From Bradyrhizobium sp. Ash2021 (GTDB lineage Bacteria; Pseudomonadota; Alphaproteobacteria; Rhizobiales; Xanthobacteraceae), in NCBI RefSeq assembly GCF_031202265.1, contig NZ_CP100604.1, positions 6,678,501 to 6,742,500 on the forward strand: a stretch of DNA of 64,000 bases, written 5' to 3'. Positions within the stretch are counted from its first letter, which is position 1, and each line of letters begins with the position of its first letter. The notes beneath the pieces were generated by a model. It worked only from the letters and a program-made list of their open reading frames with translations. It made no database searches and was not told the DNA's origin. This document shows, one piece after another, positions 1 through 64,000 of the stretch. Made by a program: the position numbers and the translations under genes.

Positions 1-741
1 TCGGATTGTGTCCTTGGTCGCCGCTGCCTCGGCGGCGGCCTTACGCTGGTTGGTGGTGGCGGCATAATTCCAGTGCACGGATGCGACATGATAGCCATCC
101 GCACCATTCTCGGTCTGCAGTTTCCAATTGCCATCGTAGATGTACGATGAACTCCCGCGCAAAACCTCCAGGCCTTCGGGCGACTGGTCGACGATCAAGT
201 CAATGATCTTCCTTGCTTCGCCCAGGTGCTCCTCAAGCGGCTTCACATCGGCATTGAGACTGCCGAACAGGAATCCGCGGTAGTTCTCGAAACGCGCGAC
301 CTTCGTCAGGTCATGCGAACCGTTCTTGTTGAAGTTCTCGGGATATCCAGCACCCTCTGGATCCTTCGCCTTGAGCAACTTGCCGGCGTTGTTGAAGGTC
401 CAACCGTGGAACGGACAGGTATAGCTCGACTTGTTGCCGCGCTTGTGGCGGCAAATCATGGCGCCACGATGCGAGCACGCGTTGAGGAAAGCGTGGAGCT
501 CACCTTTGCGATCCCGCGAGATGACGATCGGCTGGCGGCCGATGTAGCCGGTGATGTAGTCGTTGTTGTTGGGGATCTGGCTCTCATGAGCAAGATAGAT
601 CCAGTTCCCTTCCCAGATGTGCTTCATCTCCAGCTCGAACAGCTCGAGGTCCGTGAAGATGTCGCGACGGCAGCGGAAGACGCCCGTCTCGGAGTTATCC
701 TCGACGGAGGCTTCCAGGCGTTCGATGACCTTGTCTGACAT
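1..741 (-). CDS. benA: Benzoate 1,2-dioxygenase large (alpha) subunit, 3' end outside window
   Basis: Rieske non-haem iron oxygenase alpha subunit. It would convert benzoate to the cis-diol that leads to catechol. The 247 visible codons start at the ATG at 741, behind a GGAG about nine bases upstream, and run open through base 1. A complete Rieske [2Fe-2S] motif is visible (C89-x-H91 and C109-x2-H112, followed by GWTF). Near residue 215 there is a DGYHVxxxH motif that supplies ligands to the mononuclear iron. It lies 53 bp downstream of catA in the same direction, so its product catechol is the substrate of the neighbouring gene. Anthranilate dioxygenase (AntA) is a close alternative. The catABC context and the overall sequence make benzoate more likely. 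The catalytic C-terminal half lies outside the window. Confidence 0.85.
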
Positions 742-794
742 GGGCGTCACTCCGCTCGTGGGTGGACCGGCGTTTCCGGCGCTTGAGACTGGCC

Positions 795-1724
795 TCAGGC
801 GGCGACCGCATGCGCGCGATGCACGATCGTGCTCGGCGCACCGGCGGTTTCCCGGGTCAATTTGAAATCGAACCGAATACGGGCGAACGGCTTGTTAAGG
901 CCGGCCTTGTGGATCTCCTCGGCGTTCGACACACGCTCGACCGGCGGGATCAGATCATTCCGGGTTCCGAAAGCGAAATCATCGTGCAGATACTTGTCGC
1001 CGTCGATGTTGATCTGCGTCGTGAGCTGGCGACAGCCCGGCGCCGTCACAAAGAAGTGGATGTGTGCCGGACGCTGGCCATGGCGGCCGAGCTTCGTCAG
1101 CAGCTGCTCCGTGTTCGAGCCGGGCGGGCAGCCATAGCCCGATGGCATGATCGAACGGAAGCGGTAGCGACCTTCGCGATCGGTCTCGATGCGCCGACGC
1201 AGGTTGTAGGGCGACTGCGCCGGACCGAAGAATGAGTAGAAACCGAATGAATTGGCGTGCCAAACGTCGACGATTGCGCCCGCCACCGGATTCCCCGCGA
1301 TGTCGGACACCTGGCCCTCCATGAACAGGATCTCGCCTTCGTCCGTGCCGTCATCGAGGCGCGCCTCCCCCTTCACCAGCGGAGCACCGGCGACGTAGAG
1401 CGGCCCCTCGATCGTTCGGGTCGTGCCCCCGCCGAGACCCGCGCGGCGCTCGGCTTCATCAAGACGCAGGTCAAGAAAGTGTTCGAGCGCGGTGCCGGGT
1501 ACGACCAGGCCCAGCTCATTCGCCTTGGCCGCCTCGCCGATATAGGCGATTGCGCTCCAGAACTCGTTCATGGACACGTCGAGGTCGTCAATGGCGACCA
1601 TGACGTCATGAAGCAACCGGTTAAACACCTCCTTGAGGCGTGGATCGCCTTGATCATTGTCCAGCCCAGCGGCCTTCGCTGCGAGTTCCTTGATTGTGGT
1701 TTTGTTGATCAGATTGGCAGGCAT
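795..1724 (-). CDS. catA: Catechol 1,2-dioxygenase (intradiol)
   Basis: Non-haem Fe(III) intradiol dioxygenase that opens catechol to cis,cis-muconate. The protein is 309 residues, the normal family length. The start at 1724 is preferred over an upstream ATG at 1751 because GGGAGAA precedes it and homology begins there. The four expected iron ligands are visible as Y163 (GFYSFF), Y197 (PSGYG), H221 and H223 (RPAHIHFF). The N-terminal helical dimerisation region precedes the beta-sandwich core. It is the third gene of the catB-catC-catA-benA operon. Hydroxyquinol or chlorocatechol dioxygenases are related alternatives, but the neighbouring muconate-processing genes fit plain catechol. Confidence 0.93.
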
Positions 1725-1763
1725 TGGCGTTCTCCCTTTGATGAAGCTCAATTGATCCGAAAT

Positions 1764-2054
1764 CTATCGATCATCGTCATGGACAGATGAAGGGTGACGA
1801 CAGAGCGGAGTGATCCGCATGTCCATGAACGGAAAGAGCGGCAAACTGGACAGGATGTCGTGCAGATCCTGTGGGCCGGACACATCGAATATACTGACGT
1901 TCGAATAGCGTCCGGCCACCCGCCACAGGTGCCGCCAGATACCCGCGCCTTGCAGCTCCTGTGCGCGGGCACGCTCGGTCTGCTTGAGCGCTTCGACCTT
2001 CTCGGCCGGGAAGTCGTGCGGTAGCCGTACATCCATTTCGACCTGGAACAGCAT
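1764..2054 (-). CDS. catC: Muconolactone delta-isomerase
   Basis: Converts muconolactone to beta-ketoadipate enol-lactone, the third ring-fission step of the catechol branch. The protein is 96 residues, the usual CatC length, and begins MLFQVEMDVRLPHDFP, a typical CatC N-terminus. A longer reading frame to 2123 overlaps catB and is rejected, since homology starts exactly at 2054. The start codon lies only two bases after the catB stop, which implies translational coupling. The small ferredoxin-like subunits normally assemble into a decamer in the cytoplasm. Confidence 0.93.
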   Translation of the reverse strand: MLFQVEMDVRLPHDFPAEKVEALKQTERARAQELQGAGIWRHLWRVAGRYSNVSIFDVSGPQDLHDILSSLPLFPFMDMRITPLCRHPSSVHDDDR

Positions 2055-2056
2055 GG

Positions 2057-3232
2057 CTACGACCCCGTCTTGAGATTGGGCAGCACATGAAAGCTGCGCT
2101 CTGCGCGGTCCCGACGAAAGCAATTGAGACGGTCCTCATCGATCGAGATTCCGAGACCATCGCCGGTCGGCACTTTCAGGCTGAACTCGCCGTACTCGAG
2201 TGGCTCTTCGAGGATTTCCTCGGTGAGAAGGAGCGGACCGAACAGTTCGGTGCCCCATTCGAGCTGGGAAAGAGTCGAAAAAAGCTGCGCGGACGCGGCA
2301 GTTCCAACCGCACCTTCCAGCATTGTGCCGCCGTAGAGACCGATACCTGCAGCCTCGCCGATCGCAGCGACCTTAGCGGTAGCGAACAGGCCGCCGGATT
2401 GCGCAATCTTCAGGGCAAACACGTCGGCTGCCGCCGATTGGGCGAGTTGGAACGCTGTTTCCGGGCCGCTCAGTGCTTCGTCCGCCATTATCGCCATGGT
2501 GGTTTCACGCGCAAGCCGCGCCAGGCCCTTGACGTTTCTCAGTGCAATCGGCTGCTCGATCAGGTCGACCCCCGCATCGCTGAGCAGCGGCAAGCACCTC
2601 GACGCAGTAGCCTCGCTCCAGGCCTGGTTGACATCCACGCGGATGCTTGCCCGATCCCCCAGCGCCTTCTTGACCGCGGCTACATGGGCGATGCTGTTCC
2701 GCGGGTCATGTCGGCCGATCTTCAGCTTGAAAATGTTATGCCGCCGCTTCGCTAGCATCTCTTCAGCTTCGGCAATGTCCGTCGCAGTATCACCGCTTGC
2801 CAGCGTCCAGGCGACGGGCAACCGGTCATGGATGCGCCCCCCCATCAGTTCCGCGGCGGTGACCCGGCTCCGCTTGCCAAGCGCATCGATAAGGGCCGTC
2901 TCGACGGCGCATTTTGCGAAGTTGTTTCCCTGAACGGCCTTGTTGATCGCGCCCATAGTGCGACCGATCCGGTTCGGATCGCTTTGAAGAAGGATCGGAG
3001 CGAAATAGGTGTCGATCGCAAGCTTAATGCCTTCGGGGCTCTCCGGCCCGTAGGCGAGCCCGCCGATCGTCGTCCCCTCGCCGACGCCAACGATCCCGTC
3101 CGACATGCGGATTCGAAGGATCATCAACGTCTGCCCTTTCATCGTTGTCATCGACAGCTGATGCGGGCGGATCGTCGGAAGGTCGACGAGGATGGTCTCA
3201 ACATTCTCAATTCTGGTGGCGGCAATCGGCAC
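2057..3232 (-). CDS. catB: Muconate cycloisomerase
   Basis: Enolase-superfamily enzyme that cyclises cis,cis-muconate to muconolactone. The start is taken as the GTG at 3232 (391 residues), because an AAGGA lies upstream and the family begins near residues IENVETILVDLPTIRPH. The frame extends to 3346, but that would overrun the operator and the catR start. Visible active-site elements are the K-x-K pair in FKLKIGR, Mg2+ ligands in RVDVNQAW, LIEQPI and MADEAL, the second lysine in ALKIAQSGG, and the glutamate in TMLEGAVGT. It is the first gene of the catBCA-ben operon and is divergent from catR. Confidence 0.93.
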   Translation of the reverse strand: MPIAATRIENVETILVDLPTIRPHQLSMTTMKGQTLMILRIRMSDGIVGVGEGTTIGGLAYGPESPEGIKLAIDTYFAPILLQSDPNRIGRTMGAINKAVQGNNFAKCAVETALIDALGKRSRVTAAELMGGRIHDRLPVAWTLASGDTATDIAEAEEMLAKRRHNIFKLKIGRHDPRNSIAHVAAVKKALGDRASIRVDVNQAWSEATASRCLPLLSDAGVDLIEQPIALRNVKGLARLARETTMAIMADEALSGPETAFQLAQSAAADVFALKIAQSGGLFATAKVAAIGEAAGIGLYGGTMLEGAVGTAASAQLFSTLSQLEWGTELFGPLLLTEEILEEPLEYGEFSLKVPTGDGLGISIDEDRLNCFRRDRAERSFHVLPNLKTGS

Positions 3233-3305
3233 GGGCGTTGTCCTTGGTTGGGGAATGTGTAGGCCCCGACCCGCTTGAAGCACAGGATCGATTGTGTCTA
3301 TTTTG

Positions 3306-3320
3306 ATACCCGAAAGGTAT
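3306..3320. promoter_or_regulatory. BenM/CatM-type LysR operator between catR and catB
   Basis: A perfect interrupted palindrome, ATACC-cgaaa-GGTAT. This matches the ATAC-N7-GTAT consensus described for the Acinetobacter regulators BenM and CatM and fits the T-N11-A LysR rule. It lies 24 bp before catR and 74 bp upstream of catB, where a LysR recognition site controlling both directions should be. Confidence 0.8.
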
Positions 3321-3344
3321 GGAGCCGTTTTGGAGGACAATCCC

Positions 3345-4265
3345 ATGGAGCTCCGTCATCTGCGTTACTTCACCACTGTGGCTGCGGAAGGCTCGTTCAG
3401 TCGCGCCGCTGAAAAGCTCCACATTGCGCAACCGCCGTTGAGCCGCCAGGTGCAACAGCTCGAGGAAGAGCTGGGGGTGCGGCTGCTCGATCGTGGCCGA
3501 CCGCTTACGTTGACCGAGCCGGGCCGATACCTTTTTGAACAGGGACGTCAGATTCTGCAGCGCATTGACGAGATGCGTGCGATGACGAAGCGGATCGCCA
3601 AGGGCATGGTGCTGCAATTCAACATCGGCTTCGTTGCATCCACCCTTTACGACGCGCTGCCGGAACTGATCCGCCGCTTTCGCATCATCGTGCCCGGCGC
3701 GGAAGTCAATCTTCTGGAGATGACGACGCTCGAGCAGGTCGCTGCCTTGAAGGACGGACGTATCGATGTGGGCTTCGGCAGGCTGCGATTCGACGATGAG
3801 GCGATCGTCCGCAGCGTCATCCGCGAAGAACGTCTGTGCCTCGTGGCACCACGCCGACACAAGTTGGCGGCCAAGAGGGGAAAACTACGGTTGCGCATGG
3901 TGGCGGATGAGCCGCTCATCGTCTACCCCAAGTCACCGCGGCCAAGCTACGCGGATCAGGTGCTCTCATTTTACCGCGATGCAGGCATTGAGCCGAGGAT
4001 TGCGATGGAAGCGAGGGAATTGCAGACCGCGCTCGGGCTGGTGGCCTCCGGAGGAGGAATCTGCATCGTGCCGGCTTCGGTGCGACGCCTGGGACGAGAC
4101 GACGTATGTTTCATCGATCTCGACGAGCCGAAGATGATCTCTCCGATTATCATGAGCTATCGCAAGAATGACACCTCCGTGCTGCTCAAGCAATTGATCA
4201 AGCTGGTGCGCGAATTCGACAAATGGGACGCACCCGCCGGTCAACCCGCCTCGGCATCTGTCTGA
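3345..4265 (+). CDS. catR: LysR-type regulator of catechol/benzoate degradation
   Basis: A 306-residue LysR regulator starting at the ATG at 3345 behind a strong GGAGGAC. The N-terminal winged helix (MELRHLRYF, SFSRAAEKLHIAQPPLSRQ) is typical. The rest is the two-lobed periplasmic-binding-like effector domain that would sense cis,cis-muconate or benzoate. It is divergent from catB with 112 bp between start codons, and the ATAC-N7-GTAT operator lies in that gap. Family knowledge suggests autorepression and muconate-dependent activation of catBCA. Whether it should be called catR, catM or benM cannot be decided here. Confidence 0.88.
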   Translation: MELRHLRYFTTVAAEGSFSRAAEKLHIAQPPLSRQVQQLEEELGVRLLDRGRPLTLTEPGRYLFEQGRQILQRIDEMRAMTKRIAKGMVLQFNIGFVASTLYDALPELIRRFRIIVPGAEVNLLEMTTLEQVAALKDGRIDVGFGRLRFDDEAIVRSVIREERLCLVAPRRHKLAAKRGKLRLRMVADEPLIVYPKSPRPSYADQVLSFYRDAGIEPRIAMEARELQTALGLVASGGGICIVPASVRRLGRDDVCFIDLDEPKMISPIIMSYRKNDTSVLLKQLIKLVREFDKWDAPAGQPASASV

Positions 4266-4600
4266 GGCGATTTCGACGAAGCTGGGCTCGTATCCGAACG
4301 AACGGTGCAAATGCCCACAGGAACGCCATCGCTGAACAGGAATGATCCCACGCGCTTCAAACACTTCAGCGTTTCGCAATGAACTCTGCGCTTTTGTTAA
4401 CAGCCGATCCCCTGCTCTCGCGCATCTCATCGCGCTGTCCGGACACGGTTCAGAACGTCTGCCCATATTGGCGTCGTAAGATTTTTCTCGATCTCCCTGT
4501 GCACACGTCACATTCTAACTCTGTGAATAAATTGTACTTTCGGTCCAATCCATCATGGGAACCGCGGAGAATTTCCAGCGTAAGCCTTTCATTTTATTGA
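4266..4600. other. Gene-free stretch after catR
   Basis: About 330 bases with no convincing reading frame. No strong terminator hairpin was seen after catR. The base composition is more AT-rich than the flanking genes. Confidence 0.5.
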
Positions 4601-4601
4601 T

Positions 4602-4975
4602 CTATTTTGTCTCCACTCGATCCTGCAAGGGATTGGACCGACTGAGGAATTTGCCGTAAGGCGCCGCGGCCGCGCCATAGACCTTGCAGGCGGCCAGCGG
4701 CAGTTCGGCAGTCCCGACAATGGCAAGAGCAGCGGACAAGTGCCGCCTTGCCGTCGCAACATTTGCGGTGACGAACGCGATCCTGGCCAGCACGCGATGG
4801 GCCAACGATCCGGCGCCTGGGACGTAAAGGCGTAAAGTTGCACCGCTCGCTTTTGCGCCTGGGCCAGATCGCCGGTTTCGAGAAAGTATTCGCAAAGGCT
4901 GTTGCAAAAATACGGGTAGAACAGGGAATCCATGTCGTTCCCCTCGACTTCGGTTGCCGTCTGACGGCGCCGCAC
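4602..4975 (-). pseudogene. Frameshifted C-terminal remnant of a TPR-type protein
   Basis: Two reading frames on the minus strand complement each other. The upstream one reads FCNSLCEYFLETGDLAQA and continues to SQAPDR. The downstream one continues with HRVLARIAFVTANVATA and on to AELPLAACKVYG. Both have the helix pattern of tetratricopeptide repeats found near the C-terminus of large signalling ATPases or cyclase-like proteins. The switch between frames lies near 4796-4806 and indicates a single-base indel. No intact start or N-terminal domain is present. The parent family is not firmly identified. Confidence 0.45.
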
Positions 4976-5177
4976 CCGCGGTCACCGACGCCGTCCCTGC
5001 GATCGTCGCAACCGACAAGGGAAATGAGGATTACACGATCAACTGGTAGGGTGTCGAACAGGGCGTTGATAGCGGCGCCGGTCACTTCCGGTCTTGCTCG
5101 ATTAGAGGACATCATTAGCCGCAATCGGTATGTCTCAAATGTGCCAGCTTCGGACATTCCGGGAAGGCGAGAGACAA

Positions 5178-7157
5178 CTACATCAATAAAAAATCGAGGA
5201 AGTGCAAATGCTCCCGTACGAAGACAGGACGCAGATGGACACCGTCTGTAAATTTCGGCTCGCGTGCTCCGAAAAAGGGTGAGCACGTTTCACCGTTCCC
5301 GCAGACGTCGGGAAGGACATCTAGGAGCTTCGCTCCGGTGCGCTCCGCGACGGCACGCAAATCAGCGTCATGCCGAGCATAAACCGCTCGCAAATCGGCA
5401 ATTGGCACGGACTTCTCAGCATTCGGATCGACGCGAATCCCGGTGACACCTCGCGTGACCATACGTTGAGGGTTTAGGACTGTAAGAGACTGCGGCGCAC
5501 CTAGCACGAGGTAAACTGTCGCGTTCAATTCCAGTTCGCGAACATAATCTTCGAGGTTGGCATAAAAAGCACGCCTCCCTTCCTCTCCCCCATCCAGAGG
5601 AATAGACTTGCCCTCCCGTTCGATGAAGGCATTTTTCCTGGGCCAATAATGAGGACCGAGAACGACCGTTTGCACCTTCTCTCTTTGTACCAACTCCGAC
5701 AATCTGTTCGCGACGTTGGCGCAGTGTGCAAATTCATCGCGCGCGATCACGCCAGGTACCAACGGGCAGGCTGGGCCTGTCACGAAATAAGCACGGACCG
5801 CTAACCGCCCTTCGTCTGCGAGTTGCTGCAAACGAGGGCCGTAGTGAAACATCGTACTGTCGCCGGCCAGCGCTACTTTGCGAGCGCCTTGGCCGATTTG
5901 AGCCACCATGGAATATCCGCGGCCATTATACTCAAGAACGTGCATGCCGTTGGTCGGCGCGTAGGTCTCGTCGAGAGTGGCGGCGTTCATCTTTTCCAGA
6001 TCGAGGCTGGCGGCAAAACGTTGCGGCACACCACCTGCGACCCATACCGCCAAGCCACAAGCACCAAGCACGGCGACGCAGGCAGCGACAATGTGAGTGC
6101 GCCGCAAGCGATTAGAACTAAGGCGAACAGGGCGTTCAATGAAACGGTATGTGGCCCAAGCTAACAGCAAGCTCGCGATCACAATTCCGAAGGCCATAAA
6201 AGAGGTCGGCGGCTTGCCTCGGATAACATAAGAGAAAGCGATCAGTGGCCAGTGCCATAGGTATAGGGGATAGCTGATAAGCCCTATGGATACCGCGACG
6301 CGATTTGAAAGAATGGTTTTGTTAACAACGGCATTTGATCCGGCCAGGATGACCGCAACCGAACCCGCCACGGGCAGCAAAGCGAGCCAGCCGGGAAAGC
6401 GCATCTCCGATGCAAACAATCTCGCGGACATCAAGATGGCTGCCATGCCCGCCAATGAAATTACATGCTTAAGGCCCGCTTTGAGATTGATATCCGGGCG
6501 CCAAGCCAGTGCTGCACCGGCCAGCAGTTCCCAGAAGCGCGAGACCGGCAGGTAGAAATCGCTCGACGTGTCAGTGAGCGAGAGCGCGATATTGACCGCA
6601 AAGGAAGCCACCAGCAGCCCAACTATCAATCGCCCAATCGCGGCCTTTAGTTTGAAGGCGATCCAAAGCAGCGGTGGCCAGAGGATATAGAACTGCTCCT
6701 CAATGCCCAAAGACCAAAGATGCAGTAGCGGCTTTGAAGTAGCGCCACTGTCAAAGTATCCGCTATCGCTCCAGAGGGCGAAGTTAGACAGGAAGCTGGC
6801 CCCGAAAAAGACTTGCTTGCCGAGTTGAGCAAGTTGCGAGGGCATCAACACGACGAAACCATATGCCAACACCGCGGCGAGGCAAACAGCGAGGGCGGGA
6901 AAGATGCGCCTGATGCGGCGGCCATAAAAGCTCGCTAAGGAGAACCGGTGCTGCTCGATTTCACTAAATAAGATTTTTGAGATGAGATAGCCGGAGATGA
7001 CGAAAAACACGTCTACGCCAACAAAGCCGCCAGGAAGCCACGCTTCATCAGGGAAGGCGTGAAAGATCACGACCGAAAGCACGGCTACCGCCCGCAATCC
7101 GTCGATATCGGGGCGATAGTTGTGGGCGAGAATAATTGTGTTGATCGGCGCAGTCAT
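5178..7157 (-). CDS. OafA/YrhL-type O-acyltransferase with C-terminal SGNH domain
   Basis: A 659-residue membrane acyltransferase. The N-terminal half is acyltransferase-3: it begins YRPDIDGLRAVAVLSVVIFH, has FFVISGYLI, and carries about ten hydrophobic segments to near residue 370. The C-terminal half is an SGNH hydrolase-like domain with the block I serine in ALAGDST and the catalytic Asp/His pair in DGVHL near the end. Such fusions transfer acetyl or other acyl groups from the cytoplasm to cell-surface polysaccharide. The start is the ATG at 7157. The frame continues upstream only because it runs into an insertion sequence ending at 7169, so the native promoter has been displaced. Expression may now depend on the element. 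Confidence 0.85.
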   Translation of the reverse strand: MTAPINTIILAHNYRPDIDGLRAVAVLSVVIFHAFPDEAWLPGGFVGVDVFFVISGYLISKILFSEIEQHRFSLASFYGRRIRRIFPALAVCLAAVLAYGFVVLMPSQLAQLGKQVFFGASFLSNFALWSDSGYFDSGATSKPLLHLWSLGIEEQFYILWPPLLWIAFKLKAAIGRLIVGLLVASFAVNIALSLTDTSSDFYLPVSRFWELLAGAALAWRPDINLKAGLKHVISLAGMAAILMSARLFASEMRFPGWLALLPVAGSVAVILAGSNAVVNKTILSNRVAVSIGLISYPLYLWHWPLIAFSYVIRGKPPTSFMAFGIVIASLLLAWATYRFIERPVRLSSNRLRRTHIVAACVAVLGACGLAVWVAGGVPQRFAASLDLEKMNAATLDETYAPTNGMHVLEYNGRGYSMVAQIGQGARKVALAGDSTMFHYGPRLQQLADEGRLAVRAYFVTGPACPLVPGVIARDEFAHCANVANRLSELVQREKVQTVVLGPHYWPRKNAFIEREGKSIPLDGGEEGRRAFYANLEDYVRELELNATVYLVLGAPQSLTVLNPQRMVTRGVTGIRVDPNAEKSVPIADLRAVYARHDADLRAVAERTGAKLLDVLPDVCGNGETCSPFFGAREPKFTDGVHLRPVFVREHLHFLDFLLM

Positions 7158-7168
7158 TTGGCGATTTG

Positions 7169-7801
7169 TGAACTGGTCCCGGTTGTCTGAACAACAATTC
7201 CGCGTCGATAAGTGGGGCTCTGCCGGGTTAGGCCGCCGCGCGGAGCGGAGGAAGATCGAAGTAGGCTTGATCCGGGGTGCGGTCGTCAAGGCTCGAATGC
7301 GGTCGTCGCCGGTTGTAAAAGTCAAGATACCGACCAATCGAGCTTCGCGCCTCACCGACGGTTTCGTAGGCTCGCAGATAGACCTCCTCGTATTTGACGC
7401 TTTTCCAAAGCCTCTCGACGAACACGTTGTCTCGCCAAGCTCCTTTGCCATCCATGCTGATGGCGATGCCGTTGTCGGCGAGGACGCCGGTAAAGGCCGC
7501 ACCGGTGAACTGCGAGCCTTGGTCGGTGTTGAAGATGTCCGGCCTGCCGTGACAGGCGAGAGCATCTTGCAACGTCTCGACGCAGAAGGCCGCCTCCATC
7601 GTGATCGACAACCGCCACGACAGGACACGACGTGTCGCCCAGTCCAGCACCACGGCGAGATAGACGAAGCCGTGCGCCATCGGAATGTAGGTGATGTCCA
7701 TGGCCCAGACCTGGTTCGGACGCGTAATCTCCAGGCCACGCAGCAGATACGGATGGATCTTGTGGCCGGGTTCGGGCTTGGTGGTGCGCGGACGGCGATA
7801 G
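7169..7801. repeat. 633-bp inverted repeat, left arm
   Basis: Reverse complement of 8381-9013. The arms gave no mismatch where I compared them, and the translated frames of both arms are identical. The arms are separated by about 580 bp. Confidence 0.85.
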
Positions 7802-8055
7802 AGCGCCTCTATCCCCATCCGCCGCATCAGCGTCTTCACATGCCGCCGGCCGATCTTGCACCCCTGCAAAGCCAGCAGGCCTCGCAACATACGCGAACCG
7901 GCGAAGGGATACTCCAGGTGCAGCCGATCGAGACGCTGCATGATCTCGAGATCGGCTGAAGAGACTGCACGCGGCAGATAGTACACGCTGCCGCGGCTGA
8001 CCTTCAAAATCTCCGCCTGCTTGGTGATCGACAGATCGTGCTCACGGTCGATCAT
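7228..8055 (-). CDS. IS3-family transposase OrfB
   Basis: A 275-residue DDE integrase-core transposase. An N-terminal HTH_21-like region ([19 protein letters not shown]) precedes the core. The catalytic residues are D in [10 protein letters not shown] in FNTDQGSQF and E in [15 protein letters not shown]. It would pair with OrfA encoded just upstream and act on the IS ends. The length equals that of the intact copy at 58560-59387, with only scattered differences. It is uncertain whether a functional OrfA-OrfB product can still form, because OrfA in this copy is truncated. Confidence 0.88.
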   Translation of the reverse strand: MIDREHDLSITKQAEILKVSRGSVYYLPRAVSSADLEIMQRLDRLHLEYPFAGSRMLRGLLALQGCKIGRRHVKTLMRRMGIEALYRRPRTTKPEPGHKIHPYLLRGLEITRPNQVWAMDITYIPMAHGFVYLAVVLDWATRRVLSWRLSITMEAAFCVETLQDALACHGRPDIFNTDQGSQFTGAAFTGVLADNGIAISMDGKGAWRDNVFVERLWKSVKYEEVYLRAYETVGEARSSIGRYLDFYNRRRPHSSLDDRTPDQAYFDLPPLRAAA

Positions 8056-8095
8056 CGCTTTGCGCTCAGCAATCCCGCCTTGGTGAGCGCTCCTT

Positions 8096-8359
8096 CTAAA
8101 AATCGTTCTCCAGTGTCAGTTCTCCGATCTTGGCATGGAGCGATTTCACATCGATCGCGGGGATGGCCGGTGTCCCGCCCCCTGATCCGAAAATCTCGGA
8201 AGCGCTGCCCTCAAGCTGCGATTTCCAGGCTGTGATCTGATTGGGGTGAACGTCGAAATGCTCCGCCAGCTGGGCGATTGTGCGGTCGCCCTTGACGGCG
8301 GCCAGAGCCACCTTCGCCTTGAAGGCCGGTGAGTGGTTCCGCCGGGGTCGTCTGCTCAT
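8096..8359 (-). pseudogene. IS3-family OrfA, truncated by a one-base deletion
   Basis: The helix-turn-helix transposase subunit starts MSRRPRRNHSPAFKAKVALA and is collinear with the 102-residue OrfA at 58255-58563. Here the thymine run after the GAGAACGA codons has five T (bases 8098-8102) instead of six, so the frame stops after ENDF at 87 residues. The lost C-terminal leucine-zipper tail is normally needed for multimerisation and frameshift coupling to OrfB. Transcriptional slippage on the T run could partly rescue it. Confidence 0.75.
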
Positions 8360-8380
8360 GGTGTCTCCTGTTCACGGCGA

Positions 8381-9013
8381 CTATCGCCGTCCGCGCACCA
8401 CCAAGCCCGAACCCGGCCACAAGATCCATCCGTATCTGCTGCGTGGCCTGGAGATTACGCGTCCGAACCAGGTCTGGGCCATGGACATCACCTACATTCC
8501 GATGGCGCACGGCTTCGTCTATCTCGCCGTGGTGCTGGACTGGGCGACACGTCGTGTCCTGTCGTGGCGGTTGTCGATCACGATGGAGGCGGCCTTCTGC
8601 GTCGAGACGTTGCAAGATGCTCTCGCCTGTCACGGCAGGCCGGACATCTTCAACACCGACCAAGGCTCGCAGTTCACCGGTGCGGCCTTTACCGGCGTCC
8701 TCGCCGACAACGGCATCGCCATCAGCATGGATGGCAAAGGAGCTTGGCGAGACAACGTGTTCGTCGAGAGGCTTTGGAAAAGCGTCAAATACGAGGAGGT
8801 CTATCTGCGAGCCTACGAAACCGTCGGTGAGGCGCGAAGCTCGATTGGTCGGTATCTTGACTTTTACAACCGGCGACGACCGCATTCGAGCCTTGACGAC
8901 CGCACCCCGGATCAAGCCTACTTCGATCTTCCTCCGCTCCGCGCGGCGGCCTAACCCGGCAGAGCCCCACTTATCGACGCGGAATTGTTGTTCAGACAAC
9001 CGGGACCAGTTCA
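8381..9013. repeat. 633-bp inverted repeat, right arm
   Basis: Partner of 7169-7801. It carries the C-terminal two thirds of the transposase OrfB in plus orientation and the right terminal repeat. Confidence 0.85.
8382..8954 (+). pseudogene. IS3-family OrfB, 5'-truncated second copy
   Basis: The C-terminal 190 residues of the same OrfB as at 7228-8055, starting inside the codons for [11 protein letters not shown] and containing all three catalytic acidic positions. The N-terminal DNA-binding part is absent. The upstream in-frame extension reads antisense OrfA sequence, so no functional protein is expected. Confidence 0.85.
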
Positions 9014-9016
9014 TGC

Positions 9017-9181
9017 AGCGGTAATATCACCCAGGCATCGTTTATGGTTGACTATTTGTACAACAAGCACTTCGATATTTATACGGGCATCAGCTACACG
9101 ACGGTCGCGGATGGTTTTGCAGTCGGGTATCTCACCAACGGCATCACCACCTTTGTGTCGGGTATAAAGGTGGCTTTCTAG
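9017..9181 (+). pseudogene. C-terminal tail of an outer-membrane porin
   Basis: 55 codons in frame from the IS border read ITQASFMVDYLYNKHF and continue to VSGIKVAF, then stop. Alternating beta-strand residues and a terminal phenylalanine are the classic end of a Gram-negative porin (Porin_4 type). Everything upstream, including signal peptide and barrel, has been replaced by the inverted IS element. A strong terminator follows at 9292-9323, probably the porin's own. Confidence 0.75.
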
Positions 9182-9291
9182 GCGAAAGCAGGCATCATGT
9201 TAAAGGTCCCATCAGGCGGTCTCGTCTCCCAGAAGGCTACCTGATCAGAATGCCCCCGGGATCTTCCTTCCAAGTGCATGCTCTCTCGAGG

Positions 9292-9323
9292 ATTGGGCCG
9301 CTTCAACGAGCGGCCCAATTTTT
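9292..9323 (+). terminator. Rho-independent terminator downstream of the porin tail
   Basis: An 11-bp perfect stem (ATTGGGCCGCT / AGCGGCCCAAT, 9292-9302 and 9309-9319) with a six-base loop, followed by a T run. Confidence 0.85.
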
Positions 9324-9508
9324 AGGTGGCACGACATTGGAATGATGGTGGAGAACTCGCTTTTCATCTTCTCCACCCAAACTCGTCATGACGAGTATCG
9401 TTGTGTGTGTGCCAAGGCGTTGGTGCACTTTCCGATAGTGACGGTGCAGCCGGGGATCTGATAGAGGATTGCCCGTCTATTTTGGTCTTCCCGATGCCGC
9501 ACAAGCAT

Positions 9509-10066
9509 AATGACGAACGCGGTTCACAAAATCCCGAAGCTGTCGTTCAAGGTCGAGAACTGGTCGGACTAGCGGGACTGCGTCGGCGAGGCAGCCTGAC
9601 TTTATGGATCGGGACGGCCAATGGCTGGAAGCCAAGCATTGCGCGAAATCGCGGAGGAAATAAATAGCGCAAGTTGTGCCTGGCCGCCGATGCCGGCAAT
9701 GGCCCGATCGTCGCGCCCCACCTACCAGACGATCGCAGCGCACGGCGACGGCATCGAAGTGATCATTCCACCGCCCTCGACGGCCATGCCCAGTGGTGGG
9801 CTGGACCCACCCTCCCAGCATGATCGCCATCTGGCGACGATCAAAGAACAGGGGCGGCTGGCTTGGCAGGTCGCCACAGACTATACGGCCAACGCTCCGT
9901 CGTCGAAACGACAATGGGTCGATACAAGGCGCTCATCGGACCTCGGCTGCGGGCACGCAGATTCGCCGCCGAGCAGACCGAGGCCGCTATCGGCGTAGCC
10001 GTCTTGAACCGGATGTTGGAGGCCGGACGCCCGAAATCCATCCGCCGCCAGCAAGCAATCGCATAA
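9509..10066 (+). pseudogene. IS5-family transposase remnant
   Basis: A mosaic of three frames. The N-terminus starts at the ATG at 9509 (MTNAVHKIPKLSFKVENW), shifts frame into LRRRGSLTLWI, and then has a large internal deletion. The C-terminal part reads PTYQTIAAHGDGIEVIIPP and finally SVVETTMGRYKALIGPRL through AIGVAVLNRM. These are IS5-type DDE motifs, the last containing the catalytic glutamate. With several frameshifts and most of the core missing it cannot be functional. Confidence 0.7.
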
Positions 10067-10139
10067 AGCCCGCTCGGGTTGGGGGGAAACTCGCTCTCGA
10101 TCCATCGAGTGCACCAACGCCCTGTGCAGAGGTACTAAT

Positions 10140-11780
10140 TTAATCCATGGCCAGCTTGCGGTATCCGTCCGCCACTACGGCTTCGCATAGCTCGCGAAAA
10201 GTGGGATGGCTACCGCCGTAGCGCAGGATCCTGCGGGTCTCCCTGCCTGGGACGTTGCGGTTTACGCCGGTTCCCCAGGAGTCGACCTCGTTGGACAGCA
10301 AGCTCTCGCCTACCGATTTGACGTGATCGGTCCATTCGGCCACTGCGGCGGGAGTGGGTTCGACGCGCGTCAGGCCACGTTCCTGCGCGTAGCCGATCAG
10401 GCGGGTCACCCAATTGACACTGTATTCGGAGGCGCGCGGAAAGTTGCCTACCCCGCTATGCGGACCCATCACCATCAGCAAGTTGGGAAAGCCATCGACC
10501 AAGAATCCAAAATAAGTCTGCGGCCCATCCTTCCACTTGTCTACCAGGGATACGCCGCCGACCCCGCGGAGGTCGATCCGATCGAAGCTGCCCGTATACG
10601 AGTCGAATCCGGTCGCGTAGACGATGATATCGAACTCATATTCCGCGCTGCGCGTCTTGATGCCGGTCGGCGTGATACGCTCGATCGGCATCTCGTTGAG
10701 ATCGATGAGTTCAACGTTGGGCTGGTTGTAGACCTCGTAATAGTTCGTCTCAAGCGGTACGCGGCGGGTACCGAAGCCATGGTTTTTGGGGATCAGCATC
10801 TCGGCCACGACGGGATCCTTGACGCGTTGGCGGATCTTGCGGGCGACAAAATCCGAGACCAACGCGTTTACTTTGCGATCGACCAGGATGTCGCGGAAGT
10901 TCGCCACCCAGAATCCGTGACCGGGTTCATCGTAGAGCTTCTCCCAAAACGCCTCGCGTTCCTCGGGAGTGACCTCGGAGCTGGCGCGCGGGTCCGGGAG
11001 ATGGATCATACAGCCGGCGGTCGCTTGGCAGCGCGCGTAGATCTCGGGATAGCGGGCCCGAATCCGCTCCATCTCTTCATCGCTGATCTTTTGGTTGTGC
11101 AGGGGTAGGCACCAGTTGGGGGTGCGCTGAAACACGGTCAGGTGGGCGACGGTCTTGGCCACTTCCTGAACGACCTGTACTCCGGTCGCACCAGTGCCGA
11201 TCACTGCGACGCGCTTGCCCTTGAAGTCCACCGGCTCCTTAGGCCATTGATTGGTGTGATAGGACCGCCCCTTGAAGGTGTCGATACCCGCGATTGCCGG
11301 CAAGGTTGCCGCAGAGAGTATACCAATGGCCGTGATCAGGAAGCGGGCGCTGCAGCGGCTTCCATCCTCCAGCGTGATCTCCCAAGCACGTGTTCCTTCC
11401 TGATAGTACGCCGAAACGACGCGACTGTTGAACTGAATGTCGCGACGCAAGTCGAACTTGTCAGCGACATAGTTGAGATAGCGCTCCGTCTCGGGCTGCG
11501 CCGCGAAATGCTCTGCCCACTTCCACTCCTCGAGCACTTCCTTTGAAAAGAAGTAGCCGTAACTGTAGCTCTCGCTATCGAAGCGGGCGCCTGGATAGCG
11601 ACTCCAGTACCAGGTGCCGCCGACATTGGAGCCGGCCTCGAACACCCTCACCTTGAGCCCTAGCTCGCGCAACTTGTAGAGCTGATACAGACCGGAAACG
11701 CCGGCGCCGATGACAACCGCATCAAAATCCACGACCATCTCTGCCCTCGGCTTGCGGGCGACCGCTTGTGACGCAGCCAT
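10140..11780 (-). CDS. Baeyer-Villiger / flavin-containing monooxygenase
   Basis: A 546-residue class B flavoprotein monooxygenase that inserts oxygen next to a ketone to give an ester or lactone using FAD, NADPH and O2. Two Rossmann motifs are visible, GAGVSG near residue 26 for FAD and GTGATG near residue 196 for NADPH. Between them lies FKGRSYHTNQWP, which matches the type I Baeyer-Villiger fingerprint FxGxxxHxxxW. Length and layout are those of cyclohexanone, phenylacetone and steroid monooxygenases. A short-chain dehydrogenase lies upstream in the same direction (76-bp gap) and an alpha/beta hydrolase lies nearby. The substrate is not predictable from sequence alone. Confidence 0.9.
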   Translation of the reverse strand: MAASQAVARKPRAEMVVDFDAVVIGAGVSGLYQLYKLRELGLKVRVFEAGSNVGGTWYWSRYPGARFDSESYSYGYFFSKEVLEEWKWAEHFAAQPETERYLNYVADKFDLRRDIQFNSRVVSAYYQEGTRAWEITLEDGSRCSARFLITAIGILSAATLPAIAGIDTFKGRSYHTNQWPKEPVDFKGKRVAVIGTGATGVQVVQEVAKTVAHLTVFQRTPNWCLPLHNQKISDEEMERIRARYPEIYARCQATAGCMIHLPDPRASSEVTPEEREAFWEKLYDEPGHGFWVANFRDILVDRKVNALVSDFVARKIRQRVKDPVVAEMLIPKNHGFGTRRVPLETNYYEVYNQPNVELIDLNEMPIERITPTGIKTRSAEYEFDIIVYATGFDSYTGSFDRIDLRGVGGVSLVDKWKDGPQTYFGFLVDGFPNLLMVMGPHSGVGNFPRASEYSVNWVTRLIGYAQERGLTRVEPTPAAVAEWTDHVKSVGESLLSNEVDSWGTGVNRNVPGRETRRILRYGGSHPTFRELCEAVVADGYRKLAMD

Positions 11781-11856
11781 GCTCTGCTCTCCTCCTCGAA
11801 GTTACGCGTTTATTAAATGGATACATCAGATGACGCACGACCGAGTCGGCGTCATC

Positions 11857-12660
11857 TCATCCGGCTGTCCTCCCGCCATCGATCACCAGCTCGCTGCCGG
11901 TGACGTAGCTCGAAAGGTCGGAGGCGAGATAGAGCACGCCATTGGCGATGTCCTGGGCCTGCCCGGCGCGCGCCAGCGGCACCACCGCCTTCGCCCAGAG
12001 CGAAGGCAGCGGCACCACCGCCTTCGCCCAGAGCGAAGCGTTGTGGCCGACCGCGCTGCCGGTCGGCATTTTGTCCCAGAGCGGCGTGTCGATGATCCCA
12101 GGATGGACCGAATTGACGCGGATATTGACGCCCATCGCCGCGCATTCCATTGCCGCCGCCTTCGCGAACAGGCGGACGCCGCCCTTGCTCGCGCAATAGC
12201 TGGCGAACCCGGACGAGCCGCGGAGCCCGGCGACGGAAGAGGTGATGATGATCGAGCCGCCGCCGGTCTTGGCCATGGCCGGGATGGCGAATTTCACCGA
12301 CATGAAGACGCCGTCGAGATTGATCGCGGTCTGCCGCCGCCAATCGGCCAGCGACATCTCGACGATCGGCCCGCCCATGCAGACCCCGGCATTCGCCACC
12401 ATGATGTCGAGCCGCCCGTAACGGCCGAGGGCCGCCTCAACGATCTCCGGCCAAGCCAACTCGTCGGTGACGTCCTGGTGACGGAAGAAGGCCTCGCCGC
12501 CCGCCGCCTCGATCCTGGCGACGACCTCAGCGCCGAGCGCATCGCCGATATCGGTGACCAGCACCTTGGCGCCCTCGCGCGCCAGTGTTTCCACCGACGC
12601 CGCGCCGATTCCCGAGGCACCGCCGGTGACGATCGCGACCTTGCCCGCGACCTGACCCAT
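11857..12660 (-). CDS. Short-chain dehydrogenase/reductase (alcohol to ketone)
   Basis: A 267-residue classical SDR. The start at 12660 is chosen over 12720 because GGGAGGGAAAT precedes it and homology begins at MGQVAGKVAIVTGG. The cofactor motif TGGASGIG, the NAG motif (VANAG), the catalytic serine (TSSVAG) and the YCASK tetrad are intact. Directly upstream of the BVMO gene, it would supply the ketone from a secondary alcohol. An 11-codon tandem duplication (SLWAKAVVPL repeated) sits in the C-terminal substrate loop, which is odd and may alter or damage specificity. Confidence 0.88.
   Translation of the reverse strand: MGQVAGKVAIVTGGASGIGAASVETLAREGAKVLVTDIGDALGAEVVARIEAAGGEAFFRHQDVTDELAWPEIVEAALGRYGRLDIMVANAGVCMGGPIVEMSLADWRRQTAINLDGVFMSVKFAIPAMAKTGGGSIIITSSVAGLRGSSGFASYCASKGGVRLFAKAAAMECAAMGVNIRVNSVHPGIIDTPLWDKMPTGSAVGHNASLWAKAVVPLPSLWAKAVVPLARAGQAQDIANGVLYLASDLSSYVTGSELVIDGGRTAG
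11974..12039. repeat. 33-bp in-frame tandem duplication inside the SDR gene
   Basis: Two adjacent 33-bp copies, 11974-12006 and 12007-12039, each beginning CAGCGGCACCACCGCC. They encode a duplicated 11-residue block after residue 200, before RAGQAQDIANG. Confidence 0.9.
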
Positions 12661-12840
12661 ATTTCCCTCCCTCGACCGCCCCACCGGCACCCATTCTTCG
12701 TGGCTGCGCACGTTCGGCAACTCAATTCAGCCGAACAGACCACGACTTTATCGAAGGACCCAGGCGCAGGACAATCAAGGAATCCGGTCAGGAGTTTCTC
12801 GATTCAAGCAACAATTAAGCTCATGATTTGCTTGGTCATC

Positions 12841-12860
12841 GCAGTACTGTGCAGTACTGT
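12841..12860. promoter_or_regulatory. Tandem palindromic decamers between divergent SDR genes
   Basis: GCAGTACTGT occurs twice back to back, each containing the palindrome CAGTACTG. The site lies in the 478-bp gene-free gap between the minus-strand SDR (12660) and the plus-strand SDR pseudogene (13139), which otherwise shows no gene. It could be a repressor operator (TetR or MarR type). No regulator gene is nearby. Confidence 0.35.
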
Positions 12861-13138
12861 CTGCAAGCATGTCTGGCGAGGCAACGCTCGCGCAATTCGT
12901 CAGCTTATCGTCAAGCTGCCCGCAACAACTAAAGGCACTCGGCTTGTGAACGCCGAGGATAATGTGCGCCTTATTCGTCACCCACTGCTGTCGGCGGAAC
13001 GCTTGAAGGCGCTTCGCATGCGAAAACCGTCGATCATCCGCTCGGTTGCCTGGGTGACCAACCCATGTCGCCTGTTTCAGCGGCAATCTCGGCGCACCGT
13101 CATTCAATGTCCGGCTCATCGAGAAAGAACGACTCGAT

Positions 13139-13883
13139 ATGGATAAAGCTGGCCAAGGCGTGTTGGGCGGCAAAGTGGCTCTGGTGACAGGCGCCGCTGG
13201 GGAAATCGGAGCGGCAACGGTCGGGCTCCTGGCCGAGCGTGGCTCCCGCATCGTCGCGATTGACTGCGATTGCAGAAGGGTTGAAGCGCGCGGTCGGGGC
13301 GCTCATGGCATCCGCCGAGACGTCACCCGTGAAGACGACGTCGCCGCCTATGCGCCAAACGACGGACCGGGCAGCCTGCACATCTTCTTCAACAACGCCG
13401 GCATCGAAGGAGACGTCGCGGCGATTCCCGACTACCCGCTGGAGGCGTTTCGCCGGGTGCTCGATGTCAATGTGGTCGGTGTGTTCCTCGGCATGAAATA
13501 TGTGATCCCGGTGATGACCGGGCAGGATGCCGGCAGCATCATCAACACCGCTTCGATCGCGGGCCTGATCGGCAGTTCCCATATCGTTGTTCACAGCGCC
13601 AGCAAGAATGCAGTCATCGGCCTGACCAAGAGCGCGACGCTCGAGTGCGCCAACACCCAGGTGCGCGTCGGGATTGATCGACAGCCGCATGCTGTCGTCG
13701 ATCATCGATGGCCGTAACAACGGCAAGCCGGTGCCGATGGAACAAACCGTCGAGCGCATCCCGGCGCGCCGGCTCGGACTCGCAACGGCAGTCGCAGCCG
13801 TCGTCGCTTTTCTCGCTTCCGACGACGCGCGCTATGTGTCGGGATCGTCCTATCCCGTGGATGGCGGCCGCACCGCGGGCTGA
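13139..13883 (+). pseudogene. Second short-chain dehydrogenase, inactivated
   Basis: An SDR with the cofactor motif TGAAGEIG and FNNAGIEGD, and homology continuing to the very end (YVSGSSYPVDGGRTAG). The frame breaks near 13661-13672, where the usual residues after VRV are missing and the reading frame shifts, consistent with loss of roughly 13-14 bases. In addition the catalytic tyrosine of the Y-S-A-S-K motif is histidine (VVHSASK; codon CAC at 13592). Either change alone should abolish activity. Confidence 0.8.
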
Positions 13884-13942
13884 CGCCCCCCAATCAAACC
13901 ACAAGCGATGCAACGCGCTCAAATCAAGACGGAGACATTGAC

Positions 13943-14890
13943 ATGCCAGTTACGCTCGATCCCGAAGCCGCTGCCGTGCTCCAGGCATTTCGCGAGGCCG
14001 GCCGCCCAGCCTACGAAACACTGACCCCACCGGAAGCCCGCGACTCCTATATGGCAGCCCGTGTCGTCACCAACCCCGAACCGCCGCCGATCGCGTCAGC
14101 AGAAACGCTCGCGATCCCCGGACCAGCCGGCCCCATCCCTGCCCGCCTCTACAAACCGCGGACACTGCGGCAAACCGCCGGCCTGTCGCCCTGCCTTGTG
14201 TTCTTCCACGGCGGCGGCTGGGTGATCGGCAACCTCGAGTCGCACGACGTGATGTGCAGGACGCTGGCCCATGAGGCCCAGTTGTTAGTGATCTCGGTCG
14301 ATTACCGCCTGGCACCCGAACACAAGTTTCCCGCTGCAGCCGATGACGCCATCGCCGCGACCGTCTGGATCGCCAAGAATGCCACGCAACTTGGGATCGA
14401 TACGGCCCAGCTATTTGTCGGCGGCGACAGCGCCGGCGGCAACCTCGCTGCCATCGTCGCCATCACCGCGCGCGAGGCCGGCCCAAAACTCGCCGGCCAG
14501 GTGCTGATCTATCCCGCCACCGACTTCGCCATGACCCATCCCTCCCATAGCGAGCCGGAGACCGACTGTCTGCTGACACACTCCGTGATCCGCTGGTTCC
14601 GCGACCACTATCTAAACAGCGCCGCGGACATCAACAATTGGCGCGCCTCGCCGGCCCGGATCAAAACCTTTGCCGGCCTGCCGCCGGCCTTTGTCCTGAC
14701 TGCCGGCGCCGACCCGTTGCGCGATGAAGGCAACGAATTTGCCAAGCGTCTGAGCGAGGCCGACGTTCCGGTGACGTATCGGACTTACCCCGGTCAGTTT
14801 CACGGGTTCATCACCATGGGCAAACTGTTGCCCAAGGCACATGTCGCGATTGCCGAAATCAGCAGTTGGCTGAAGGCGCCACCGACCTGA
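13943..14890 (+). CDS. HSL-family alpha/beta hydrolase (esterase/lactonase)
   Basis: A 315-residue hormone-sensitive-lipase family hydrolase. It shows the oxyanion HGGGW motif near residue 93, the nucleophile elbow GDSAGGN, the acid in ADPLRDEG and the histidine in QFHGF. The start at 13943 follows GGAGAC. No signal peptide is seen, so it is probably cytoplasmic. Next to a BVMO and an SDR it plausibly hydrolyses the ester or lactone made by the BVMO. It is only about 60 bp after the dead SDR, so the two were probably co-transcribed. Confidence 0.88.
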   Translation: MPVTLDPEAAAVLQAFREAGRPAYETLTPPEARDSYMAARVVTNPEPPPIASAETLAIPGPAGPIPARLYKPRTLRQTAGLSPCLVFFHGGGWVIGNLESHDVMCRTLAHEAQLLVISVDYRLAPEHKFPAAADDAIAATVWIAKNATQLGIDTAQLFVGGDSAGGNLAAIVAITAREAGPKLAGQVLIYPATDFAMTHPSHSEPETDCLLTHSVIRWFRDHYLNSAADINNWRASPARIKTFAGLPPAFVLTAGADPLRDEGNEFAKRLSEADVPVTYRTYPGQFHGFITMGKLLPKAHVAIAEISSWLKAPPT

Positions 14891-14993
14891 CTGAGACGCA
14901 ACGCCGAGCCACCCCGGCGCCGGCCTCATCTGCAGTTTTTCATGTTGCAGACCAGCGCTTTGCATAGAAAGCTGGCTGAAAGCGCCAAGACCA

Positions 14994-15175
14994 GCGAGGA
15001 TAGTCTCGGACTCCGGCGCGGCGGCAGGTCCAGTCGGGCCGGACGGGACGGTCGAGATCGAGTTTGCGGCCGGCGCTCGGATGCGGATCACGGGCGCGGT
15101 CGACGCGGCGACGCTGAAGGCCGCGGTCGCGGCACTGGCTGATGGGCGACCGCGATGATTCCCGTTCCCGCTAAC
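14994..15175 (+). pseudogene. IS66-family remnant (end of TnpA, start of TnpB)
   Basis: One frame reads VEIEFAAGARMRITGAVD and continues to ALADGRPR, the usual C-terminus of an IS66 accessory protein. Its stop overlaps an ATG at 15155 that begins MIPVPA, the usual TnpB start, but homology ends after a few codons. It occupies most of the 318-bp gap between the hydrolase and the chemoreceptor. Confidence 0.5.
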
Positions 15176-15208
15176 CCGCCGTACGAACTGCGCGTCTCGC
15201 CCTTTGCG

Positions 15209-17317
15209 TCAGGCTGCCCGGACCGTTGTCAGGAAATTCTCGACTTCGATCTTCAGTCTTACGCTGTCGCTCGATAGCGTTTGCGCAGATGCAAGCACCT
15301 GACTTGACGCCGAACCTGTTTCGGTCGCACCGCGCTGCACGTCGGAGATACTCGAAGCCACCTGCTGGGTGCCTTGCGCCGCCTGCATGACGTTGTGGGC
15401 AATCTCCTGGGTGGCCGCCCCCTGTTCTTCAACGGCGGATGCGATGGTTGACGAGATTTCAGAGATCCGGCCGATGGTTCCGGTGATCTCCTTGATCGCG
15501 ATTACGGAGTCCTGGGTCGCCGCCTGGATGCCCACGATCTGGTGACCGATCTCGCCGGTCGCCTTCGCGGTTTGCTCGGCGAGCACCTTGACCTCGGATG
15601 CGACCACCGCGAAGCCGCGCCCTGCCTCTCCGGTACGTGCCGCTTCGATAGTCGCATTCAGGGCCAGAAGGTTGGTCTGTCCGGCGATAGTGTTGATCAG
15701 CTCCACAACTGCGCCGATGCGACTCGCCGCCTGCGACAATGCATTGACGCGATCGTTGGTCCTTTGCGCCTGTTCTACCGCCGCACCGGCAATCCTGGCA
15801 GCTTCTTGCACCTGCCGACTGATCTCGGTGACCGAGGCGCTCATCTCTTCGCTGGCGGAAGCGACCGACTGAACGTTAACGGATGCCTCCTCGGAAGCGG
15901 CGGAGACCATAGTGGATAGCTCCTGCGTGCTGTCGGCGGTCTTGGTCAGCGTTTTGGCCGCGGCCTCCAGCTCGGTCGAGGACGATGACAGCGTCTCGAT
16001 GATTTTCCCAACGGCGTTCTCGAACTGACTGGCCAGCGCGTGCATGTCCGCCTTACGCTGGGCAGCGGCTCTGGCCTCCGATTGCGCCCGTTCGGCGCGC
16101 AGGCGGTCCGCTTCGATCATGTTGTCCTTAAAAACTTGGACGGCGCCAGCCATCTCGCCGATCTCGTCGTAACGTCCGCCCCCGGGCACGACGGTGGACG
16201 TATCGCCGCCGGCTAGTTTGCCCATGGCGGCGGTCATCCCCTGGATCGGTGTTGCGATCGCGCGCGCCGTGAACACTGCAATCAGCGCGCTGAGGCCCAG
16301 TCCTGCCGCAAGCAATTCCCACAGAACCATTGTGAGGACCGATATGCTCGCTTCCACCTCGTGTTCCTCTTCGGAGAGCATCCTCTTCTGGTTCGTCTTG
16401 ATGCCTCCTGAGCGGGTGCCGTCGGGGCCTTTAGGTCCATCCAGCAAATCCACAATCTTGAGCGCGCGCGGCGCTGCTTCCGTGACGAGAATCTCGACGG
16501 GAGCATTCCAGCCCGAGGACTCCCGGAGCACGAATATCTTTTCGTACAGCGCCGCGAATTCGCCACGTGCCCTCGTCATATTGTCGAAAGACGCCAGTTG
16601 TGAGGTGGTGAGGAGCGACTTTTGCGCGCTCACCGCGGCAAAGCCTTTTTCGAAGAGCTCCCACGGTCTGACGAATTTCTCCTTGTCTGTCTTATCACCT
16701 GACAACAGACACATGCGGAGCTGAGCTGTAGCGGCGGCGAAATTGCCGCGTGTGTCCGCCATCGCCCTGAGCAATCTCTTCCGATCTGCTGTCGCCTCCA
16801 GGCTTTCCTCCTCGTTGATCATCCTGGTGATCTCCGAAAATATCATCTCGGCGCGCGGGCTCGCTTCGGTAATCAGGAGCTTCGTCGCGGGGTATGCATC
16901 GGAGGTGAAGGCGATTACCTCGGCCTTGTCCTGGGCAGCGCGGAACTCCGCGAGCAGGACTTTGGTCTCGGCCCATTTCCGCTTGTTCTCGGGGTTCGTG
17001 AAATGCGTCGACTGCTCGTCGAAGGCGGCCACGGTGGCCGCCATCTCCTTCCACATCGCTATGCGATCGAGCTTACCTTGCGGATTTCCCGTCAACAGGT
17101 AGCCGCGGAGCGTCGCTAGAGTGGAATAGAGATTGCCAGCCAATTCCGTGCTTGCGAGCGCCGCGGGCGTACGCAGATTCACCATGCGACTGACGATCGT
17201 GGAAACTCCACCAACAGCAAAAACCGTATATCCGACCGCAAGCGCAAAGATTGCGCATACGGCAACAAAACCGGCAATTAGCCGGCCACGAATGCGTAAA
17301 TTCAATTTGAAAGACAT
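15209..17317 (-). CDS. Methyl-accepting chemotaxis protein
   Basis: A 702-residue transmembrane chemoreceptor. The start is placed at 17317 ([13 protein letters not shown]), just before the first membrane helix at about residues 12-35. A long helical periplasmic sensor domain follows, with repeated TR(A/G)xFAxxY-like segments. A second membrane helix ([15 protein letters not shown]) is near residue 335, then a HAMP domain and the cytoplasmic signalling hairpin with [20 protein letters not shown] at its tip. No NWETF-type CheR tether is present at the C-terminus. The ligand is unknown. Location between catabolic clusters suggests taxis towards an aromatic or alicyclic compound. Confidence 0.92.
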
Positions 17318-17533
17318 GAGTGGACTCCGCGGAGTGGACCTATTGCAGTTATTGGCAGGATCGATTTGTGTGTGACGCGCTTTGGCGCGGCAGATGGCGA
17401 GGGGGTCGATCGGATTGGGTGCCGGTCCGATCAGGTTCAGCTCAAGCACCTCGCTGGTTGAGCGAGGCGGCGAAGGACGCGCGGCAGGCCGGAAGCGGCC
17501 GCGGCGAGGCACGCTTTTATGGATTTGACCCTA

Positions 17534-17962
<429 letters not shown>

Positions 17963-18032
17963 CTAACTAACTAATCCAAGCTACGGACACGCGACGACGC
18001 GGCCAGCAGAGTTGCCTCCAAGCCATCGCAAT

Positions 18033-18500
18033 TTATTCAAGTCCATAGTGACGGTGGCAGGCTGCGCAAATCCCGTCGAGTTGATCGCTGACCTTCGAGA
18101 TGGATTTCAGGTCATGCGCTTCAGCGGCGCGGTGGGCTTTTTCCGCCGCGTCCGCCAGTTTCTTGACGTAGGAATTCCAGTCCGGATCGCGCGCCCGCTG
18201 CGGAATCATCAGCGCGTTGGTGGCCTCCGCCAGCGTTGCCGCGCCGCTGACGATTTGCTCCCAGTCATAGTCCGATTTAGGGGCAAGATCATGCTCACCC
18301 TTTTCGTCGATCACCACGCCGTTGACTTTCCAGATGATCGCCGCGGCCGGGCTAAGGACATGGTCCACGAAGGTCTTCATATCGACATGAGGTTGGAAGG
18401 GCGATATCGGGGCCGCGTCACCGGATATCGATGGCGATGAGGCCACGCACGCAATGACCAACGCGACAATGGTGGCGGGCAGGAGACGGATGTTGATCAT
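18033..18500 (-). CDS. Exported c-type cytochrome (class II, cytochrome c'-like)
   Basis: A 155-residue protein with an N-terminal signal sequence (hydrophobic LLPATIVALVIACVASS) and a single haem-binding CAACH very near the C-terminus, as in class II cytochromes c. The helical body fits a four-helix bundle. It starts two bases after the stop of the membrane protein gene upstream and closes the five-gene operon 18033-20771. It is probably periplasmic and could accept electrons from, or bind a ligand for, the upstream membrane proteins. The exact role is unknown. Confidence 0.75.
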   Translation of the reverse strand: MINIRLLPATIVALVIACVASSPSISGDAAPISPFQPHVDMKTFVDHVLSPAAAIIWKVNGVVIDEKGEHDLAPKSDYDWEQIVSGAATLAEATNALMIPQRARDPDWNSYVKKLADAAEKAHRAAEAHDLKSISKVSDQLDGICAACHRHYGLE

Positions 18501-18501
18501 G

Positions 18502-19008
18502 TTAACGAACCTGCATTGTAAATCCGATCCAGCGTCCGCAAGTGATGACTGAAATCCACAGCAAAATGGACAATCCTCCCGCCAGCCGCGCCGAAAACGG
18601 CAGCCTTGTCTCGTGCTCCCAGCGCGGCAAATCCCTGGCGCTTATGGCGTGAAAAATCGCCATGTTCAGGCCGGCCACGCAGATAAGAAAGAGCTTGGCG
18701 ACGAAATAGCCGTTGTCCAGGTACTTGGTGGCGTTGGATATGAAGAGCAGGGAGCCCGAGGCAACGGCAATGGCAAACGCGCTCCAGGTGAGAGGCAAAA
18801 TTGCGCTCGTGACACGGCTCACGGACCGATTGATCGAGGCGAGCCCAAGCAATCTCAGATCAACAACGAGAATGGAGCCAACCACCAGGCAGATTGCGAC
18901 CACGTGCACTGATTCAATGAAGGGAAACAGCAGATCGTTCTCGCGAATATCGTCCGCCAGTCCGCTGTCCTCGAAATACGAGATAAATTTCTGAAGCTGC
19001 TGCATCAT
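18502..19008 (-). CDS. DUF6644-like integral membrane protein (second copy)
   Basis: 168 residues with four predicted membrane helices (for example FIESVHVVAICLVVGSILVV, ILPLTWSAFAIAVASGSLLF). The ATG at 19008 overlaps the stop of the preceding gene as ATGA. The family signature of a histidine in the first helix (ESVHVV) and the GRW near the C-terminus is shared with its neighbour 19005-19511, so the two are paralogues. The conserved helix histidines could ligate haem or metal, but that is inference. No characterised relative is known to me. Confidence 0.7.
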   Translation of the reverse strand: MMQQLQKFISYFEDSGLADDIRENDLLFPFIESVHVVAICLVVGSILVVDLRLLGLASINRSVSRVTSAILPLTWSAFAIAVASGSLLFISNATKYLDNGYFVAKLFLICVAGLNMAIFHAISARDLPRWEHETRLPFSARLAGGLSILLWISVITCGRWIGFTMQVR

Positions 19009-19511
19009 CCGGCCTGGGTGTAGGCAATCCATCGTCCGGCGAATAGAATGCCGCACCAGACCAATATCGAGAGGGTCACCGCGAACTGTCCCGCCACCCG
19101 CCACCTTCGATCCTTGTCCCACAAATTCGGCGACGAAGATATCGACCATTGCAGCGCTGCAGTCAGCATGATAGCGACCGCGAGCAGCGACATCTTGAGA
19201 TAGAAAGTAGTATTGACCAGCGAACGCCGGGGCTCGCCGACGATCAGCAGGCCTCCCGTGATCAGGAGGATCAGCAGGATCGGCCAGATGGCCGGCAGGA
19301 AGCGCCGCGCGATTTCGGGCAGCGGGACGTCGCGCTGGAGCAGCCGCCGGATCCGAAGGTCGACGAGGATCGCGGAGGAAAAGACCACGGCAACGCTAAG
19401 AATGTGAATGGTCTGAAGGGTTGGAATGATCCAGACGGCGGTCTGGATTGTATGGCTGAGCGGGGTCGCCGCCAGCCATTTGCAAAATTCGTTCAGGGCG
19501 GCCTCGATCAT
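19005..19511 (-). CDS. DUF6644-like integral membrane protein (first copy)
   Basis: 168 residues and four predicted membrane helices. The first carries IPTLQTIHILSVAVVF, and the end has CGILFAGRWIAYTQ. It starts five bases after the stop of the DUF6152 gene and overlaps the next gene by four bases. It resembles its neighbour in helix spacing, helix-1 histidine and terminal GRW motif. The two copies may form a heterodimer in the inner membrane. Function is unknown. Confidence 0.7.
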   Translation of the reverse strand: MIEAALNEFCKWLAATPLSHTIQTAVWIIPTLQTIHILSVAVVFSSAILVDLRIRRLLQRDVPLPEIARRFLPAIWPILLILLITGGLLIVGEPRRSLVNTTFYLKMSLLAVAIMLTAALQWSISSSPNLWDKDRRWRVAGQFAVTLSILVWCGILFAGRWIAYTQAG

Positions 19512-19515
19512 CACG

Positions 19516-19980
19516 TCATTGTTCGGCGGGCGTCACGCTGTAACTCAACTCCTGGCCGCTCGGCAGCGTGACTTTCAGCAAGAACCCGCCAAGATTGCCG
19601 TCGCGAAGCGGCGCATAGCGGAAGACCGCATGATCTCCGGGCTGCAGAGAGCGCTTGGTCCAGCCCGAGCGTGTCAAAACCCCAGGGCTCGAGACTTCGA
19701 ACACCCAAGTATTTGGCGGCGTACTTCGTGGAGTACTCGGCGAAGCGCTTGGCGAAGTACTTGCTGGCGTACTTGCCGGCTCGGCATTCTTGGCGTCCGG
19801 CTCGACGACGAAGGTGATGTGAGGGTTGGTCCAATTGACGGCCTTGACGGTGCCTTCCACGGATTGGGGATGGTCGAGATCGTATGCCGCACCCGAATGG
19901 TGCGCCGCGGCGATGCCGCCAAAACCCGGTATGAAGCCCAGGATCAGGCTCACCGACAGAAACACGATTTTAAACGACAT
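19516..19980 (-). CDS. Exported DUF6152-family protein with a repeat-derived insert
   Basis: 154 residues. A signal peptide ends near GGIAAAHHSGAAYD, and the AHHS motif at the mature N-terminus is characteristic of DUF6152. GTVKAVNWTNPHITFVVE follows. A Ser/Thr/Pro-rich stretch (SPSASPSTPRSTPPN) encoded by imperfect 12-bp repeats interrupts the domain near residue 75. The start at 19980 is preferred because GGGATGG lies upstream; 19989 is possible. Exposed histidines suggest metal binding. Function unknown. Confidence 0.72.
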   Translation of the reverse strand: MSFKIVFLSVSLILGFIPGFGGIAAAHHSGAAYDLDHPQSVEGTVKAVNWTNPHITFVVEPDAKNAEPASTPASTSPSASPSTPRSTPPNTWVFEVSSPGVLTRSGWTKRSLQPGDHAVFRYAPLRDGNLGGFLLKVTLPSGQELSYSVTPAEQ

Positions 19981-19991
19981 GTTGACCATCC

Positions 19992-20771
19992 CTATTTAAC
20001 TGCTCGAACGGACCCGTCCGGGTTTTGCGGGTTGAGAACGAATATGTCGTTGCCGAGCTGATCCTTGCCCGCAACAAGGTCTTCCTGAGCACATTCCCCT
20101 TCGGTGATCTCATAATGACGCTCGGGATAACGACGAAAGATTCGCGTCGTTTTCCAGGTTGCGCTCAGAACTTTCGGCGCCGTTATTTCAAGGTCGTCGT
20201 AAAGCACGTTCGGCTTGGCGAGATGCAGCCGCTCGAGGACGTGCATGTCGCCATTGTTTGGTATGCCGACTGCCTCACTGATCGCAATATAGGCCTGTGG
20301 CGTGATCGCAGTCGTGTCGACCACCAGCGTCTCGCCATCCCAATGGCCAATCGAGTGGCCATGAAGCGTCAGATCGGGGTCTTCAGGATGTGGACGTCCG
20401 TCCACGTAGATCCGTCGCATCCGGTTGCCATCGACTTCTCCTAGCATGGTGACGCGTCCGGGGGTCGTGAGAAGCTCGAACGCATTATGCGTGATCAGCA
20501 TCCAGCTCGGCATGCCGTGCGGCAGACAATGACTGAGAACAAGAAAAGGCCGGCCGGCTTTTTCCTCGGCGACTAAGTGCTGGACCTGCGGGAGAATTTC
20601 CGGCTTCCAGGGCGGCACATTTTCCGCTTCCTGACGCATCTGATCTCTTATGTCCGGAATCCATACGCCGCTGAGATCGGGCGGCTCCGCCAACGCCGGG
20701 CAAACGACGAACATCTCGAGCAGCGCCACTGCGTAGCAGGCGGTTGCGAGCTTCTTCGTGATTTTGTTCAC
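19992..20771 (-). CDS. Exported protein of unknown function, first gene of a five-gene operon
   Basis: 259 residues from a GTG at 20771, giving a signal peptide ending VCPALAEPPDLSGVW. The frame continues upstream to 20945 without homology. Conserved-looking elements include LPHGMP, a histidine-rich GHSIGHWDGETLVVDT and a late cysteine (EGECAQEDL). This domain pattern recurs in uncharacterised exported proteins of soil proteobacteria. It leads the operon secreted protein - DUF6152 - DUF6644 - DUF6644 - cytochrome c, with gaps of 11 bp, 4 bp, overlap and 1 bp. I cannot assign a reaction. Confidence 0.7.
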   Translation of the reverse strand: MNKITKKLATACYAVALLEMFVVCPALAEPPDLSGVWIPDIRDQMRQEAENVPPWKPEILPQVQHLVAEEKAGRPFLVLSHCLPHGMPSWMLITHNAFELLTTPGRVTMLGEVDGNRMRRIYVDGRPHPEDPDLTLHGHSIGHWDGETLVVDTTAITPQAYIAISEAVGIPNNGDMHVLERLHLAKPNVLYDDLEITAPKVLSATWKTTRIFRRYPERHYEITEGECAQEDLVAGKDQLGNDIFVLNPQNPDGSVRAVK

Positions 20772-21387
20772 GCTGGCTAACCATTCGTTGTCGACACAGT
20801 ACAGCCAAATCCACGCCAATCGCGTCCTTGCCAAGCCCTGCTGTATGTCGCTCCAGCCGAAAGAGCGATAGCGCTGCCGACAGAAGTCGTGTTCATTGTA
20901 CCCTCCCAAGCTCACCGCAAGCAGATCGCGTCGCGCCCCCAGCAAAATCTGTTACCGCAAAAACATACGCTAGGCTTTTTCCGCTGCGGCGCATGATGGT
21001 TCTAACAAACCTCATCCCTCAGTCTCCCCCTGGTGATCGTTCCCCGCGGGGCGATGTTTCCGTCCTCCGCGGGACTGTTCATACGTTAGACCCACGAGAA
21101 ATTGGCGCGCGAATGATGGTCATCTCATTTGCGTTATTCGCAAAGATGCCAATGCGTGTCGGAGCAATGCGATGTTTGACGCACCGGCAGAGCAGGGATT
21201 TCAGGCATTTTGAAAGGAGTTCTAACCAGCTGAAACCGCACAATACGAATAAAGACCTCTAAAACGTCTGATCTTGACCTACTCAAGGATTCAAGACAGT
21301 AGTTGTGAACTCTCCCGATGTTTCAATCGATGCAAATCGTCAGTCCATTCGCACGCGGCGGGCGATTCAATACGCAAAGGTATCCAA
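20772..21387. other. Intergenic region upstream of the five-gene operon
   Basis: About 615 bases without a convincing gene. It must contain the operon promoter. A GC-rich hairpin (CCCCGCGGGGCG, near 21042) is the only structure noticed. It also marks the left margin of the integrative-element remnant. Confidence 0.4.
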
Positions 21388-21840
21388 ATGATCTTGCGAT
21401 TGGACGATAACGGCCTATCGCTCCATGACCCCTGGAACTTTAAGACCTTGCATTTGGAGCTACCGGAGCGACTTCCAGAAGTCGTTCTTGGCGCGAGCCT
21501 AGAGAGGTTCGGACACATTGAAGGCGAGCACGCTTTTCTCAATGGTCAAGCTATTTCGTCGCTCGGGCCTAAGGACGGTCACGAGCGCTGGCGCGAGGCG
21601 TTTACCGCGATGCTAAGAACGGTAGCCCGTGGTCTGTCTCGTCGTGCTCGAACGTCATGGGGGACTCCTTTGGTCGAATCGGCCGCGCCCATCGCGGCCT
21701 TCATGGCGACGAAAGGCGGCGGGCGGACCGGACCTGCACCGCCGAGCGCAGCGACAGCGGCCGAAGCAAAGCGGAGGATGGCGGGAGCCGGCTATTTTGC
21801 CTCGCGATGTAAAGCGCCTTTAGGGCGCGACGGAAAATAG
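21388..21840 (+). CDS. Hypothetical small protein, 3' end doubtful
   Basis: The ATG at 21388 follows AAGG and begins MILRLDDNGLSLHDPWNFKT. The first ~85 residues (to AFTAMLRTVARGL) look like a genuine globular small protein. They are reminiscent of short uncharacterised rhizobial proteins with a WxFKTxxLxLP motif. After that the frame runs into low-complexity alanine-rich codons and into the long hairpin at 21778, so the natural C-terminus has probably been replaced at the border of the mobile region. Confidence 0.4.
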   Translation: MILRLDDNGLSLHDPWNFKTLHLELPERLPEVVLGASLERFGHIEGEHAFLNGQAISSLGPKDGHERWREAFTAMLRTVARGLSRRARTSWGTPLVESAAPIAAFMATKGGGRTGPAPPSAATAAEAKRRMAGAGYFASRCKAPLGRDGK

Positions 21841-21854
21841 CCGGCTCCCGCCAT
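21778..21854. repeat. Long hairpin with 21-bp perfect arms
   Basis: Arms 21778-21798 and 21834-21854 are perfectly complementary (ATGGCGGGAGCCGGCTATTT... and its complement). The 35-base interior contains a second small GC hairpin (GCGCC/GGCGC). It lies 100 bp beyond the 3' end of the toprim gene, at the edge of the plasmid/ICE-like module. It may be a bidirectional terminator, a structured RNA or a recombination site. Confidence 0.7.
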
Positions 21855-21954
21855 TGCGTGGCCGGACCGCTCGCCGCAGGGTCGCCCTCTCAAGAAGGCC
21901 GTGAGCGCGGCCCCCTCCGACAACAGGAGAGGCTCCATGATCGACGACGTACCG

Positions 21955-23025
21955 TCAGAGCTGCGTAGCAGCCTTGTCCCCTGTTCCGGTCCAAACGCTC
22001 GTATTCAAGAACCGGACCACGTCTTCAGGGGCGAGTTGGATTTGCAACGCAGCACGCAGCGCGTTGATGTCGAAGTTCCGCAGATCCTCATTGAAATCGC
22101 CACACTGCGGCGACAGCACCATCGCCTCGATGCCGGCCGCCTGCGCCCGGTCGAACAGTCCTGCCACCGCGCCATCGCCCGCCCGATCGTCGTCGCGGAC
22201 GATATAGAGCCGGCGCAGCGTTGCTGGAAACAGGATCGCTGCGAGATGCGCGGCCGAGAGCGCTGCGACCATCGCCATGCGGGGCATAACGCAGCGGAGC
22301 GACAACATGGTCTCGATGCCCTCGCCCGCCGCCATCACGTCACTAGCCGGACCGAAACGAACCGCATGCCCGAGAAGGTGGCCCATCGCCCGGCGTGGGG
22401 TATCGACTGGCGCCTTGTCGCGCCCAGACGGATCGAGCCATGTGCGGTGCGCGCCGGTGATGTATCCCTGGAGGTCGGTAACAGCCGCGATCATAGCGGG
22501 CCGCATTTCGGTTGTGGCGTCTGTCTCGGGACGGTAGTAGCAACGCGGATGGAATCGCAGGCTATCGATGCCATGCAAGTCGGTTATGCCGCGTTGACGT
22601 AGATAGGTTTCCACTACGGTGCCGGTAATCGAGTTCGACATCGCGAAGAGCCGCCGCGCCGATTCCGATGAGCCGGTCGGTACCGGTGACAGATGCGGTC
22701 GATAGTCTGATCCGGGTTCGGATCGTGGCAGGCTCAGGAAGCGGCGTGCCTCGTCGGCGACATCGCGGAAGTCGAGGAGACCGCAGCTTTCGCGGATGAT
22801 GTCGAGGAGATCGCCGTGCTCGCCCGTCGCAGCGTCAGTCCATTTGCCGGCTGGTCGTTTCGGCGATTCCCTCAACCGGACGAACATGGAGCGGCCCGGC
22901 GTGTTTCTGACATCGCCGACCAACCAGTAGCTCCCCTGGCGCCTTCCGTTGGAAAGATAGTGGCGGCACACCGCCTCGGCATCGCGCGCGAGACGGTGCA
23001 CCAGTTCGGAAGCGTCGCGCGGCAT
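21955..23025 (-). CDS. DUF7146/toprim domain protein of plasmid/ICE type
   Basis: 356 residues starting at 23025, where the ATG overlaps the preceding stop (TGATG). The N-terminal part (ELVHRLARDAEAVCRHYL, then RSMFVRL and GKWTDAATGEHGDLLDII) is the DUF7146-type primase-associated domain. The C-terminal toprim part has the glutamate motif (MAAGEGIETMLSL) and the DxD-like motif (YIVRDDDRAGDGA). Such proteins accompany ArdC, ParB-like and strawberry-notch helicase genes on alphaproteobacterial plasmids and islands, where they probably act in element replication or processing of single-stranded DNA. Confidence 0.82.
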   Translation of the reverse strand: MPRDASELVHRLARDAEAVCRHYLSNGRRQGSYWLVGDVRNTPGRSMFVRLRESPKRPAGKWTDAATGEHGDLLDIIRESCGLLDFRDVADEARRFLSLPRSEPGSDYRPHLSPVPTGSSESARRLFAMSNSITGTVVETYLRQRGITDLHGIDSLRFHPRCYYRPETDATTEMRPAMIAAVTDLQGYITGAHRTWLDPSGRDKAPVDTPRRAMGHLLGHAVRFGPASDVMAAGEGIETMLSLRCVMPRMAMVAALSAAHLAAILFPATLRRLYIVRDDDRAGDGAVAGLFDRAQAAGIEAMVLSPQCGDFNEDLRNFDINALRAALQIQLAPEDVVRFLNTSVWTGTGDKAATQL

Positions 23026-23459
23026 CACGCGACTTCCCGCTCGCTGATGCACGCGATGCGGAAGCGCTGCACTTCCTTGGCCGAGACGCCAACGCCGGCC
23101 GCGTCGGTGGGCACGAACATGCGCAGCTTCCAGGAGATGATCCCGTGGAAAAGGCCGTAAGCCTTGAGGCGGTTGCACATGCCGTCGGTGAAGCCGGACA
23201 GCTCGATGCGGTACGCGCCCATGACGCGAACCCGACGGAGCTTGAGGCCTTCGTCAAGTGTGAGGACAGTGCGGCCCTCCATCAGCACGGCGCAAACGTT
23301 GGGACTCTGCAGCAAGGTGCGCCGCGCGATGCTCTCGGCCAGTTGCTCGATCAAGACACCCGCGTTTACACAGCGGACGGTCGACTGGCTCAGCACCGGC
23401 TTGTTGAGAGGAATGTCGCGAGAGGGCGACAACGAGATTTTTTGGATAGGCTTCGTCAT
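23025..23459 (-). CDS. In-frame deletion fusion of ParB-like N-terminus and strawberry-notch helicase C-terminus
   Basis: 144 residues. The first ~65 (MTKPIQKISLSPSRDIPLNK, then NAGVLIEQLAESIARRTLLQS) match the start of the ParB/RepB/Spo0J-type proteins of these modules. The rest (TVLTLDEGLKLRRVRVMGAY and on to FHGIISWKLRMFVPT) fits the C-terminus of the strawberry-notch family helicase that normally lies next to toprim. The remainder of both genes is missing, so a multi-kilobase deletion with an in-frame joint near residue 65 is the simplest explanation. The start at 23459 has GGAG upstream. Neither parental activity should survive. Confidence 0.65.
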   Translation of the reverse strand: MTKPIQKISLSPSRDIPLNKPVLSQSTVRCVNAGVLIEQLAESIARRTLLQSPNVCAVLMEGRTVLTLDEGLKLRRVRVMGAYRIELSGFTDGMCNRLKAYGLFHGIISWKLRMFVPTDAAGVGVSAKEVQRFRIACISEREVA

Positions 23460-23472
23460 CTCAGATCTCCAT

Positions 23473-23541
23473 GACGGGCGGCCGAAAGCCTCTCTCGACC
23501 TCCAACCCGTCACAGAAACCGGCCCGTCCTCTCACTCTCTC
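23473..23541 (-). promoter_or_regulatory. Structured leader upstream of the parB-like gene
   Basis: A hairpin with stem GACGGG / CCCGTC (23506-23511 and 23473-23478) ends 14 bases before the start codon, directly above the ribosome-binding site. The apical segment GGTCGAGAGAGGCTTTCGGCC can pair internally, and the upstream flank to 23541 is also conserved. It matches the leader of ardC at 24525-24594. Confidence 0.6.
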
Positions 23542-23560
23542 AGCAGACAGCGGAGACGCA

Positions 23561-24511
23561 TCACGCCGCCTCGTGATCGGCGGCCAACGTCGTCGGGCCT
23601 GCCGCGAGATCGGGCAGGAAACCGAGGAGATAATCCGCGACCTTGCTGGCTTGCGAAGCCGCCCGCACAATCGCGCGATTGTCCTCGCGCAGCACCTCGA
23701 GCCATGAGCCGATGTAGTCGGCGTGCCGCACGGTGGGCACAATGCCGAGCGACGCACAGCAAAACGAAGAGGAAATCTCTGCGACCATCTCCTCGAAGGC
23801 GTATCTTTTGGTACCGTAACCGCCCGAAAGGTCGCGGTTGAGCCGGGAGGAATGCCCGCTGGCATGCGCCAACTCATGCAGAGCAGTCCGGTACCAATTG
23901 ATCGGCTCAAAAAAGGCTGCCGGAGGCGGCACCTGAACGTAGTCTTTGGCAGGACAGTAGAAGGCCCGATTACCCCCGATACGAAAGTCGATGCCGGTCG
24001 CACCGATCAGCGCTTCGACCTGCGGCTCGACCATATGAGGCGATGGTGCGATGCTAGAAACATCGGCGGACAGGCCGTCACACTGATCGGTATTGAAGAC
24101 CGTAAAGCGCTTCAGGAATGGAATCGCATGGGCTTCATCACCCGCCGTACTCGCTCGCTTCATCTCCTCGGCGGGCACGAAGCGGTCAGCATAGACAACG
24201 GTCGTACCGCGCTCGCCTTTGCGAACGCAGCCACCGAGCGACAATGCCTGGCGGAAGGTGAGCCAGCTCTGGCCTGAAAAACCCCGCTCGACGGCGGCGC
24301 CCAGCAGGATCAGGATGTTGATGCCACCATACCGCCGACGGGTCGCGGCGTTCTGAGGCAGCGCAAGCGGCGCCCTAGCCGCAGCCGTTTTCCAGGGCTG
24401 GACCCACGGCACGCACCCAGCCTCCAGTTCGGCGATAATTTTGCGAGTGATGTCTTCATAGAAGTTGGTCCGGTCGGTGCCGATTCGGGCCTTGCGAACA
24501 TGTCTGGGCAT
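23561..24511 (-). CDS. ardC: ArdC-like antirestriction protein with zincin metallopeptidase domain
   Basis: 316 residues. The N-terminal ArdC domain (DRTNFYEDITRKIIAELEAG, then PWVQPWK, then GGINILILLGA) binds single-stranded DNA. The C-terminal zincin-like domain carries HELAHASGHSSR, an HExxH zinc site with third ligand downstream (EEMVAE). ArdC proteins protect incoming plasmid DNA from host restriction after conjugation. The length and both domains are complete. Its messenger begins with the same structured leader as the parB-like gene 50 bp downstream, which suggests shared control. Confidence 0.88.
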   Translation of the reverse strand: MPRHVRKARIGTDRTNFYEDITRKIIAELEAGCVPWVQPWKTAAARAPLALPQNAATRRRYGGINILILLGAAVERGFSGQSWLTFRQALSLGGCVRKGERGTTVVYADRFVPAEEMKRASTAGDEAHAIPFLKRFTVFNTDQCDGLSADVSSIAPSPHMVEPQVEALIGATGIDFRIGGNRAFYCPAKDYVQVPPPAAFFEPINWYRTALHELAHASGHSSRLNRDLSGGYGTKRYAFEEMVAEISSSFCCASLGIVPTVRHADYIGSWLEVLREDNRAIVRAASQASKVADYLLGFLPDLAAGPTTLAADHEAA

Positions 24512-24524
24512 CGCGGTTCTCCGC

Positions 24525-24594
24525 GACGGGCGCCGCGAGCCTCTCTCGCGACCATGAACCCGTCACGGCACACCCGGCCGTCTCTCTAACTCTT
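24525..24594 (-). promoter_or_regulatory. Structured leader upstream of ardC
   Basis: GACGGG (24559-24564) pairs with CCCGTC (24525-24530). Inside it CGCGAG pairs with CTCGCG around an AGAGG-like loop. The stem base lies 13 bases before the ardC start, next to the GGAGAA. It is homologous to 23473-23541 with compensating differences in the inner stem. Confidence 0.6.
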
Positions 24595-24745
24595 CGGTCA
24601 CGCTGCGAGAACCTAAGGGGCTGGTCGGTCGATCCGCATCAAAGGCCAACAAGGAGCCATGGTGCGAGGCTCCATTTGGACGTAGAGGCGATGGGAAAAG
24701 CAGTTTGCGTAGCGCAAGCGCAGCTACTCGCCGGCGGCGAGACCA

Positions 24746-24892
24746 AAGAAGGCAGCCGCAGGAGCGTCAGCATAGCGCCGCCGTCAGGCGGGACGCGGGA
24801 CCGACTGCAGTCCTGAGACCGGTTAAGAAGGCACCCGCAGGAGGGTCAGCATAGCGCCGGCGCGGAACGCGGCGGGACCCGGGACCGAGTGC
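24746..24892. repeat. Two ~65-bp direct repeats, 79 bp apart
   Basis: 24746-24808 and 24825-24892 share AAGAAGGCA(g/c)CCGCAGGAG and GTCAGCATAGCGCCG with GC-rich tails ending GGGACCGA(c/g)TGC. They lie in the 500-bp gene-free interval upstream of ardC, which also holds a GGAGCC/GGCTCC hairpin at 24653-24673. They could be part of an origin, a transfer region or a small RNA. Confidence 0.6.
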
Positions 24893-25010
24893 CTCCGGCG
24901 AGGGACACCTTGTTGTGCGCGAGGGATCGAAGCCGCATGGCCGAGACGCTGGCGGCTCGGTTCACAAGAGCCCGGTGCGGCCCTTTCCGCACGCGCATCA
25001 AAACCAAAAC

Positions 25011-25208
25011 CTACACCGGTGGAAGCTGGACCTCTTCCCGAGTCTTTGTCTCGGCGTCATAGATTCTAATCCGAAGCATGGGAAAACGCTTCTTCAACTC
25101 TTCTGCACCGGTCTTGGCCCCGTCCCTGGTCGCAAACTCGGCTTTGAATCGGCCGTCAACTTCGAGCGCGTAACCTGAAGCGGGCAATTCATGGGCAGTT
25201 GCAACCAT
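25011..25208 (-). CDS. Small conserved hypothetical protein
   Basis: 65 residues starting MVATAHELPASGYALEVDGR behind AAGGAA. It contains GAEELKKRFPMLRIRIYDAE, a compact beta-alpha-beta-like pattern with no signal peptide or membrane segment. I recognise the general type from rhizobial accessory regions but know no function. It stands alone between the repeat region and the HipB gene. Confidence 0.6.
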   Translation of the reverse strand: MVATAHELPASGYALEVDGRFKAEFATRDGAKTGAEELKKRFPMLRIRIYDAETKTREEVQLPPV

Positions 25209-25394
25209 CTTGTTCCTTCGCGCATGGAGCTGATCGACGGCAAATGTTTAGCGTGAGTCGTTCAGATCGCGCCAGCGGGACTATGCTTCCATTGACCACA
25301 TTGTAAGCTATCGAGTGTTTTTGCCTCCGGCGCGACATATAGAATGAATTCGCTTCATTCCGTTTGAATAAGAGCGAAAAGGGGCCCGCACCGA

Positions 25395-25522
25395 AATGCT
25401 AAATAGGCTCCCTCGGACTGGCGCCAGTCGTTGTCCTAGACAAAGGTGAGCCGGCCGCGAGCGTCGTTGCGCACGCAGCCGACTTCCCTGCCATCCAGCA
25501 GAGCAACGAACTCGCTCATCAT
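25395..25522 (-). pseudogene. hipA toxin remnant
   Basis: The ATG at 25522 overlaps the hipB stop (ATGATGA). It begins MSEFVALLDGREVG and continues RGRLTFV, the normal HipA N-terminus. A TAG at 25436-25438 replaces the expected tyrosine codon, and the next codons still read DNDWRQSEGAY before similarity is lost. The kinase domain is absent. Confidence 0.7.
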
Positions 25523-25806
25523 GCCTTTTTCTTCCTGGCCTTGGCCACGATGGCGTTGATATCGACGGCAGGCCTGGTGGATCCCCGGGCGGATGTTTGT
25601 TCGGTGCCCGCATCTAGGCGGATGTCCAGGGCGTCAAGGGCGCGAAGGATCAGCCCAAGCTCAGCGCGCGCGTGGCCGTGCTCGACGTGGATGACCCATT
25701 GGCGGCTGACGCCAATGCTCTTGGCAAACGTCGATTGATCGAGTTTGAGTTTCTTGCGGCGGTCGCGAAGGAAGGCGCCGAGTTCGACCGGTGTGCGTAC
25801 GAGCAT
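25519..25806 (-). CDS. hipB: HipB-like antitoxin (XRE-family repressor)
   Basis: 95 residues from the ATG at 25806. The helix-turn-helix (LRDRRKKLKLDQSTFAKSIG, then SRQWVIHVEHG) is of HipB/XRE type, followed by a basic tail ending KARKKKA. It would bind and repress its own promoter and normally neutralise the HipA kinase. Its toxin partner immediately downstream is truncated, so this is an orphan antitoxin. Three repeats ATGTC(A/G)(A/G)CGTTCG in front of the gene are the likely operators. Confidence 0.82.
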   Translation of the reverse strand: MLVRTPVELGAFLRDRRKKLKLDQSTFAKSIGVSRQWVIHVEHGHARAELGLILRALDALDIRLDAGTEQTSARGSTRPAVDINAIVAKARKKKA

Positions 25807-25817
25807 GGGATTTCCAG

Positions 25818-25883
25818 ATGTCAACGTTCGCTTACTTTAGCATATGTCGGCGTTCGTTGACAATTTTAAAATGTCAGCGTTCG
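25818..25883. promoter_or_regulatory. Three operator-like repeats upstream of hipB
   Basis: ATGTCAACGTTCG (25818-25830), ATGTCGGCGTTCG (25844-25856) and ATGTCAGCGTTCG (25871-25883), spaced 26 and 27 bp. The second and third are followed by partial inverse copies ((T)TGACA, GACAA), so each may be a two-fold HipB site. Confidence 0.7.
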
Positions 25884-27223
25884 GCGACAACTTGGCCGGT
25901 CCAGCGGGACTCCCTGCCGACGACCCGACGTCCCGTCGGCGCCGCCGACGGACACGCCGCCGCCAGCGCGCTGGCGAAAGCGCTGGCCGGGAAATCCAAC
26001 CATTCCGATTTCGTCGGCGAACACGACTACTGGTGGGGACACGGGACACACCACAACCCTATCGGTATGTGATCAGGCCCATATAAATCACCCGCGCCTG
26101 CTTGGCCTGAGCGCTGACGACGTCCTTGCGGCGAACGCCCGTTCATCGGGGCCGATCATCATCGGCATGGTGTGTACCTCCCTCAACAGTGACGGCCAGC
26201 GTGGACATTGCGCAATGTCGCTCGTTCGCGAGCGAGCCTGACGGGCACAGTCAAACAAAGTTTGGATTCGCACTGTCGGGCAAATCAGTGGTCGCCCGCA
26301 AATCAATATGCGTGTTCGAGGGACCAAAGGTGGCAGCGATATCTAGCGATGCCTATCATTCCGACAAAGGGAAGGCTCGTCGTGGTTTCAATGTAGGGTA
26401 AGCGACAGACTTGTCGGATCGACCGTTGATAGCCTGCTAGAATCATATGACTCTCAACCAGCGGGCCAGCATGGGGACGCGCAAATGTGCCCACAGCCTG
26501 TGGTCCCCGCTGCGTTACGATCTATCAATCCTGCTTCTGCTGATGTGCGGTCATCCGAAGTGGAACGCGCTATATCTCGATCAGCGCCGCCGCGCCCTTC
26601 AGGTAGTTGCGCCTATCGCAAAGTCGGCCGCTGTACATTCGACAAGCTGTGTCGCTGTGATGCCGGCGTTAGCCGCGAGAAGAGTATGGATCCGCTTGCA
26701 AGATGTGTTCGACGGTGTTGGGTGGCACCGCCGGCAACCCAAGAGACGCGAAGAATTCGTGCATCGTGCTCGACGACCTTCCTTCCGGCGTAGGTGCGGC
26801 TCAGACGGATCGAGTACTAGCGGCCCAACAGCGGCCCACCGCTATCCTCAGCGCCACCTTTCGGCGCGCATTCTACCGGGCTTTCTAGTGCCACCGTACA
26901 TGCGAGCTGTGATCGCTCCTTTTTTCTTAGTCCACCCATCCTATTTGCACGCCAGATCACCCAATTCCCACACCAGCTCTTGGCAGCCCCCTTTTTCTCC
27001 GAAGTCTTCTCGTTCTCTATATCGAAGGCCCGGTTGACTAAAAACGTGAGGAAGCATGCAAGCAAAGAGCACGGAAAAAGGTCAAGAGCGGGCTGAACTA
27101 CCTAAACTTGTAGCTTCTGAGGTCGCGCACCAGGTGACGATCCTCTGAAAGATCGTGCGATTTCGTCGGTGGCATGAATTAGCAATTCAGGCAGCTGATC
27201 CATTAACGCGCGAGCCGGCAGTC
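25884..27223. other. Degraded interval without recognisable genes
   Basis: About 1.3 kb between hipB and the excisionase-like gene. One plus frame ends GKSNHSDFVGEHDYWW and stops near 26072. One minus-strand ATG near 26170 with GGGAGG upstream reads MPMMIGPDERAFA and then breaks. Neither can be assigned. Codon use looks non-coding elsewhere. No tRNA was seen. Confidence 0.4.
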
Positions 27224-27505
27224 ATGATACGACGCGTCGCCCTTCCTGCCCGTTATCCACCAATCGGCGCGTGGCCTGCACTCATGCGCGCGGATATGGC
27301 CGCCGCCTACCTGGATTACCGCGATACAGGCGAACTCGCGCGCGCCGTGGGCCGCGGGGAGGCACCACCGCCAATCGGCTATCACGGAGTTGGGCGGGCT
27401 CGAGAGCCAGTTTGGTCAAAGGCGATTATCGATAAAGTCACGGCACCTGGCAAGGCTATGGATCCAGATCGATTAGAAGGACAAGACTTGGTCTCCCTCG
27501 TATGA
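27224..27505 (+). CDS. Excisionase-like DNA-binding protein
   Basis: 93 residues from the ATG at 27224 (an upstream start at 27155 lacks homology). LPARYPPIGAWPALMRADMA followed by AAYLDYRDTGELARAVGRG is a winged-helix AlpA/excisionase-like start, and GYHGVGRAREPVWSKAIID follows. Its stop overlaps the start of the recombinase (ATGA), so both are co-translated. By position it is probably the recombination directionality factor or a DNA-binding partner. Confidence 0.65.
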   Translation: MIRRVALPARYPPIGAWPALMRADMAAAYLDYRDTGELARAVGRGEAPPPIGYHGVGRAREPVWSKAIIDKVTAPGKAMDPDRLEGQDLVSLV

Positions 27506-28779
27506 AACTGCCCCACACTGCGTTGAAGCTTCCCCGCTACTGCCGGCGAAAGCCACTGAAGAGTGGTCGATGGGCATACTTCTTTGAGCCGCCAACTTGG
27601 GCACGCAAGCAGGGCTGCGACGTCCAGGCTGAAGCGTTAGGAGAGGAATATGCAGCTGCCGTAGACCGAGCCAAGAATGTTCTGTTGCCCGCCTTCGACA
27701 GCTGGCGTTCAAGAGGATTGACCGACATGATTCCAGCTTCTCCAGTGCCTGGCACCTTCGATTGGCTGGTTTATCTTTTCAAGGGACATCAAAAATGGAA
27801 AGAAATTGATCACAAGACGCAGCGCTTTTACGAACAGGGGTTGGCACTTTTTGCAAACCACAAACTGAAGGATGGTAGCCGCGCGGGCTCAAAGCAGATT
27901 CCTGACTTTACGAAAAGATTCGTCGACGCAGTTTACGCGAAGCTGCTCGTTGTAGAAGACGAAGACGCGGACGGCAACGTCGTCAAGCGCGAGCGTCGCC
28001 GCTCTGCAAATGCATCCATGTCGGCTTGCAGGCGCGCCTGGTTTGTTGGTCAACGCGCTCGAGAAACAGAAGTGCCGGCGGTCAATCCATTCTCACGCAT
28101 GGGCCTAAAAACCCGCGCGCTTGGCCAGCCTGTACGTGAGACGCCGACAGCGACTTGGGATGAACTCGTTGCATTTAGGGTAGCCGCGAACAAGCTCGGA
28201 TACCGCTCAGTCGGGACGGCCGCGTTGTTGACTTGGGAGTGGTTGCAGCGGCAAGAGCACGTATTCGGCGCCTTCGAAATCTCGCATTATCGGCCAAAGG
28301 AGCGGCCGAACAGCGTGAAGATTGTGCATCCGAAGAATGGCGAAGAAGCCTGGTGGCCCCTATTCGACGAAACCGGCGAGCCCCTTTTCCCCGAGTTGAT
28401 GGCGGAGCTCGACGCCATCAAGGAAACGGGGGCCTCGGGTTTGGTCTTTCGGCGCGATCATGGGCATCGCAGGTCGCGCGCCCCGCTCCCTTGGATTACG
28501 GAACGCAAGGACCTGCGTTACCTCCGGAGTGTCGTAAAAAAGATTGTCGCAGCAGCTGGGCTACGAAGCGAACTCTCATTTACTTCCTTCCGCCACGGTG
28601 GCTTCACCGAAGGTGCCGACAGCGACCTCACAGATGCTGAGTTACGCGCCGCGGCCCGCCATCGATCCCCACACCAACTGCCAACCTATGCCAAGCGCAC
28701 GCGTAAACAACTGATCTCAGGCTCCAAGAAGCGCCGTGAAGAGCGAACAAAAGCAGCCCCTGCTCGCCCGTCGGAATGA
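27502..28779 (+). CDS. int: Tyrosine recombinase/integrase
   Basis: 425 residues with a core-binding N-terminal region and a C-terminal tyrosine-recombinase domain. The box I arginine is in LTWEWLQRQEHVFG. The box II motif is SFTSFRHGGFTEGA. After ELRAAARHRSPHQLPTY comes the presumed nucleophile Y in PTYAKRT. All four catalytic positions appear present. With the excisionase-like gene it identifies the 21.3-28.8 kb block as an integrative-element remnant. Attachment sites could not be located with confidence. Confidence 0.85.
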   Translation: MKLPHTALKLPRYCRRKPLKSGRWAYFFEPPTWARKQGCDVQAEALGEEYAAAVDRAKNVLLPAFDSWRSRGLTDMIPASPVPGTFDWLVYLFKGHQKWKEIDHKTQRFYEQGLALFANHKLKDGSRAGSKQIPDFTKRFVDAVYAKLLVVEDEDADGNVVKRERRRSANASMSACRRAWFVGQRARETEVPAVNPFSRMGLKTRALGQPVRETPTATWDELVAFRVAANKLGYRSVGTAALLTWEWLQRQEHVFGAFEISHYRPKERPNSVKIVHPKNGEEAWWPLFDETGEPLFPELMAELDAIKETGASGLVFRRDHGHRRSRAPLPWITERKDLRYLRSVVKKIVAAAGLRSELSFTSFRHGGFTEGADSDLTDAELRAAARHRSPHQLPTYAKRTRKQLISGSKKRREERTKAAPARPSE

Positions 28780-28816
28780 CCACCTAACGCGTCCTAAATC
28801 ATTGATTAAGTCTACG

Positions 28817-28842
28817 GGCTCTCCAGGGCTCAGCTGGGAGCC
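28817..28842. terminator. Hairpin between convergent integrase and enoyl-CoA hydratase genes
   Basis: GGCTCTCCAG and CTGGGAGCC pair with one bulge around a short loop. There is no T run on either side, so it is only a possible terminator. Confidence 0.3.
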
Positions 28843-28853
28843 GGTTCGCCGAG

Positions 28854-29636
28854 CTATTTGCCGGGCCACGAAGGCTTGCGCTTTTCGCTGAACGCTTTCA
28901 GGCCTTCCTTGGCATCCTCGGTCATCGCCAATAGCGCGATCTGGCTTTCGGTATAGGCGATGCTTTCATCGAACGACATCGAGGCGATCGCGCGCATGGC
29001 ATATTTGCCGCGCCGGATCGCGGTCGGCGATTTGTCGACGATGCGGCCGATCAGCCATTCGACCTTGGCGTCGAGCTCGGCCGACGGCACGACGTAGTTG
29101 AGAAGCCCGGCGGCCTGCGCGCTTCTGGCGTCGAAGGGTTCCCCGGTCAGCGCCCATTCATTGACGAGGCGCGGCGGCGCCATCGATTGCAGCAGGCTCA
29201 TCACCTGCATCGGGAACACGCCGACCTTGACCTCGGGCAGCCCGAAGATGACGTGCTCGGCGGCGACCGCCATATCCGTCATGCACAGCAAGCCCATCCC
29301 GCCGGCCATGCAGACGCCGCCCACCCGCGCAATCGCGGGCTTGGTGGCATTTTGCGACAGCCGCAACAGATCGGCGTAGTCGACGTTCGGCCTGGAAAAG
29401 TCCATCGCAAACGCAGCACCGCTGTTCTGCAAATCGGCACCGGCGCAAAACGCCTTTTCGCCCGCGCCGGTCAGCACGATGACCCGGACTTCCTTGTCGT
29501 CATGCGCGTCGCGATAGCCCTTCGCGATGCCGGCCACCACGTCAGCATTGATGGCGTTACGCTTGTCGGGCCGGTTGATGGTGATCCAGAGGGCCTGCCC
29601 GCGCTTTTCGCGTATCACGCTGTTATGGTCGGTCAT
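28854..29636 (-). CDS. Enoyl-CoA hydratase/isomerase family protein
   Basis: 260-residue crotonase. The oxyanion-hole segments KAFCAGADL and GVCMAGGMGLL are visible, as is the C-terminal RKPSWPGK tail. It would hydrate or isomerise an acyl-CoA in the cytoplasm. It is the last gene of the minus-strand operon 28854-35097, downstream of a molybdopterin oxidoreductase, with gaps below 90 bp throughout. Substrate specificity cannot be read from the sequence. Confidence 0.88.
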   Translation of the reverse strand: MTDHNSVIREKRGQALWITINRPDKRNAINADVVAGIAKGYRDAHDDKEVRVIVLTGAGEKAFCAGADLQNSGAAFAMDFSRPNVDYADLLRLSQNATKPAIARVGGVCMAGGMGLLCMTDMAVAAEHVIFGLPEVKVGVFPMQVMSLLQSMAPPRLVNEWALTGEPFDARSAQAAGLLNYVVPSAELDAKVEWLIGRIVDKSPTAIRRGKYAMRAIASMSFDESIAYTESQIALLAMTEDAKEGLKAFSEKRKPSWPGK

Positions 29637-29707
29637 TGTCCCAGTCGCCTGTTTGTCAGATGTCTGCGAACATTTGCGGCAGGTTGGCGGTGGACCGCAA
29701 GAGAGAT

Positions 29708-31804
29708 TTAGCCCGCGGACGCGACCTTCTTGACCCAGACCTTGTTGTCATGGAAGGCGGCGCCGCCGACGGGTGCGACCGCCGCGGCCCCGGTCAGCGT
29801 GTTGATGCCGCGACCACCGATATGGGCCTTGTTCGGCTGGATCGATTCTGCGATCAGCACGCCGCGGCGAAGGCCGTCGAACACCTTGACGGTCAGATTA
29901 GTCTCGCCCCTGACGTTGCCGAGTGTGACAATCTCGCCGTCGACGACCCCAAGCGCGGCGGCATCCTCGGGATGCATCATCACCGAGGGTTTTCCCTCGC
30001 GCGCGGTCGACGATGGCGTTTCATTGAAGCTGGTGTTGAGGAAGCTACGCGATGGACTGGTCGCGAGCCGGAACGGATGCGCCTCGTCCGCCTCCTCGAT
30101 AATGGTCCAATGATCCGGCAGCGACGGCATCTGCTGCCATGGCCCCAGACCAGGGTTGCCGAAGGGAGGATGCGCCCAGTCGGCCTTGAAGTGGAACTTC
30201 TTGTCCGCGTGCGCAAAACCGTCGAGGTAATGCGAGGTACGAAAATCGGGCTGGATGTCACGCCACAGATCCGCCTCCAGGGCTTCGATACCGCCATGAC
30301 CGCTCTTCTGCAGCGTCACGTCGATCAGTTCGCGCGGCGACATTTCGAATCCTGGATGCACGGCCTTGAGGCGCCGGCCAAGGCCCTGAAGCACTTCATG
30401 GTTTGAGCGGCATTCGCCGGGCGGATCGATCAGCTTGGCGCCGACCGAAATATGCTGGTGGCCGCCGCCGTAATAGAGATCGTCGTGCTCCATGAACATG
30501 GTCGCGGGCAGCACGATATCGGCCATGGCGGCTGTCTCGGTCATGAACTGCTCGTGCACCGCCATGAACAGGTCTTCGCGGGCAAAGCCCTGGTGCACCA
30601 GCGTCTGCTCCGGCGCCACCGTCATCGGGTTGGTGTTCTGGATCAGCATCGCCTTGACTGGCGGGCCGCCTTTCAAGGCTTCCGTGTCTCCGGTCAGGAT
30701 CCGCCCGATCTGGGACTGGTCGAGCCAGCGCGTCGTGCGGTCGATCGCGTCATGACCTTCGATGACCGACTCATTGAACTTCCAGATCCCGGCATTGTTG
30801 AAGAACGCGCCGCCGCCTTCATATTGCCAGGCACCCGTCACCGCCGGAATGCACAGCGCCGCGTGCATCTGCGCCGCCCCGTTGCGGCTGCGGGTAAAGC
30901 CGTAGCCGAGCCGGAAGAACGAACGCTTGGTCTGGCCGACCAGACGGGCGAAAGCCTCGATCTCCGCCACCGGCACGCCCGAAATCGACGAGGCCCATTC
31001 CGGCGTGCGTGTCGCCAGATGCGCTTCCAGCTCATCCGGGCAATCGGTGTAGCGATCCATATACGCGCGGTCCGCATAGCCTTCGCGGAACAACACATGC
31101 ATGACGCCGCAGGCGAAAGCGCCGTCGGTACCGGGCCGCAGGATGATCTTGATATCCGCCTGCTTCATGGTGTCATTATTGTAGACGTCGACCGCTGCGA
31201 TCCTGGCGCCGCGTTCCTTCCGGGCGCGCATCGCATGCGTCATCACATTGACCTGGGTATTCACGGGATTGGTGCCCCAGATCACGACCAGGTCGGAGAC
31301 GCCCATCTCGCGCGGATCGACGCCGGCGATCTTGCCGGTGCCGATGGAAAATCCGACGCGGGCGATGTTGGCGCAGATGGTGGAGTAGAAGCGGGAATAT
31401 TTCTTGACATGGGACAGGCGGTTGATGCCGTCACGCATCACCAGCCCCATGGTGCCGGCGTAATAATACGGCCAGACCGATTGGGCGCCGAATTCGCGCT
31501 CGGCCTGATCGAACCGCGCGGCGACCTCGTCCAGCGCCTCGTCCCAGGAGATCCGCGCGAACTGGCCGGAACCTTTCGGCCCGGTGCGGCGCATCGGGTA
31601 GAGCAGCCGGTCCGGATGATGGATACGTTCGGCGTAGCGCGCGACCTTGGCGCAGACGACACCGGCGGTATAGGTCTGCAGCTTGGACCCGCGGACCCGG
31701 CCGATGCTCTTGCCCTCGATCACCTCGATGTCGAGCGCGCAGGCCGACGGACAGTCATGCGGACAGGTGGAGTGGCGGATGTCGACCTTGGCGTGCTGGT
31801 TCAT
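29708..31804 (-). CDS. Molybdopterin oxidoreductase (DMSO reductase superfamily)
   Basis: 698 residues. The N-terminal [4Fe-4S] site is CPHDCPSAC with the fourth cysteine in GVVCAKVARY. The molybdopterin-binding core follows, with VIWGTNPVNTQ and MLIQNTNPM, and a C-terminal molydopterin-dinucleotide-binding domain starts near VMMHPEDAAALG. No Tat signal is present, so it is probably cytoplasmic, like many assimilatory or hydratase-type members. Adjacent genes suggest a role in breaking down an organic compound rather than respiration. The electron partner is not encoded next to it. Confidence 0.88.
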   Translation of the reverse strand: MNQHAKVDIRHSTCPHDCPSACALDIEVIEGKSIGRVRGSKLQTYTAGVVCAKVARYAERIHHPDRLLYPMRRTGPKGSGQFARISWDEALDEVAARFDQAEREFGAQSVWPYYYAGTMGLVMRDGINRLSHVKKYSRFYSTICANIARVGFSIGTGKIAGVDPREMGVSDLVVIWGTNPVNTQVNVMTHAMRARKERGARIAAVDVYNNDTMKQADIKIILRPGTDGAFACGVMHVLFREGYADRAYMDRYTDCPDELEAHLATRTPEWASSISGVPVAEIEAFARLVGQTKRSFFRLGYGFTRSRNGAAQMHAALCIPAVTGAWQYEGGGAFFNNAGIWKFNESVIEGHDAIDRTTRWLDQSQIGRILTGDTEALKGGPPVKAMLIQNTNPMTVAPEQTLVHQGFAREDLFMAVHEQFMTETAAMADIVLPATMFMEHDDLYYGGGHQHISVGAKLIDPPGECRSNHEVLQGLGRRLKAVHPGFEMSPRELIDVTLQKSGHGGIEALEADLWRDIQPDFRTSHYLDGFAHADKKFHFKADWAHPPFGNPGLGPWQQMPSLPDHWTIIEEADEAHPFRLATSPSRSFLNTSFNETPSSTAREGKPSVMMHPEDAAALGVVDGEIVTLGNVRGETNLTVKVFDGLRRGVLIAESIQPNKAHIGGRGINTLTGAAAVAPVGGAAFHDNKVWVKKVASAG

Positions 31805-31888
31805 GCCCGATAGGTAACATCAAATGACCTTTTCGCCGAGAGGCATTATCCGGGAATACCCCAGCGAAAACGGCAGCAAAGCCATGCA

Positions 31889-32641
31889 TCAGGCGCCCAG
31901 ATAGGCCCCGCCATTGGCATGGATCGCCTGCCCGTTGATGTAGCGTGCGCTCGCTCCGCAGAGGAACCGCACGGTGGCCGCGACGTCTTCCGGCCGGCCC
32001 CGCTCGCCGCTAATGGTCTGGTGGGTCAGATGATGCGCCGGTTCGGGCTTGTCCTTGGGCCGCGGCGCGCCGATCAGGCCGGGCACCACGCAGTTCACGG
32101 TGATGCCGTCATCGGCGAGGTCGTGGGCCAACGCGCGGGTGAAGCCGATGATCCCCGCTTTCGCCGTCACCACATGCGCGCGATTTTTTGCACCCGTATG
32201 CGCGCTCAGGCCACCGATATTGACGATAGTCCCCGCGCCGGATTTGCGCAGCGCCGGCAGGCACGCCTTCACGCAATGGAAGGTGCCATCGAGGGTGACG
32301 TCAAGGATTTCACGCCACGCGGCATAGTCCATGTCCGCGAACGGCTTTTCCCGCCGCAGCGCGGCATTGTTGACGAGGATGTCGATCCGGCCGAACTGTT
32401 TTGCAGCCGCATCCGCCATCGCCTGCACCGCTTCGGCGTCGGCGACGTCGCCGATATGGACCAGCGCCCTGGCGCCCGCGGACTCGATCTCGCGCGCAAC
32501 GTCTTCCGCCTCGGCGCGGTTGCTGCGCGCATTCACCACGATGGACGCACTGTCGCTCGCCAGCGCCAGTGCGATCGCGCGGCCGATATTGCGGCCCGCA
32601 CCCGTAACGATGGCGACCTTGCCGGAAAGTTCCTTGGTCAT
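31889..32641 (-). CDS. SDR-family oxidoreductase with an atypical active site
   Basis: 250 residues. The Rossmann motif TGAGRNIG and the NNA motif (VNNAALRRE) are normal. At the catalytic stretch, NIGGLSAHTG keeps the serine, but the tyrosine expected four residues before the lysine in HVVTAKAG is valine. A nearby histidine is the only ring side chain. Six bases separate it from the MmgE/PrpD gene. It may act as a non-oxidoreductive SDR or use another base. Confidence 0.82.
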   Translation of the reverse strand: MTKELSGKVAIVTGAGRNIGRAIALALASDSASIVVNARSNRAEAEDVAREIESAGARALVHIGDVADAEAVQAMADAAAKQFGRIDILVNNAALRREKPFADMDYAAWREILDVTLDGTFHCVKACLPALRKSGAGTIVNIGGLSAHTGAKNRAHVVTAKAGIIGFTRALAHDLADDGITVNCVVPGLIGAPRPKDKPEPAHHLTHQTISGERGRPEDVAATVRFLCGASARYINGQAIHANGGAYLGA

Positions 32642-32647
32642 GCAAAC

Positions 32648-34021
32648 CTATCCACGCAACGACGATAATTCGATCTTGCCCTGATACAACCCCGCCAGCA
32701 GCTTCAACGCCGCATCGCCCCGCGCCTTGTTCCAGCCGCCATGCTGCGCGTTGAGCGCGAATTTATCGGTCACGTCCTGGCGCGTCAGCGGCTCCTGCGC
32801 GCCGCCGCGCAGATAGGGTTGCCGCTCTTCGATCACGCTGCCATCGCCGAGCGTGGCGCGGATATGGCCGGTGTAGTTGTTTGGATAGGGATTGTCCGGA
32901 TCGATCACGAATTTCACCTTGGCCGCGAGCGCCAGCACGCGCGCATCGCGGATCGCGCTTTCCGTGAACGCGCCTAGCCCGACCCCGCCATGCACGAAAC
33001 CGGTTGCCAGCAGATAGGGCGTGGCGAACTTGGCGGCATAGCCGTTGCGCGGACACTGCTTGTCGGCCAGCGGCTCCCACAGCCGGTGCACCGTCCCCTC
33101 TGCGACCTCGCAGGCGATTCCTGTGACGTCCTCGGGCTTGATACCGCGCGCGGCGAGCCGTCGCGCGCAATCGATATAGGGCTGCGCCATCGTTCCGCAG
33201 GGATACGGCTTGAACGCCAGCGTATCCGTCACCCAGCGCGCGCCGAAATCGCCGGTCAGCGCGTCGTAGTCGCCTTTGACGGTGTGGGCAAAGCCGTGGA
33301 ACAGGCCATGGACGCCTTCGAACACCGTGCGCGGGCCGACGAATCCTCCTCGCGCCAGCAGCGCCGCGCGAATGCCCGATTGCGCCGCCCAGCCGGCATG
33401 CAGCCGCTTGGTCCAGGCGCCCTCGGCGAGATATTCGATGATGCCGCCCGCCATGCTGCCGGCAATGCCGAGCGCATCGACGATTTGTCTGACGTTGAGG
33501 CCGAGCGCCGCACCGACACCGGCCGCCGCCCCCATCGCGCCGAAGATTGCGGTCGGATGGAAGCCCGCCTTGTGGACGGCCTTCGGCACCACGAGACTTA
33601 AGCGGCAGAGTACTTCGGTCCCCACCGCAATCCCGATCAGTGCCATGCGGCCATCGGGGTTATGGCGCTCGCAGGCGGCCAGAACCGCCGGCACGATGAC
33701 AGCCCCGGCATGCACCGGGCCGCCCTCGAATGTATCGTCAAAATCCTCGCCATGTGCGGCCGTGCCGTTGACGAACGCGGCGCCGGCGGCGTTCAGAGTG
33801 CGCGTGTGCCCGATCGCCGTGCAGGGTCCATCATCGTCGCAACCCGCCAGCGCACTCCTGATATAGTCCTCGTTGCGCGCGGTGACGCAGAGGCCGACGA
33901 CATCGATCAGCAAATCCTCGCATTTGCGCGTGGTGGCGGCCGGCAAACCGCCCGGCTGCAACGCGACAATCTTCGCAGCGAGCGTCTCGGCGACAGACGT
34001 CCTGGGCAGTTCAGAGGTCAT
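32648..34021 (-). CDS. MmgE/PrpD family protein
   Basis: 457 residues matching the MmgE/PrpD fold of 2-methylcitrate and aconitate-type dehydratases and decarboxylases. Visible motifs are GTAAHGEDFDDTFEGGPVHAG near residue 90 and AVHKAGFHPTAIFGAMGAA near 165. This family acts on tricarboxylic-acid-like substrates, which fits a pathway where Bug/TctC-type binding proteins import a carboxylate. It lies five bases after the solute-binding protein gene in the operon. Confidence 0.88.
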   Translation of the reverse strand: MTSELPRTSVAETLAAKIVALQPGGLPAATTRKCEDLLIDVVGLCVTARNEDYIRSALAGCDDDGPCTAIGHTRTLNAAGAAFVNGTAAHGEDFDDTFEGGPVHAGAVIVPAVLAACERHNPDGRMALIGIAVGTEVLCRLSLVVPKAVHKAGFHPTAIFGAMGAAAGVGAALGLNVRQIVDALGIAGSMAGGIIEYLAEGAWTKRLHAGWAAQSGIRAALLARGGFVGPRTVFEGVHGLFHGFAHTVKGDYDALTGDFGARWVTDTLAFKPYPCGTMAQPYIDCARRLAARGIKPEDVTGIACEVAEGTVHRLWEPLADKQCPRNGYAAKFATPYLLATGFVHGGVGLGAFTESAIRDARVLALAAKVKFVIDPDNPYPNNYTGHIRATLGDGSVIEERQPYLRGGAQEPLTRQDVTDKFALNAQHGGWNKARGDAALKLLAGLYQGKIELSSLRG

Positions 34022-34026
34022 TCGGA

Positions 34027-35097
34027 TCAGACGTGGAAGATTTTGGTGTAGCGCGCCTTGATCGAATCGCCCTCTTTTTCCACCGCCGCGGCGTCATCCT
34101 TCATGGTCTTGATGTCCTTCAGCGGCTTGCGTCCGGCTTTCTCGGCCGTCTGCGCATGGACGGAGCGCAGGCCGCCGACGTCGATGATAAGCTGCTGGGC
34201 CTCACGGCCAAGGCTGAACGACTGAAACAGCTTTGCCGCGTTCGGATTGGGCGAGCCCTTGAAGATGCCGTTCGGGCCGATGATCAGCGGCGAACCCTCG
34301 GTGGCATAGACCGGTTCGACCGGGCGGCCGGATTCCTTCATCTGAAAAATGTTGTACTCGTTGCCGTCGGCCATCACGGCGCGCTCACCGAGCTCGAGCT
34401 TTTTCGGCGGATCGGCGGACGATTGCACCTGCATGATGTTCTGCTTGGCGAGCTGTTCGAAGAAGCTCCAGCCGAGATCGCGCTGCATCTGGTAGGTCGC
34501 GGTCATGATGGTGCCGCTGTAGCCGGGATGCGCCTTGACGATCTTGCCCTTCCATTTGGGATCGAGCAGGTCGGCAAAGCTCTTGGGGGCGTCTTCCGCT
34601 TTCACCAGATTGGTATTGTAGGCGATGATTGAGAGCCAGACGCGGAAGCTTGCGAACTGGCCGTCGGGATCGCGGTGGTCGGCAGGATAGAATTTTGCGA
34701 CATCCTCAGGCACATACGGCGCCAGAATGCCGTCGCGTTTCCAGACGATGAAATGCGCCGCATCCGACGAGTTCACGACGTCCACGGCGTGGATGTTGCT
34801 GGAATATTCCTGACCGATTCGCTGGAACACCCGTTCTGCGCCGGTGCGCTCGACGCGAACCGCGATCCCCGGGTATTTCGCCTCGAACGCCTTGGCCAGT
34901 TTTTCCGCGACCGGCAGGTCGGTCGAGGTGTAGTAGATCACCTGGCCTTCCTTCTTCGCCGCCTCGATCAGCGCCGGTGTGACCGATTCCGCCGGCGGCG
35001 CGTCGGCCATGACGCCGGTCGAGAATGCCGCGCCTGCCAGCACGGCGCCGGTGCCTCGCAGCACCGCGCGGCGAGAGATCCCTTGGTGTTTCATCAT
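34027..35097 (-). CDS. Tat-exported ABC-type solute-binding protein
   Basis: 356 residues from the ATG at 35097. The N-terminus has a twin-arginine signal (ISRRAVLRGTGAVLAGAAF). The mature part is a class II periplasmic binding fold of the family 1/AfuA type (EGQVIYYTSTDLPVAEKLAK). No permease or ATPase genes are in the operon, so transport partners must be elsewhere or the protein is a co-sensor. It is the first gene of the 35097-28854 operon and divergent from a Bug-type binding protein. Confidence 0.82.
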   Translation of the reverse strand: MMKHQGISRRAVLRGTGAVLAGAAFSTGVMADAPPAESVTPALIEAAKKEGQVIYYTSTDLPVAEKLAKAFEAKYPGIAVRVERTGAERVFQRIGQEYSSNIHAVDVVNSSDAAHFIVWKRDGILAPYVPEDVAKFYPADHRDPDGQFASFRVWLSIIAYNTNLVKAEDAPKSFADLLDPKWKGKIVKAHPGYSGTIMTATYQMQRDLGWSFFEQLAKQNIMQVQSSADPPKKLELGERAVMADGNEYNIFQMKESGRPVEPVYATEGSPLIIGPNGIFKGSPNPNAAKLFQSFSLGREAQQLIIDVGGLRSVHAQTAEKAGRKPLKDIKTMKDDAAAVEKEGDSIKARYTKIFHV

Positions 35098-35193
35098 TTC
35101 ATTCCCCGCGCTTGTTGGCGAAGTTGGGTACACCGGTTCTAGTCTTTTATTCCGATGCCGTATGCAGAGTCTATCGTCGACAGTGGCTTTGCA

Positions 35194-35214
35194 TTGCAGC
35201 TAAACTCGCTGCAA
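35194..35214. promoter_or_regulatory. Inverted repeat in the divergent promoter region
   Basis: TTGCAG-N9-CTGCAA in the 146-bp gap between the two solute-binding protein genes, 30 bp before the plus-strand start. It is a plausible operator for shared regulation. No regulator gene lies next to it. Confidence 0.4.
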
Positions 35215-35243
35215 GGAACAAGACTAAAGTTTGAGGGAGAGAA

Positions 35244-36218
35244 ATGACGGGCTCAAGGTTTGCGCTGGCGCTGACGGCCGCTCTGCTGGTGATGCCGATC
35301 CTCAACTCGCCGTTACCCGCGGAAGATTATCCGGCGCGGCCGGTCCGGGTCATCGTTCCCTTCGGCGCCGGCGGGCCGGCGGACGTTACCGCCCGCCAGA
35401 TCGGCAGCATTTTACAGGAAAGTTTCGGCCAGCCCTTCGTGGTCGAGAACCGGACCGGCGCCGGCGGGGTGATCGGCACGCTGGAGGCCGCCAAGTCGCC
35501 GCCCGACGGCTATACGCTGTTGATGATGTCGAACACCCAGACCGCGAATGAATCGCTGGTGCCGCAGCGCAAATATGAGCTGATGCGCGACCTAGCGCCA
35601 ATCGCGCCGGTCAATTATTCCGACCTCGTGATCGTGGTCCACCCCGCCGTGCCGGCGAAGACGCTGCAGGAATTCATTGCGCTCGCCAAGGCCCAGCCCG
35701 GCAAGCTGAACTATGCTTCCTCCGGCCAGGGGACGCCGTACCACATGGCCGGCGAACTCTTCAAGGCCATGGCCGGCATCGACGTACTGCACGTACCCTA
35801 CCGCAACAGCGGCGAGGCGCGCAGCGGCGTGATCGGCGGCCAGGTGCAGATGATGATCGACGCGGTTCCGGCGATGGCGCCCAATATCGCCGAAAATCAG
35901 GTGCGCGCACTCGCGACCACCGGCAAGACGCGCTCGACGGTGCTGCCCAACGTGCCGACGGTGACCGAGGCCGGCATTCCCGGCTATGAGGCCACAATCT
36001 GGCTCGGACTGATGGCGCCGGCGGGCACGCCCAAGCCGATCATCGACAAGCTCAATGCGGCCGTGAATGCCGCAATCAAACGGCCCGACATCGTCAAACT
36101 CTGGACCGCGCAGGGCGCAGTTCCGATGTCGATGACTCCTGAGGAATTCGACAAATTCCTCCGCGGCGATATTGTGAAATGGGCTGAAGTCGTCAAGAAA
36201 TTCGATAAGCCGCAATAG
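35244..36218 (+). CDS. Bug-family (TctC-like) substrate-binding protein
   Basis: 324 residues behind GAGGGAGAG. A Sec signal peptide (LALTAALLVMPILNSPLPA) is followed by the Bug signature YPARPVRVIVPFGAGGPADV. ATTGKTRSTVLPNVPTVTEA and GLMAPAGTP are further family motifs. Bug proteins bind carboxylates or aromatic acids in the periplasm. No TctA/TctB membrane genes are adjacent. It opens the plus-strand operon with the molybdenum hydroxylase. Confidence 0.9.
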   Translation: MTGSRFALALTAALLVMPILNSPLPAEDYPARPVRVIVPFGAGGPADVTARQIGSILQESFGQPFVVENRTGAGGVIGTLEAAKSPPDGYTLLMMSNTQTANESLVPQRKYELMRDLAPIAPVNYSDLVIVVHPAVPAKTLQEFIALAKAQPGKLNYASSGQGTPYHMAGELFKAMAGIDVLHVPYRNSGEARSGVIGGQVQMMIDAVPAMAPNIAENQVRALATTGKTRSTVLPNVPTVTEAGIPGYEATIWLGLMAPAGTPKPIIDKLNAAVNAAIKRPDIVKLWTAQGAVPMSMTPEEFDKFLRGDIVKWAEVVKKFDKPQ

Positions 36219-36244
36219 AGATCCTTCAACCAAGGTCCGCCTCG

Positions 36245-36715
36245 ATGCCGAGCGTTCGATTTCGCCTCAATGGCGCCGAGATGGATGTCGACGCCGATCC
36301 CGATCGATCACTGCTGGATATATTGCGCGGGCCGCTTGGCATGACCGGACCGCATTTCGGCTGCGGCGCCGGCGAATGCGGCGCCTGCAACGTCATTATC
36401 GGCGATCGCGCGGTGGCCGCCTGCGATACGCCGCTATGGTCGATCGTGGACAAGGACGTCACGACACCCGAGGGGCTCGGAACCGCCGAGCGACCGCATC
36501 CGCTGCAGCGCGCCTTCATCGCCGAGCAGGCGTTGCAGTGCGGCTATTGCGTTTCCGGCATCCTGATGAGCGCGGCCGCCTTGCTGATGCGAAATCCCAC
36601 CCCCTCCAGCCAGGAGGTGAAGCAAGCGCTCGACGGCAACCTTTGCCGGTGCGGTTCGCACAACCGCATGGTGCGGGCGGTGCTGCGCGCGGCAGACGAA
36701 ATGGCGGCGAGATGA
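36245..36715 (+). CDS. Molybdenum hydroxylase small subunit, two [2Fe-2S] clusters
   Basis: 156 residues. The plant-ferredoxin-like N-terminal domain has CGAGECGACNV with the fourth cysteine at AVAAC. The helical second domain has QCGYC and LCRCGSH. This is the IorA/NdhS/CoxS type of subunit from the xanthine oxidase family, passing electrons from the molybdenum site. It overlaps the large-subunit start by four bases (ATGA). No FAD subunit is encoded, as in the isoquinoline/nicotinate-type enzymes that donate to a cytochrome. Confidence 0.92.
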   Translation: MPSVRFRLNGAEMDVDADPDRSLLDILRGPLGMTGPHFGCGAGECGACNVIIGDRAVAACDTPLWSIVDKDVTTPEGLGTAERPHPLQRAFIAEQALQCGYCVSGILMSAAALLMRNPTPSSQEVKQALDGNLCRCGSHNRMVRAVLRAADEMAAR

Positions 36716-38853
36716 GCCCGCAAACGCCCTCGCAGCCGCCGGCCCAATTGCCCGTAAGTCTTGCGGCAAACCCGAAACTGTCGTCCTGGCTGAAATTCTC
36801 GGCGCAGGGCCAAGTCACTGTCACGCCCGGCAAGGTCGAAATCGGGCAAGGCATCGTCACCGCGCTGGCGCAGATCGCCGCCGACGAACTCGATGTCGAT
36901 ATTTCGCGTCTGCAGATGGTCCGCGCGTCGACCGCCACCAGTCCCAACGAGGGCGTCACGTCGGGCAGCCTCTCGGTTCAGCAATCGGGGCGCGCGCTGC
37001 GACACGTCTGCGCCGAGGTTCGCCAGATCTTTCTCGAACTGGCGTCAGAACGGCTGGGTGTGGAGATCGACACGCTCGCTATCGAGGACGGCACCATCTC
37101 GGGACCCGGCAATGTCAGGACCAGCTATTGGGAGCTTGCCGGTGACATCAGGCTCGATCGCGACGCGACGCCTGGCGCGACGGCCAAACTGGCAACGCGA
37201 CGCGCGCTGGCCGGAAATTCGGTCCAGCGTATCGATATTCCCGACAAGGTGTTCGCGCGGCCGCGTTTCATCCACGACTGCGCGCTGCCGGGAATATTGC
37301 ACGGCCGCGTGCTACGGCCGGTGAATTCGCGCGCGAAACTCGCCGACCTGAAAGAAGATGGCGCTCGCGCGATTGCCGGTCTCGTCGCGGTCGTGCGCGA
37401 CGGCAGTTTCGCAGGCGTCGTCAGCGAGACCGAGCATGGCGCGGAGGCGGCGCTCGCCGGCTTGGGCAAGGGCGCAACATGGTCTGACGGCGAGCCATTG
37501 CCTGACGAAAGCGACCTCTCGGCATTCCTGAAAGCCCAGCCGTCCGAGCTGACCATCATCGACGACAGAACGCCGCCAGCCGCTCCTGCAAAGACGCGCA
37601 CCATCCGGCGGCAATATAGCCGGCCCTACATAGCTCACGCTTCGATTGCGCCATCTTGCGCAATGGCGCAGTGGAACGGCGACCGCGTTCATGTCTGGAC
37701 CCATAGCCAGGGCGTCTATCTCTTGCGCGCCGATCTGGCGCTGGTGCTGAGACTGCCGGTCGAGAATATCACCGTCGAACATATGGAAGGCGCCGGCTGC
37801 TACGGGCATAACGCCGCCGACGACGTCGCGCTCGACGCCGTGCTGCTGGCGAAAGCCACGGGTGGCCGGCCGGTACGGGTGATGTGGTCACGCGAGCACG
37901 AGATGTCACACGCGCCATTCGGTGCCGCGATGGCGATCGAGATCGAGGCCGGTCTCGATGCCGAGGACGAAATCGTGGACTGGCGACATTCGGTCTGGAG
38001 CAACGGCCATGCCGCGAGGCCGGGACGCGCGGCGCAGCCTGCCTTGCTTGCGGCCTTCGAACTGGAAAATCCGTTCCCCCGCATGATCTCGAGCAATCCG
38101 CCACAGGCGAATGGCGGCGGCGCTGATCGCAATTCGGTTCCGCTGTATGATTTCCCGTCGTGGAATATCGAGAGCCACCGCCTGAAGACCATGCCGGTCC
38201 GCACTTCCGCGCTACGCACGCTCGGCGCACAGGGCAATGTGTTTGCGATCGAATCCTTTCTCGACGAGATCGCGGCCGAGCGCCATGAAGATCCGGTCGC
38301 GTTCCGGCTCCGCCACCTCCGCGACGAGCGCGCAAAGGACGTGATCCGCGCGGCCGCGAAGCGCGCGAAGTGGAGACCGGACAAGCAAGCCGGCATAGGT
38401 TACGGCATCGGCTTTGCCCGCTACAAGAACACCGGCGCCTATTGCGCGGCGGTGGCCGAGATCGAAGGCGAGAAGGATATCCGTGTCAGGAAGCTGACGC
38501 TCGCGGTCGACGTCGGCGAGGCCATCAATCCGGATGGCGTCATCAACCAGATCGAGGGCGGCGCCATCCAGGCCACGAGCTGGGTGTTGAAGGAGCGGGT
38601 CCGCTTCGACCGGCAGCGCATCACCAGCACGAATTGGACGGACTATCCCATCCTGCGTTTCAGCGAGGTGCCCGAGGTGGAAATTGAAGTGATCCAACGG
38701 GTAGAACTGGACCCGGTCGGCGCCGGCGAAGCCGCCCACGGGCCCGTCACGGCAGCCATTGCCAATGCGGTGTTCGATTGCCTCGGCGTGCGCGTCCGCG
38801 ATCTACCGATCACGCGCGACAGCCTGATCGCAGCCATGGAATTGGGCTCATGA
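36712..38853 (+). CDS. Molybdenum hydroxylase large (Mo-cofactor) subunit
   Basis: 713 residues from the ATG at 36712. An in-frame extension to 36376 is antisense-like and rejected. The IorB-like order of domains is seen: an early GKVEIGQGIVTALAQIAADE segment, a short hammerhead region (KVFARPRFIHDCALPG), and the cofactor-binding C-terminal part. Those include GAGCYGHNAADDVALDA, KNTGAYCAA and the terminal glutamate segment GAGEAAHGPVTAAIANA. At 713 residues it lies slightly below the IorB norm. Such enzymes hydroxylate N-heteroaromatics or oxidise aldehydes with water as oxygen donor. The substrate is unknown. Confidence 0.88.
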   Translation: MSPQTPSQPPAQLPVSLAANPKLSSWLKFSAQGQVTVTPGKVEIGQGIVTALAQIAADELDVDISRLQMVRASTATSPNEGVTSGSLSVQQSGRALRHVCAEVRQIFLELASERLGVEIDTLAIEDGTISGPGNVRTSYWELAGDIRLDRDATPGATAKLATRRALAGNSVQRIDIPDKVFARPRFIHDCALPGILHGRVLRPVNSRAKLADLKEDGARAIAGLVAVVRDGSFAGVVSETEHGAEAALAGLGKGATWSDGEPLPDESDLSAFLKAQPSELTIIDDRTPPAAPAKTRTIRRQYSRPYIAHASIAPSCAMAQWNGDRVHVWTHSQGVYLLRADLALVLRLPVENITVEHMEGAGCYGHNAADDVALDAVLLAKATGGRPVRVMWSREHEMSHAPFGAAMAIEIEAGLDAEDEIVDWRHSVWSNGHAARPGRAAQPALLAAFELENPFPRMISSNPPQANGGGADRNSVPLYDFPSWNIESHRLKTMPVRTSALRTLGAQGNVFAIESFLDEIAAERHEDPVAFRLRHLRDERAKDVIRAAAKRAKWRPDKQAGIGYGIGFARYKNTGAYCAAVAEIEGEKDIRVRKLTLAVDVGEAINPDGVINQIEGGAIQATSWVLKERVRFDRQRITSTNWTDYPILRFSEVPEVEIEVIQRVELDPVGAGEAAHGPVTAAIANAVFDCLGVRVRDLPITRDSLIAAMELGS

Positions 38854-39557
38854 GTACCTTGAACATCCTGAGCGGCGGCGCGGCGCAGGGATTGGTCGGA
38901 AGCGTGGCGCCGGCGCTCAGGACGCAGACCGGCTTCGAAATTGGCGGCGAGTTCGGCGCGGTCGGTGCCATGGCCGACAAACTGCGCAAAGGCGCGCCCA
39001 CCGACATGGTGATTTTGACCGCGGCGATCGTCGCGCAACTTGCCGAGGAGAAGCTGGTAGTCCCGGCATCGATCCGCGATATCGGCCTGGTCGAAACCGC
39101 GCTCGCGGTTCGCGCCGGCGACCCCAAGATATCGGTCACCGATGCCGCAGCCTTGCGGGAGGCATTTCTTGGCTCGGACGCGATCTTTGTGCCTGACACC
39201 AAGGTTTCCACGGCTGGGATTCATGTCGCGAAGGTGCTTGGGCAACTTGGCCTTGCCGAGAAAGTTGCCGATCGGCTGAAGATCTTTCCGAACGGCGCCA
39301 CCGCGATGCGTCATCTGGCCGAGTCGGATGCGCGACACCCGATCGGCTGCACGCAATCGACCGAAATCATCAGCACCGACGGCGTCGTTCTGTCCGGCTC
39401 GCTGCCACCGGGCTGCGCGCTTGCGACCATGTACACGGCTGCGGTCACAACGCAGGCCACGTCAGCGCAACAGGCGCAGCGGCTGATCGATCTTCTGACA
39501 GCCGCCGAAGCACAGGAGCAGCGCAAGGGCGCAGGGTTTGTCAGCGGACCAAAGTAG
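38850..39557 (+). CDS. Leaderless ModA-like binding-fold protein
   Basis: 235 residues from the ATG at 38850, overlapping the hydroxylase stop (ATGA). The sequence starts directly in the mature binding fold (STLNILSGGAAQGLVGSVAP), with no signal peptide. It contains KGAPTDMVILTAA and a C-terminal GCALATMYTAAV. ModA-type proteins normally bind molybdate in the periplasm. A cytosolic, co-translated version beside a Mo enzyme suggests a role in cofactor or oxyanion handling or in ligand sensing, which is inference. Confidence 0.8.
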   Translation: MSTLNILSGGAAQGLVGSVAPALRTQTGFEIGGEFGAVGAMADKLRKGAPTDMVILTAAIVAQLAEEKLVVPASIRDIGLVETALAVRAGDPKISVTDAAALREAFLGSDAIFVPDTKVSTAGIHVAKVLGQLGLAEKVADRLKIFPNGATAMRHLAESDARHPIGCTQSTEIISTDGVVLSGSLPPGCALATMYTAAVTTQATSAQQAQRLIDLLTAAEAQEQRKGAGFVSGPK

Positions 39558-39578
39558 CCTCACCCAGTGAACCGAGAC

Positions 39579-39785
39579 TTAACGCGACAATTGCGTCAAG
39601 CCCGTCGGCGGACCGTCGATGGCGGTCCAGCCGCCGTCATTGTAAGGTGCTGCCGCTGACATAGCTCGCCGCATCCGAAGCCAGATATACGACGGCGGTC
39701 GCGACTTCGTCGGCGCTGCTCCAGCGATTGAAGACCGTGTGACCGGCATAGAGATTGTAGATATCCGGCCGCTGCGGCGTCTGCT
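39579..39785 (-). pseudogene. C-terminal fragment of another SDR
   Basis: The minus strand reads NRWSSADEVATAVVYLASDA and continues SYVSGST, then a one-base shift moves to NDGGWTAIDGPP. This is the standard SDR C-terminus (SGxxxxxDGGxTA). The rest of the gene is absent. Confidence 0.65.
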
Positions 39786-39787
39786 AT

Positions 39788-40057
39788 ATGTGGTGGGATG
39801 TTTTTCCATCTCTCGCACTCGCCAGCGATCCTAGCTTGCCAATTCTCGATGATGCCGCGCTGAAATCCATGGAGCGCATACTTCACCTCGACTCACTCGC
39901 CTGCCAAGAGAGTGCCCTGCACGGGCTTGGGCATTGGCAGCCGGAGTACGAAGAGAGGGTTGCCGCGATCATCGACAACTTTTGCGAGGCCTCTCCAGAA
40001 GCCGATCCTAGGCTGTTGACCTACGCCAAATCTGCCCGATGCGGATGCGTGCTGTGA
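39788..40057 (+). pseudogene. C-terminal fragment of an uncharacterised helical-repeat protein
   Basis: 89 codons (MWWDVFPSLAL, then SLACQESALHGLGHWQPEYE, ending SARCGCVL). The HEAT-like pattern and the abrupt start next to an SDR fragment suggest that it is the tail of a larger rhizobial hypothetical protein. Whether it is expressed is unknown. Confidence 0.45.
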
Positions 40058-40234
40058 TGCTGCGTTAGCCGCATCATGGCCTTGACGATAATCGCTCCGC
40101 GCGTTGGTCAGACTTGGGTGCAGTGCAGCAGCCCGCATTGGTGCTCACCATTGATTTCCTTTAATAGATTGAATTAAATTAGCGCTTTCAGTCCAGTGAA
40201 TTTCGACCAAAGCAGTATCGTTGGAGTTTTTCCC

Positions 40235-40453
40235 ATGAACTATCGCGGTATTGATTATGCCGTCACCCAGGATGTCGATCGGGACACTTGGAGATGGACC
40301 GTCGATCTAGATAGAGACACAGCAGAGTCGGGCCAGCGTAAGACACGGGAGGCCGCTCTAACTGCCGTTGTGATGACTATCGACCGTTGGATGACACGGC
40401 GGCAGGTGGCGACGGAGTCGGTTCGGGATACTGAGCATGATATCGTCGCCTGA
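40235..40453 (+). CDS. Small hypothetical protein (MNYRGIDYAV type)
   Basis: 72 residues after GGAGTTTTTCCC. MNYRGIDYAVTQDVDRDTWR followed by KTREAALTAVVMTIDRWM resembles a family of short rhizobial proteins with the pattern YRGIxYxVxQxxxxxWxWxV. It is probably cytoplasmic, and its function is unknown. A second short frame overlaps its end. Confidence 0.6.
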   Translation: MNYRGIDYAVTQDVDRDTWRWTVDLDRDTAESGQRKTREAALTAVVMTIDRWMTRRQVATESVRDTEHDIVA

Positions 40454-40613
40454 TCATGCTGAGAAAGTGCGACTGCTCGAGCTGATCGATCGCTGCCAAC
40501 GGATCGCCGCTGAACGCGCCAACACACAAACCGTACGGCAGCTCTTGGCGGTTGCTGCACAACACATACTGCCGTCAAACGATAAGCCAATCACAGGCCG
40601 GACGCAGCCTTAG
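40437..40613 (+). CDS. Very small hypothetical protein
   Basis: 58 residues (MISSPDHAEKVRLLELIDRC, then QRIAAERANTQTVRQLLAVA), amphipathic and helical. The ATG overlaps the end of the preceding small gene in another frame, suggesting translational coupling. It is too short for firm recognition. The helical pattern and the overlap favour a real gene. Confidence 0.4.
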   Translation: MISSPDHAEKVRLLELIDRCQRIAAERANTQTVRQLLAVAAQHILPSNDKPITGRTQP

Positions 40614-40700
40614 AAGTCGGGAGTTCAAATGAGAAATTGTGCTGCTACTGGGCCTATTCCCAACAAGTTCACGCAGAGAACACGCGGCTTCGGCCAAGCT

Positions 40701-40740
40701 GGCGGAGGGAGAGGAACTGGGTTCGAACCTTCTCCACATA
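40701..40740 (-). other. tRNA 3'-end-like fragment (possible old attachment site)
   Basis: On the minus strand GGTTCGAACC (T-loop consensus) is followed after some bases by CCTCTCCCTCCGCCA, the style of a tRNA-Ser 3' end with CCA. The T-stem does not pair properly and no anticodon arm is present, so it is at best a remnant. The surrounding 40614-40981 interval has no gene. Confidence 0.25.
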
Positions 40741-40981
40741 GGCCCACGCGACGATAAGTAACCCAGCGTACGGAGCGCCTGCAACCGCCCTGCCAGGGGC
40801 TTCGCCCGATGGAGGCAATACCCGAAAGGACGACAACAAGCGCCTTTCTAGGCCAAAACACGCGGCGCTATTAGTTTCAGGTGTGGGTAACTCTAACGTC
40901 CCGTTTTCGGTGTCTGACCGGTACCTACTTCTCGCTGGAAAACGCTGTATAATGCTGACTTGCTAACGTTCCGGCCGACGG

Positions 40982-42169
40982 ATGAACATCATGACTGCCA
41001 CAGCTGTGAGCCGAATGGTCGTGCCGTTCATAGCTGTTGCGGCCTGTGGCGTGGCGCTTGTCTTCGCCGTCCAGCACGTCCGCCGCGAACCGCCGGGCGA
41101 CACCAGGGTCGCAGCCATCGCGCCGGTGGTCTCAAAGCCGACAGCGGACGTACGAGATCCGGGTCCGGCAGCGCTCGCGGCGGCGCAAGCTGAAGCCACG
41201 GCCGCGTCGGCCGGGCTGGCCGGATCGCCCCCACCGCCGGACAGCGGAGACGGCGCGCCACTTTTCGACATCGCGCGTATCGAGCCGACCGGCGAAGCCG
41301 TAATCGCGGGCCGGGCGGCGCCGGGCGCGACGGTGGAATTGCTACGCAACGGCGAACTGCATGATCGCGCGGTCGCGGATCAATCCGGACAATTCGTTAT
41401 GGTCCCGCCCCGCCTTCCCACAGGCACTTACGATCTGACGTTGCGCTCCAAGCAGCCAGACGGCAAGCAGGCTACGTCCAAACAGAGCGTGGCGGTAGCG
41501 CTTGAGCCGGGACCGACCGACCGGCCCATCGTGGCGCTGATGGCGCCGGACAAACCCACCGTCGTGCTGTCGCAGCCGGCTGCGCCAAAGCCGATGGCCG
41601 GCGCAGTGGCTGTGGAAGCGGTCGAGATCGAGCCGGACGGCAAGTTCCATGTGAGCGGTCGCTCGCAACCGGGCGCCGCAGTGGGACTTTATCTCAATGA
41701 CAGCTTTGTTGCGTCGGTAACGGCCGGCGCGGATGGACGCTTTGCTGTCACGATCAACCAAGGAGTCGCACCCGGCAACTACCGCGTCAGGCTGGACGAG
41801 TTGGAGTCAAGTTCCGGCGCGGTGCGCTCACGCGCCGAAGTGCCGTTCAACGTTCCCGACACGGTGGTCACCGGGTCCCTGCCGGCGCAGGCTACAGCGT
41901 CCAAGCGGGCGGACATAGTCGCGGCACAGCAGCCGCAGCTGGCCGCCGCCGGGACCACCGTTCTGCCCGGAGGCTCGCCGCCCTCCACCGTGGTTGTGCC
42001 TAAGATCGCGACCACCACCGTCTCGCGCGGCGACAGCCTCTGGCGCATCAGCCACCTCACCTATGGCGCGGGGACGCGCTACGCCGTCATCTACAAGGCG
42101 AACCGCCAGCAGATCCGCAATCCCAATCTGATTTATCCCGGGCAGATCTTCGTCCTTCCGACGCAGTGA
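40982..42169 (+). CDS. LysM domain protein with Ig-like repeats
   Basis: 395 residues. A single N-terminal membrane anchor (VVPFIAVAACGVALVFAV) is followed by an Ala/Pro-rich linker. Two Ig-like modules follow (FDIARIEPTGEAVIAGRAAP near 95 and EAVEIEPDGKFHVSGRSQPG near 215), then a C-terminal LysM domain (VSRGDSLWRISHLTYG, ending YPGQIFVLP). It probably stands in the inner membrane with the LysM domain bound to peptidoglycan. Proteins of this layout are common in Bradyrhizobium and not functionally defined. Confidence 0.85.
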   Translation: MNIMTATAVSRMVVPFIAVAACGVALVFAVQHVRREPPGDTRVAAIAPVVSKPTADVRDPGPAALAAAQAEATAASAGLAGSPPPPDSGDGAPLFDIARIEPTGEAVIAGRAAPGATVELLRNGELHDRAVADQSGQFVMVPPRLPTGTYDLTLRSKQPDGKQATSKQSVAVALEPGPTDRPIVALMAPDKPTVVLSQPAAPKPMAGAVAVEAVEIEPDGKFHVSGRSQPGAAVGLYLNDSFVASVTAGADGRFAVTINQGVAPGNYRVRLDELESSSGAVRSRAEVPFNVPDTVVTGSLPAQATASKRADIVAAQQPQLAAAGTTVLPGGSPPSTVVVPKIATTTVSRGDSLWRISHLTYGAGTRYAVIYKANRQQIRNPNLIYPGQIFVLPTQ

Positions 42170-42404
42170 AGGCGGCAATAGCAGCGTCTGCAAAGACAGT
42201 TGTTGGCCCTTTTCGCTCGCGCTCGAGTATGCGCGGCTCGCCACCTGCGGCGGGTGCCTGCCTCGCTAGACAGACTACGGCACTAAGGCTTTCACGGCCG
42301 AACCCATAACATGGTGGCTTCCAGATCGGGGGCAAAACCTCGACAGGGAAAGCGTCAGGGTCAGGTTGCCAAGCGGCCTGACCCGCCATCCTTCGGGGAA
42401 TGCA

Positions 42405-42605
42405 ATGGGTACAAAGACAAGACCACAAACGGCGAAACGCAAGAGATCCAGGAACAGCCCGCCGCCGGCCTATGCAGCATCGATGGTCTCGATGGCCACG
42501 CAAAACCTGACCAATATGGTTGCAGTCAGTGCCGTCTCGGGCGCGGTTCGGCTCGCCCTTCTGGCCGCTAGGCATTTTTGGGGCACGCCAAAATTTCGCC
42601 GATGA
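42405..42605 (+). CDS. Possible small hypothetical protein
   Basis: 66 residues starting MGTKTRPQTAKRKRSRNSPP behind GGGGA. A basic N-terminus is followed by a hydrophobic-helical NLTNMVAVSAVSGAVRLALL. No family is recognised. It is supported only by the ribosome site and the amphipathic pattern. Confidence 0.35.
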   Translation: MGTKTRPQTAKRKRSRNSPPPAYAASMVSMATQNLTNMVAVSAVSGAVRLALLAARHFWGTPKFRR

Positions 42606-43048
42606 GCGGTTATGGAAGAATATCGCGAGAACGATCCGATGAGTTTTCTATCCTGACCATGTTATGTATTGGAGTGTTCTTTTGCGTACGTCCGCTTTGC
42701 GCGGGGCCCAACAGCGGTCGATCGCGAATTCCGTTGGGGAGAGTCAGACTGTTCAGTCGTTACAATTAATACGCTCGCGATAGAGCGACGCGGAGGGCGG
42801 GGTGGCGGAGGAACCGTCATGCGTGTACGTTCTGTCGGCAGAGACCAGCGACCCGCCTGGCCCGCATTTTAACCCGATTGGCTGTTTCTCCCTCGCCTCT
42901 TCGCCGCAAAGTGCTAAATTCAAGTCTGTCCTGAAAGATCGAATGACGCCGCATGAGCTTGTCGCGTTCGCGAGTGCCTCGGCTTCGGTTCGTTGAACAA
43001 AGAAAAAGAGCGCAGGCTCTCGCCATCAGCACAAGGGAGGACATCATC
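42606..43048. other. Intergenic region upstream of the flavin monooxygenase
   Basis: About 440 bases with no supported gene. It should contain the promoter of the downstream monooxygenase. AT-rich patches occur near 42645-42775. Confidence 0.4.
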
Positions 43049-44851
43049 ATGCTCGACAAAGCCCCAAACGGAAAAGTATCTGATCTTCTCAATGCGCTCG
43101 GCAAGGCACTGTCCGCTGGCGAGGTAGGACGCGTTGTCGACCTCTTTCAGACAGACTGCTACTGGCGCGACCTCGTGACCTTCACCTGGAACATCAAGAC
43201 CATGGAGGGCAAGGAACAGGTTCGCGACATGCTCAAGGCGCGGCTCGCCGATACGAAGCCATCGAACTGGAAAATTGCCGATAATGAGGACGCTTCTGAA
43301 GCGGATGGAATTACGGAGAGCTGGATACAATTCGAAACCGGGGTCGCACGCGGCTTTGGCCATCTGCGCCTGAAGGACGGCCGGATCTGGACGTTGCTGA
43401 CGACCATGAGCGAACTTAAGGGACACGAAGAGCCGGTGGGCTTCGATCGTCCGATGGGGGCAAAACACGGCGCCGAACGCAATCGAAAGACATGGAAGGA
43501 AGAACGCGAGGCGGAAGCTGCCGAACTCGGCTACTCGCGCCAGCCCTATTGCGTCATCGTTGGTGGCGGTCAGGGCGGCATCGCGCTCGGAGCCCGGTTG
43601 CGCCAGCTCAATGTGCCGACGATCATCGTCGAAAAAAACGAAAGGCCTGGCGACAGCTGGCGCAAGCGTTACAAGTCACTCTGCCTGCATGACCCGGTTT
43701 GGTATGATCATCTGCCCTATCTGCCGTTTCCGCGGAACTGGCCGGTCTTCTCGCCGAAGGACAAGATCGGGGACTGGCTCGAAATGTATGCAAAGGTGAT
43801 GGAGCTCAATTACTGGGGCTCAAGCGAATGCAAGAAGGCGTCTTACGACGAGAAGAGCCGCGAATGGACCCTTATCGTGCAGCGCGACGGCAAGGAAGTC
43901 GTCCTAAAGCCAAAACAGCTCGTACTTGCGACGGGAATGTCAGCCAAGCCCAATATGCCGAAATTCGAAGGCATGGACATTTTCAAGGGCGATCAGCACC
44001 ATTCGTCGCAGCATCCGGGGCCGGACAAATACAAGAACAAGAAAGCCGTTGTGATCGGCTCGAACAATTCCGCCCACGATATTTGTGCCGCGCTTTGGGA
44101 AGCCGGAGCGGACGTTACCATGGTTCAGCGCTCGACGACCCATGTTGTGAAGTCGGACTCCCTGATGGAGCTCGGATTGGCCTCGCTTTACTCCGAACAG
44201 GCGGTCCAGTCTGGCATGACGACGGCTAAGGCCGACTTGATCTTTGCTTCACTGCCTTACAAGATTCTGCACGAGTTCCAGATCCCGGTTTATAACGCGA
44301 TCAGGGAACGCGATGCCGATTACTACAAACGCCTCGAGAAGGCAGGCTTCCTGCTCGATTATGGTGACGACGATTCCGGTTTGTTCATGAAATACCTGCG
44401 GCGTGGATCCGGGTACTACATCGACGTCGGTGCTTCGGAATTGGTAGCTAATGGCAGCATCAAGCTGAAGAGCGGCGTCGATGTCAAAAAGCTCACGGAA
44501 CATTCCGTCATCTTGAACGACGGGACCGAGCTGCCGGCAGATCTCGTCGTTTACGCCACCGGCTACGGTTCGATGAACGGCTTCGCCGCGGACCTGATCT
44601 CCAGGGAAGTTGCCGACAAGGTAGGCAAGGTCTGGGGACTAGGCTCAAATACGACCAAAGACCCGGGCCCATGGGAAGGCGAACAGCGAAATATGTGGAA
44701 GCCGACGCAGCAGGAGGGGCTTTGGTTCCATGGCGGTAACCTGCACCAGTCACGTCACTACTCCCAGTTTCTGTCCCTCCAGTTGAAAGCGCGATTGGAA
44801 GGCATTCCCACACCGGTTTACGGTCTCCAGAAGGCCCACCATCTGAGCTGA
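43049..44851 (+). CDS. Flavin-containing monooxygenase with N-terminal NTF2-like domain
   Basis: 600 residues from the ATG at 43049 behind AGGGAGGAC. Residues 1-140 form a SnoaL/NTF2-like domain (DLFQTDCYWRDLVTFTWNIK). From ~165 the FMO part begins: FAD motif VGGGQGG, the region up to HDPVWYDHLPYLPFP, and a second Rossmann-like motif VVIGSNNSAHDIC. The C-terminal ATGYGSMNG is typical of class B monooxygenases. It would oxidise a ketone or heteroatom using FAD and NADPH. The NADP motif reads GSNNSA rather than GxGxxG. It lies alone next to IS sequences. Confidence 0.88.
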   Translation: MLDKAPNGKVSDLLNALGKALSAGEVGRVVDLFQTDCYWRDLVTFTWNIKTMEGKEQVRDMLKARLADTKPSNWKIADNEDASEADGITESWIQFETGVARGFGHLRLKDGRIWTLLTTMSELKGHEEPVGFDRPMGAKHGAERNRKTWKEEREAEAAELGYSRQPYCVIVGGGQGGIALGARLRQLNVPTIIVEKNERPGDSWRKRYKSLCLHDPVWYDHLPYLPFPRNWPVFSPKDKIGDWLEMYAKVMELNYWGSSECKKASYDEKSREWTLIVQRDGKEVVLKPKQLVLATGMSAKPNMPKFEGMDIFKGDQHHSSQHPGPDKYKNKKAVVIGSNNSAHDICAALWEAGADVTMVQRSTTHVVKSDSLMELGLASLYSEQAVQSGMTTAKADLIFASLPYKILHEFQIPVYNAIRERDADYYKRLEKAGFLLDYGDDDSGLFMKYLRRGSGYYIDVGASELVANGSIKLKSGVDVKKLTEHSVILNDGTELPADLVVYATGYGSMNGFAADLISREVADKVGKVWGLGSNTTKDPGPWEGEQRNMWKPTQQEGLWFHGGNLHQSRHYSQFLSLQLKARLEGIPTPVYGLQKAHHLS

Positions 44852-44884
44852 TTGCCTATTCGATTGCTTTGAGCATGGTTCGGA

Positions 44885-45248
44885 GACGGCTGTGCCTGTC
44901 GGAAATCAAACTCGCACATACAGATGATGAAGTCCGCCGAGAAATGGCGTAGGCAAAATGCGACCAACGGCATGTACTGTTCGCGGCGACGGCGCGTCCT
45001 TGTTGACCGAAAGGTGCGTGCGAGCCTCGTGCAGCGGTTGGCCGATCCCGAATGCTCATCGCCCGAAGGCGGCGGATGACGACGTCGCCGTAGACGGCGT
45101 CGCGGTCACGAATGATGTATCGCGGCGCTACTTTCCAACCATAGGCCTCGGTGAGTTGGTGCGAAATCCATTCAGCCGTTGGGTGCGCAGTCACTCCCAG
45201 CCACAGGATTTGGCGGCGATCGTGATGCAGTAGCAGCAGCCCGTAGAG
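44885..45248 (-). pseudogene. Integrase-core IS fragment (C-terminal half)
   Basis: One frame reads YGLLLLHHDRRQILWLGVTA and continues APRYIIRDRDAVYGD, part of an rve-type transposase. The end region GTGCCTGTCGGAAATCAAAC lies near 44891 and is shared with 50757. An intact relative has inserted at 45251, which cut off the N-terminal half. Confidence 0.7.
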
Positions 45249-45250
45249 CT

Positions 45251-46343
45251 GTGCCTGTCGTAAATTAAATCCGGCCATATCGGTGATGAAGTCCGCCCAA
45301 GATTGGGCGACAAAGAATGTGCCCGGCGCGATCGACGGCGCGTGAGACCGGTGCGTCTTTCTCCAGGGATAGATGCGTGCGGGTTCCATTGTAATATTTC
45401 ATGCAACAGAGTAGCAGGTGACGAAGGTGGCGCTCGCTGAATACAAGGACGTGGTCAAGGCATTCCCTGCGGATCGAACCGATCAGCCTTTCAGCATATC
45501 CATTTTGCCAAGGGGAGCGCGGCGACGTCGGTCGATCGCGAATGCCTATCGATCGGAGTCTGCGGATAAAGACCTCACCATAAGCCCTGTCCCGGTCACG
45601 GATGAGATAGCGGGGAGCCTGTTCCCACCTGCATGCTTCCGTGACCTGATTTGCGATCCATTCTGCGGTTGGATGCGCTGTGACGCCAAACCACAGAATA
45701 TGTCGCCGGCCGTGCCCCATGATCAGCAATCCATAGAGCAGGCGAAACGAGATTGTCGGCACGACGAACATATCCATCGCAGCGATCCCGTCCGCGTGGT
45801 TGCGGAGGAATGTCCTCCAGCCCTGGGACGGCGGGTCTCGTCGCCTGACCATGTACTTGGCCACGCTGGTCTGTCCGATATCGACGCCGAGCTTGAGGAG
45901 TTCTCCATGGATCCGAGGCGCTCCCCACAGCGGATTGGCAATGCTCATCTCGCGGACCAGCCGTCGTATTTCGACCGCAACTGTCGGTCGGCCGGAACGA
46001 GGTCGTGATTTCCGGCACCAGTAAGATCTGAACCCGGCACGATGCCAACGGACGACAGTCTCCGGCTTCACAATCGTCAGCGCATTGAGGGTACTTGGCG
46101 CCAAACGAGACAGCCCAACAAAGATCAGGCGATCCATGGCACTGAAAGTCAGTCTCTTTGGCAGGTGCCGTCGCTGGATGTTAAGCTGATGACGAAGGAC
46201 TAGGATCTCAGCTCCCAACGAGGCCCGCGACTGGAACAATAGGACCAGCACCGACCAGACCAGGCTGCAAGCTTCTCTCATAAGCCAGAAACATTGCGCG
46301 ATTCGGCCTCACTTGCCAGCCGGATTAGGTTTCCGACAGGGAC
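45251..46343 (-). mobile_element. Integrase-core (rve) insertion sequence
   Basis: Ends GTGCCTGTCGTAAATTAAATCC (left) and, inverted, GTCCCTGTCGGAAACCTAATCC (right) enclose one transposase gene. It is inserted into a related element's remnant on the left. No clear target duplication was found. Confidence 0.65.
45265..46281 (-). CDS. Integrase-core transposase
   Basis: 338 residues. The N-terminal HTH region (SLGAEILVLRHQLNIQRRHL, then PETVVRWHRAGFRSYW) is followed by the DDE core. D is in AAMDMFVVPT, D in LIRDRDRAYG and E in SPWQNGYAERLIGSIRRE. It ends LGGLHHRYGRI, usual for this rhizobial family. All catalytic residues are present and the frame is intact, so it may still be active on its 45251/46343 ends and on the MITE at 46449. 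Confidence 0.88.
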   Translation of the reverse strand: MREACSLVWSVLVLLFQSRASLGAEILVLRHQLNIQRRHLPKRLTFSAMDRLIFVGLSRLAPSTLNALTIVKPETVVRWHRAGFRSYWCRKSRPRSGRPTVAVEIRRLVREMSIANPLWGAPRIHGELLKLGVDIGQTSVAKYMVRRRDPPSQGWRTFLRNHADGIAAMDMFVVPTISFRLLYGLLIMGHGRRHILWFGVTAHPTAEWIANQVTEACRWEQAPRYLIRDRDRAYGEVFIRRLRSIGIRDRPTSPRSPWQNGYAERLIGSIRRECLDHVLVFSERHLRHLLLCCMKYYNGTRTHLSLEKDAPVSRAVDRAGHILCRPILGGLHHRYGRI

Positions 46344-46448
46344 AAGCGTCTCAGTTTGAAATTTCAATTTCATCACGCTTGTAGCGTGGCAATAGTTCTC
46401 GAACTTTTGGAAAACGCATTGGCTAGGCGGGTTGACGTTGCCCTTGGT

Positions 46449-46550
46449 GTGCTTCTCGTAAATTAAATCCGGGCATATCGGTGACGCAGTCCGCCCAAGA
46501 TTGGGCGGACTGCATCACCAGTTCATCCGGATTTGACTTGTGACAGGCAC
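46449..46550. mobile_element. MITE derived from the neighbouring rve IS
   Basis: A 102-bp element made only of the two IS ends. The left end reads GTGCTTCTCGTAAATTAAAT and the inverted right end reads GTGCCTGTCACAAGTCAAAT. They meet at a perfect 13-bp palindrome (GCAGTCCGCCCAA, 46486-46498 and 46501-46513). It lies directly downstream of the cytochrome gene and may terminate its transcript. Confidence 0.6.
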
Positions 46551-46559
46551 GGGTCGATC

Positions 46560-47795
46560 TTATCGAGACACACGGCCACGCAGCGTAGTGACATCCGTAG
46601 ACTGGACTGCTGACGCGGCATTTCCCCAGGTATTGCGAACATAGGTCAGGACGTCCGCAATCTCTGTGTCACTGAGATTCCAACCGAAGGAGGGCATGGC
46701 GGGTGCGGTTGGCGCAGCTGAAGTGGCGGCAGCGCGATTGCCGATCAGAACGACGCGAATCAAGGATGTCGGATCAGTGGACTGGACCAGAGGCGCTTGT
46801 GCCAGGCGCGGGAATAGGGTTGGAACGCCGGCGCCGCTGGAAATGTGGCATGCCGCGCAACGGTTTTCATAGATTGCCTTGCCCGCGACCATGCGTGGGT
46901 CATCGTGCGCCAGCGCAATCGCCGTTTTCGCGCTTCGAGGAGCACGATCCTTCAGATAGGTGGCGATCGCGAGAAGATCGGCATCTGTCATATGAGAGGT
47001 GGAGTTCTCAACGGCCTCGGCCATCGGCCCGGACGCAATGTCGAAAGAGTTGGCACCGGTCTTGAGATAGCGGACGATGTCTTCCGTAGACCAATTACCG
47101 ATGCCCGTACGGAGATCCGCGGTCAGATCGGGCGCATACCAATCCTGCAACAACGCCCCCTGCAGGGCTTCTCCACTCCGATCGCCGCCGGTGATGTTCT
47201 TCGGTGTATGACAGGTTCCGCAATGGCCGAGGCCTTCGACCAGATAGGCCCCACGGTTCCACACATCCGACTTTGCCGGATCGGATTGAAACACGCCGGG
47301 CTTGAAATTGATCAAATCCCAGGTGGATGTTGCCGGCCGGCGGACATTGAAGGGAAACGCCAGCTGATTCGGCTGAACCTCGTTGTGCACCGGCTCCAAT
47401 GTGCGCAGATAGGCCCAGATGGCCGATACGTCTTCGCGAGTAACTTTGGTGTAGGCGGGATAGGGCATGGCTGGGTAGAGGCGAGCCCCCGTTCTTGCGA
47501 TGCCCTCATGCATCGCCCGCCAGAGATCCGATTCGGACCAGGCACCGATCCCGGTCGCAACATCCGGCGTAATATTTGGACCGACCAACGCTCCGAATGG
47601 CGTCTCCAGCGCAGCGCCGCCGGCAAAAGGCTTACCACCCGGCGCAGTGTGGCAGCCGACGCAATCGCCGAGCACGGCGAGGTACCGGCCGCGCTCAATC
47701 TTCTCGAACGCCTGGTTGTCTTCCGCCGCGCGCGCGGCAGCCAGGCCGATCGCGCAGGCCGCGAGCGCAAGAGTCACCAGATTACGCATTCTCAT
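46560..47795 (-). CDS. Triheme cytochrome c subunit of a GMC-type dehydrogenase
   Basis: 411 residues with a signal peptide (LVTLALAACAIGLAAARAA) and three haem sites: CVGCHTAPGG near 50, CGTCHTPKN near 200 and CAACHISSG near 315. This is the cytochrome subunit of gluconate 2-dehydrogenase or alcohol/sorbitol dehydrogenase complexes. It carries electrons from the flavin subunit to the quinone pool at the periplasmic membrane face. It is the last gene of the operon 50447-46560, 24 bp after the flavin subunit. Confidence 0.9.
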   Translation of the reverse strand: MRMRNLVTLALAACAIGLAAARAAEDNQAFEKIERGRYLAVLGDCVGCHTAPGGKPFAGGAALETPFGALVGPNITPDVATGIGAWSESDLWRAMHEGIARTGARLYPAMPYPAYTKVTREDVSAIWAYLRTLEPVHNEVQPNQLAFPFNVRRPATSTWDLINFKPGVFQSDPAKSDVWNRGAYLVEGLGHCGTCHTPKNITGGDRSGEALQGALLQDWYAPDLTADLRTGIGNWSTEDIVRYLKTGANSFDIASGPMAEAVENSTSHMTDADLLAIATYLKDRAPRSAKTAIALAHDDPRMVAGKAIYENRCAACHISSGAGVPTLFPRLAQAPLVQSTDPTSLIRVVLIGNRAAATSAAPTAPAMPSFGWNLSDTEIADVLTYVRNTWGNAASAVQSTDVTTLRGRVSR

Positions 47796-47819
47796 GCCAA
47801 TACCTCGGGGTGCTGGCTG

Positions 47820-49586
47820 TCAAATCTGCACGAGCGGGCCGGGACTCTTCAGGTAGTGGTTTACGATCGCGTCTGCCGCCCAATAGGCGAGCGCGCCCAC
47901 AGTATCCGTGGGATTATATCCGGGGTTCTGCGGGAAGGCCGTGGCACCCATGACGAACAGGTTGGGCACGTCCCAGCTCTGCAAATAGCGATTGAGCGCG
48001 CTGGTCTTGGGCTCGACGCCCATAATGGCACCGCCGCAGGTGTGCGTTGTCTGGTACACGGTGACGTCGTAATGACCGCGACGCGGGTGCTTCTCAAGCT
48101 GCCGCGGTCCCATCTTCTGCACGACCTCAGCCAGCCGGTCCGTCAGGTATGTCGACATCTTGAGCTCGTTCTCGTGGAAATCGAACGTCAGGCGCATCAA
48201 CTTGCGGCCGAAGCGATCCGTGTAGGTCGGATCGAGGTCGAGATACACGTCGCGATAACTGTAGCAGCCGCCATGCGTGACGGCCTCATAGCTGCTCAAG
48301 TAACTCTTCGCCACCGCCTTCTTCCACTCGGCGCCCCATCTCGGCGTTGCCTGTGGTGTCCTCGCAGTCTGGATCGGCCGGCCATTGGTCTGCACCGCGC
48401 CCATATAGCCGCCGCCGACGAAGCCATGCGGTCCGTGATCGAAATTGTCGCCGTTGAACTCATCGATGCACATTCCGATCGAGCCCGACGCGATGAAGGG
48501 ATTGAAGATCTTGTCGTCGAAGAACGCGTCTACGCTGGATGTGACTTGGTAGGAATAATTTCGCCCGATCACGCCCTCGCCCGCGCGCGGATCGTAGGGC
48601 TTGCCGATTCCCGAGTGCAGCAGCAGGTGCACGTTGAACAACTGGAAGGCGCAGAGCAGCACGAGGTCGGCTGGCTGCTCCCATTCGTTGCCACTGGTGT
48701 CGACATAGGTGACGCCGGTGGCGCGTTTTCCTGATTTATCCAGGTTGATCTTCGACACCTCGCACTGCGTGCGCGCCTCGAAGTTAGGGCGGCGGATGAG
48801 TGCCGGCAGGATCGTGGTCTGCGGACTAGCCTTCGAGTAGTTGCCGCAGCCGAACCATTCGCAGAAGCCGCAATAGGTACAAGGGCCTATCGTGACGCCG
48901 AGCGGGTTCGTATATGCCTGTGAGAGATTCCCGGAAGGTTGCGGGAAGGGCTTGTAGCCCATCTCCTGAGCGGCCTGTGCGAACAGCGTCGGGCCGTATG
49001 GCTGCTTCTGCGGCGGCGTCGGATATTCGCGCGAGCGGGCTCCCTCGAAAGGATTGCCGCCCGCCTCTATCCGCCCCTTTATGTTTCCGGCTTTGCCGGA
49101 CGTGCCGCACAGATACTCGAACTTGTCGTAATGGGGCTCGAGGTCATCATAGGTAATCCCCCAGTCCTGGATCGTCATGTCCTCGGGCAGGAATTTTTCG
49201 CCATAGCGCCCCACCAGATGCGTTCTCAGCTCGAAGTCGCTGGGCAGGAAGCGCCACGTCTCGGCATTCCAATGCACGCCACCGCCGCCAACGCCATTGG
49301 GCGGCATGAAGGATCCCCAGCTGCGGATCGGGAGCGCCGTCTGATTAGCGTTGTTACGGAAAGTCATCGTCAGCTGCTCCGGCCGCAGGAACAGATCGTG
49401 GCGGATGCGGTAGCGCAGCTCATCTTGCGCATAGGCCGGCGGGAAATCGGTCGCCGTGTCGCGCCACGGGCCGCGTTCGATCGCCACCACGTTCAATCCG
49501 GCACCAGTCAGCTCATGCGCCAGGATGGAGCCCGTCCAGCCCAGCCCGACAATCACCACATCAGTTGCTGGCAATTTGCGCGTCAT
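47820..49586 (-). CDS. GMC-family FAD dehydrogenase large subunit (gluconate 2-dehydrogenase-like)
   Basis: 588 residues. The FAD motif is VIVGLGWTGSILAHELTGAG near residue 12. CTYCGFCEWFGCGNYSK near 235 is the cysteine-rich segment of the gluconate dehydrogenase type. The C-terminal GMC part has HTCGGAIMG with the catalytic histidine and NPGYNPTDTVGALAYWAAD. It oxidises a sugar acid or alcohol in the periplasm in complex with the small subunit and triheme cytochrome. The actual substrate is unknown. Confidence 0.9.
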   Translation of the reverse strand: MTRKLPATDVVIVGLGWTGSILAHELTGAGLNVVAIERGPWRDTATDFPPAYAQDELRYRIRHDLFLRPEQLTMTFRNNANQTALPIRSWGSFMPPNGVGGGGVHWNAETWRFLPSDFELRTHLVGRYGEKFLPEDMTIQDWGITYDDLEPHYDKFEYLCGTSGKAGNIKGRIEAGGNPFEGARSREYPTPPQKQPYGPTLFAQAAQEMGYKPFPQPSGNLSQAYTNPLGVTIGPCTYCGFCEWFGCGNYSKASPQTTILPALIRRPNFEARTQCEVSKINLDKSGKRATGVTYVDTSGNEWEQPADLVLLCAFQLFNVHLLLHSGIGKPYDPRAGEGVIGRNYSYQVTSSVDAFFDDKIFNPFIASGSIGMCIDEFNGDNFDHGPHGFVGGGYMGAVQTNGRPIQTARTPQATPRWGAEWKKAVAKSYLSSYEAVTHGGCYSYRDVYLDLDPTYTDRFGRKLMRLTFDFHENELKMSTYLTDRLAEVVQKMGPRQLEKHPRRGHYDVTVYQTTHTCGGAIMGVEPKTSALNRYLQSWDVPNLFVMGATAFPQNPGYNPTDTVGALAYWAADAIVNHYLKSPGPLVQI

Positions 49587-49628
49587 ATTCCCGATACTCC
49601 GGACGAGACTTATTGCGCCTTTGGCAGC

Positions 49629-50447
49629 CTATTCGGGTCGGCCCGCAATGCCGACGGGTGGCAGCGGATACCGCTCGTTGTGCCGCTCCACCCAGTCGCG
49701 GTAATCATAGCGCGCGCCGGGGAATCCGATCATCTTCCAGCCGACCATGTCGCGGTTGCCGCCGTAAACGGGGTCAGCGAAGAACCCCTCCCGCGTGTTC
49801 TGCAGCAGGTACTCGAAAAACGTCCGACCGCTCGTTCCTTCCAGCTGCACCTGGCCTTTCTCCAGCCCGACGATGACCTTGTCCTTCTCGTCGTCGGAAA
49901 GCTGGACGAAAGATTTTGCCGAGTAGGTGGCGCGACAATATTTGTCCAATGCGGCCAACGCCTGGCGATACCGAGCTGCGGGGGTCAATGGAGACTGGTC
50001 GCCCTGCTGCGGCGTTCCGTCGGCGAAGGGCCCGTGCATGTAGAGCCCCTCTGCGCTGCCAAAGGATCCCGCAAGTTGTCGGTCAATGAAGACCGCGCAG
50101 CCGGCATCCTTGCCCCCTGGCGTCTGCGGGTCCGGCGGTATCAGCCGGTCGACGAGCGCTTCGATCGCAGCGCCTTCCTCCGGAGTGAAATACGCCCATG
50201 GTCCAGGGTGCACCGCTGTTGGTGGAGTGCCGGCATTTGTTGCCCACGGCAAACTGCCCTTGACAACCAGCGCCCGGGCGGAGGTCGCCGAGAACACCAA
50301 AGTCATGGCGGTGGTTATGAGTAATTCGCGGCGGCGCACGCCGGGACCAGAGCGCGATGAGCCGGGCATTCCCTCCCCCGCACTATCACCACCGGGGGCC
50401 ATCTTACCGATACCGTTGACGTTGAGCCGGATTTCTTTCGCGACCAT
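49629..50447 (-). CDS. Gluconate 2-dehydrogenase subunit 3-like protein (Tat-exported)
   Basis: 272 residues from the ATG at 50447 behind GGGGAG. A twin-arginine-type signal (VRRRELLITTAMTLVFSATS) precedes the subunit-3 domain (AYFTPEEGAAIEALVDRLIPP, ending MIGFPGARYDYRDWVE). In this family the small subunit carries the Tat signal that exports the co-folded FAD subunit, which has none. It is the first gene of the three-gene operon, 42 bp before the large subunit. Confidence 0.88.
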   Translation of the reverse strand: MVAKEIRLNVNGIGKMAPGGDSAGEGMPGSSRSGPGVRRRELLITTAMTLVFSATSARALVVKGSLPWATNAGTPPTAVHPGPWAYFTPEEGAAIEALVDRLIPPDPQTPGGKDAGCAVFIDRQLAGSFGSAEGLYMHGPFADGTPQQGDQSPLTPAARYRQALAALDKYCRATYSAKSFVQLSDDEKDKVIVGLEKGQVQLEGTSGRTFFEYLLQNTREGFFADPVYGGNRDMVGWKMIGFPGARYDYRDWVERHNERYPLPPVGIAGRPE

Positions 50448-50756
50448 AGTGCTCCCCTGGATCGTGAACACGGAATTCCAAGGTGGCGATGCGTCAAGAC
50501 AAAAGCATAGCACAGTCTGACGGTTTCTCAAGTCGCGTGGTTCGAGTTCAGAAATTTAGGCGGCCCGGAGATGATTATCACCTCGAACAAAAGCAATCAG
50601 CGAATGGCCAGCCATGCTGGTCGGCGACGAAGCACTCGCGCTGTCAATCCTGGATCGGATTGACCCGCTTCTCCTCGCGGAACGCTTCGGATTCCGCCCG
50701 TCGCGTCGATGTTCACTTCCTGCCACTTAGCTGCCCATGGGTTCGGTGACGAGTTG

Positions 50757-51062
50757 TGCCTGTCGGAAATCAAACTCGCACACACAGATGATGAAGTCCG
50801 CCGAGAACTGGCGTAGGCAAAATGCGACCAACGGAATGTACTGTTCGCGGCGACGGCGCGTCCTTGTTGTGTAAGATCGCAGCAGATGGCGAAGATGCCG
50901 CTCGCCGAACACGACAACGTGGTCAAGACATTCCCGGCGGATCGAACCGATCGCCCTTTCACAATACCCGTTCTGCCACGGCGATCGCGCGGCGGTTGGC
51001 CCGATCCCGAATGCCCATCGCCCGAAGGCGGCGGATGAAGACATCACCCTAGACGGGAGCAC
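50757..51062 (-). pseudogene. Integrase-core IS fragment (second copy of the 44.9-kb type)
   Basis: One frame contains ARSPWQNGYCERAIGSIRRE and GERHLRHLL, the last catalytic segment of the same transposase family. The end GTGCCTGTCGGAAATCAAAC near 50757 matches the one at 44891. The adjoining gaps 50448-50756 and 51063-51376 show no supported gene. Confidence 0.65.
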
Positions 51063-51462
51063 ATATAGTCCGCTACGCCCCCGATAGCGGACTCAAGTCG
51101 GACATCGCTGGAGGTCAGTTCAGTGCCACTTGCGGAAGTGAACGCACGATCCCCTCGTCAGCGCGAACTGGGCAGCGAAGGCGGAATGGTGAGCTCGATT
51201 TCCAGACATTAGCTCGATGCGACCGAGCATCCCGGGACCGTGCAAGAGCACCAGATCATGTCCGCCCCCGGAATCGTTATCAACGGTGAACTGGCTTATA
51301 CTGGGAGCGTCGGCGAGACTGTCCAACCAGACTGGATATGACGCGTGAATTCAGTCCAACCGCGAAGGAGAGTCCGATGAAATCGCTTTTGCTGCTTACG
51401 GCGAGCGGTCCGCTGCTCATTCTCACGTCGCACGAGTCCTTGCACGATCCGAAGCTCCTCGA

Positions 51463-52879
51463 GAGCTATGGCCCAAAGTTGGTGACGGCGTGAATCGGGA
51501 AGGCGGCATATCGTGGGGGTGTTCAACGCCTCCACTTCTCCACCAAAGGAGCGATATGCCGTGTCTAAGGATACCGTCGTAAAACTGATTCAGCCAGGAA
51601 CTTTCAGCGACCAACTCACCGACATTTTGCGCGATGGGGCGCGTGCCCTTCTCGCCCAGGCGGTGGAGGCCGAGGTCGCCGGGTTTCTTTCCAAGCATGC
51701 CGATTTGAAGACCGAGGATGGCCACCAACGCGTGGTGCGCCACGGTCATCTGCCCGAGCGCGAGGTGATGACGGGCATCGGCGCGGTCCCGGTGCGCCAG
51801 CCCCGCGTGCGCGATCGCGAGGCCGCAGCCGGCGATCCCCGCCGCATCCGCTTCTCGCCATCGATCTTGCCGCCCTATATGCGCCGCTCGAAGTCGATCG
51901 AGACGCTGCTACCGATCCTCTACCTGAAGGGCATCTCGACCGGCGATTTCTCGGACGCTCTGGCGGCCTTGCTCGGCAAGGATGCGCCCGGCCTCTCGGC
52001 CAGCGCCATCGGCCGCCTGAAGGACGGCTGGCAGGATGATCATGCCCAGTGGCGCAAGCGTGATTTGTCGGGCAAGCGCTACGTGTACGTCTGGGCGGAC
52101 GGCATCCACCTCGAGGCGCGGCTGGAAGATGAAAAGCAGTGCATCCTGGTGCTGATCGGCGCGACGCCCGAGGGCAAGAAAGAGCTCGTCGGGTTCACCG
52201 ATGGCGCTCGGGAAAGTGCGCAGGATTGGCGCGATCTGCTGCTGGATCTGAAGCGATGCGGGCTCGATGCCCGGCCCGAGCTGATGATCGCCGACGGCGC
52301 GCTCGGCTTCTGGAAAGCGGCCGGCGAGGTCTGGCCGAAAGCACGCGAGCAGCGCTGTTGGGTGCACAAGACGGCGAACGTGCTGGGCAAATTACCCAAG
52401 AGTGTGCAACCAAAGGCCAAGCGGGCGCTGCAGGAAATCTGGATGGCCGAGACCAAGGCCAATGCCGAAGTCGCCTTCGACGCCTTCATCGAAAGCTACA
52501 CGCCGAAATACCAGAAGGCCGTCGATTGTCTGACGAAGGATCGCGACCTGCTGCTCGCCTTCTACGACTTCCCGGCCGAGCATTGGAAGCACCTGCGCAC
52601 CACCAACCCGATTGAAAGCACTTTCGCGACCGTCCGCCACCGCACGATCCGATCGAAAGGCTGCCTCTCAAACAAGACCGCTCTCGCCATGGTATTCAAG
52701 CTGGTCGAAGGGGCGCAACGATCCTGGCGACGGCTCGACGGACATGCACACTTGCCAAAGATCATTCTCGGTGTGAAATTCACCGACGGGATCGAGGTCA
52801 CCGCCAAGCTGGCCGCCCCTCAGCCCGCAACCGCCGCCGCCTGACTGATCAGGCCGTCACCAAAAATTGGCGATAGCTC
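51463..52879 (+). mobile_element. IS256-family element, complete, with 9-bp target duplication
   Basis: Inverted ends GAGCTATGGCCCAAAGTTGG and (inverted) GAGCTATCGCCAATTTTTGG, both continuing into TGACGGC. The target duplication GCTCCTCGA is at 51454-51462 and 52880-52888. A truncated second copy lies at 56576-57736. Confidence 0.9.
51561..52844 (+). CDS. IS256-family transposase
   Basis: 427 residues if started at the GTG at 51561 (AAGGAG upstream); an ATG at 51513 in the same frame adds 16 residues. The mutator-type core shows D in YVYVWADGIHLE, D in LMIADGALGFW and E in TTNPIESTFATVRHRT, with HKTANVLGKLPKS between them. It is full length and apparently intact, so this element may be mobile and could also move the truncated copy. 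Confidence 0.92.
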   Translation: MSKDTVVKLIQPGTFSDQLTDILRDGARALLAQAVEAEVAGFLSKHADLKTEDGHQRVVRHGHLPEREVMTGIGAVPVRQPRVRDREAAAGDPRRIRFSPSILPPYMRRSKSIETLLPILYLKGISTGDFSDALAALLGKDAPGLSASAIGRLKDGWQDDHAQWRKRDLSGKRYVYVWADGIHLEARLEDEKQCILVLIGATPEGKKELVGFTDGARESAQDWRDLLLDLKRCGLDARPELMIADGALGFWKAAGEVWPKAREQRCWVHKTANVLGKLPKSVQPKAKRALQEIWMAETKANAEVAFDAFIESYTPKYQKAVDCLTKDRDLLLAFYDFPAEHWKHLRTTNPIESTFATVRHRTIRSKGCLSNKTALAMVFKLVEGAQRSWRRLDGHAHLPKIILGVKFTDGIEVTAKLAAPQPATAAA

Positions 52880-53292
52880 GCTCCTCGAGGAGCTCAAGCA
52901 CAAAGGGATTGGCAAGTTCGTTGCCTTTGAGGTTCCAGTGTCGCTCGCTAGGCAGCGCTACGGCGGGCATTTTCAAGCTGTCGAGAGCGGTCTGCACGAG
53001 ACCGATGATTTGAGAGTGCTCGACTTCAACGGCCAGCGGGTCTTTCAGCTCTTTCGTTTCGATGAACTAGGTGCGCCGATCCTTCAAGAACAGCCGTGAC
53101 CTGGTTTTGTCTTGAAGCATGATCCGAAGGCAGCCTGGGACTTCCCAGACCGAGCAATCGCAAGAAACGGGTGTTGCGAGCCCGGGATTTGGTCGATGTC
53201 GACACGAAAACCGTTCGAATTTCGAATGGTGATAACTTGCCGACATCGGGAATCGCTGGTTCGGCTAATGCTGCCCCAGATGGAAATCCGCT

Positions 53293-53592
53293 TTACCGAC
53301 ACCCTGCACTAGGACTAACCGACACTAGCGATGTAACACGATGCGGGACTCCCGGCGGAACGTCATATCTGTCACCGACATTCACGTGAACGGATTTGCT
53401 TGGATTGCGAGTTTCGATGACGGCCGTGCCTTCAAGACAAAAGAAAATATCGCTTGTATGAGTATGCCAGTGCCACGCGACACATTCGTCGCCCACGAGG
53501 CTCAAAGTCGAAACCCGCACGTCCGCTCCAACTGCTACATGCTCTAAGCCGTAAGTGCGTTCGCTAGGCGGCCGAAGATTCACGGAGTCCAT
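53293..53592 (-). pseudogene. Cupin-domain protein, C-terminally truncated
   Basis: 99 residues starting MDSVNLRPPSERTYGLEHVA behind GGGAGAA. It carries the cupin metal motif CVAWHWHTHTSDIFFCLEG and the second box DRYDVPPGVPHRVT. After that the sequence leaves the family and stops, so the last beta strands are missing. Codons 53100-53292 beyond it show nothing recognisable. It may be a dead single-cupin gene. Confidence 0.6.
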
Positions 53593-53825
53593 TGTTTGTT
53601 CTCCCGGTTAGCAAAGTCAGGTGTGCCCGACGCGCAAACGGAACCGGGACTCAAGTAAATCGAAAATAATTGTTCCGCTACAATGCCCCTCACGGGCACA
53701 GCCCGGTCGGCCTTGCACCAATTGTAGGTCTTAACTCCCACTCAGTGTTTGCACGGCAAGGTGTTCATCACTCTAATGGCGGTTTCTTGTTGGCACCTTG
53801 AGGGTGGCGCGCTAGTTCATCAACG

Positions 53826-54905
53826 CTAGTGGATCGAATCTAACAGTTGGTGCCCTCGTTTGACGGCGGCGACGATTTTGTCTGGATCTGCGGTCCAAGT
53901 GAAGGGCTTGGGATCATTGTTGGTTTGGTCGAGGAAGCGGTTGATGGCGGCCTTGAGTTCACGGACCGACCGGAAGACGCCGCGTTTGAGGCGCCGTTTG
54001 GAGAGTTTGGCAAAGAAGCCTTCGACGGCATTGAGCCACGATGACGAGGTGGGCGTGAAATGGAAGGTGAACCGCGGATGGCGATCGAGCCATTTGCGCA
54101 CCTTCGGGTGTTTATGGGTCGCATAGTTGTCGAGGATGACATGGACCGCTTTTTTTGGCTGGGACTTGAGCCTCGATCTGGTTGAGAAAGCGGATGAACT
54201 CCTGATGCCGATGCTTCTGCATGCAGCGTCCGATGACCTTGCCTTCGAGCACGTCGAAGGCGGCAAACAGGGTAGTGGTGCCGTTGCGTTTGTAGTCGTG
54301 TGTCATAGTGGCGGCGCGCCCCTTCTTGAGGGGCAGGCCCGGTTGGGTGCGATCGAGCGCCTGGATTTGGCTCTTCTCGTCGACCGAGAGCACGATGGCA
54401 TGCTCGGGTGGATTGACGTAAAGCCCCACCACGTCATGCAGCTTCTCGACGAAGTTGGGGTCGTTCGAGAGCTTGAATTGCCGGACGCGATGCGGCTGCA
54501 GCCCGTGCGCTCGCCAGATACGCTGAACCGAGCTGGCGCTGATGCCGGCCTCTTCGCCATCATGGTTGCGGTCCAGTGCGTGGCCTCTCCTGGCGGATCG
54601 GTCTGCGTGAGTGCCACCACGCGTGCTGCAACGTCCGCTCCGAGCGGCGGAATGCGCGAGGGGCGTGTCTTGTCGCGCAGCAGACCCTCGAAGCCCTCTT
54701 GCATAAAGCGTTCCTGCCAGCGCCAGACGCAGGTCTTGGACTTGCCGGTCTGGTGCATGATCTCATTGGTGCCGAGCCCGTCTGCACTCAATAAGACGAT
54801 CTCAGCCCGCCACACCTGCGTCTGCGGCACGTTGCGATCCCGCACGAGCGCCTCCAAACGGAAACGGTCAGACGGAGTAACGATGATCGAAATACCTGTT
54901 CGCAT
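53826..54905 (-). pseudogene. IS630-family transposase with two frameshifts
   Basis: Three frames must be joined. MRTGISIIVTPSDRFRLEAL to about 54560 covers the helix-turn-helix ([14 protein letters not shown]). Then comes [20 protein letters not shown], with the first catalytic Asp, to about 54150. The last frame is [17 protein letters not shown] plus SSSWLNAVEGFFAKLSKRRL, with the second Asp and the Glu. Each shift is compatible with a single-base indel, unless the junction near 54150 is a programmed frameshift, which some IS630 elements use. Confidence 0.8.
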
Positions 54906-54977
54906 GGGCCAGATTCGCATGCAATCGGCTGCTCGGGAATCCCTCAGGGGATTCAAATGTCAGATTTGATCCACTAG
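53826..54977 (-). mobile_element. IS630-family element
   Basis: Terminal repeats CTAGTGGATCGAATCTAACA (53826) and, inverted, CTAGTGGATCAAATCTGACA (54977) enclose a frameshifted transposase. Both ends include the TA dinucleotide that this family duplicates. Confidence 0.85.
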
Positions 54978-55167
54978 GGGCATATGAATGGAAATCGGGC
55001 ACGCCGCATTGCCGCGATTGACAAGGCGGGCGCGTGACCCCCGCGTATCGTCGTGGCGCAATTAAGACATTGAAGGAAACGGTCTCCCAGCTCACCGCTG
55101 GTTCACCACAGCGACGCAGGTGCGCGAGGTGAAGGCGAATCTGGTCATCCAGGGGTCGCTCCGGTAA

Positions 55168-55884
55168 GGACGTGCGGAGTTCGGCGCTTATCTTCGCAAA
55201 CAATATAACGAATATGGCCGCATCATTCGCGAAACGCATTACCTCCCCGTCGTCCAGCAGGAAGATTTCGCCAAAAACACCTACCAAGGCCCACGCAATA
55301 TCGGCGCCCACCGTCCGGGCCTCGTCCATACGAACGAAACCCTCACGTTTGGGAGCGCTAACTCGCGGATCGCGCTTTTCAAGGCCGGTGACGATTTCAC
55401 GCCAGTCCCGAACCTTCAACCGTACTTCAAGCTTCACGGCTCGATCGACATCCAAGACGGGCGCAACATGGTGCTCATCTTGGGAGGCGACAAAGAGATC
55501 GACATCGCCAAACATCCCCTGCTTGAGTCCTATCACGCGCGGTTTCGCATGTGGCTCAATATGCCGAACGCTAGACTGATCGTCATCGGCTACAGCTTCG
55601 CGGATACCCACATCAATCGGACGATTTTCGATGCCATCGAAAACAACGGCCTCAAGCTGTTTCTCGTTGGGCCCAAGGGCGCGCTGACTATTTGGGAAAA
55701 CAAGACCATAAATCCGGGCTCCGTAGTCAAAAACGCGATCGTTGGCGCATCCAGCCGGCCTCTCCGAAACACGCTGTCTGGACGAGACATGGTTGAGCTG
55801 ATGAAGATCGAGCGATTTTTCCACGACGGCCGTTTCCTACCTCAATACCGCTCTTTAGGTCAGCCATGGGCCAATATCTTCTAA
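55168..55884 (+). pseudogene. SIR2-like protein, N-terminally truncated
   Basis: Open from just after a stop at 55165. The 238 codons read FGAYLRKQYNEYGRIIRETH, then LQPYFKLHGSIDI, VLILGGDKE, HARFRMWLNMPNARLIVIGY and FADTHINRTIFDAIE. The KLHGS motif and the later GYSFxDxHIN motif are those of stand-alone SIR2-like domain proteins. The NAD-binding GAG start is missing. Its end overlaps the start of the next SIR2-like gene by 19 bp. Many such genes belong to antiphage systems, so this is a probable defence relic. Confidence 0.65.
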
Positions 55885-56575
55885 CGGGCGCTGGGTTCAG
55901 CCGGAATTGGGGTGGCTGGCTGCCGACGAAGCCTTTGAATATCTCTTGGGGTGTTCAGATCGCCTGCCGCATCACCGCAACCTTCTATGGAAGCATCGCG
56001 AGCTCGGAACGGGCTTTGAAGGTGTCCTGCAGGAATTGCGGGACGACTACATGAAGAGCCAAGGCCATCACACCGCAAAGCCACTCCAAGAGTTCGATAA
56101 AATGCTCTTGGGATGTTCAACACCAAGAACCAAGGCTTCGGAGACCTTGAACCGGTTAAAAATCCCGGATTGGGGCCACAGCCAACGTTTGTCAGGGACT
56201 TCCTCGCCCGTTTCGACGCAATCTTCACGTTGAACCAAGACACCTTTTTGGAGCAGCAATACATCAATTCCGGGCTGCTCGACGGCTCTCAGGGAAAGTG
56301 GTTCGCCTGCCGCTCACCCGGACTACTGGAAGAAAATATCAACGGCACGCCTTACGCCCCTCCAGGTCTGTTTAGGCCTGCCGACTCTCCCTATACGATC
56401 CAAGATCGCGTTCAGCCCTATTTCAAGCTCCATGGGTCAAGCCATTGGCGCGCGCTGAATGGCCTAAGCCTGCTTATCATGGCGGAAAACAAAGGCACCC
56501 AAATCGACGGGGTTGCGTTGCTCGATTGGTACCGGACAGAGTTTCGCACGCGACTTTCAAAGCCCGACGCCCGCT
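55866..56575 (+). pseudogene. SIR2-like protein, frameshifted and cut by IS256
   Basis: It begins MGQYLLTGAGFSRNWGGWL, with the SIR2-type GAGFS nucleotide motif. A one-base loss near 55920 shifts into DEAFEYLLGCSD, and a second shift near 56110 continues NTKNQGFGDLEPVKNPGLGP, FDAIFTLNQDTFLEQQYIN and VQPYFKLHGSSHW. The frame ends where the IS256 terminal repeat begins at 56576, so the final GYGF-type motif is gone. It is a paralogue of the preceding fragment. Confidence 0.7.
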
Positions 56576-57736
56576 GAGCTATCGCCAATTTTTGGTGACG
56601 GCCTGATCAGTCAGGCGGCGGCGGTTGCGGGCTGAGGGGCGGCCAGCTTGGCGGTGACCTCGATCCCGTCGGTGAATTTCACACCGAGAATGATCTTTGG
56701 CAAGTGTGCATGTCCGTCGAGCCGTCGCCAGGATCGTTGCGCCCCTTCGACCAGCTTGAATACCATGGCGAGAGCGGTCTTGTTTGAGAGGCAGCCTTTC
56801 GATCGGATCGTGCGGTGGCGGACGGTCGCGAAAGTGCTTTCAATCGGGTTGGTGGTGCGCAGGTGCTTCCAATGCTCGGCCGGGAAGTCGTAGAAGGCGA
56901 GCAGCAGGTCGCGATCCTTCGTCAGACAATCGACGGCCTTCTGGTATTTCGGCGTGTAGCTTTCGATGAAGGCGTCGAAGGCGACTTCGGCATTGGCCTT
57001 GGTCTCGGCCATCCAGATTTCCTGCAGCGCCCGCTTGGCCTTTGGTTGCACACTCTTGGGTAATTTGCCCAGCACGTTCGCCGTCTTGTGCACCCAACAG
57101 CGCTGCTCGCGTGCTTTCGGCCAGACCTCGCCGGCCGCTTTCCAGAAGCCGAGCGCGCCGTCGGCGATCATCAGCTCGGGCCGGGCATCGAGCCCGCATC
57201 GCTTCAGATCCAGCAGCAGATCGCGCCAATCCTGCGCACTTTCCCGAGCGCCATCGGTGAACCCGACGAGCTCTTTCTTGCCCTCGGGCGTCGCGCCGAT
57301 CAGCACCAGGATGCACTGCTTTTCATCTTCCAGCCGCGCCTCGAGGTGGATGCCGTCCGCCCAGACGTACACGTAGCGCTTGCCCGACAAATCACGCTTG
57401 CGCCACTGGGCATGATCATCCTGCCAGCCGTCCTTCAGGCGGCCGATGGCGCTGGCCGAGAGGCCGGGCGCATCCTTGCCGAGCAAGGCCGCCAGAGCGT
57501 CCGAGAAATCGCCGGTCGAGATGCCCTTCAGGTAGAGGATCGGTAGCAGCGTCTCGATCGACTTCGAGCGGCGCATATAGGGCGGCAAGATCGATGGCGA
57601 GAAGCGGATGCGGCGGGGATCGCCGGCTGCGGCCTCGCGATCGCGCACGCGGGGCTGGCGCACCGGGACCGCGCCGATGCCCGTCATCACCTCGCGCTCG
57701 GGCAGATGACCGTGGCGCACCACGCGTTGGTGGCCA
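56576..57736 (-). mobile_element. IS256-family element, 5'-truncated copy
   Basis: Matches 51725-52879 in inverted orientation as far as compared, with the right terminal repeat GAGCTATCGCCAATTTTTGG at 56576. The other end is lost at about 57736. Confidence 0.85.
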
Positions 57737-57771
57737 GCCACGGCCAGAACGAAGCAGATCAGCGCGATCAT
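56611..57771 (-). pseudogene. IS256 transposase lacking its N-terminus, fused to another IS start
   Basis: Identical to the transposase at 51561-52844 from GHQRVVRHGHLPERE onward. The first 12 codons (MIALICFVLAVA) instead match the beginning of a different rhizobial integrase-core transposase. The 386-codon frame is therefore a chimaera created by one IS landing in another. The catalytic triad is present but the N-terminal DNA-binding part is missing. Confidence 0.8.
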
Positions 57772-58254
57772 CGCGCCAACTTAGCCGATTCTATCATTCG
57801 ATAAACCCGGATAGGGTTTTCGGTACACACAGGATATCACTTTAAAGGGTAACCGTATTTCCTCCCTACCTTTCGATCAACTGAGATGAATGTCTGTTGC
57901 GGATCAAAAGCGCCGATCCAGCCTGGCTTGGGCGATGTCTGGTCTACCCCTAACAGTCGACGTGGCGACCACTGTCGGGGTTAGTCGGTAAGGGCCAGCA
58001 GCGGACGTTTGATGCATCGACTACAACACCTGAAAAACATCTAGCGTTCGTGCATTCGCAGAAAGCGAGCCGCTGGCGATCGAGCAGATGCGGTTCATCC
58101 ATCTGTACTTTTCTGAACTCGTCTCGAAGTAAGGTGTGGTGCGGAAATAGTAGGCTCCCGGGTCGACAATAGAGCCGGTCGCGGAAATCTGGACAGAACG
58201 ATAAGTGGAATTTCTGCCTGACAGCGGCGATAATTGCCGTGAACAGGAGAGACC

Positions 58255-58563
58255 ATGAGCAGACGACCCCGGCGGAACCACTCACCGGCCTTCAAGGCGA
58301 AGGTGGCTCTGGCCGCCATCAAGGGCGATCGGACGATAGCCCAGCTGGCGGAGCATTTCGACGTTCACCCCAATCAGATTACGGCCTGGAAATCACAGCT
58401 TGAGGGCGGCGCCTCTGATATTTTCGGATCGGGGGGCGGGACGCCGGCCACGCCCGCGGTCGATGTGAAGTCGCTGCATGCCAAGATCGGGGAGCTGACG
58501 CTGGAGAACGATTTTTTAGAAGGCGCGCTCACCAAGGCGGGATTGCTGAGCGCAAAGCGATGA
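58255..58563 (+). CDS. IS3-family transposase OrfA
   Basis: 102-residue helix-turn-helix subunit (SPAFKAKVALAAIKGDRTIA, then QLAEHFDVHPNQITAWKSQL) ending with a leucine-rich coiled coil (KIGELTLENDFLEGALTKAG). The T run at 58512-58517 has six bases, keeping the frame open. The stop overlaps the OrfB ATG as ATGA. It binds the IS ends and, by frameshifting or coupling, works with OrfB. Confidence 0.9.
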   Translation: MSRRPRRNHSPAFKAKVALAAIKGDRTIAQLAEHFDVHPNQITAWKSQLEGGASDIFGSGGGTPATPAVDVKSLHAKIGELTLENDFLEGALTKAGLLSAKR

Positions 58564-59387
58564 TCGACCGTAAGCACGATCTGTCGATCACCAAGCAGGC
58601 AGAGATTTTGAAGGTCAGTCGCGGCAGCGTGTACTATCTGCCGCGTCCAGTCTCTTCAGCCGACCTCGAGATCATGCAGCGTCTCGATCGGCTGCACCTG
58701 GAGTATCCCTTCGCCGGTTCGCGTATGTTGCGAGGCCTGCTGGCTTTGCAGGGGTGCAAGATCGGCCGCCGGCATGTGAAGACGCTCATGCGGCGGATGG
58801 GGATAGAGGCGCTCTATCGCCGTCCGCGCACCACCAAGCCCGAGCCCGGCCACAAGATCTATCCGTATCTGCTGCGCGGCATCGAGATCCGGCGGCCGAA
58901 CCAGGTCTGGGCCATGGACATCACGTACATTCCGATGGCGCACGGCTTCGTCTATCTCGCCGTGGTGCTGGACTGGGCGACACGTCGTGTTCTGTCGTGG
59001 CGGCTGTCGATCACGATGGAGGCGGCCTTCTGCGTCGAGACCCTGGAAGATGCCTTGGCTCGCCACGGCAAGCCGGACATCTTCAACACCGATCAGGGCT
59101 CTCAGTTCACCGGCGCGGCGTTCACCGGCCTGCTCGCCAGCAATGGCATCGCCATCAGCATGGATGGCAAAGGGGCCTGGCGGGACAATGTGTTCGTCGA
59201 ACGGCTGTGGCGCAGCGTCAAATACGAGGAGGTCTATCTGCGAGCCTACGAAACCGTCGGCGAGGCGCGACATTCGATCGGCCGGTATCTCGACTTTTAC
59301 AACGGCCGACGTCCTCATTCGAGTCTTGACGACATGACCCCGGATCAAGCCTACTTCGATCTTCCGCCGCTCCGCGCGGCGGCCTAA
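58560..59387 (+). CDS. IS3-family transposase OrfB
   Basis: 275-residue DDE integrase-core protein: [19 protein letters not shown] at the N-terminus, then D in [10 protein letters not shown] in FNTDQGSQF and E in [14 protein letters not shown]. It is full length and undamaged. It differs from the 7.2-kb copy at several residues (for example AARHG/KPD against ACHGRPD), so the two copies are not a very recent duplication of each other. Confidence 0.92.
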
Positions 59388-59963
59388 CCTCGGCAGAGGC
59401 TCCACTTATCGACGCGGAATTTTTGTTCAGACAACCGGGGCCAGCTCAAATCGCGCCTTGATAAAGGCGATCCATGACATCTTTCGGACCATGGCGAAGT
59501 CCCTTCCAGGCCGCGTAGATTTGATGGTTGTCGTTGGTTTCGAGGATCAACCGCGCGTCCACCTCCATCACGTCGTCGCGGCGGATCAGCGACCAACCCC
59601 CGCCGCCTGGCAACACCTTGCCCTTAAGCTTCGGCCCGTCGAAGCTGCCGCCATCAAAATGAAACATGCGTCGGCGGCCGTAGGGAGTATCGCCGAGACT
59701 GGATACTTGAATTTCGAGAGCGAGCGTGAACAGAAACCTGGTGTTGATCTCCGGCATAGAGGCCTCCCGATGACTGGCATCCGCCATGTGCTGCGAAATG
59801 TACTTTAAGCCTTTCGGTTTAACTCGCCTACGCCTATGCTTCTCGAGCGCATGCTCCTTCGTTGCTCTGGCTTTTCCGGGACAAATTTGGAAGGAGCGCC
59901 ATACATTGGGTCAAAAGGGCCGGTCGGATAGACGGCCAGCCGCTTTCGCGGTAGGGACGCGAG

Positions 59964-61496
59964 TTACCTCGCGCCCCCCGCACAGATCCGTACGGGCCCA
60001 ATTCGGGCATACGGCTCCCACCTTGGATGTCTAACGGCGAAGCGCCTCGCTGGCCACGGATGAAGGATTCGCGGTTTCGGGAGCCAGTCGTCTGCCAACC
60101 GCTTGATCCGCTCCCAGGTCGTCCAGTCTTTCTGGCTCCGCTGCCGTAGCGTGCGCCGCCAGAGATTGGTAACGTGGAATAGGAACGCGGTCAGTGTCGA
60201 ACTGTTTGTCGGCACCGCGTGGTAGTTGAAGTAGCCGGTGACGACCTGCTGCAACCATCTTCCCTGCTGGGGAATCGGCTGATGCATGCTCCGTCGCAAT
60301 TCCTGTTTGATGGCTTGCAACTTTGCCTGCATGCGGTCCCGCCGAGACTTCCGTTTGATTTGGAATTTGCCCCGACGAGTTTTGCTGCAGATAAAGATGA
60401 AGCCCAGGAAGGTGAAGGTCTCCGGTTTGCCGAGCCCGCGCCGCTTGCGGTTTTCCGCCGCGAAGCGTCCAAACTCGATCAGCCGGGTCTTCTCCGAATG
60501 AAGCGACAGTGCAAACTCCTGTAACCGCTTACGCATCTCGTCGAGGAAGCGACGGGCGTCGGTCTCGTGCTCGAAGCCAACAATGAGGTCGTCGGCGTAG
60601 CGCACGATGATCATATTGCCCGCGGCCTCACGCCGTCGCCAGCGCTCGGCCCAGAGGTCGAAAACGTAGTGTAAGTAGAGATTGGCCAGAAGCGGTGAGA
60701 TCACCGATCCCTGCCCGGTCCCCTTGTCACTGACCGTCACGATCCCGTCTTCCAGGACGCCTGCCTTGAGCCATTTCTGGATCAGGCGGATGATACGTCG
60801 GTCGCCGACGCGATGTTCCACAAACCTGATGAGCCACTCCTGGCTCACCGTGTCGAAGAACGAGCGGATGTCGGCGTCCAGTATCCAGTTCACCTTTGTG
60901 CTGGTGATCCCGACCATGAGCGCATCCATCGCATCGTGCGTGCTGCGTCCGGTTCGGAACCCATATGAGAACCCGAGGAAATCTTCCTCGTAGATCGCGC
61001 TCAGCACCGCAGCCGTCGCCCTCTGGACGATCTTGTCCTCAAGGGCGGCGACCGCGATCGGGCGTTGCCGACCATCCGGCTTGGGTATGTAAACCCGCCG
61101 CGACGGTAGTGCCCGATACGCTCCCCGATGGACGCGAGCATGCAGGTCCTCAAGATTGCGCTCAAGGTGCTGCTCGTAATCCCGACATGTCAGCCCATCC
61201 ACTCCAGCTGCAGCATTCTCCTTGAGTTCAGAGAATGCCTCTGCGAGGTGATCAATACTGACGTGATGGAAGAGCGCGGTGAACTTCTCCTTCTTCCTTT
61301 GCCTTGCAGCTTGCCGTATGCGCTTCAGCGCCTGTGATACGGTTCCCCGGTACTGTGCCCGGCCCGTGCTTTGCTGACTCGCATTCCCCTCGGCCCCCGC
61401 CCTTGGCTCCACCAACTCCGCAGCCGGTTGCCCGGCCTTGTTCGTCGGCTTCACAGCTACTATGGCGGGGTCAGACTTCTCATGATCGTACATCAT
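59964..61496 (-). CDS. ltrA: Group II intron reverse transcriptase/maturase
   Basis: 510 residues behind GAGGAG. RT blocks include YIPKPDGRQRPIAVAALEDK, DADIRSFFDTV, GTGQGSVISPLLANLYLHYV and the catalytic RYADDLIVGF. The maturase (X) domain follows from RRGKFQIKRKSRRDRMQAK, with the GIIM-like LADDWLPKPRILHPW near the end. The last codons overlap intron domain V, as in several bacterial classes. No HNH endonuclease domain is visible. It would splice its host intron and promote retrohoming. Confidence 0.93.
   Translation of the reverse strand: MMYDHEKSDPAIVAVKPTNKAGQPAAELVEPRAGAEGNASQQSTGRAQYRGTVSQALKRIRQAARQRKKEKFTALFHHVSIDHLAEAFSELKENAAAGVDGLTCRDYEQHLERNLEDLHARVHRGAYRALPSRRVYIPKPDGRQRPIAVAALEDKIVQRATAAVLSAIYEEDFLGFSYGFRTGRSTHDAMDALMVGITSTKVNWILDADIRSFFDTVSQEWLIRFVEHRVGDRRIIRLIQKWLKAGVLEDGIVTVSDKGTGQGSVISPLLANLYLHYVFDLWAERWRRREAAGNMIIVRYADDLIVGFEHETDARRFLDEMRKRLQEFALSLHSEKTRLIEFGRFAAENRKRRGLGKPETFTFLGFIFICSKTRRGKFQIKRKSRRDRMQAKLQAIKQELRRSMHQPIPQQGRWLQQVVTGYFNYHAVPTNSSTLTAFLFHVTNLWRRTLRQRSQKDWTTWERIKRLADDWLPKPRILHPWPARRFAVRHPRWEPYARIGPVRICAGGAR
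59984..60017 (-). ncRNA. Group II intron domain V
   Basis: On the minus strand the 34-nt hairpin starts GAGCCGTATGCCC, has a GAAT-type tip, and closes with GGGCCCGTACGGATC, the conserved catalytic domain V shape. A domain VI-like hairpin (GCGCGAGGTAACTCGCG) follows to about 59951. Confidence 0.7.
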
Positions 61497-62849
61497 CGGC
61501 TACGGCTCCTCGCCTTCCCGACGCGGGCCAGTGCAGCACGCATGCTGGTGCTGGCCGACCATGAGATCTCCCGGTTCCCGAGCAAAGAGCGTGCGCACAT
61601 GCCAGTGTCTAAGACCACGCCGGGCCGTCTGGGCGCTCGCGTTATCGCGCCCATCCGTGTTGCCTTCCGTCACCGGAACGACGTCGGCACCCAGGATGAG
61701 GGTACTTTCGCGGCTCAATGGCTGGCCTATGCGCTCCCCTGTCAACGCTTCGCCAATACCCTCACGGGTACTGGCGCATGACTCGGGGTCGATGCGGTTC
61801 GGTCGGGTAGGATCGAGGCGCGGATCGGGCTTCGAATGATGCCGACGTTTCCTCGATCCCCCCTATCATTCCGTACGGCGGGTTTTCCCCGATACGGCTG
61901 GAAGGCTGGCTTTTCAGATGGCGCCTTCCCGGCTTCCACGCGAGCTTAAGTCTGCTCCCGACATTCGCGGCGTGTTTGCCAGTTTGCATCCATCCTTCGT
62001 ACACCTCGTGATCCAACGGTTATCCCGTACTGAGCCGGGGCGCGGATTCGATCGTGCACCGCCATGAAGTGGGATCACCACAACCCCAGGGGTCCTCGCT
62101 CTTGCCCGAGTTATGCTGTCTCGAGCCGTCATCACTTAATCGACCCCATCCGCCCCACTCGTGGGCACATCGCATTTTCACCGCATGGCGGCTTATACGC
62201 GATGCCTTCGCTGTGCGGGAGCGCCTAGGCGACCCGCGAGTGGTTCCGGGCTTTCGCTATCCATTCTGTCTTGGCATACCGTCCTCTCCGACCCCGGGGA
62301 GTTCGATCATCGTCAGTTCCAGCGCAGCGATGTCGACGCGGCCTTCGCCGAGAGTAGACCGGCTCGGCACTCCCAAGACTCCCGCAATCCGTTTCACGCG
62401 GGCGATGACTTTCGTGGCTTCCTGGTTCACACATCTGCTACGGTCTGCCAGCTTGCTCGCCCCCTGCACGGATCTGACCGGTTACCCAGCCAGCGGGGCT
62501 TTTACATCCGGGCTTTCAGCGGGTTGGTCGCCCTTCCCGCTGCAGGATATAACTACAACAGCGACTGGACTCCTCTGTTGGCGGGACTCTCACCCGCTAG
62601 AATGGCAGCTAGCCTCGCTGCACCTACTCCTTCATCGTGATGGACTTGCACCATCTACTCCTTGCCGGTCTCCCGGCGCACTCCGGACTACCCCGACAAG
62701 CCGACTATTTCAGAACCCGCCCGGACTTCGCATTAGGGCCAGAACGCGACATCACCAGAACAGCGGACTTCGGCCGCCAAGGACGAAGGAGCCACCAGGG
62801 GGTAGTGTAGCCGGTATCGCGCCGAATGCTCGAGTGCTCTGCCGCGACA

Positions 62850-64000
62850 TCACGATGTAAGCGGAGCCCGTGTCAGGTTCATGGAATAGAACAGAAGCTC
62901 CGCTTCAAGCGCCTGGCGAAGATGTGCCGACTGACGAAATCCGTGCTTCTCGTCCTGGAATATAAGCAGACAGGTCGGGATATTTCGGCGTTGAAGCGCC
63001 GAATACATCCTTTGAGCCTGATTGATCGGTACGACCTGATCGTCCTTACCGTGGAGGAATATCACTGGAGCGGACAGCCTATCGGTGAAATTGATCGGCG
63101 AACGGTCGTAGTAAAGTGCGCTGTTCGGCCTAAACGGCTCGATAAGCCAGTCGGTGTAATGCAGCTCGAATTTATGAGTCTCGGTGGCGAGTGCGATCAG
63201 ATCACTGATTCCGTAGTAGCTCGCACCGACGGCAAATTCGGTATGAAAAGTGAGCCCGCACAACGTCGTATAGCCGCCAGCGCTGCCGCCCGTGACCGCC
63301 AACCTTCCGCCGTCGACATCGCCACGAGCGGCAAGGAATTTCGCGCCCGAAATGCAATCCGCGACGTCAATAACACCCCACTGACCGTAAAGCCTTTCCC
63401 GGTATTTCCTTCCATACCCGGTGCTTCCGCGATAATTCACGTCAAGAACACCGAATCCCCGACTGGTCCAGAATTGTACCGAAAAATTGAGCGCCGAAAC
63501 GGTCGCGGTGGTCGGCCCGCCATGGCTCTTCACGAGCAAGGGAGGTCTTTCCGAAGCTGGCGCCTGCCAGTCCGGATTGTACGGACGATAATAAAAGGCG
63601 TGGGCGATGTCGCCGTTGCTAGTCGGAAATTCGATCGATTGCGGCGTCGAAAAGTAGTTTTGGAATTTTTGCAAGCTGTCTGATGGAACCAAAAGCTTGA
63701 TCGGCGAAACCGCTCCCGTGTTCACATCGACGGTCGCGATTGCCGGCGGCGAGGTCATTGTGGCACAACGCAGCACTATGGTTGTTGCCGACGCATGCAC
63801 ACCCGACAAGGAGGAAAATTCCATCGGATAGTCGTGAGCGATCAGTGTCGGTATTTCTAACCAGCCCAGGCGCCATGTACCGTTTTGGACAAACGAGTAG
63901 ATCAGAATGTCTGGTGACATAAACGCGTAGGTTGAAAGACCGAGTTGCCACTGAGGGACACCGAATTCCGCGTCTCGAGCTAGGACCCGCTCCACGCCGG
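62850..64000 (-). CDS. S9-family (prolyl oligopeptidase-like) serine peptidase, N-terminus outside window
   Basis: About 383 visible codons, open to the window edge. The end of a beta-propeller domain (YAFMSPDILIYSFVQNGTWR) is followed by the alpha/beta-hydrolase catalytic domain. The oxyanion region is LLVKSHGGPT, the nucleophile serine is in VTGGSAGGYTT, the aspartate in HGKDDQVVP and the histidine in DEKHGF. This is the acylaminoacyl-peptidase/dipeptidyl-peptidase layout. The group II intron lies immediately downstream, about 170 bp after the stop. Confidence 0.88.
   Translation of the reverse strand, partial: GVERVLARDAEFGVPQWQLGLSTYAFMSPDILIYSFVQNGTWRLGWLEIPTLIAHDYPMEFSSLSGVHASATTIVLRCATMTSPPAIATVDVNTGAVSPIKLLVPSDSLQKFQNYFSTPQSIEFPTSNGDIAHAFYYRPYNPDWQAPASERPPLLVKSHGGPTTATVSALNFSVQFWTSRGFGVLDVNYRGSTGYGRKYRERLYGQWGVIDVADCISGAKFLAARGDVDGGRLAVTGGSAGGYTTLCGLTFHTEFAVGASYYGISDLIALATETHKFELHYTDWLIEPFRPNSALYYDRSPINFTDRLSAPVIFLHGKDDQVVPINQAQRMYSALQRRNIPTCLLIFQDEKHGFRQSAHLRQALEAELLFYSMNLTRAPLTS

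Follow-up and report, generated by a model that had tools for sequence, protein, structure and literature searches.

A covarying hairpin leader before unrelated genes of alphaproteobacterial mobile modules, a candidate translational control RNA

Leaders that control translation by occluding the Shine-Dalgarno (SD) sequence, such as ribosomal-protein leaders and the expression platforms of riboswitches, hold the SD in a hairpin and carry conserved unpaired nucleotides. The radC RNA motif precedes radC, integrase and antirestriction genes. ArdC, ParB-like, DUF932-like and strawberry-notch genes are carried by the conjugative plasmids and islands of Alphaproteobacteria, and we know of no account of the timing of their expression in these elements. 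PMC2864571 describes STAXI as a pseudoknot that occurs in the neighbourhood of ssDNA-binding, topoisomerase and antirestriction genes, is repeated at least two and usually three times, and possibly acts as single-stranded DNA. PMC11541004 places the Frpo promoters before genes of the leading-region type, and according to PMC7213743 recipients need ArdC.

The window analysed here is a stretch of 64,000 nucleotides from Bradyrhizobium sp. Ash2021 (NZ_CP100604.1, positions 6,678,501 to 6,742,500). A preliminary description of it had reported two leaders with a shared GACGGG/CCCGTC stem, one before ardC and one before a parB-like gene. Both are confirmed and lie on the minus strand, with the CCCGTC end 13 nt before each ATG (24511 and 23459). 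The shared hairpin is present as described; the extent given for the leaders had to be revised, since the common part begins farther upstream, at an AGAGnnAGAG box. We call these leaders class I. The features are as follows.

24508..24599, minus strand: class I leader RNA of ardC (covariance model R1 match, 77.5 bits)
24584..24593, minus strand: 5′ AGAGnnAGAG box of the ardC leader, AGAGTTAGAG
24559..24564, minus strand: 5′ arm of the outer stem, GACGGG, ardC leader
24540..24544, minus strand: apical loop AGAGG, ardC leader; its closing pairs covary in the family
24525..24530, minus strand: 3′ arm of the outer stem, CCCGTC, ardC leader
24519..24522, minus strand: SD-like GGAG of ardC; its predicted partner in most copies is the strand immediately 5′ of GACGGG
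23561..24511, minus strand: ardC, ArdC N-terminal domain and zincin-like metallopeptidase (Pfam ArdcN 138.8 bits, MPTase-PolyVal 170.2 bits)
23456..23544, minus strand: class I leader RNA of the parB-like gene (R1, 72.3 bits)
23529..23538, minus strand: 5′ AGAGnnAGAG box of the parB-like leader, AGAGTGAGAG
23506..23511, minus strand: 5′ arm of the outer stem, GACGGG, parB-like leader
23473..23478, minus strand: 3′ arm of the outer stem, CCCGTC, parB-like leader
23467..23470, minus strand: SD-like GGAG of the parB-like gene
23025..23459, minus strand: parB-like ORF, 144 aa; ParB-like residues 1-59 and a strawberry-notch C-terminus (residues 52-144), fused in frame
21955..23178, minus strand: downstream toprim/DUF7146 gene, without a class I leader

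Common to both leaders are GTGACGGGTT, GAGAGAGGCT, CGCCCGTC and GGAGA, and by direct count the AGAG box of the parB-like leader lies 22 nt past the ardC stop codon. Each leader has a predicted fold of about -40 kcal/mol. As isolated hairpins, the ardC and parB-like structures reach z-scores of -3.6 and -5.0, and both beat 200 of 200 dinucleotide shuffles. For the whole leaders, z is -2.4 for ardC (7 of 200 shuffles equally good) and -3.2 for the parB-like gene (0 of 200). The apical part of the parB-like leader is 2 nt shorter than in most family copies and leaves a 3-nt loop when folded. A specific pattern finds only these two sites in the 9.7-Mb genome, and the next best R1 match there, after the two leaders, scores 16 bits (E 0.3).

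Both leaders recur in plasmids: by blastn, the parB-like leader was found in 106 plasmid records and the ardC leader in 82, and the best 60 of the 106 records come from genera that we take to be Alphaproteobacteria. Scanning 84,980 species genomes with the pattern returned at least 119 stretches, and the pattern occurs in 13 of 385 genomes of the taxonomic class (reversed control pattern, 0). From all loci collected, 149 distinct copies were obtained by pattern; five gave no ORF, and in the other 144 an ORF starts 11-16 nt after CCCGTC (13, 14 or 15 nt in 142), a consistent position before start codons that is one mark of a cis-regulatory structured RNA. The proteins of the 144 copies form four mutually unrelated clusters: ParB-like (69), ArdC (37), DUF932-like (21) and an unnamed family of ~185 aa (17). 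Two of these names come from record annotation and from Pfam matches of one representative each that fall below the cut-off, DUF932 with 18.6 vs. 23 bits and ParB_N with 21 vs. 26.3 bits.

A covariance model, R1, was built from 52 diverse copies. Within the order it has matches in 22 of 121 genomes; for the class the count is 27 of 372, and for the phylum, class members included, 26 of 299. Since 25 of these 26 fall in the same class and the remaining one scores only 23 bits, the family is centred on Alphaproteobacteria; one copy (L096) comes from a metagenome bin titled Gammaproteobacteria. The weakest matches, at about 23 bits, may be due to chance. In all, R1 has 136 distinct matches: 114 lie before genes of the four families, 12 before some other ORF, and for 10 there is no ORF. 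A 51.6-bit match stands before a DUF2958 gene in L222. The further copies that the preliminary description had proposed to look for were thus found, repeatedly placed before ardC and parB-like genes. Its expectation of leaders before ardC, parB and toprim genes holds for ArdC and ParB-like genes and extends to DUF932-like and other genes; it fails for toprim, which carries no R1 match in the window, L266, L267 or L268.

Genes of these kinds do not always carry the leader. Of the ArdC-domain matches in the 121 genomes, 19 of 59 have R1 directly upstream (compared by eye); the genome that contains the window has four such matches, and the one inside the window is alone in carrying the leader. 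The Ketogulonicigenium plasmid pYP1 has three leaders, before ArdC-type, ParB-type and 182-aa hypothetical genes, the last with a start of the 185-aa family kind; a DUF2958 gene of pYP1 that stands between leader-bearing genes is without one. The leader is also absent at a DUF932 gene of an R. etli plasmid, and on pCHQ1 it is missing from a further ParB-type gene as well as from an ArdC-like one. We considered a phage origin and rejected it: the parB-like leader matched 0 of 50,697 phage records, and two stretches in viral contigs carry the class I pattern.

Several neighbouring elements were seen while these loci were compared. A conserved hairpin-like GCGGGG..CCCCGCAACGCCCC adjoins the AGAG box upstream in many ArdC and DUF932-like copies (L021, L010 and L047 among them), and ParB-like copies often have GGCGCTGCCCTC..GAGGGCGGCGC around the box instead. 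In L226, L227 and L228, divergent matches (24.7-28.5 bits) lie ~450 bp upstream of the ParB-like leader; they precede unnamed 120-128-aa proteins whose ORF ends meet the AGAG start of that leader. Right behind the ParB-like gene of L217 (7038-7114, plus strand) there is a sub-threshold match to the suhB/mmgR sRNA (29.1 bits, gathering 41).

That the leaders fit no named RNA family, as first described, is borne out by Rfam 15, which gave no match at them at the gathering threshold in the window or at E<=10 around the leaders, and at E<=1 in five other loci none at a leader and only sub-threshold matches elsewhere. The titles and abstracts returned by our literature searches held no description of the leader; the 2017 catalogue, which reportedly comprises 224 candidate RNAs, was covered only through Rfam 15. 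We file class I as a new RNA family of the general kind cis-regulatory structured RNA.

The structure is supported by covariation. In 109 non-redundant copies, the top corrected covariation among all tested column pairs falls on an inner-stem pair (A-T 44, G-C 34, C-G 10), and the apical loop stays mostly AGAGG while its closing pairs co-vary. Because the GACGGG/CCCGTC stem and some of the loop were prescribed by the pattern used for collection, these columns had no freedom to vary in those copies; matches of R1, itself trained on pattern copies, partly free the outer-stem columns. R1 found 158 matches in 91 sources, of which 150 were aligned. In the resulting alignment (A4), which has 135 distinct rows and was fitted to the structure, 94.7% of paired cells are filled by pairs, compared with 86.3% in shuffled and 35-50% in slid versions, and 19 of 20 pairs show two-sided changes, the GACGGG stem included. 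Outer-stem variants include GACGAG/CTCGTC, GACGGC/GCCGTC and GAAGGG/CCCTTC. A MAFFT alignment (A3) gives 94.3% paired vs. 90.1% shuffled and 31-43% slid.

Shared ancestry was allowed for by mapping changes on trees of the downstream proteins for the ParB-like (n=103), ArdC (n=55) and DUF932-like (n=36) families, with the 185-aa family left out. Co-changes that keep the pair numbered 29.3, 26.5 and 16.0, respectively, and in six mis-registered controls per family they reached at most 3.0, 1.6 and 3.0. Total co-changes against a branch-length null were 35.6 vs. 17.7 (sd 3.5) for ParB-like, 29.6 vs. 12.7 (sd 2.8) for ArdC and 18.0 vs. 9.2 (sd 2.2) for DUF932-like leaders, the last total being 18.0 one step out of register as well, so that only the pair-keeping count discriminates in that family. 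Covariation thus goes beyond phylogeny, another mark of a cis-regulatory structured RNA. Pair-keeping changes in excess of ancestry exclude duplication of sequence without structure, the outcome that would have told against the preliminary description, and its paired, covarying leaders stand with abundant compensatory changes.

Conservation starts at the AGAGnnAGAG box, which lay outside the class I search patterns and is exact in 96 of the 109 non-redundant copies and within one mismatch in 106. In the predicted ensembles of 103 copies, mean pairing is 0.83 for the SD GGAG, 0.03 for the apical loop and 0.36 for the 5′ box. By family (109 copies), predicted SD pairing is 0.88 for ParB-like, 0.79 for ArdC, 0.86 for DUF932-like and 0.50 for 185-aa leaders. 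The SD is therefore computed to be paired in the default fold, as in SD-occluding translational leaders, with the 185-aa family at the lower value. When the pairing partners beyond the SD were swapped among the 109 copies, the leaders' own partners gave -12.18 and swapped ones -11.52 kcal/mol (sd 0.20). The difference is clear in DUF932-like (-12.04 vs. -9.77) and modest in ParB-like leaders (-11.76 vs. -11.18); ArdC falls inside the swapped range and the 185-aa family gives no signal. Partner covariation thus weakly supports pairing beyond the SD.

We consider it probable that class I leaders are cis-acting mRNA elements in which SD occlusion gates translation and a factor reads the AGAG motifs. 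Each leader, ~85-95 nt long, would begin at the AGAGnnAGAG box and run up to the start codon in mRNAs of genes on alphaproteobacterial conjugative plasmids and islands. It would fold into an extended hairpin whose GACGGG/CCCGTC outer stem is prolonged by pairing of the SD strand with an upstream pyrimidine-rich strand, and which carries, above the outer stem, a short asymmetric bulge and then an inner stem topped by the unpaired AGAGG loop. In the default state the ribosome-binding site would be occluded and translation low. A trans-acting factor would then recognise unpaired AGAG in the 5′ box and the apical loop, and either open or lock the hairpin; in this way ArdC, ParB-like, DUF932-like and further establishment proteins could be co-regulated even within one operon mRNA. 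As the hairpin is very stable, its opening would require a strong factor or a kinetic window. Transcription of the leader, its regulation and the direction of control, the factor and any tie to entry into a recipient are what we infer here. If the leader does regulate, establishment genes would be co-ordinated at translation and not by promoters alone. A common leader on otherwise unrelated genes offers a single handle on module control, and the question can be tested with simple reporters.

The same features could belong to a constitutive element for translation or mRNA stability, such as an insulator, a processing site or a ribosome standby site, with no regulation at all. Uniform expression, too, would be served by a single standard leader placed on many genes of broad-host-range elements. 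Yet an SD predicted to be occluded would reduce expression, and the box pairs with the 16S anti-SD no better than its own shuffles do (-7.7 vs. -9.2 kcal/mol), on which ground we also rejected the 5′ box as an SD mimic or standby site. Overall, we regard a constitutive role as unlikely. We would also call it quite unlikely that the AGAGG loop and the AGAG box are paired by another RNA, antisense or encoded in trans, such as a host sRNA carrying CUCUC motifs. In its favour, both loop and box are rich in purines and hardly vary, and the loop is unpaired; against it, sense-strand CCTCTCTC does not recur in 15 module loci, where it has two occurrences at unrelated places. An antisense RNA encoded in trans by the module itself was rejected, with no recurring complement across the 15 loci.

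Strand and spacing bear on whether the hairpin acts as RNA or as DNA. On the sense strand, paired cells include 434 G-U and 54 A-C combinations (shuffled, 479 and 145), and in A3 160 G-U and 19 A-C. Because G-U is tolerated and A-C is scarce, selection, as read from the alignments, acts on the mRNA-sense strand and not on the template strand that is folded in Frpo. Between neighbouring leader genes, the distance from the stop codon to the next AGAG is at most 42 nt in 10 of 66 cases (window included); it is 52-98 nt in 26 others and longer in the remaining 30. In the ten tight cases a promoter would have to sit inside the upstream gene, an arrangement that suits an intra-operon translational element.

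These data weigh against the reading that the hairpin is a single-stranded DNA promoter like Frpo, which would form in the entering T-strand and recruit RNA polymerase there, so that genes are expressed early in the recipient. In favour of it, the set of genes is similar to that of leading-region modules, the remaining 56 of the 66 neighbouring cases (>=52 nt) have room for a promoter of their own, and ArdC is reported as necessary in recipients in PMC7213743. A fold of the template strand, however, predicts more A-C than G-U on the sense strand, the reverse of what is seen; the best -35/-10 pairs average 5.7 mismatches in 12 positions on either strand, compared with 5.4 in shuffled sequence (109 copies, E. 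coli consensus); and the SD marks the end of the hairpin, mostly at a distance of 13-15 nt from the ATG. Wobble asymmetry, placement and the copies close behind an upstream gene point to mRNA, and we find a promoter of this kind very unlikely. A double-stranded DNA operator, for instance one bound as a palindrome by the ParB-like protein whose genes accompany the leader most often (69 of 144), is hardly credible given the variable half-site spacing, the covariation of the inner arms, in which one strand tolerates G-U, and the conservation of an unpaired AGAGG loop, none of which binding to double-stranded DNA needs.

Scanning module loci for the AGAG box brought up a second leader, class II, in loci that include L266, L267, L217, L218, L219 and L224. 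It stands before strawberry-notch helicase genes of such modules, and its possession of the same boxes speaks for the reading proposed for class I. From 5′ to 3′ it consists of AGAGnnAGAG, an extended hairpin that differs from that of class I and has AGAGAG as its apical loop, CGCTCTCC, SD and ATG, the box having been part of the regular expression used for collecting the copies. A model, R2, was built from 37 copies, all from loci fetched for class I, and the genome search with it was unrestricted. It matched 16 of 121 genomes, 15 of which are among the 22 with class I, and a strawberry-notch gene is present in 21 of 22 loci. RNAalifold recovered the inner stem only partly, with a covariation term of just -0.17 kcal/mol, because the inner arms misalign; folding of the class II hairpin is plausible. 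For CGCTCTCC, both the box and the apical GAGAGCG are potential partners, and competing pairings are possible.

The two classes together raise the possibility of an element-wide translational regulon, in which class I would serve ArdC, ParB-like, DUF932-like and 185-aa genes, and class II those for strawberry-notch helicases. One factor reading the AGAG boxes of both classes might switch on the anti-restriction and establishment module upon entry into a recipient. We offer this only tentatively and lean against it at present. If true, it would be a post-transcriptional counterpart, in Alphaproteobacteria, of Frpo-driven early expression. The two covariance models serve in any case as markers for finding such modules and their unnamed proteins.

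The window itself probably holds a chromosomal remnant of such a module with both leaders still recognisable. What had been called a parB-like gene is ParB-like at its N-terminus (42 of 60 identities with a ParB-like protein); it is not an intact parB, since its C-terminus matches residues 1347-1440 of a 1440-aa strawberry-notch protein (58 of 94 identities) through an in-frame fusion. The order ardC-parB-...-strawberry notch-toprim occurs in annotated plasmids such as pYP1, and by sequence comparison the ORF is a rearranged remnant of it. The genome has a single class II match at E<=0.001 (6817598-6817696, minus strand, L311), ~114 kb away and ~75 kb past the window end, before an N-terminal piece of strawberry notch (residues 32-121 matched). 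Most of the other window ORFs that were scanned are metabolic or unnamed; two are transposases and one is a reverse transcriptase, and no conjugation gene is among them. The fusion, the distant strawberry-notch piece and the lack of conjugation genes among those ORFs lead us to the remnant reading. Elsewhere in the window, two group II intron domain matches (RF02005 and RF02003; 61605-62599, minus strand) lie beside the reverse-transcriptase ORF (59964-61496), and a small helix-turn-helix gene (HTH_31/HTH_3; 25519-25806, minus strand) lies upstream of the ardC leader region.

Among described systems, the radC RNA motif (RF01754) is likewise a proteobacterial candidate cis-regulatory RNA, listed in a table of PMC2864571. 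Weak class I matches also precede a RadC-family gene (L223, 26.7 bits) and a near-identical start (L218, 26.5 bits). The models differ in length, with 149 positions for RF01754 and 92 for class I. RF01754 has no match in the window, is over its cut-off in 0 of 12 leader-bearing genomes and has no sub-threshold match at the leaders, and we rejected it as the same family. STAXI keeps similar gene company, with ssDNA-binding, topoisomerase and antirestriction genes (PMC2864571); class I differs in being a single extended nested hairpin fixed before the SD. With one nested hairpin per leader and no Rfam match, class I does not belong to STAXI, pseudoknots being judged through the published description and the Rfam model. 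The Frpo/ssi promoters of F-like plasmids are also hairpins before early anti-defence genes of conjugative elements, according to PMC11541004. The class I fold, in contrast, is selected on the sense and not the template strand, has no -35/-10 beyond shuffles against the E. coli consensus and ends at the SD, which sets it outside that group as well. Class I resembles the SD-occluding leaders in its SD, predicted to lie within a hairpin, and in its conserved unpaired nucleotides; unlike them, it has no known ligand, and the same leader serves four or more gene families of a mobile module that are unrelated to one another.
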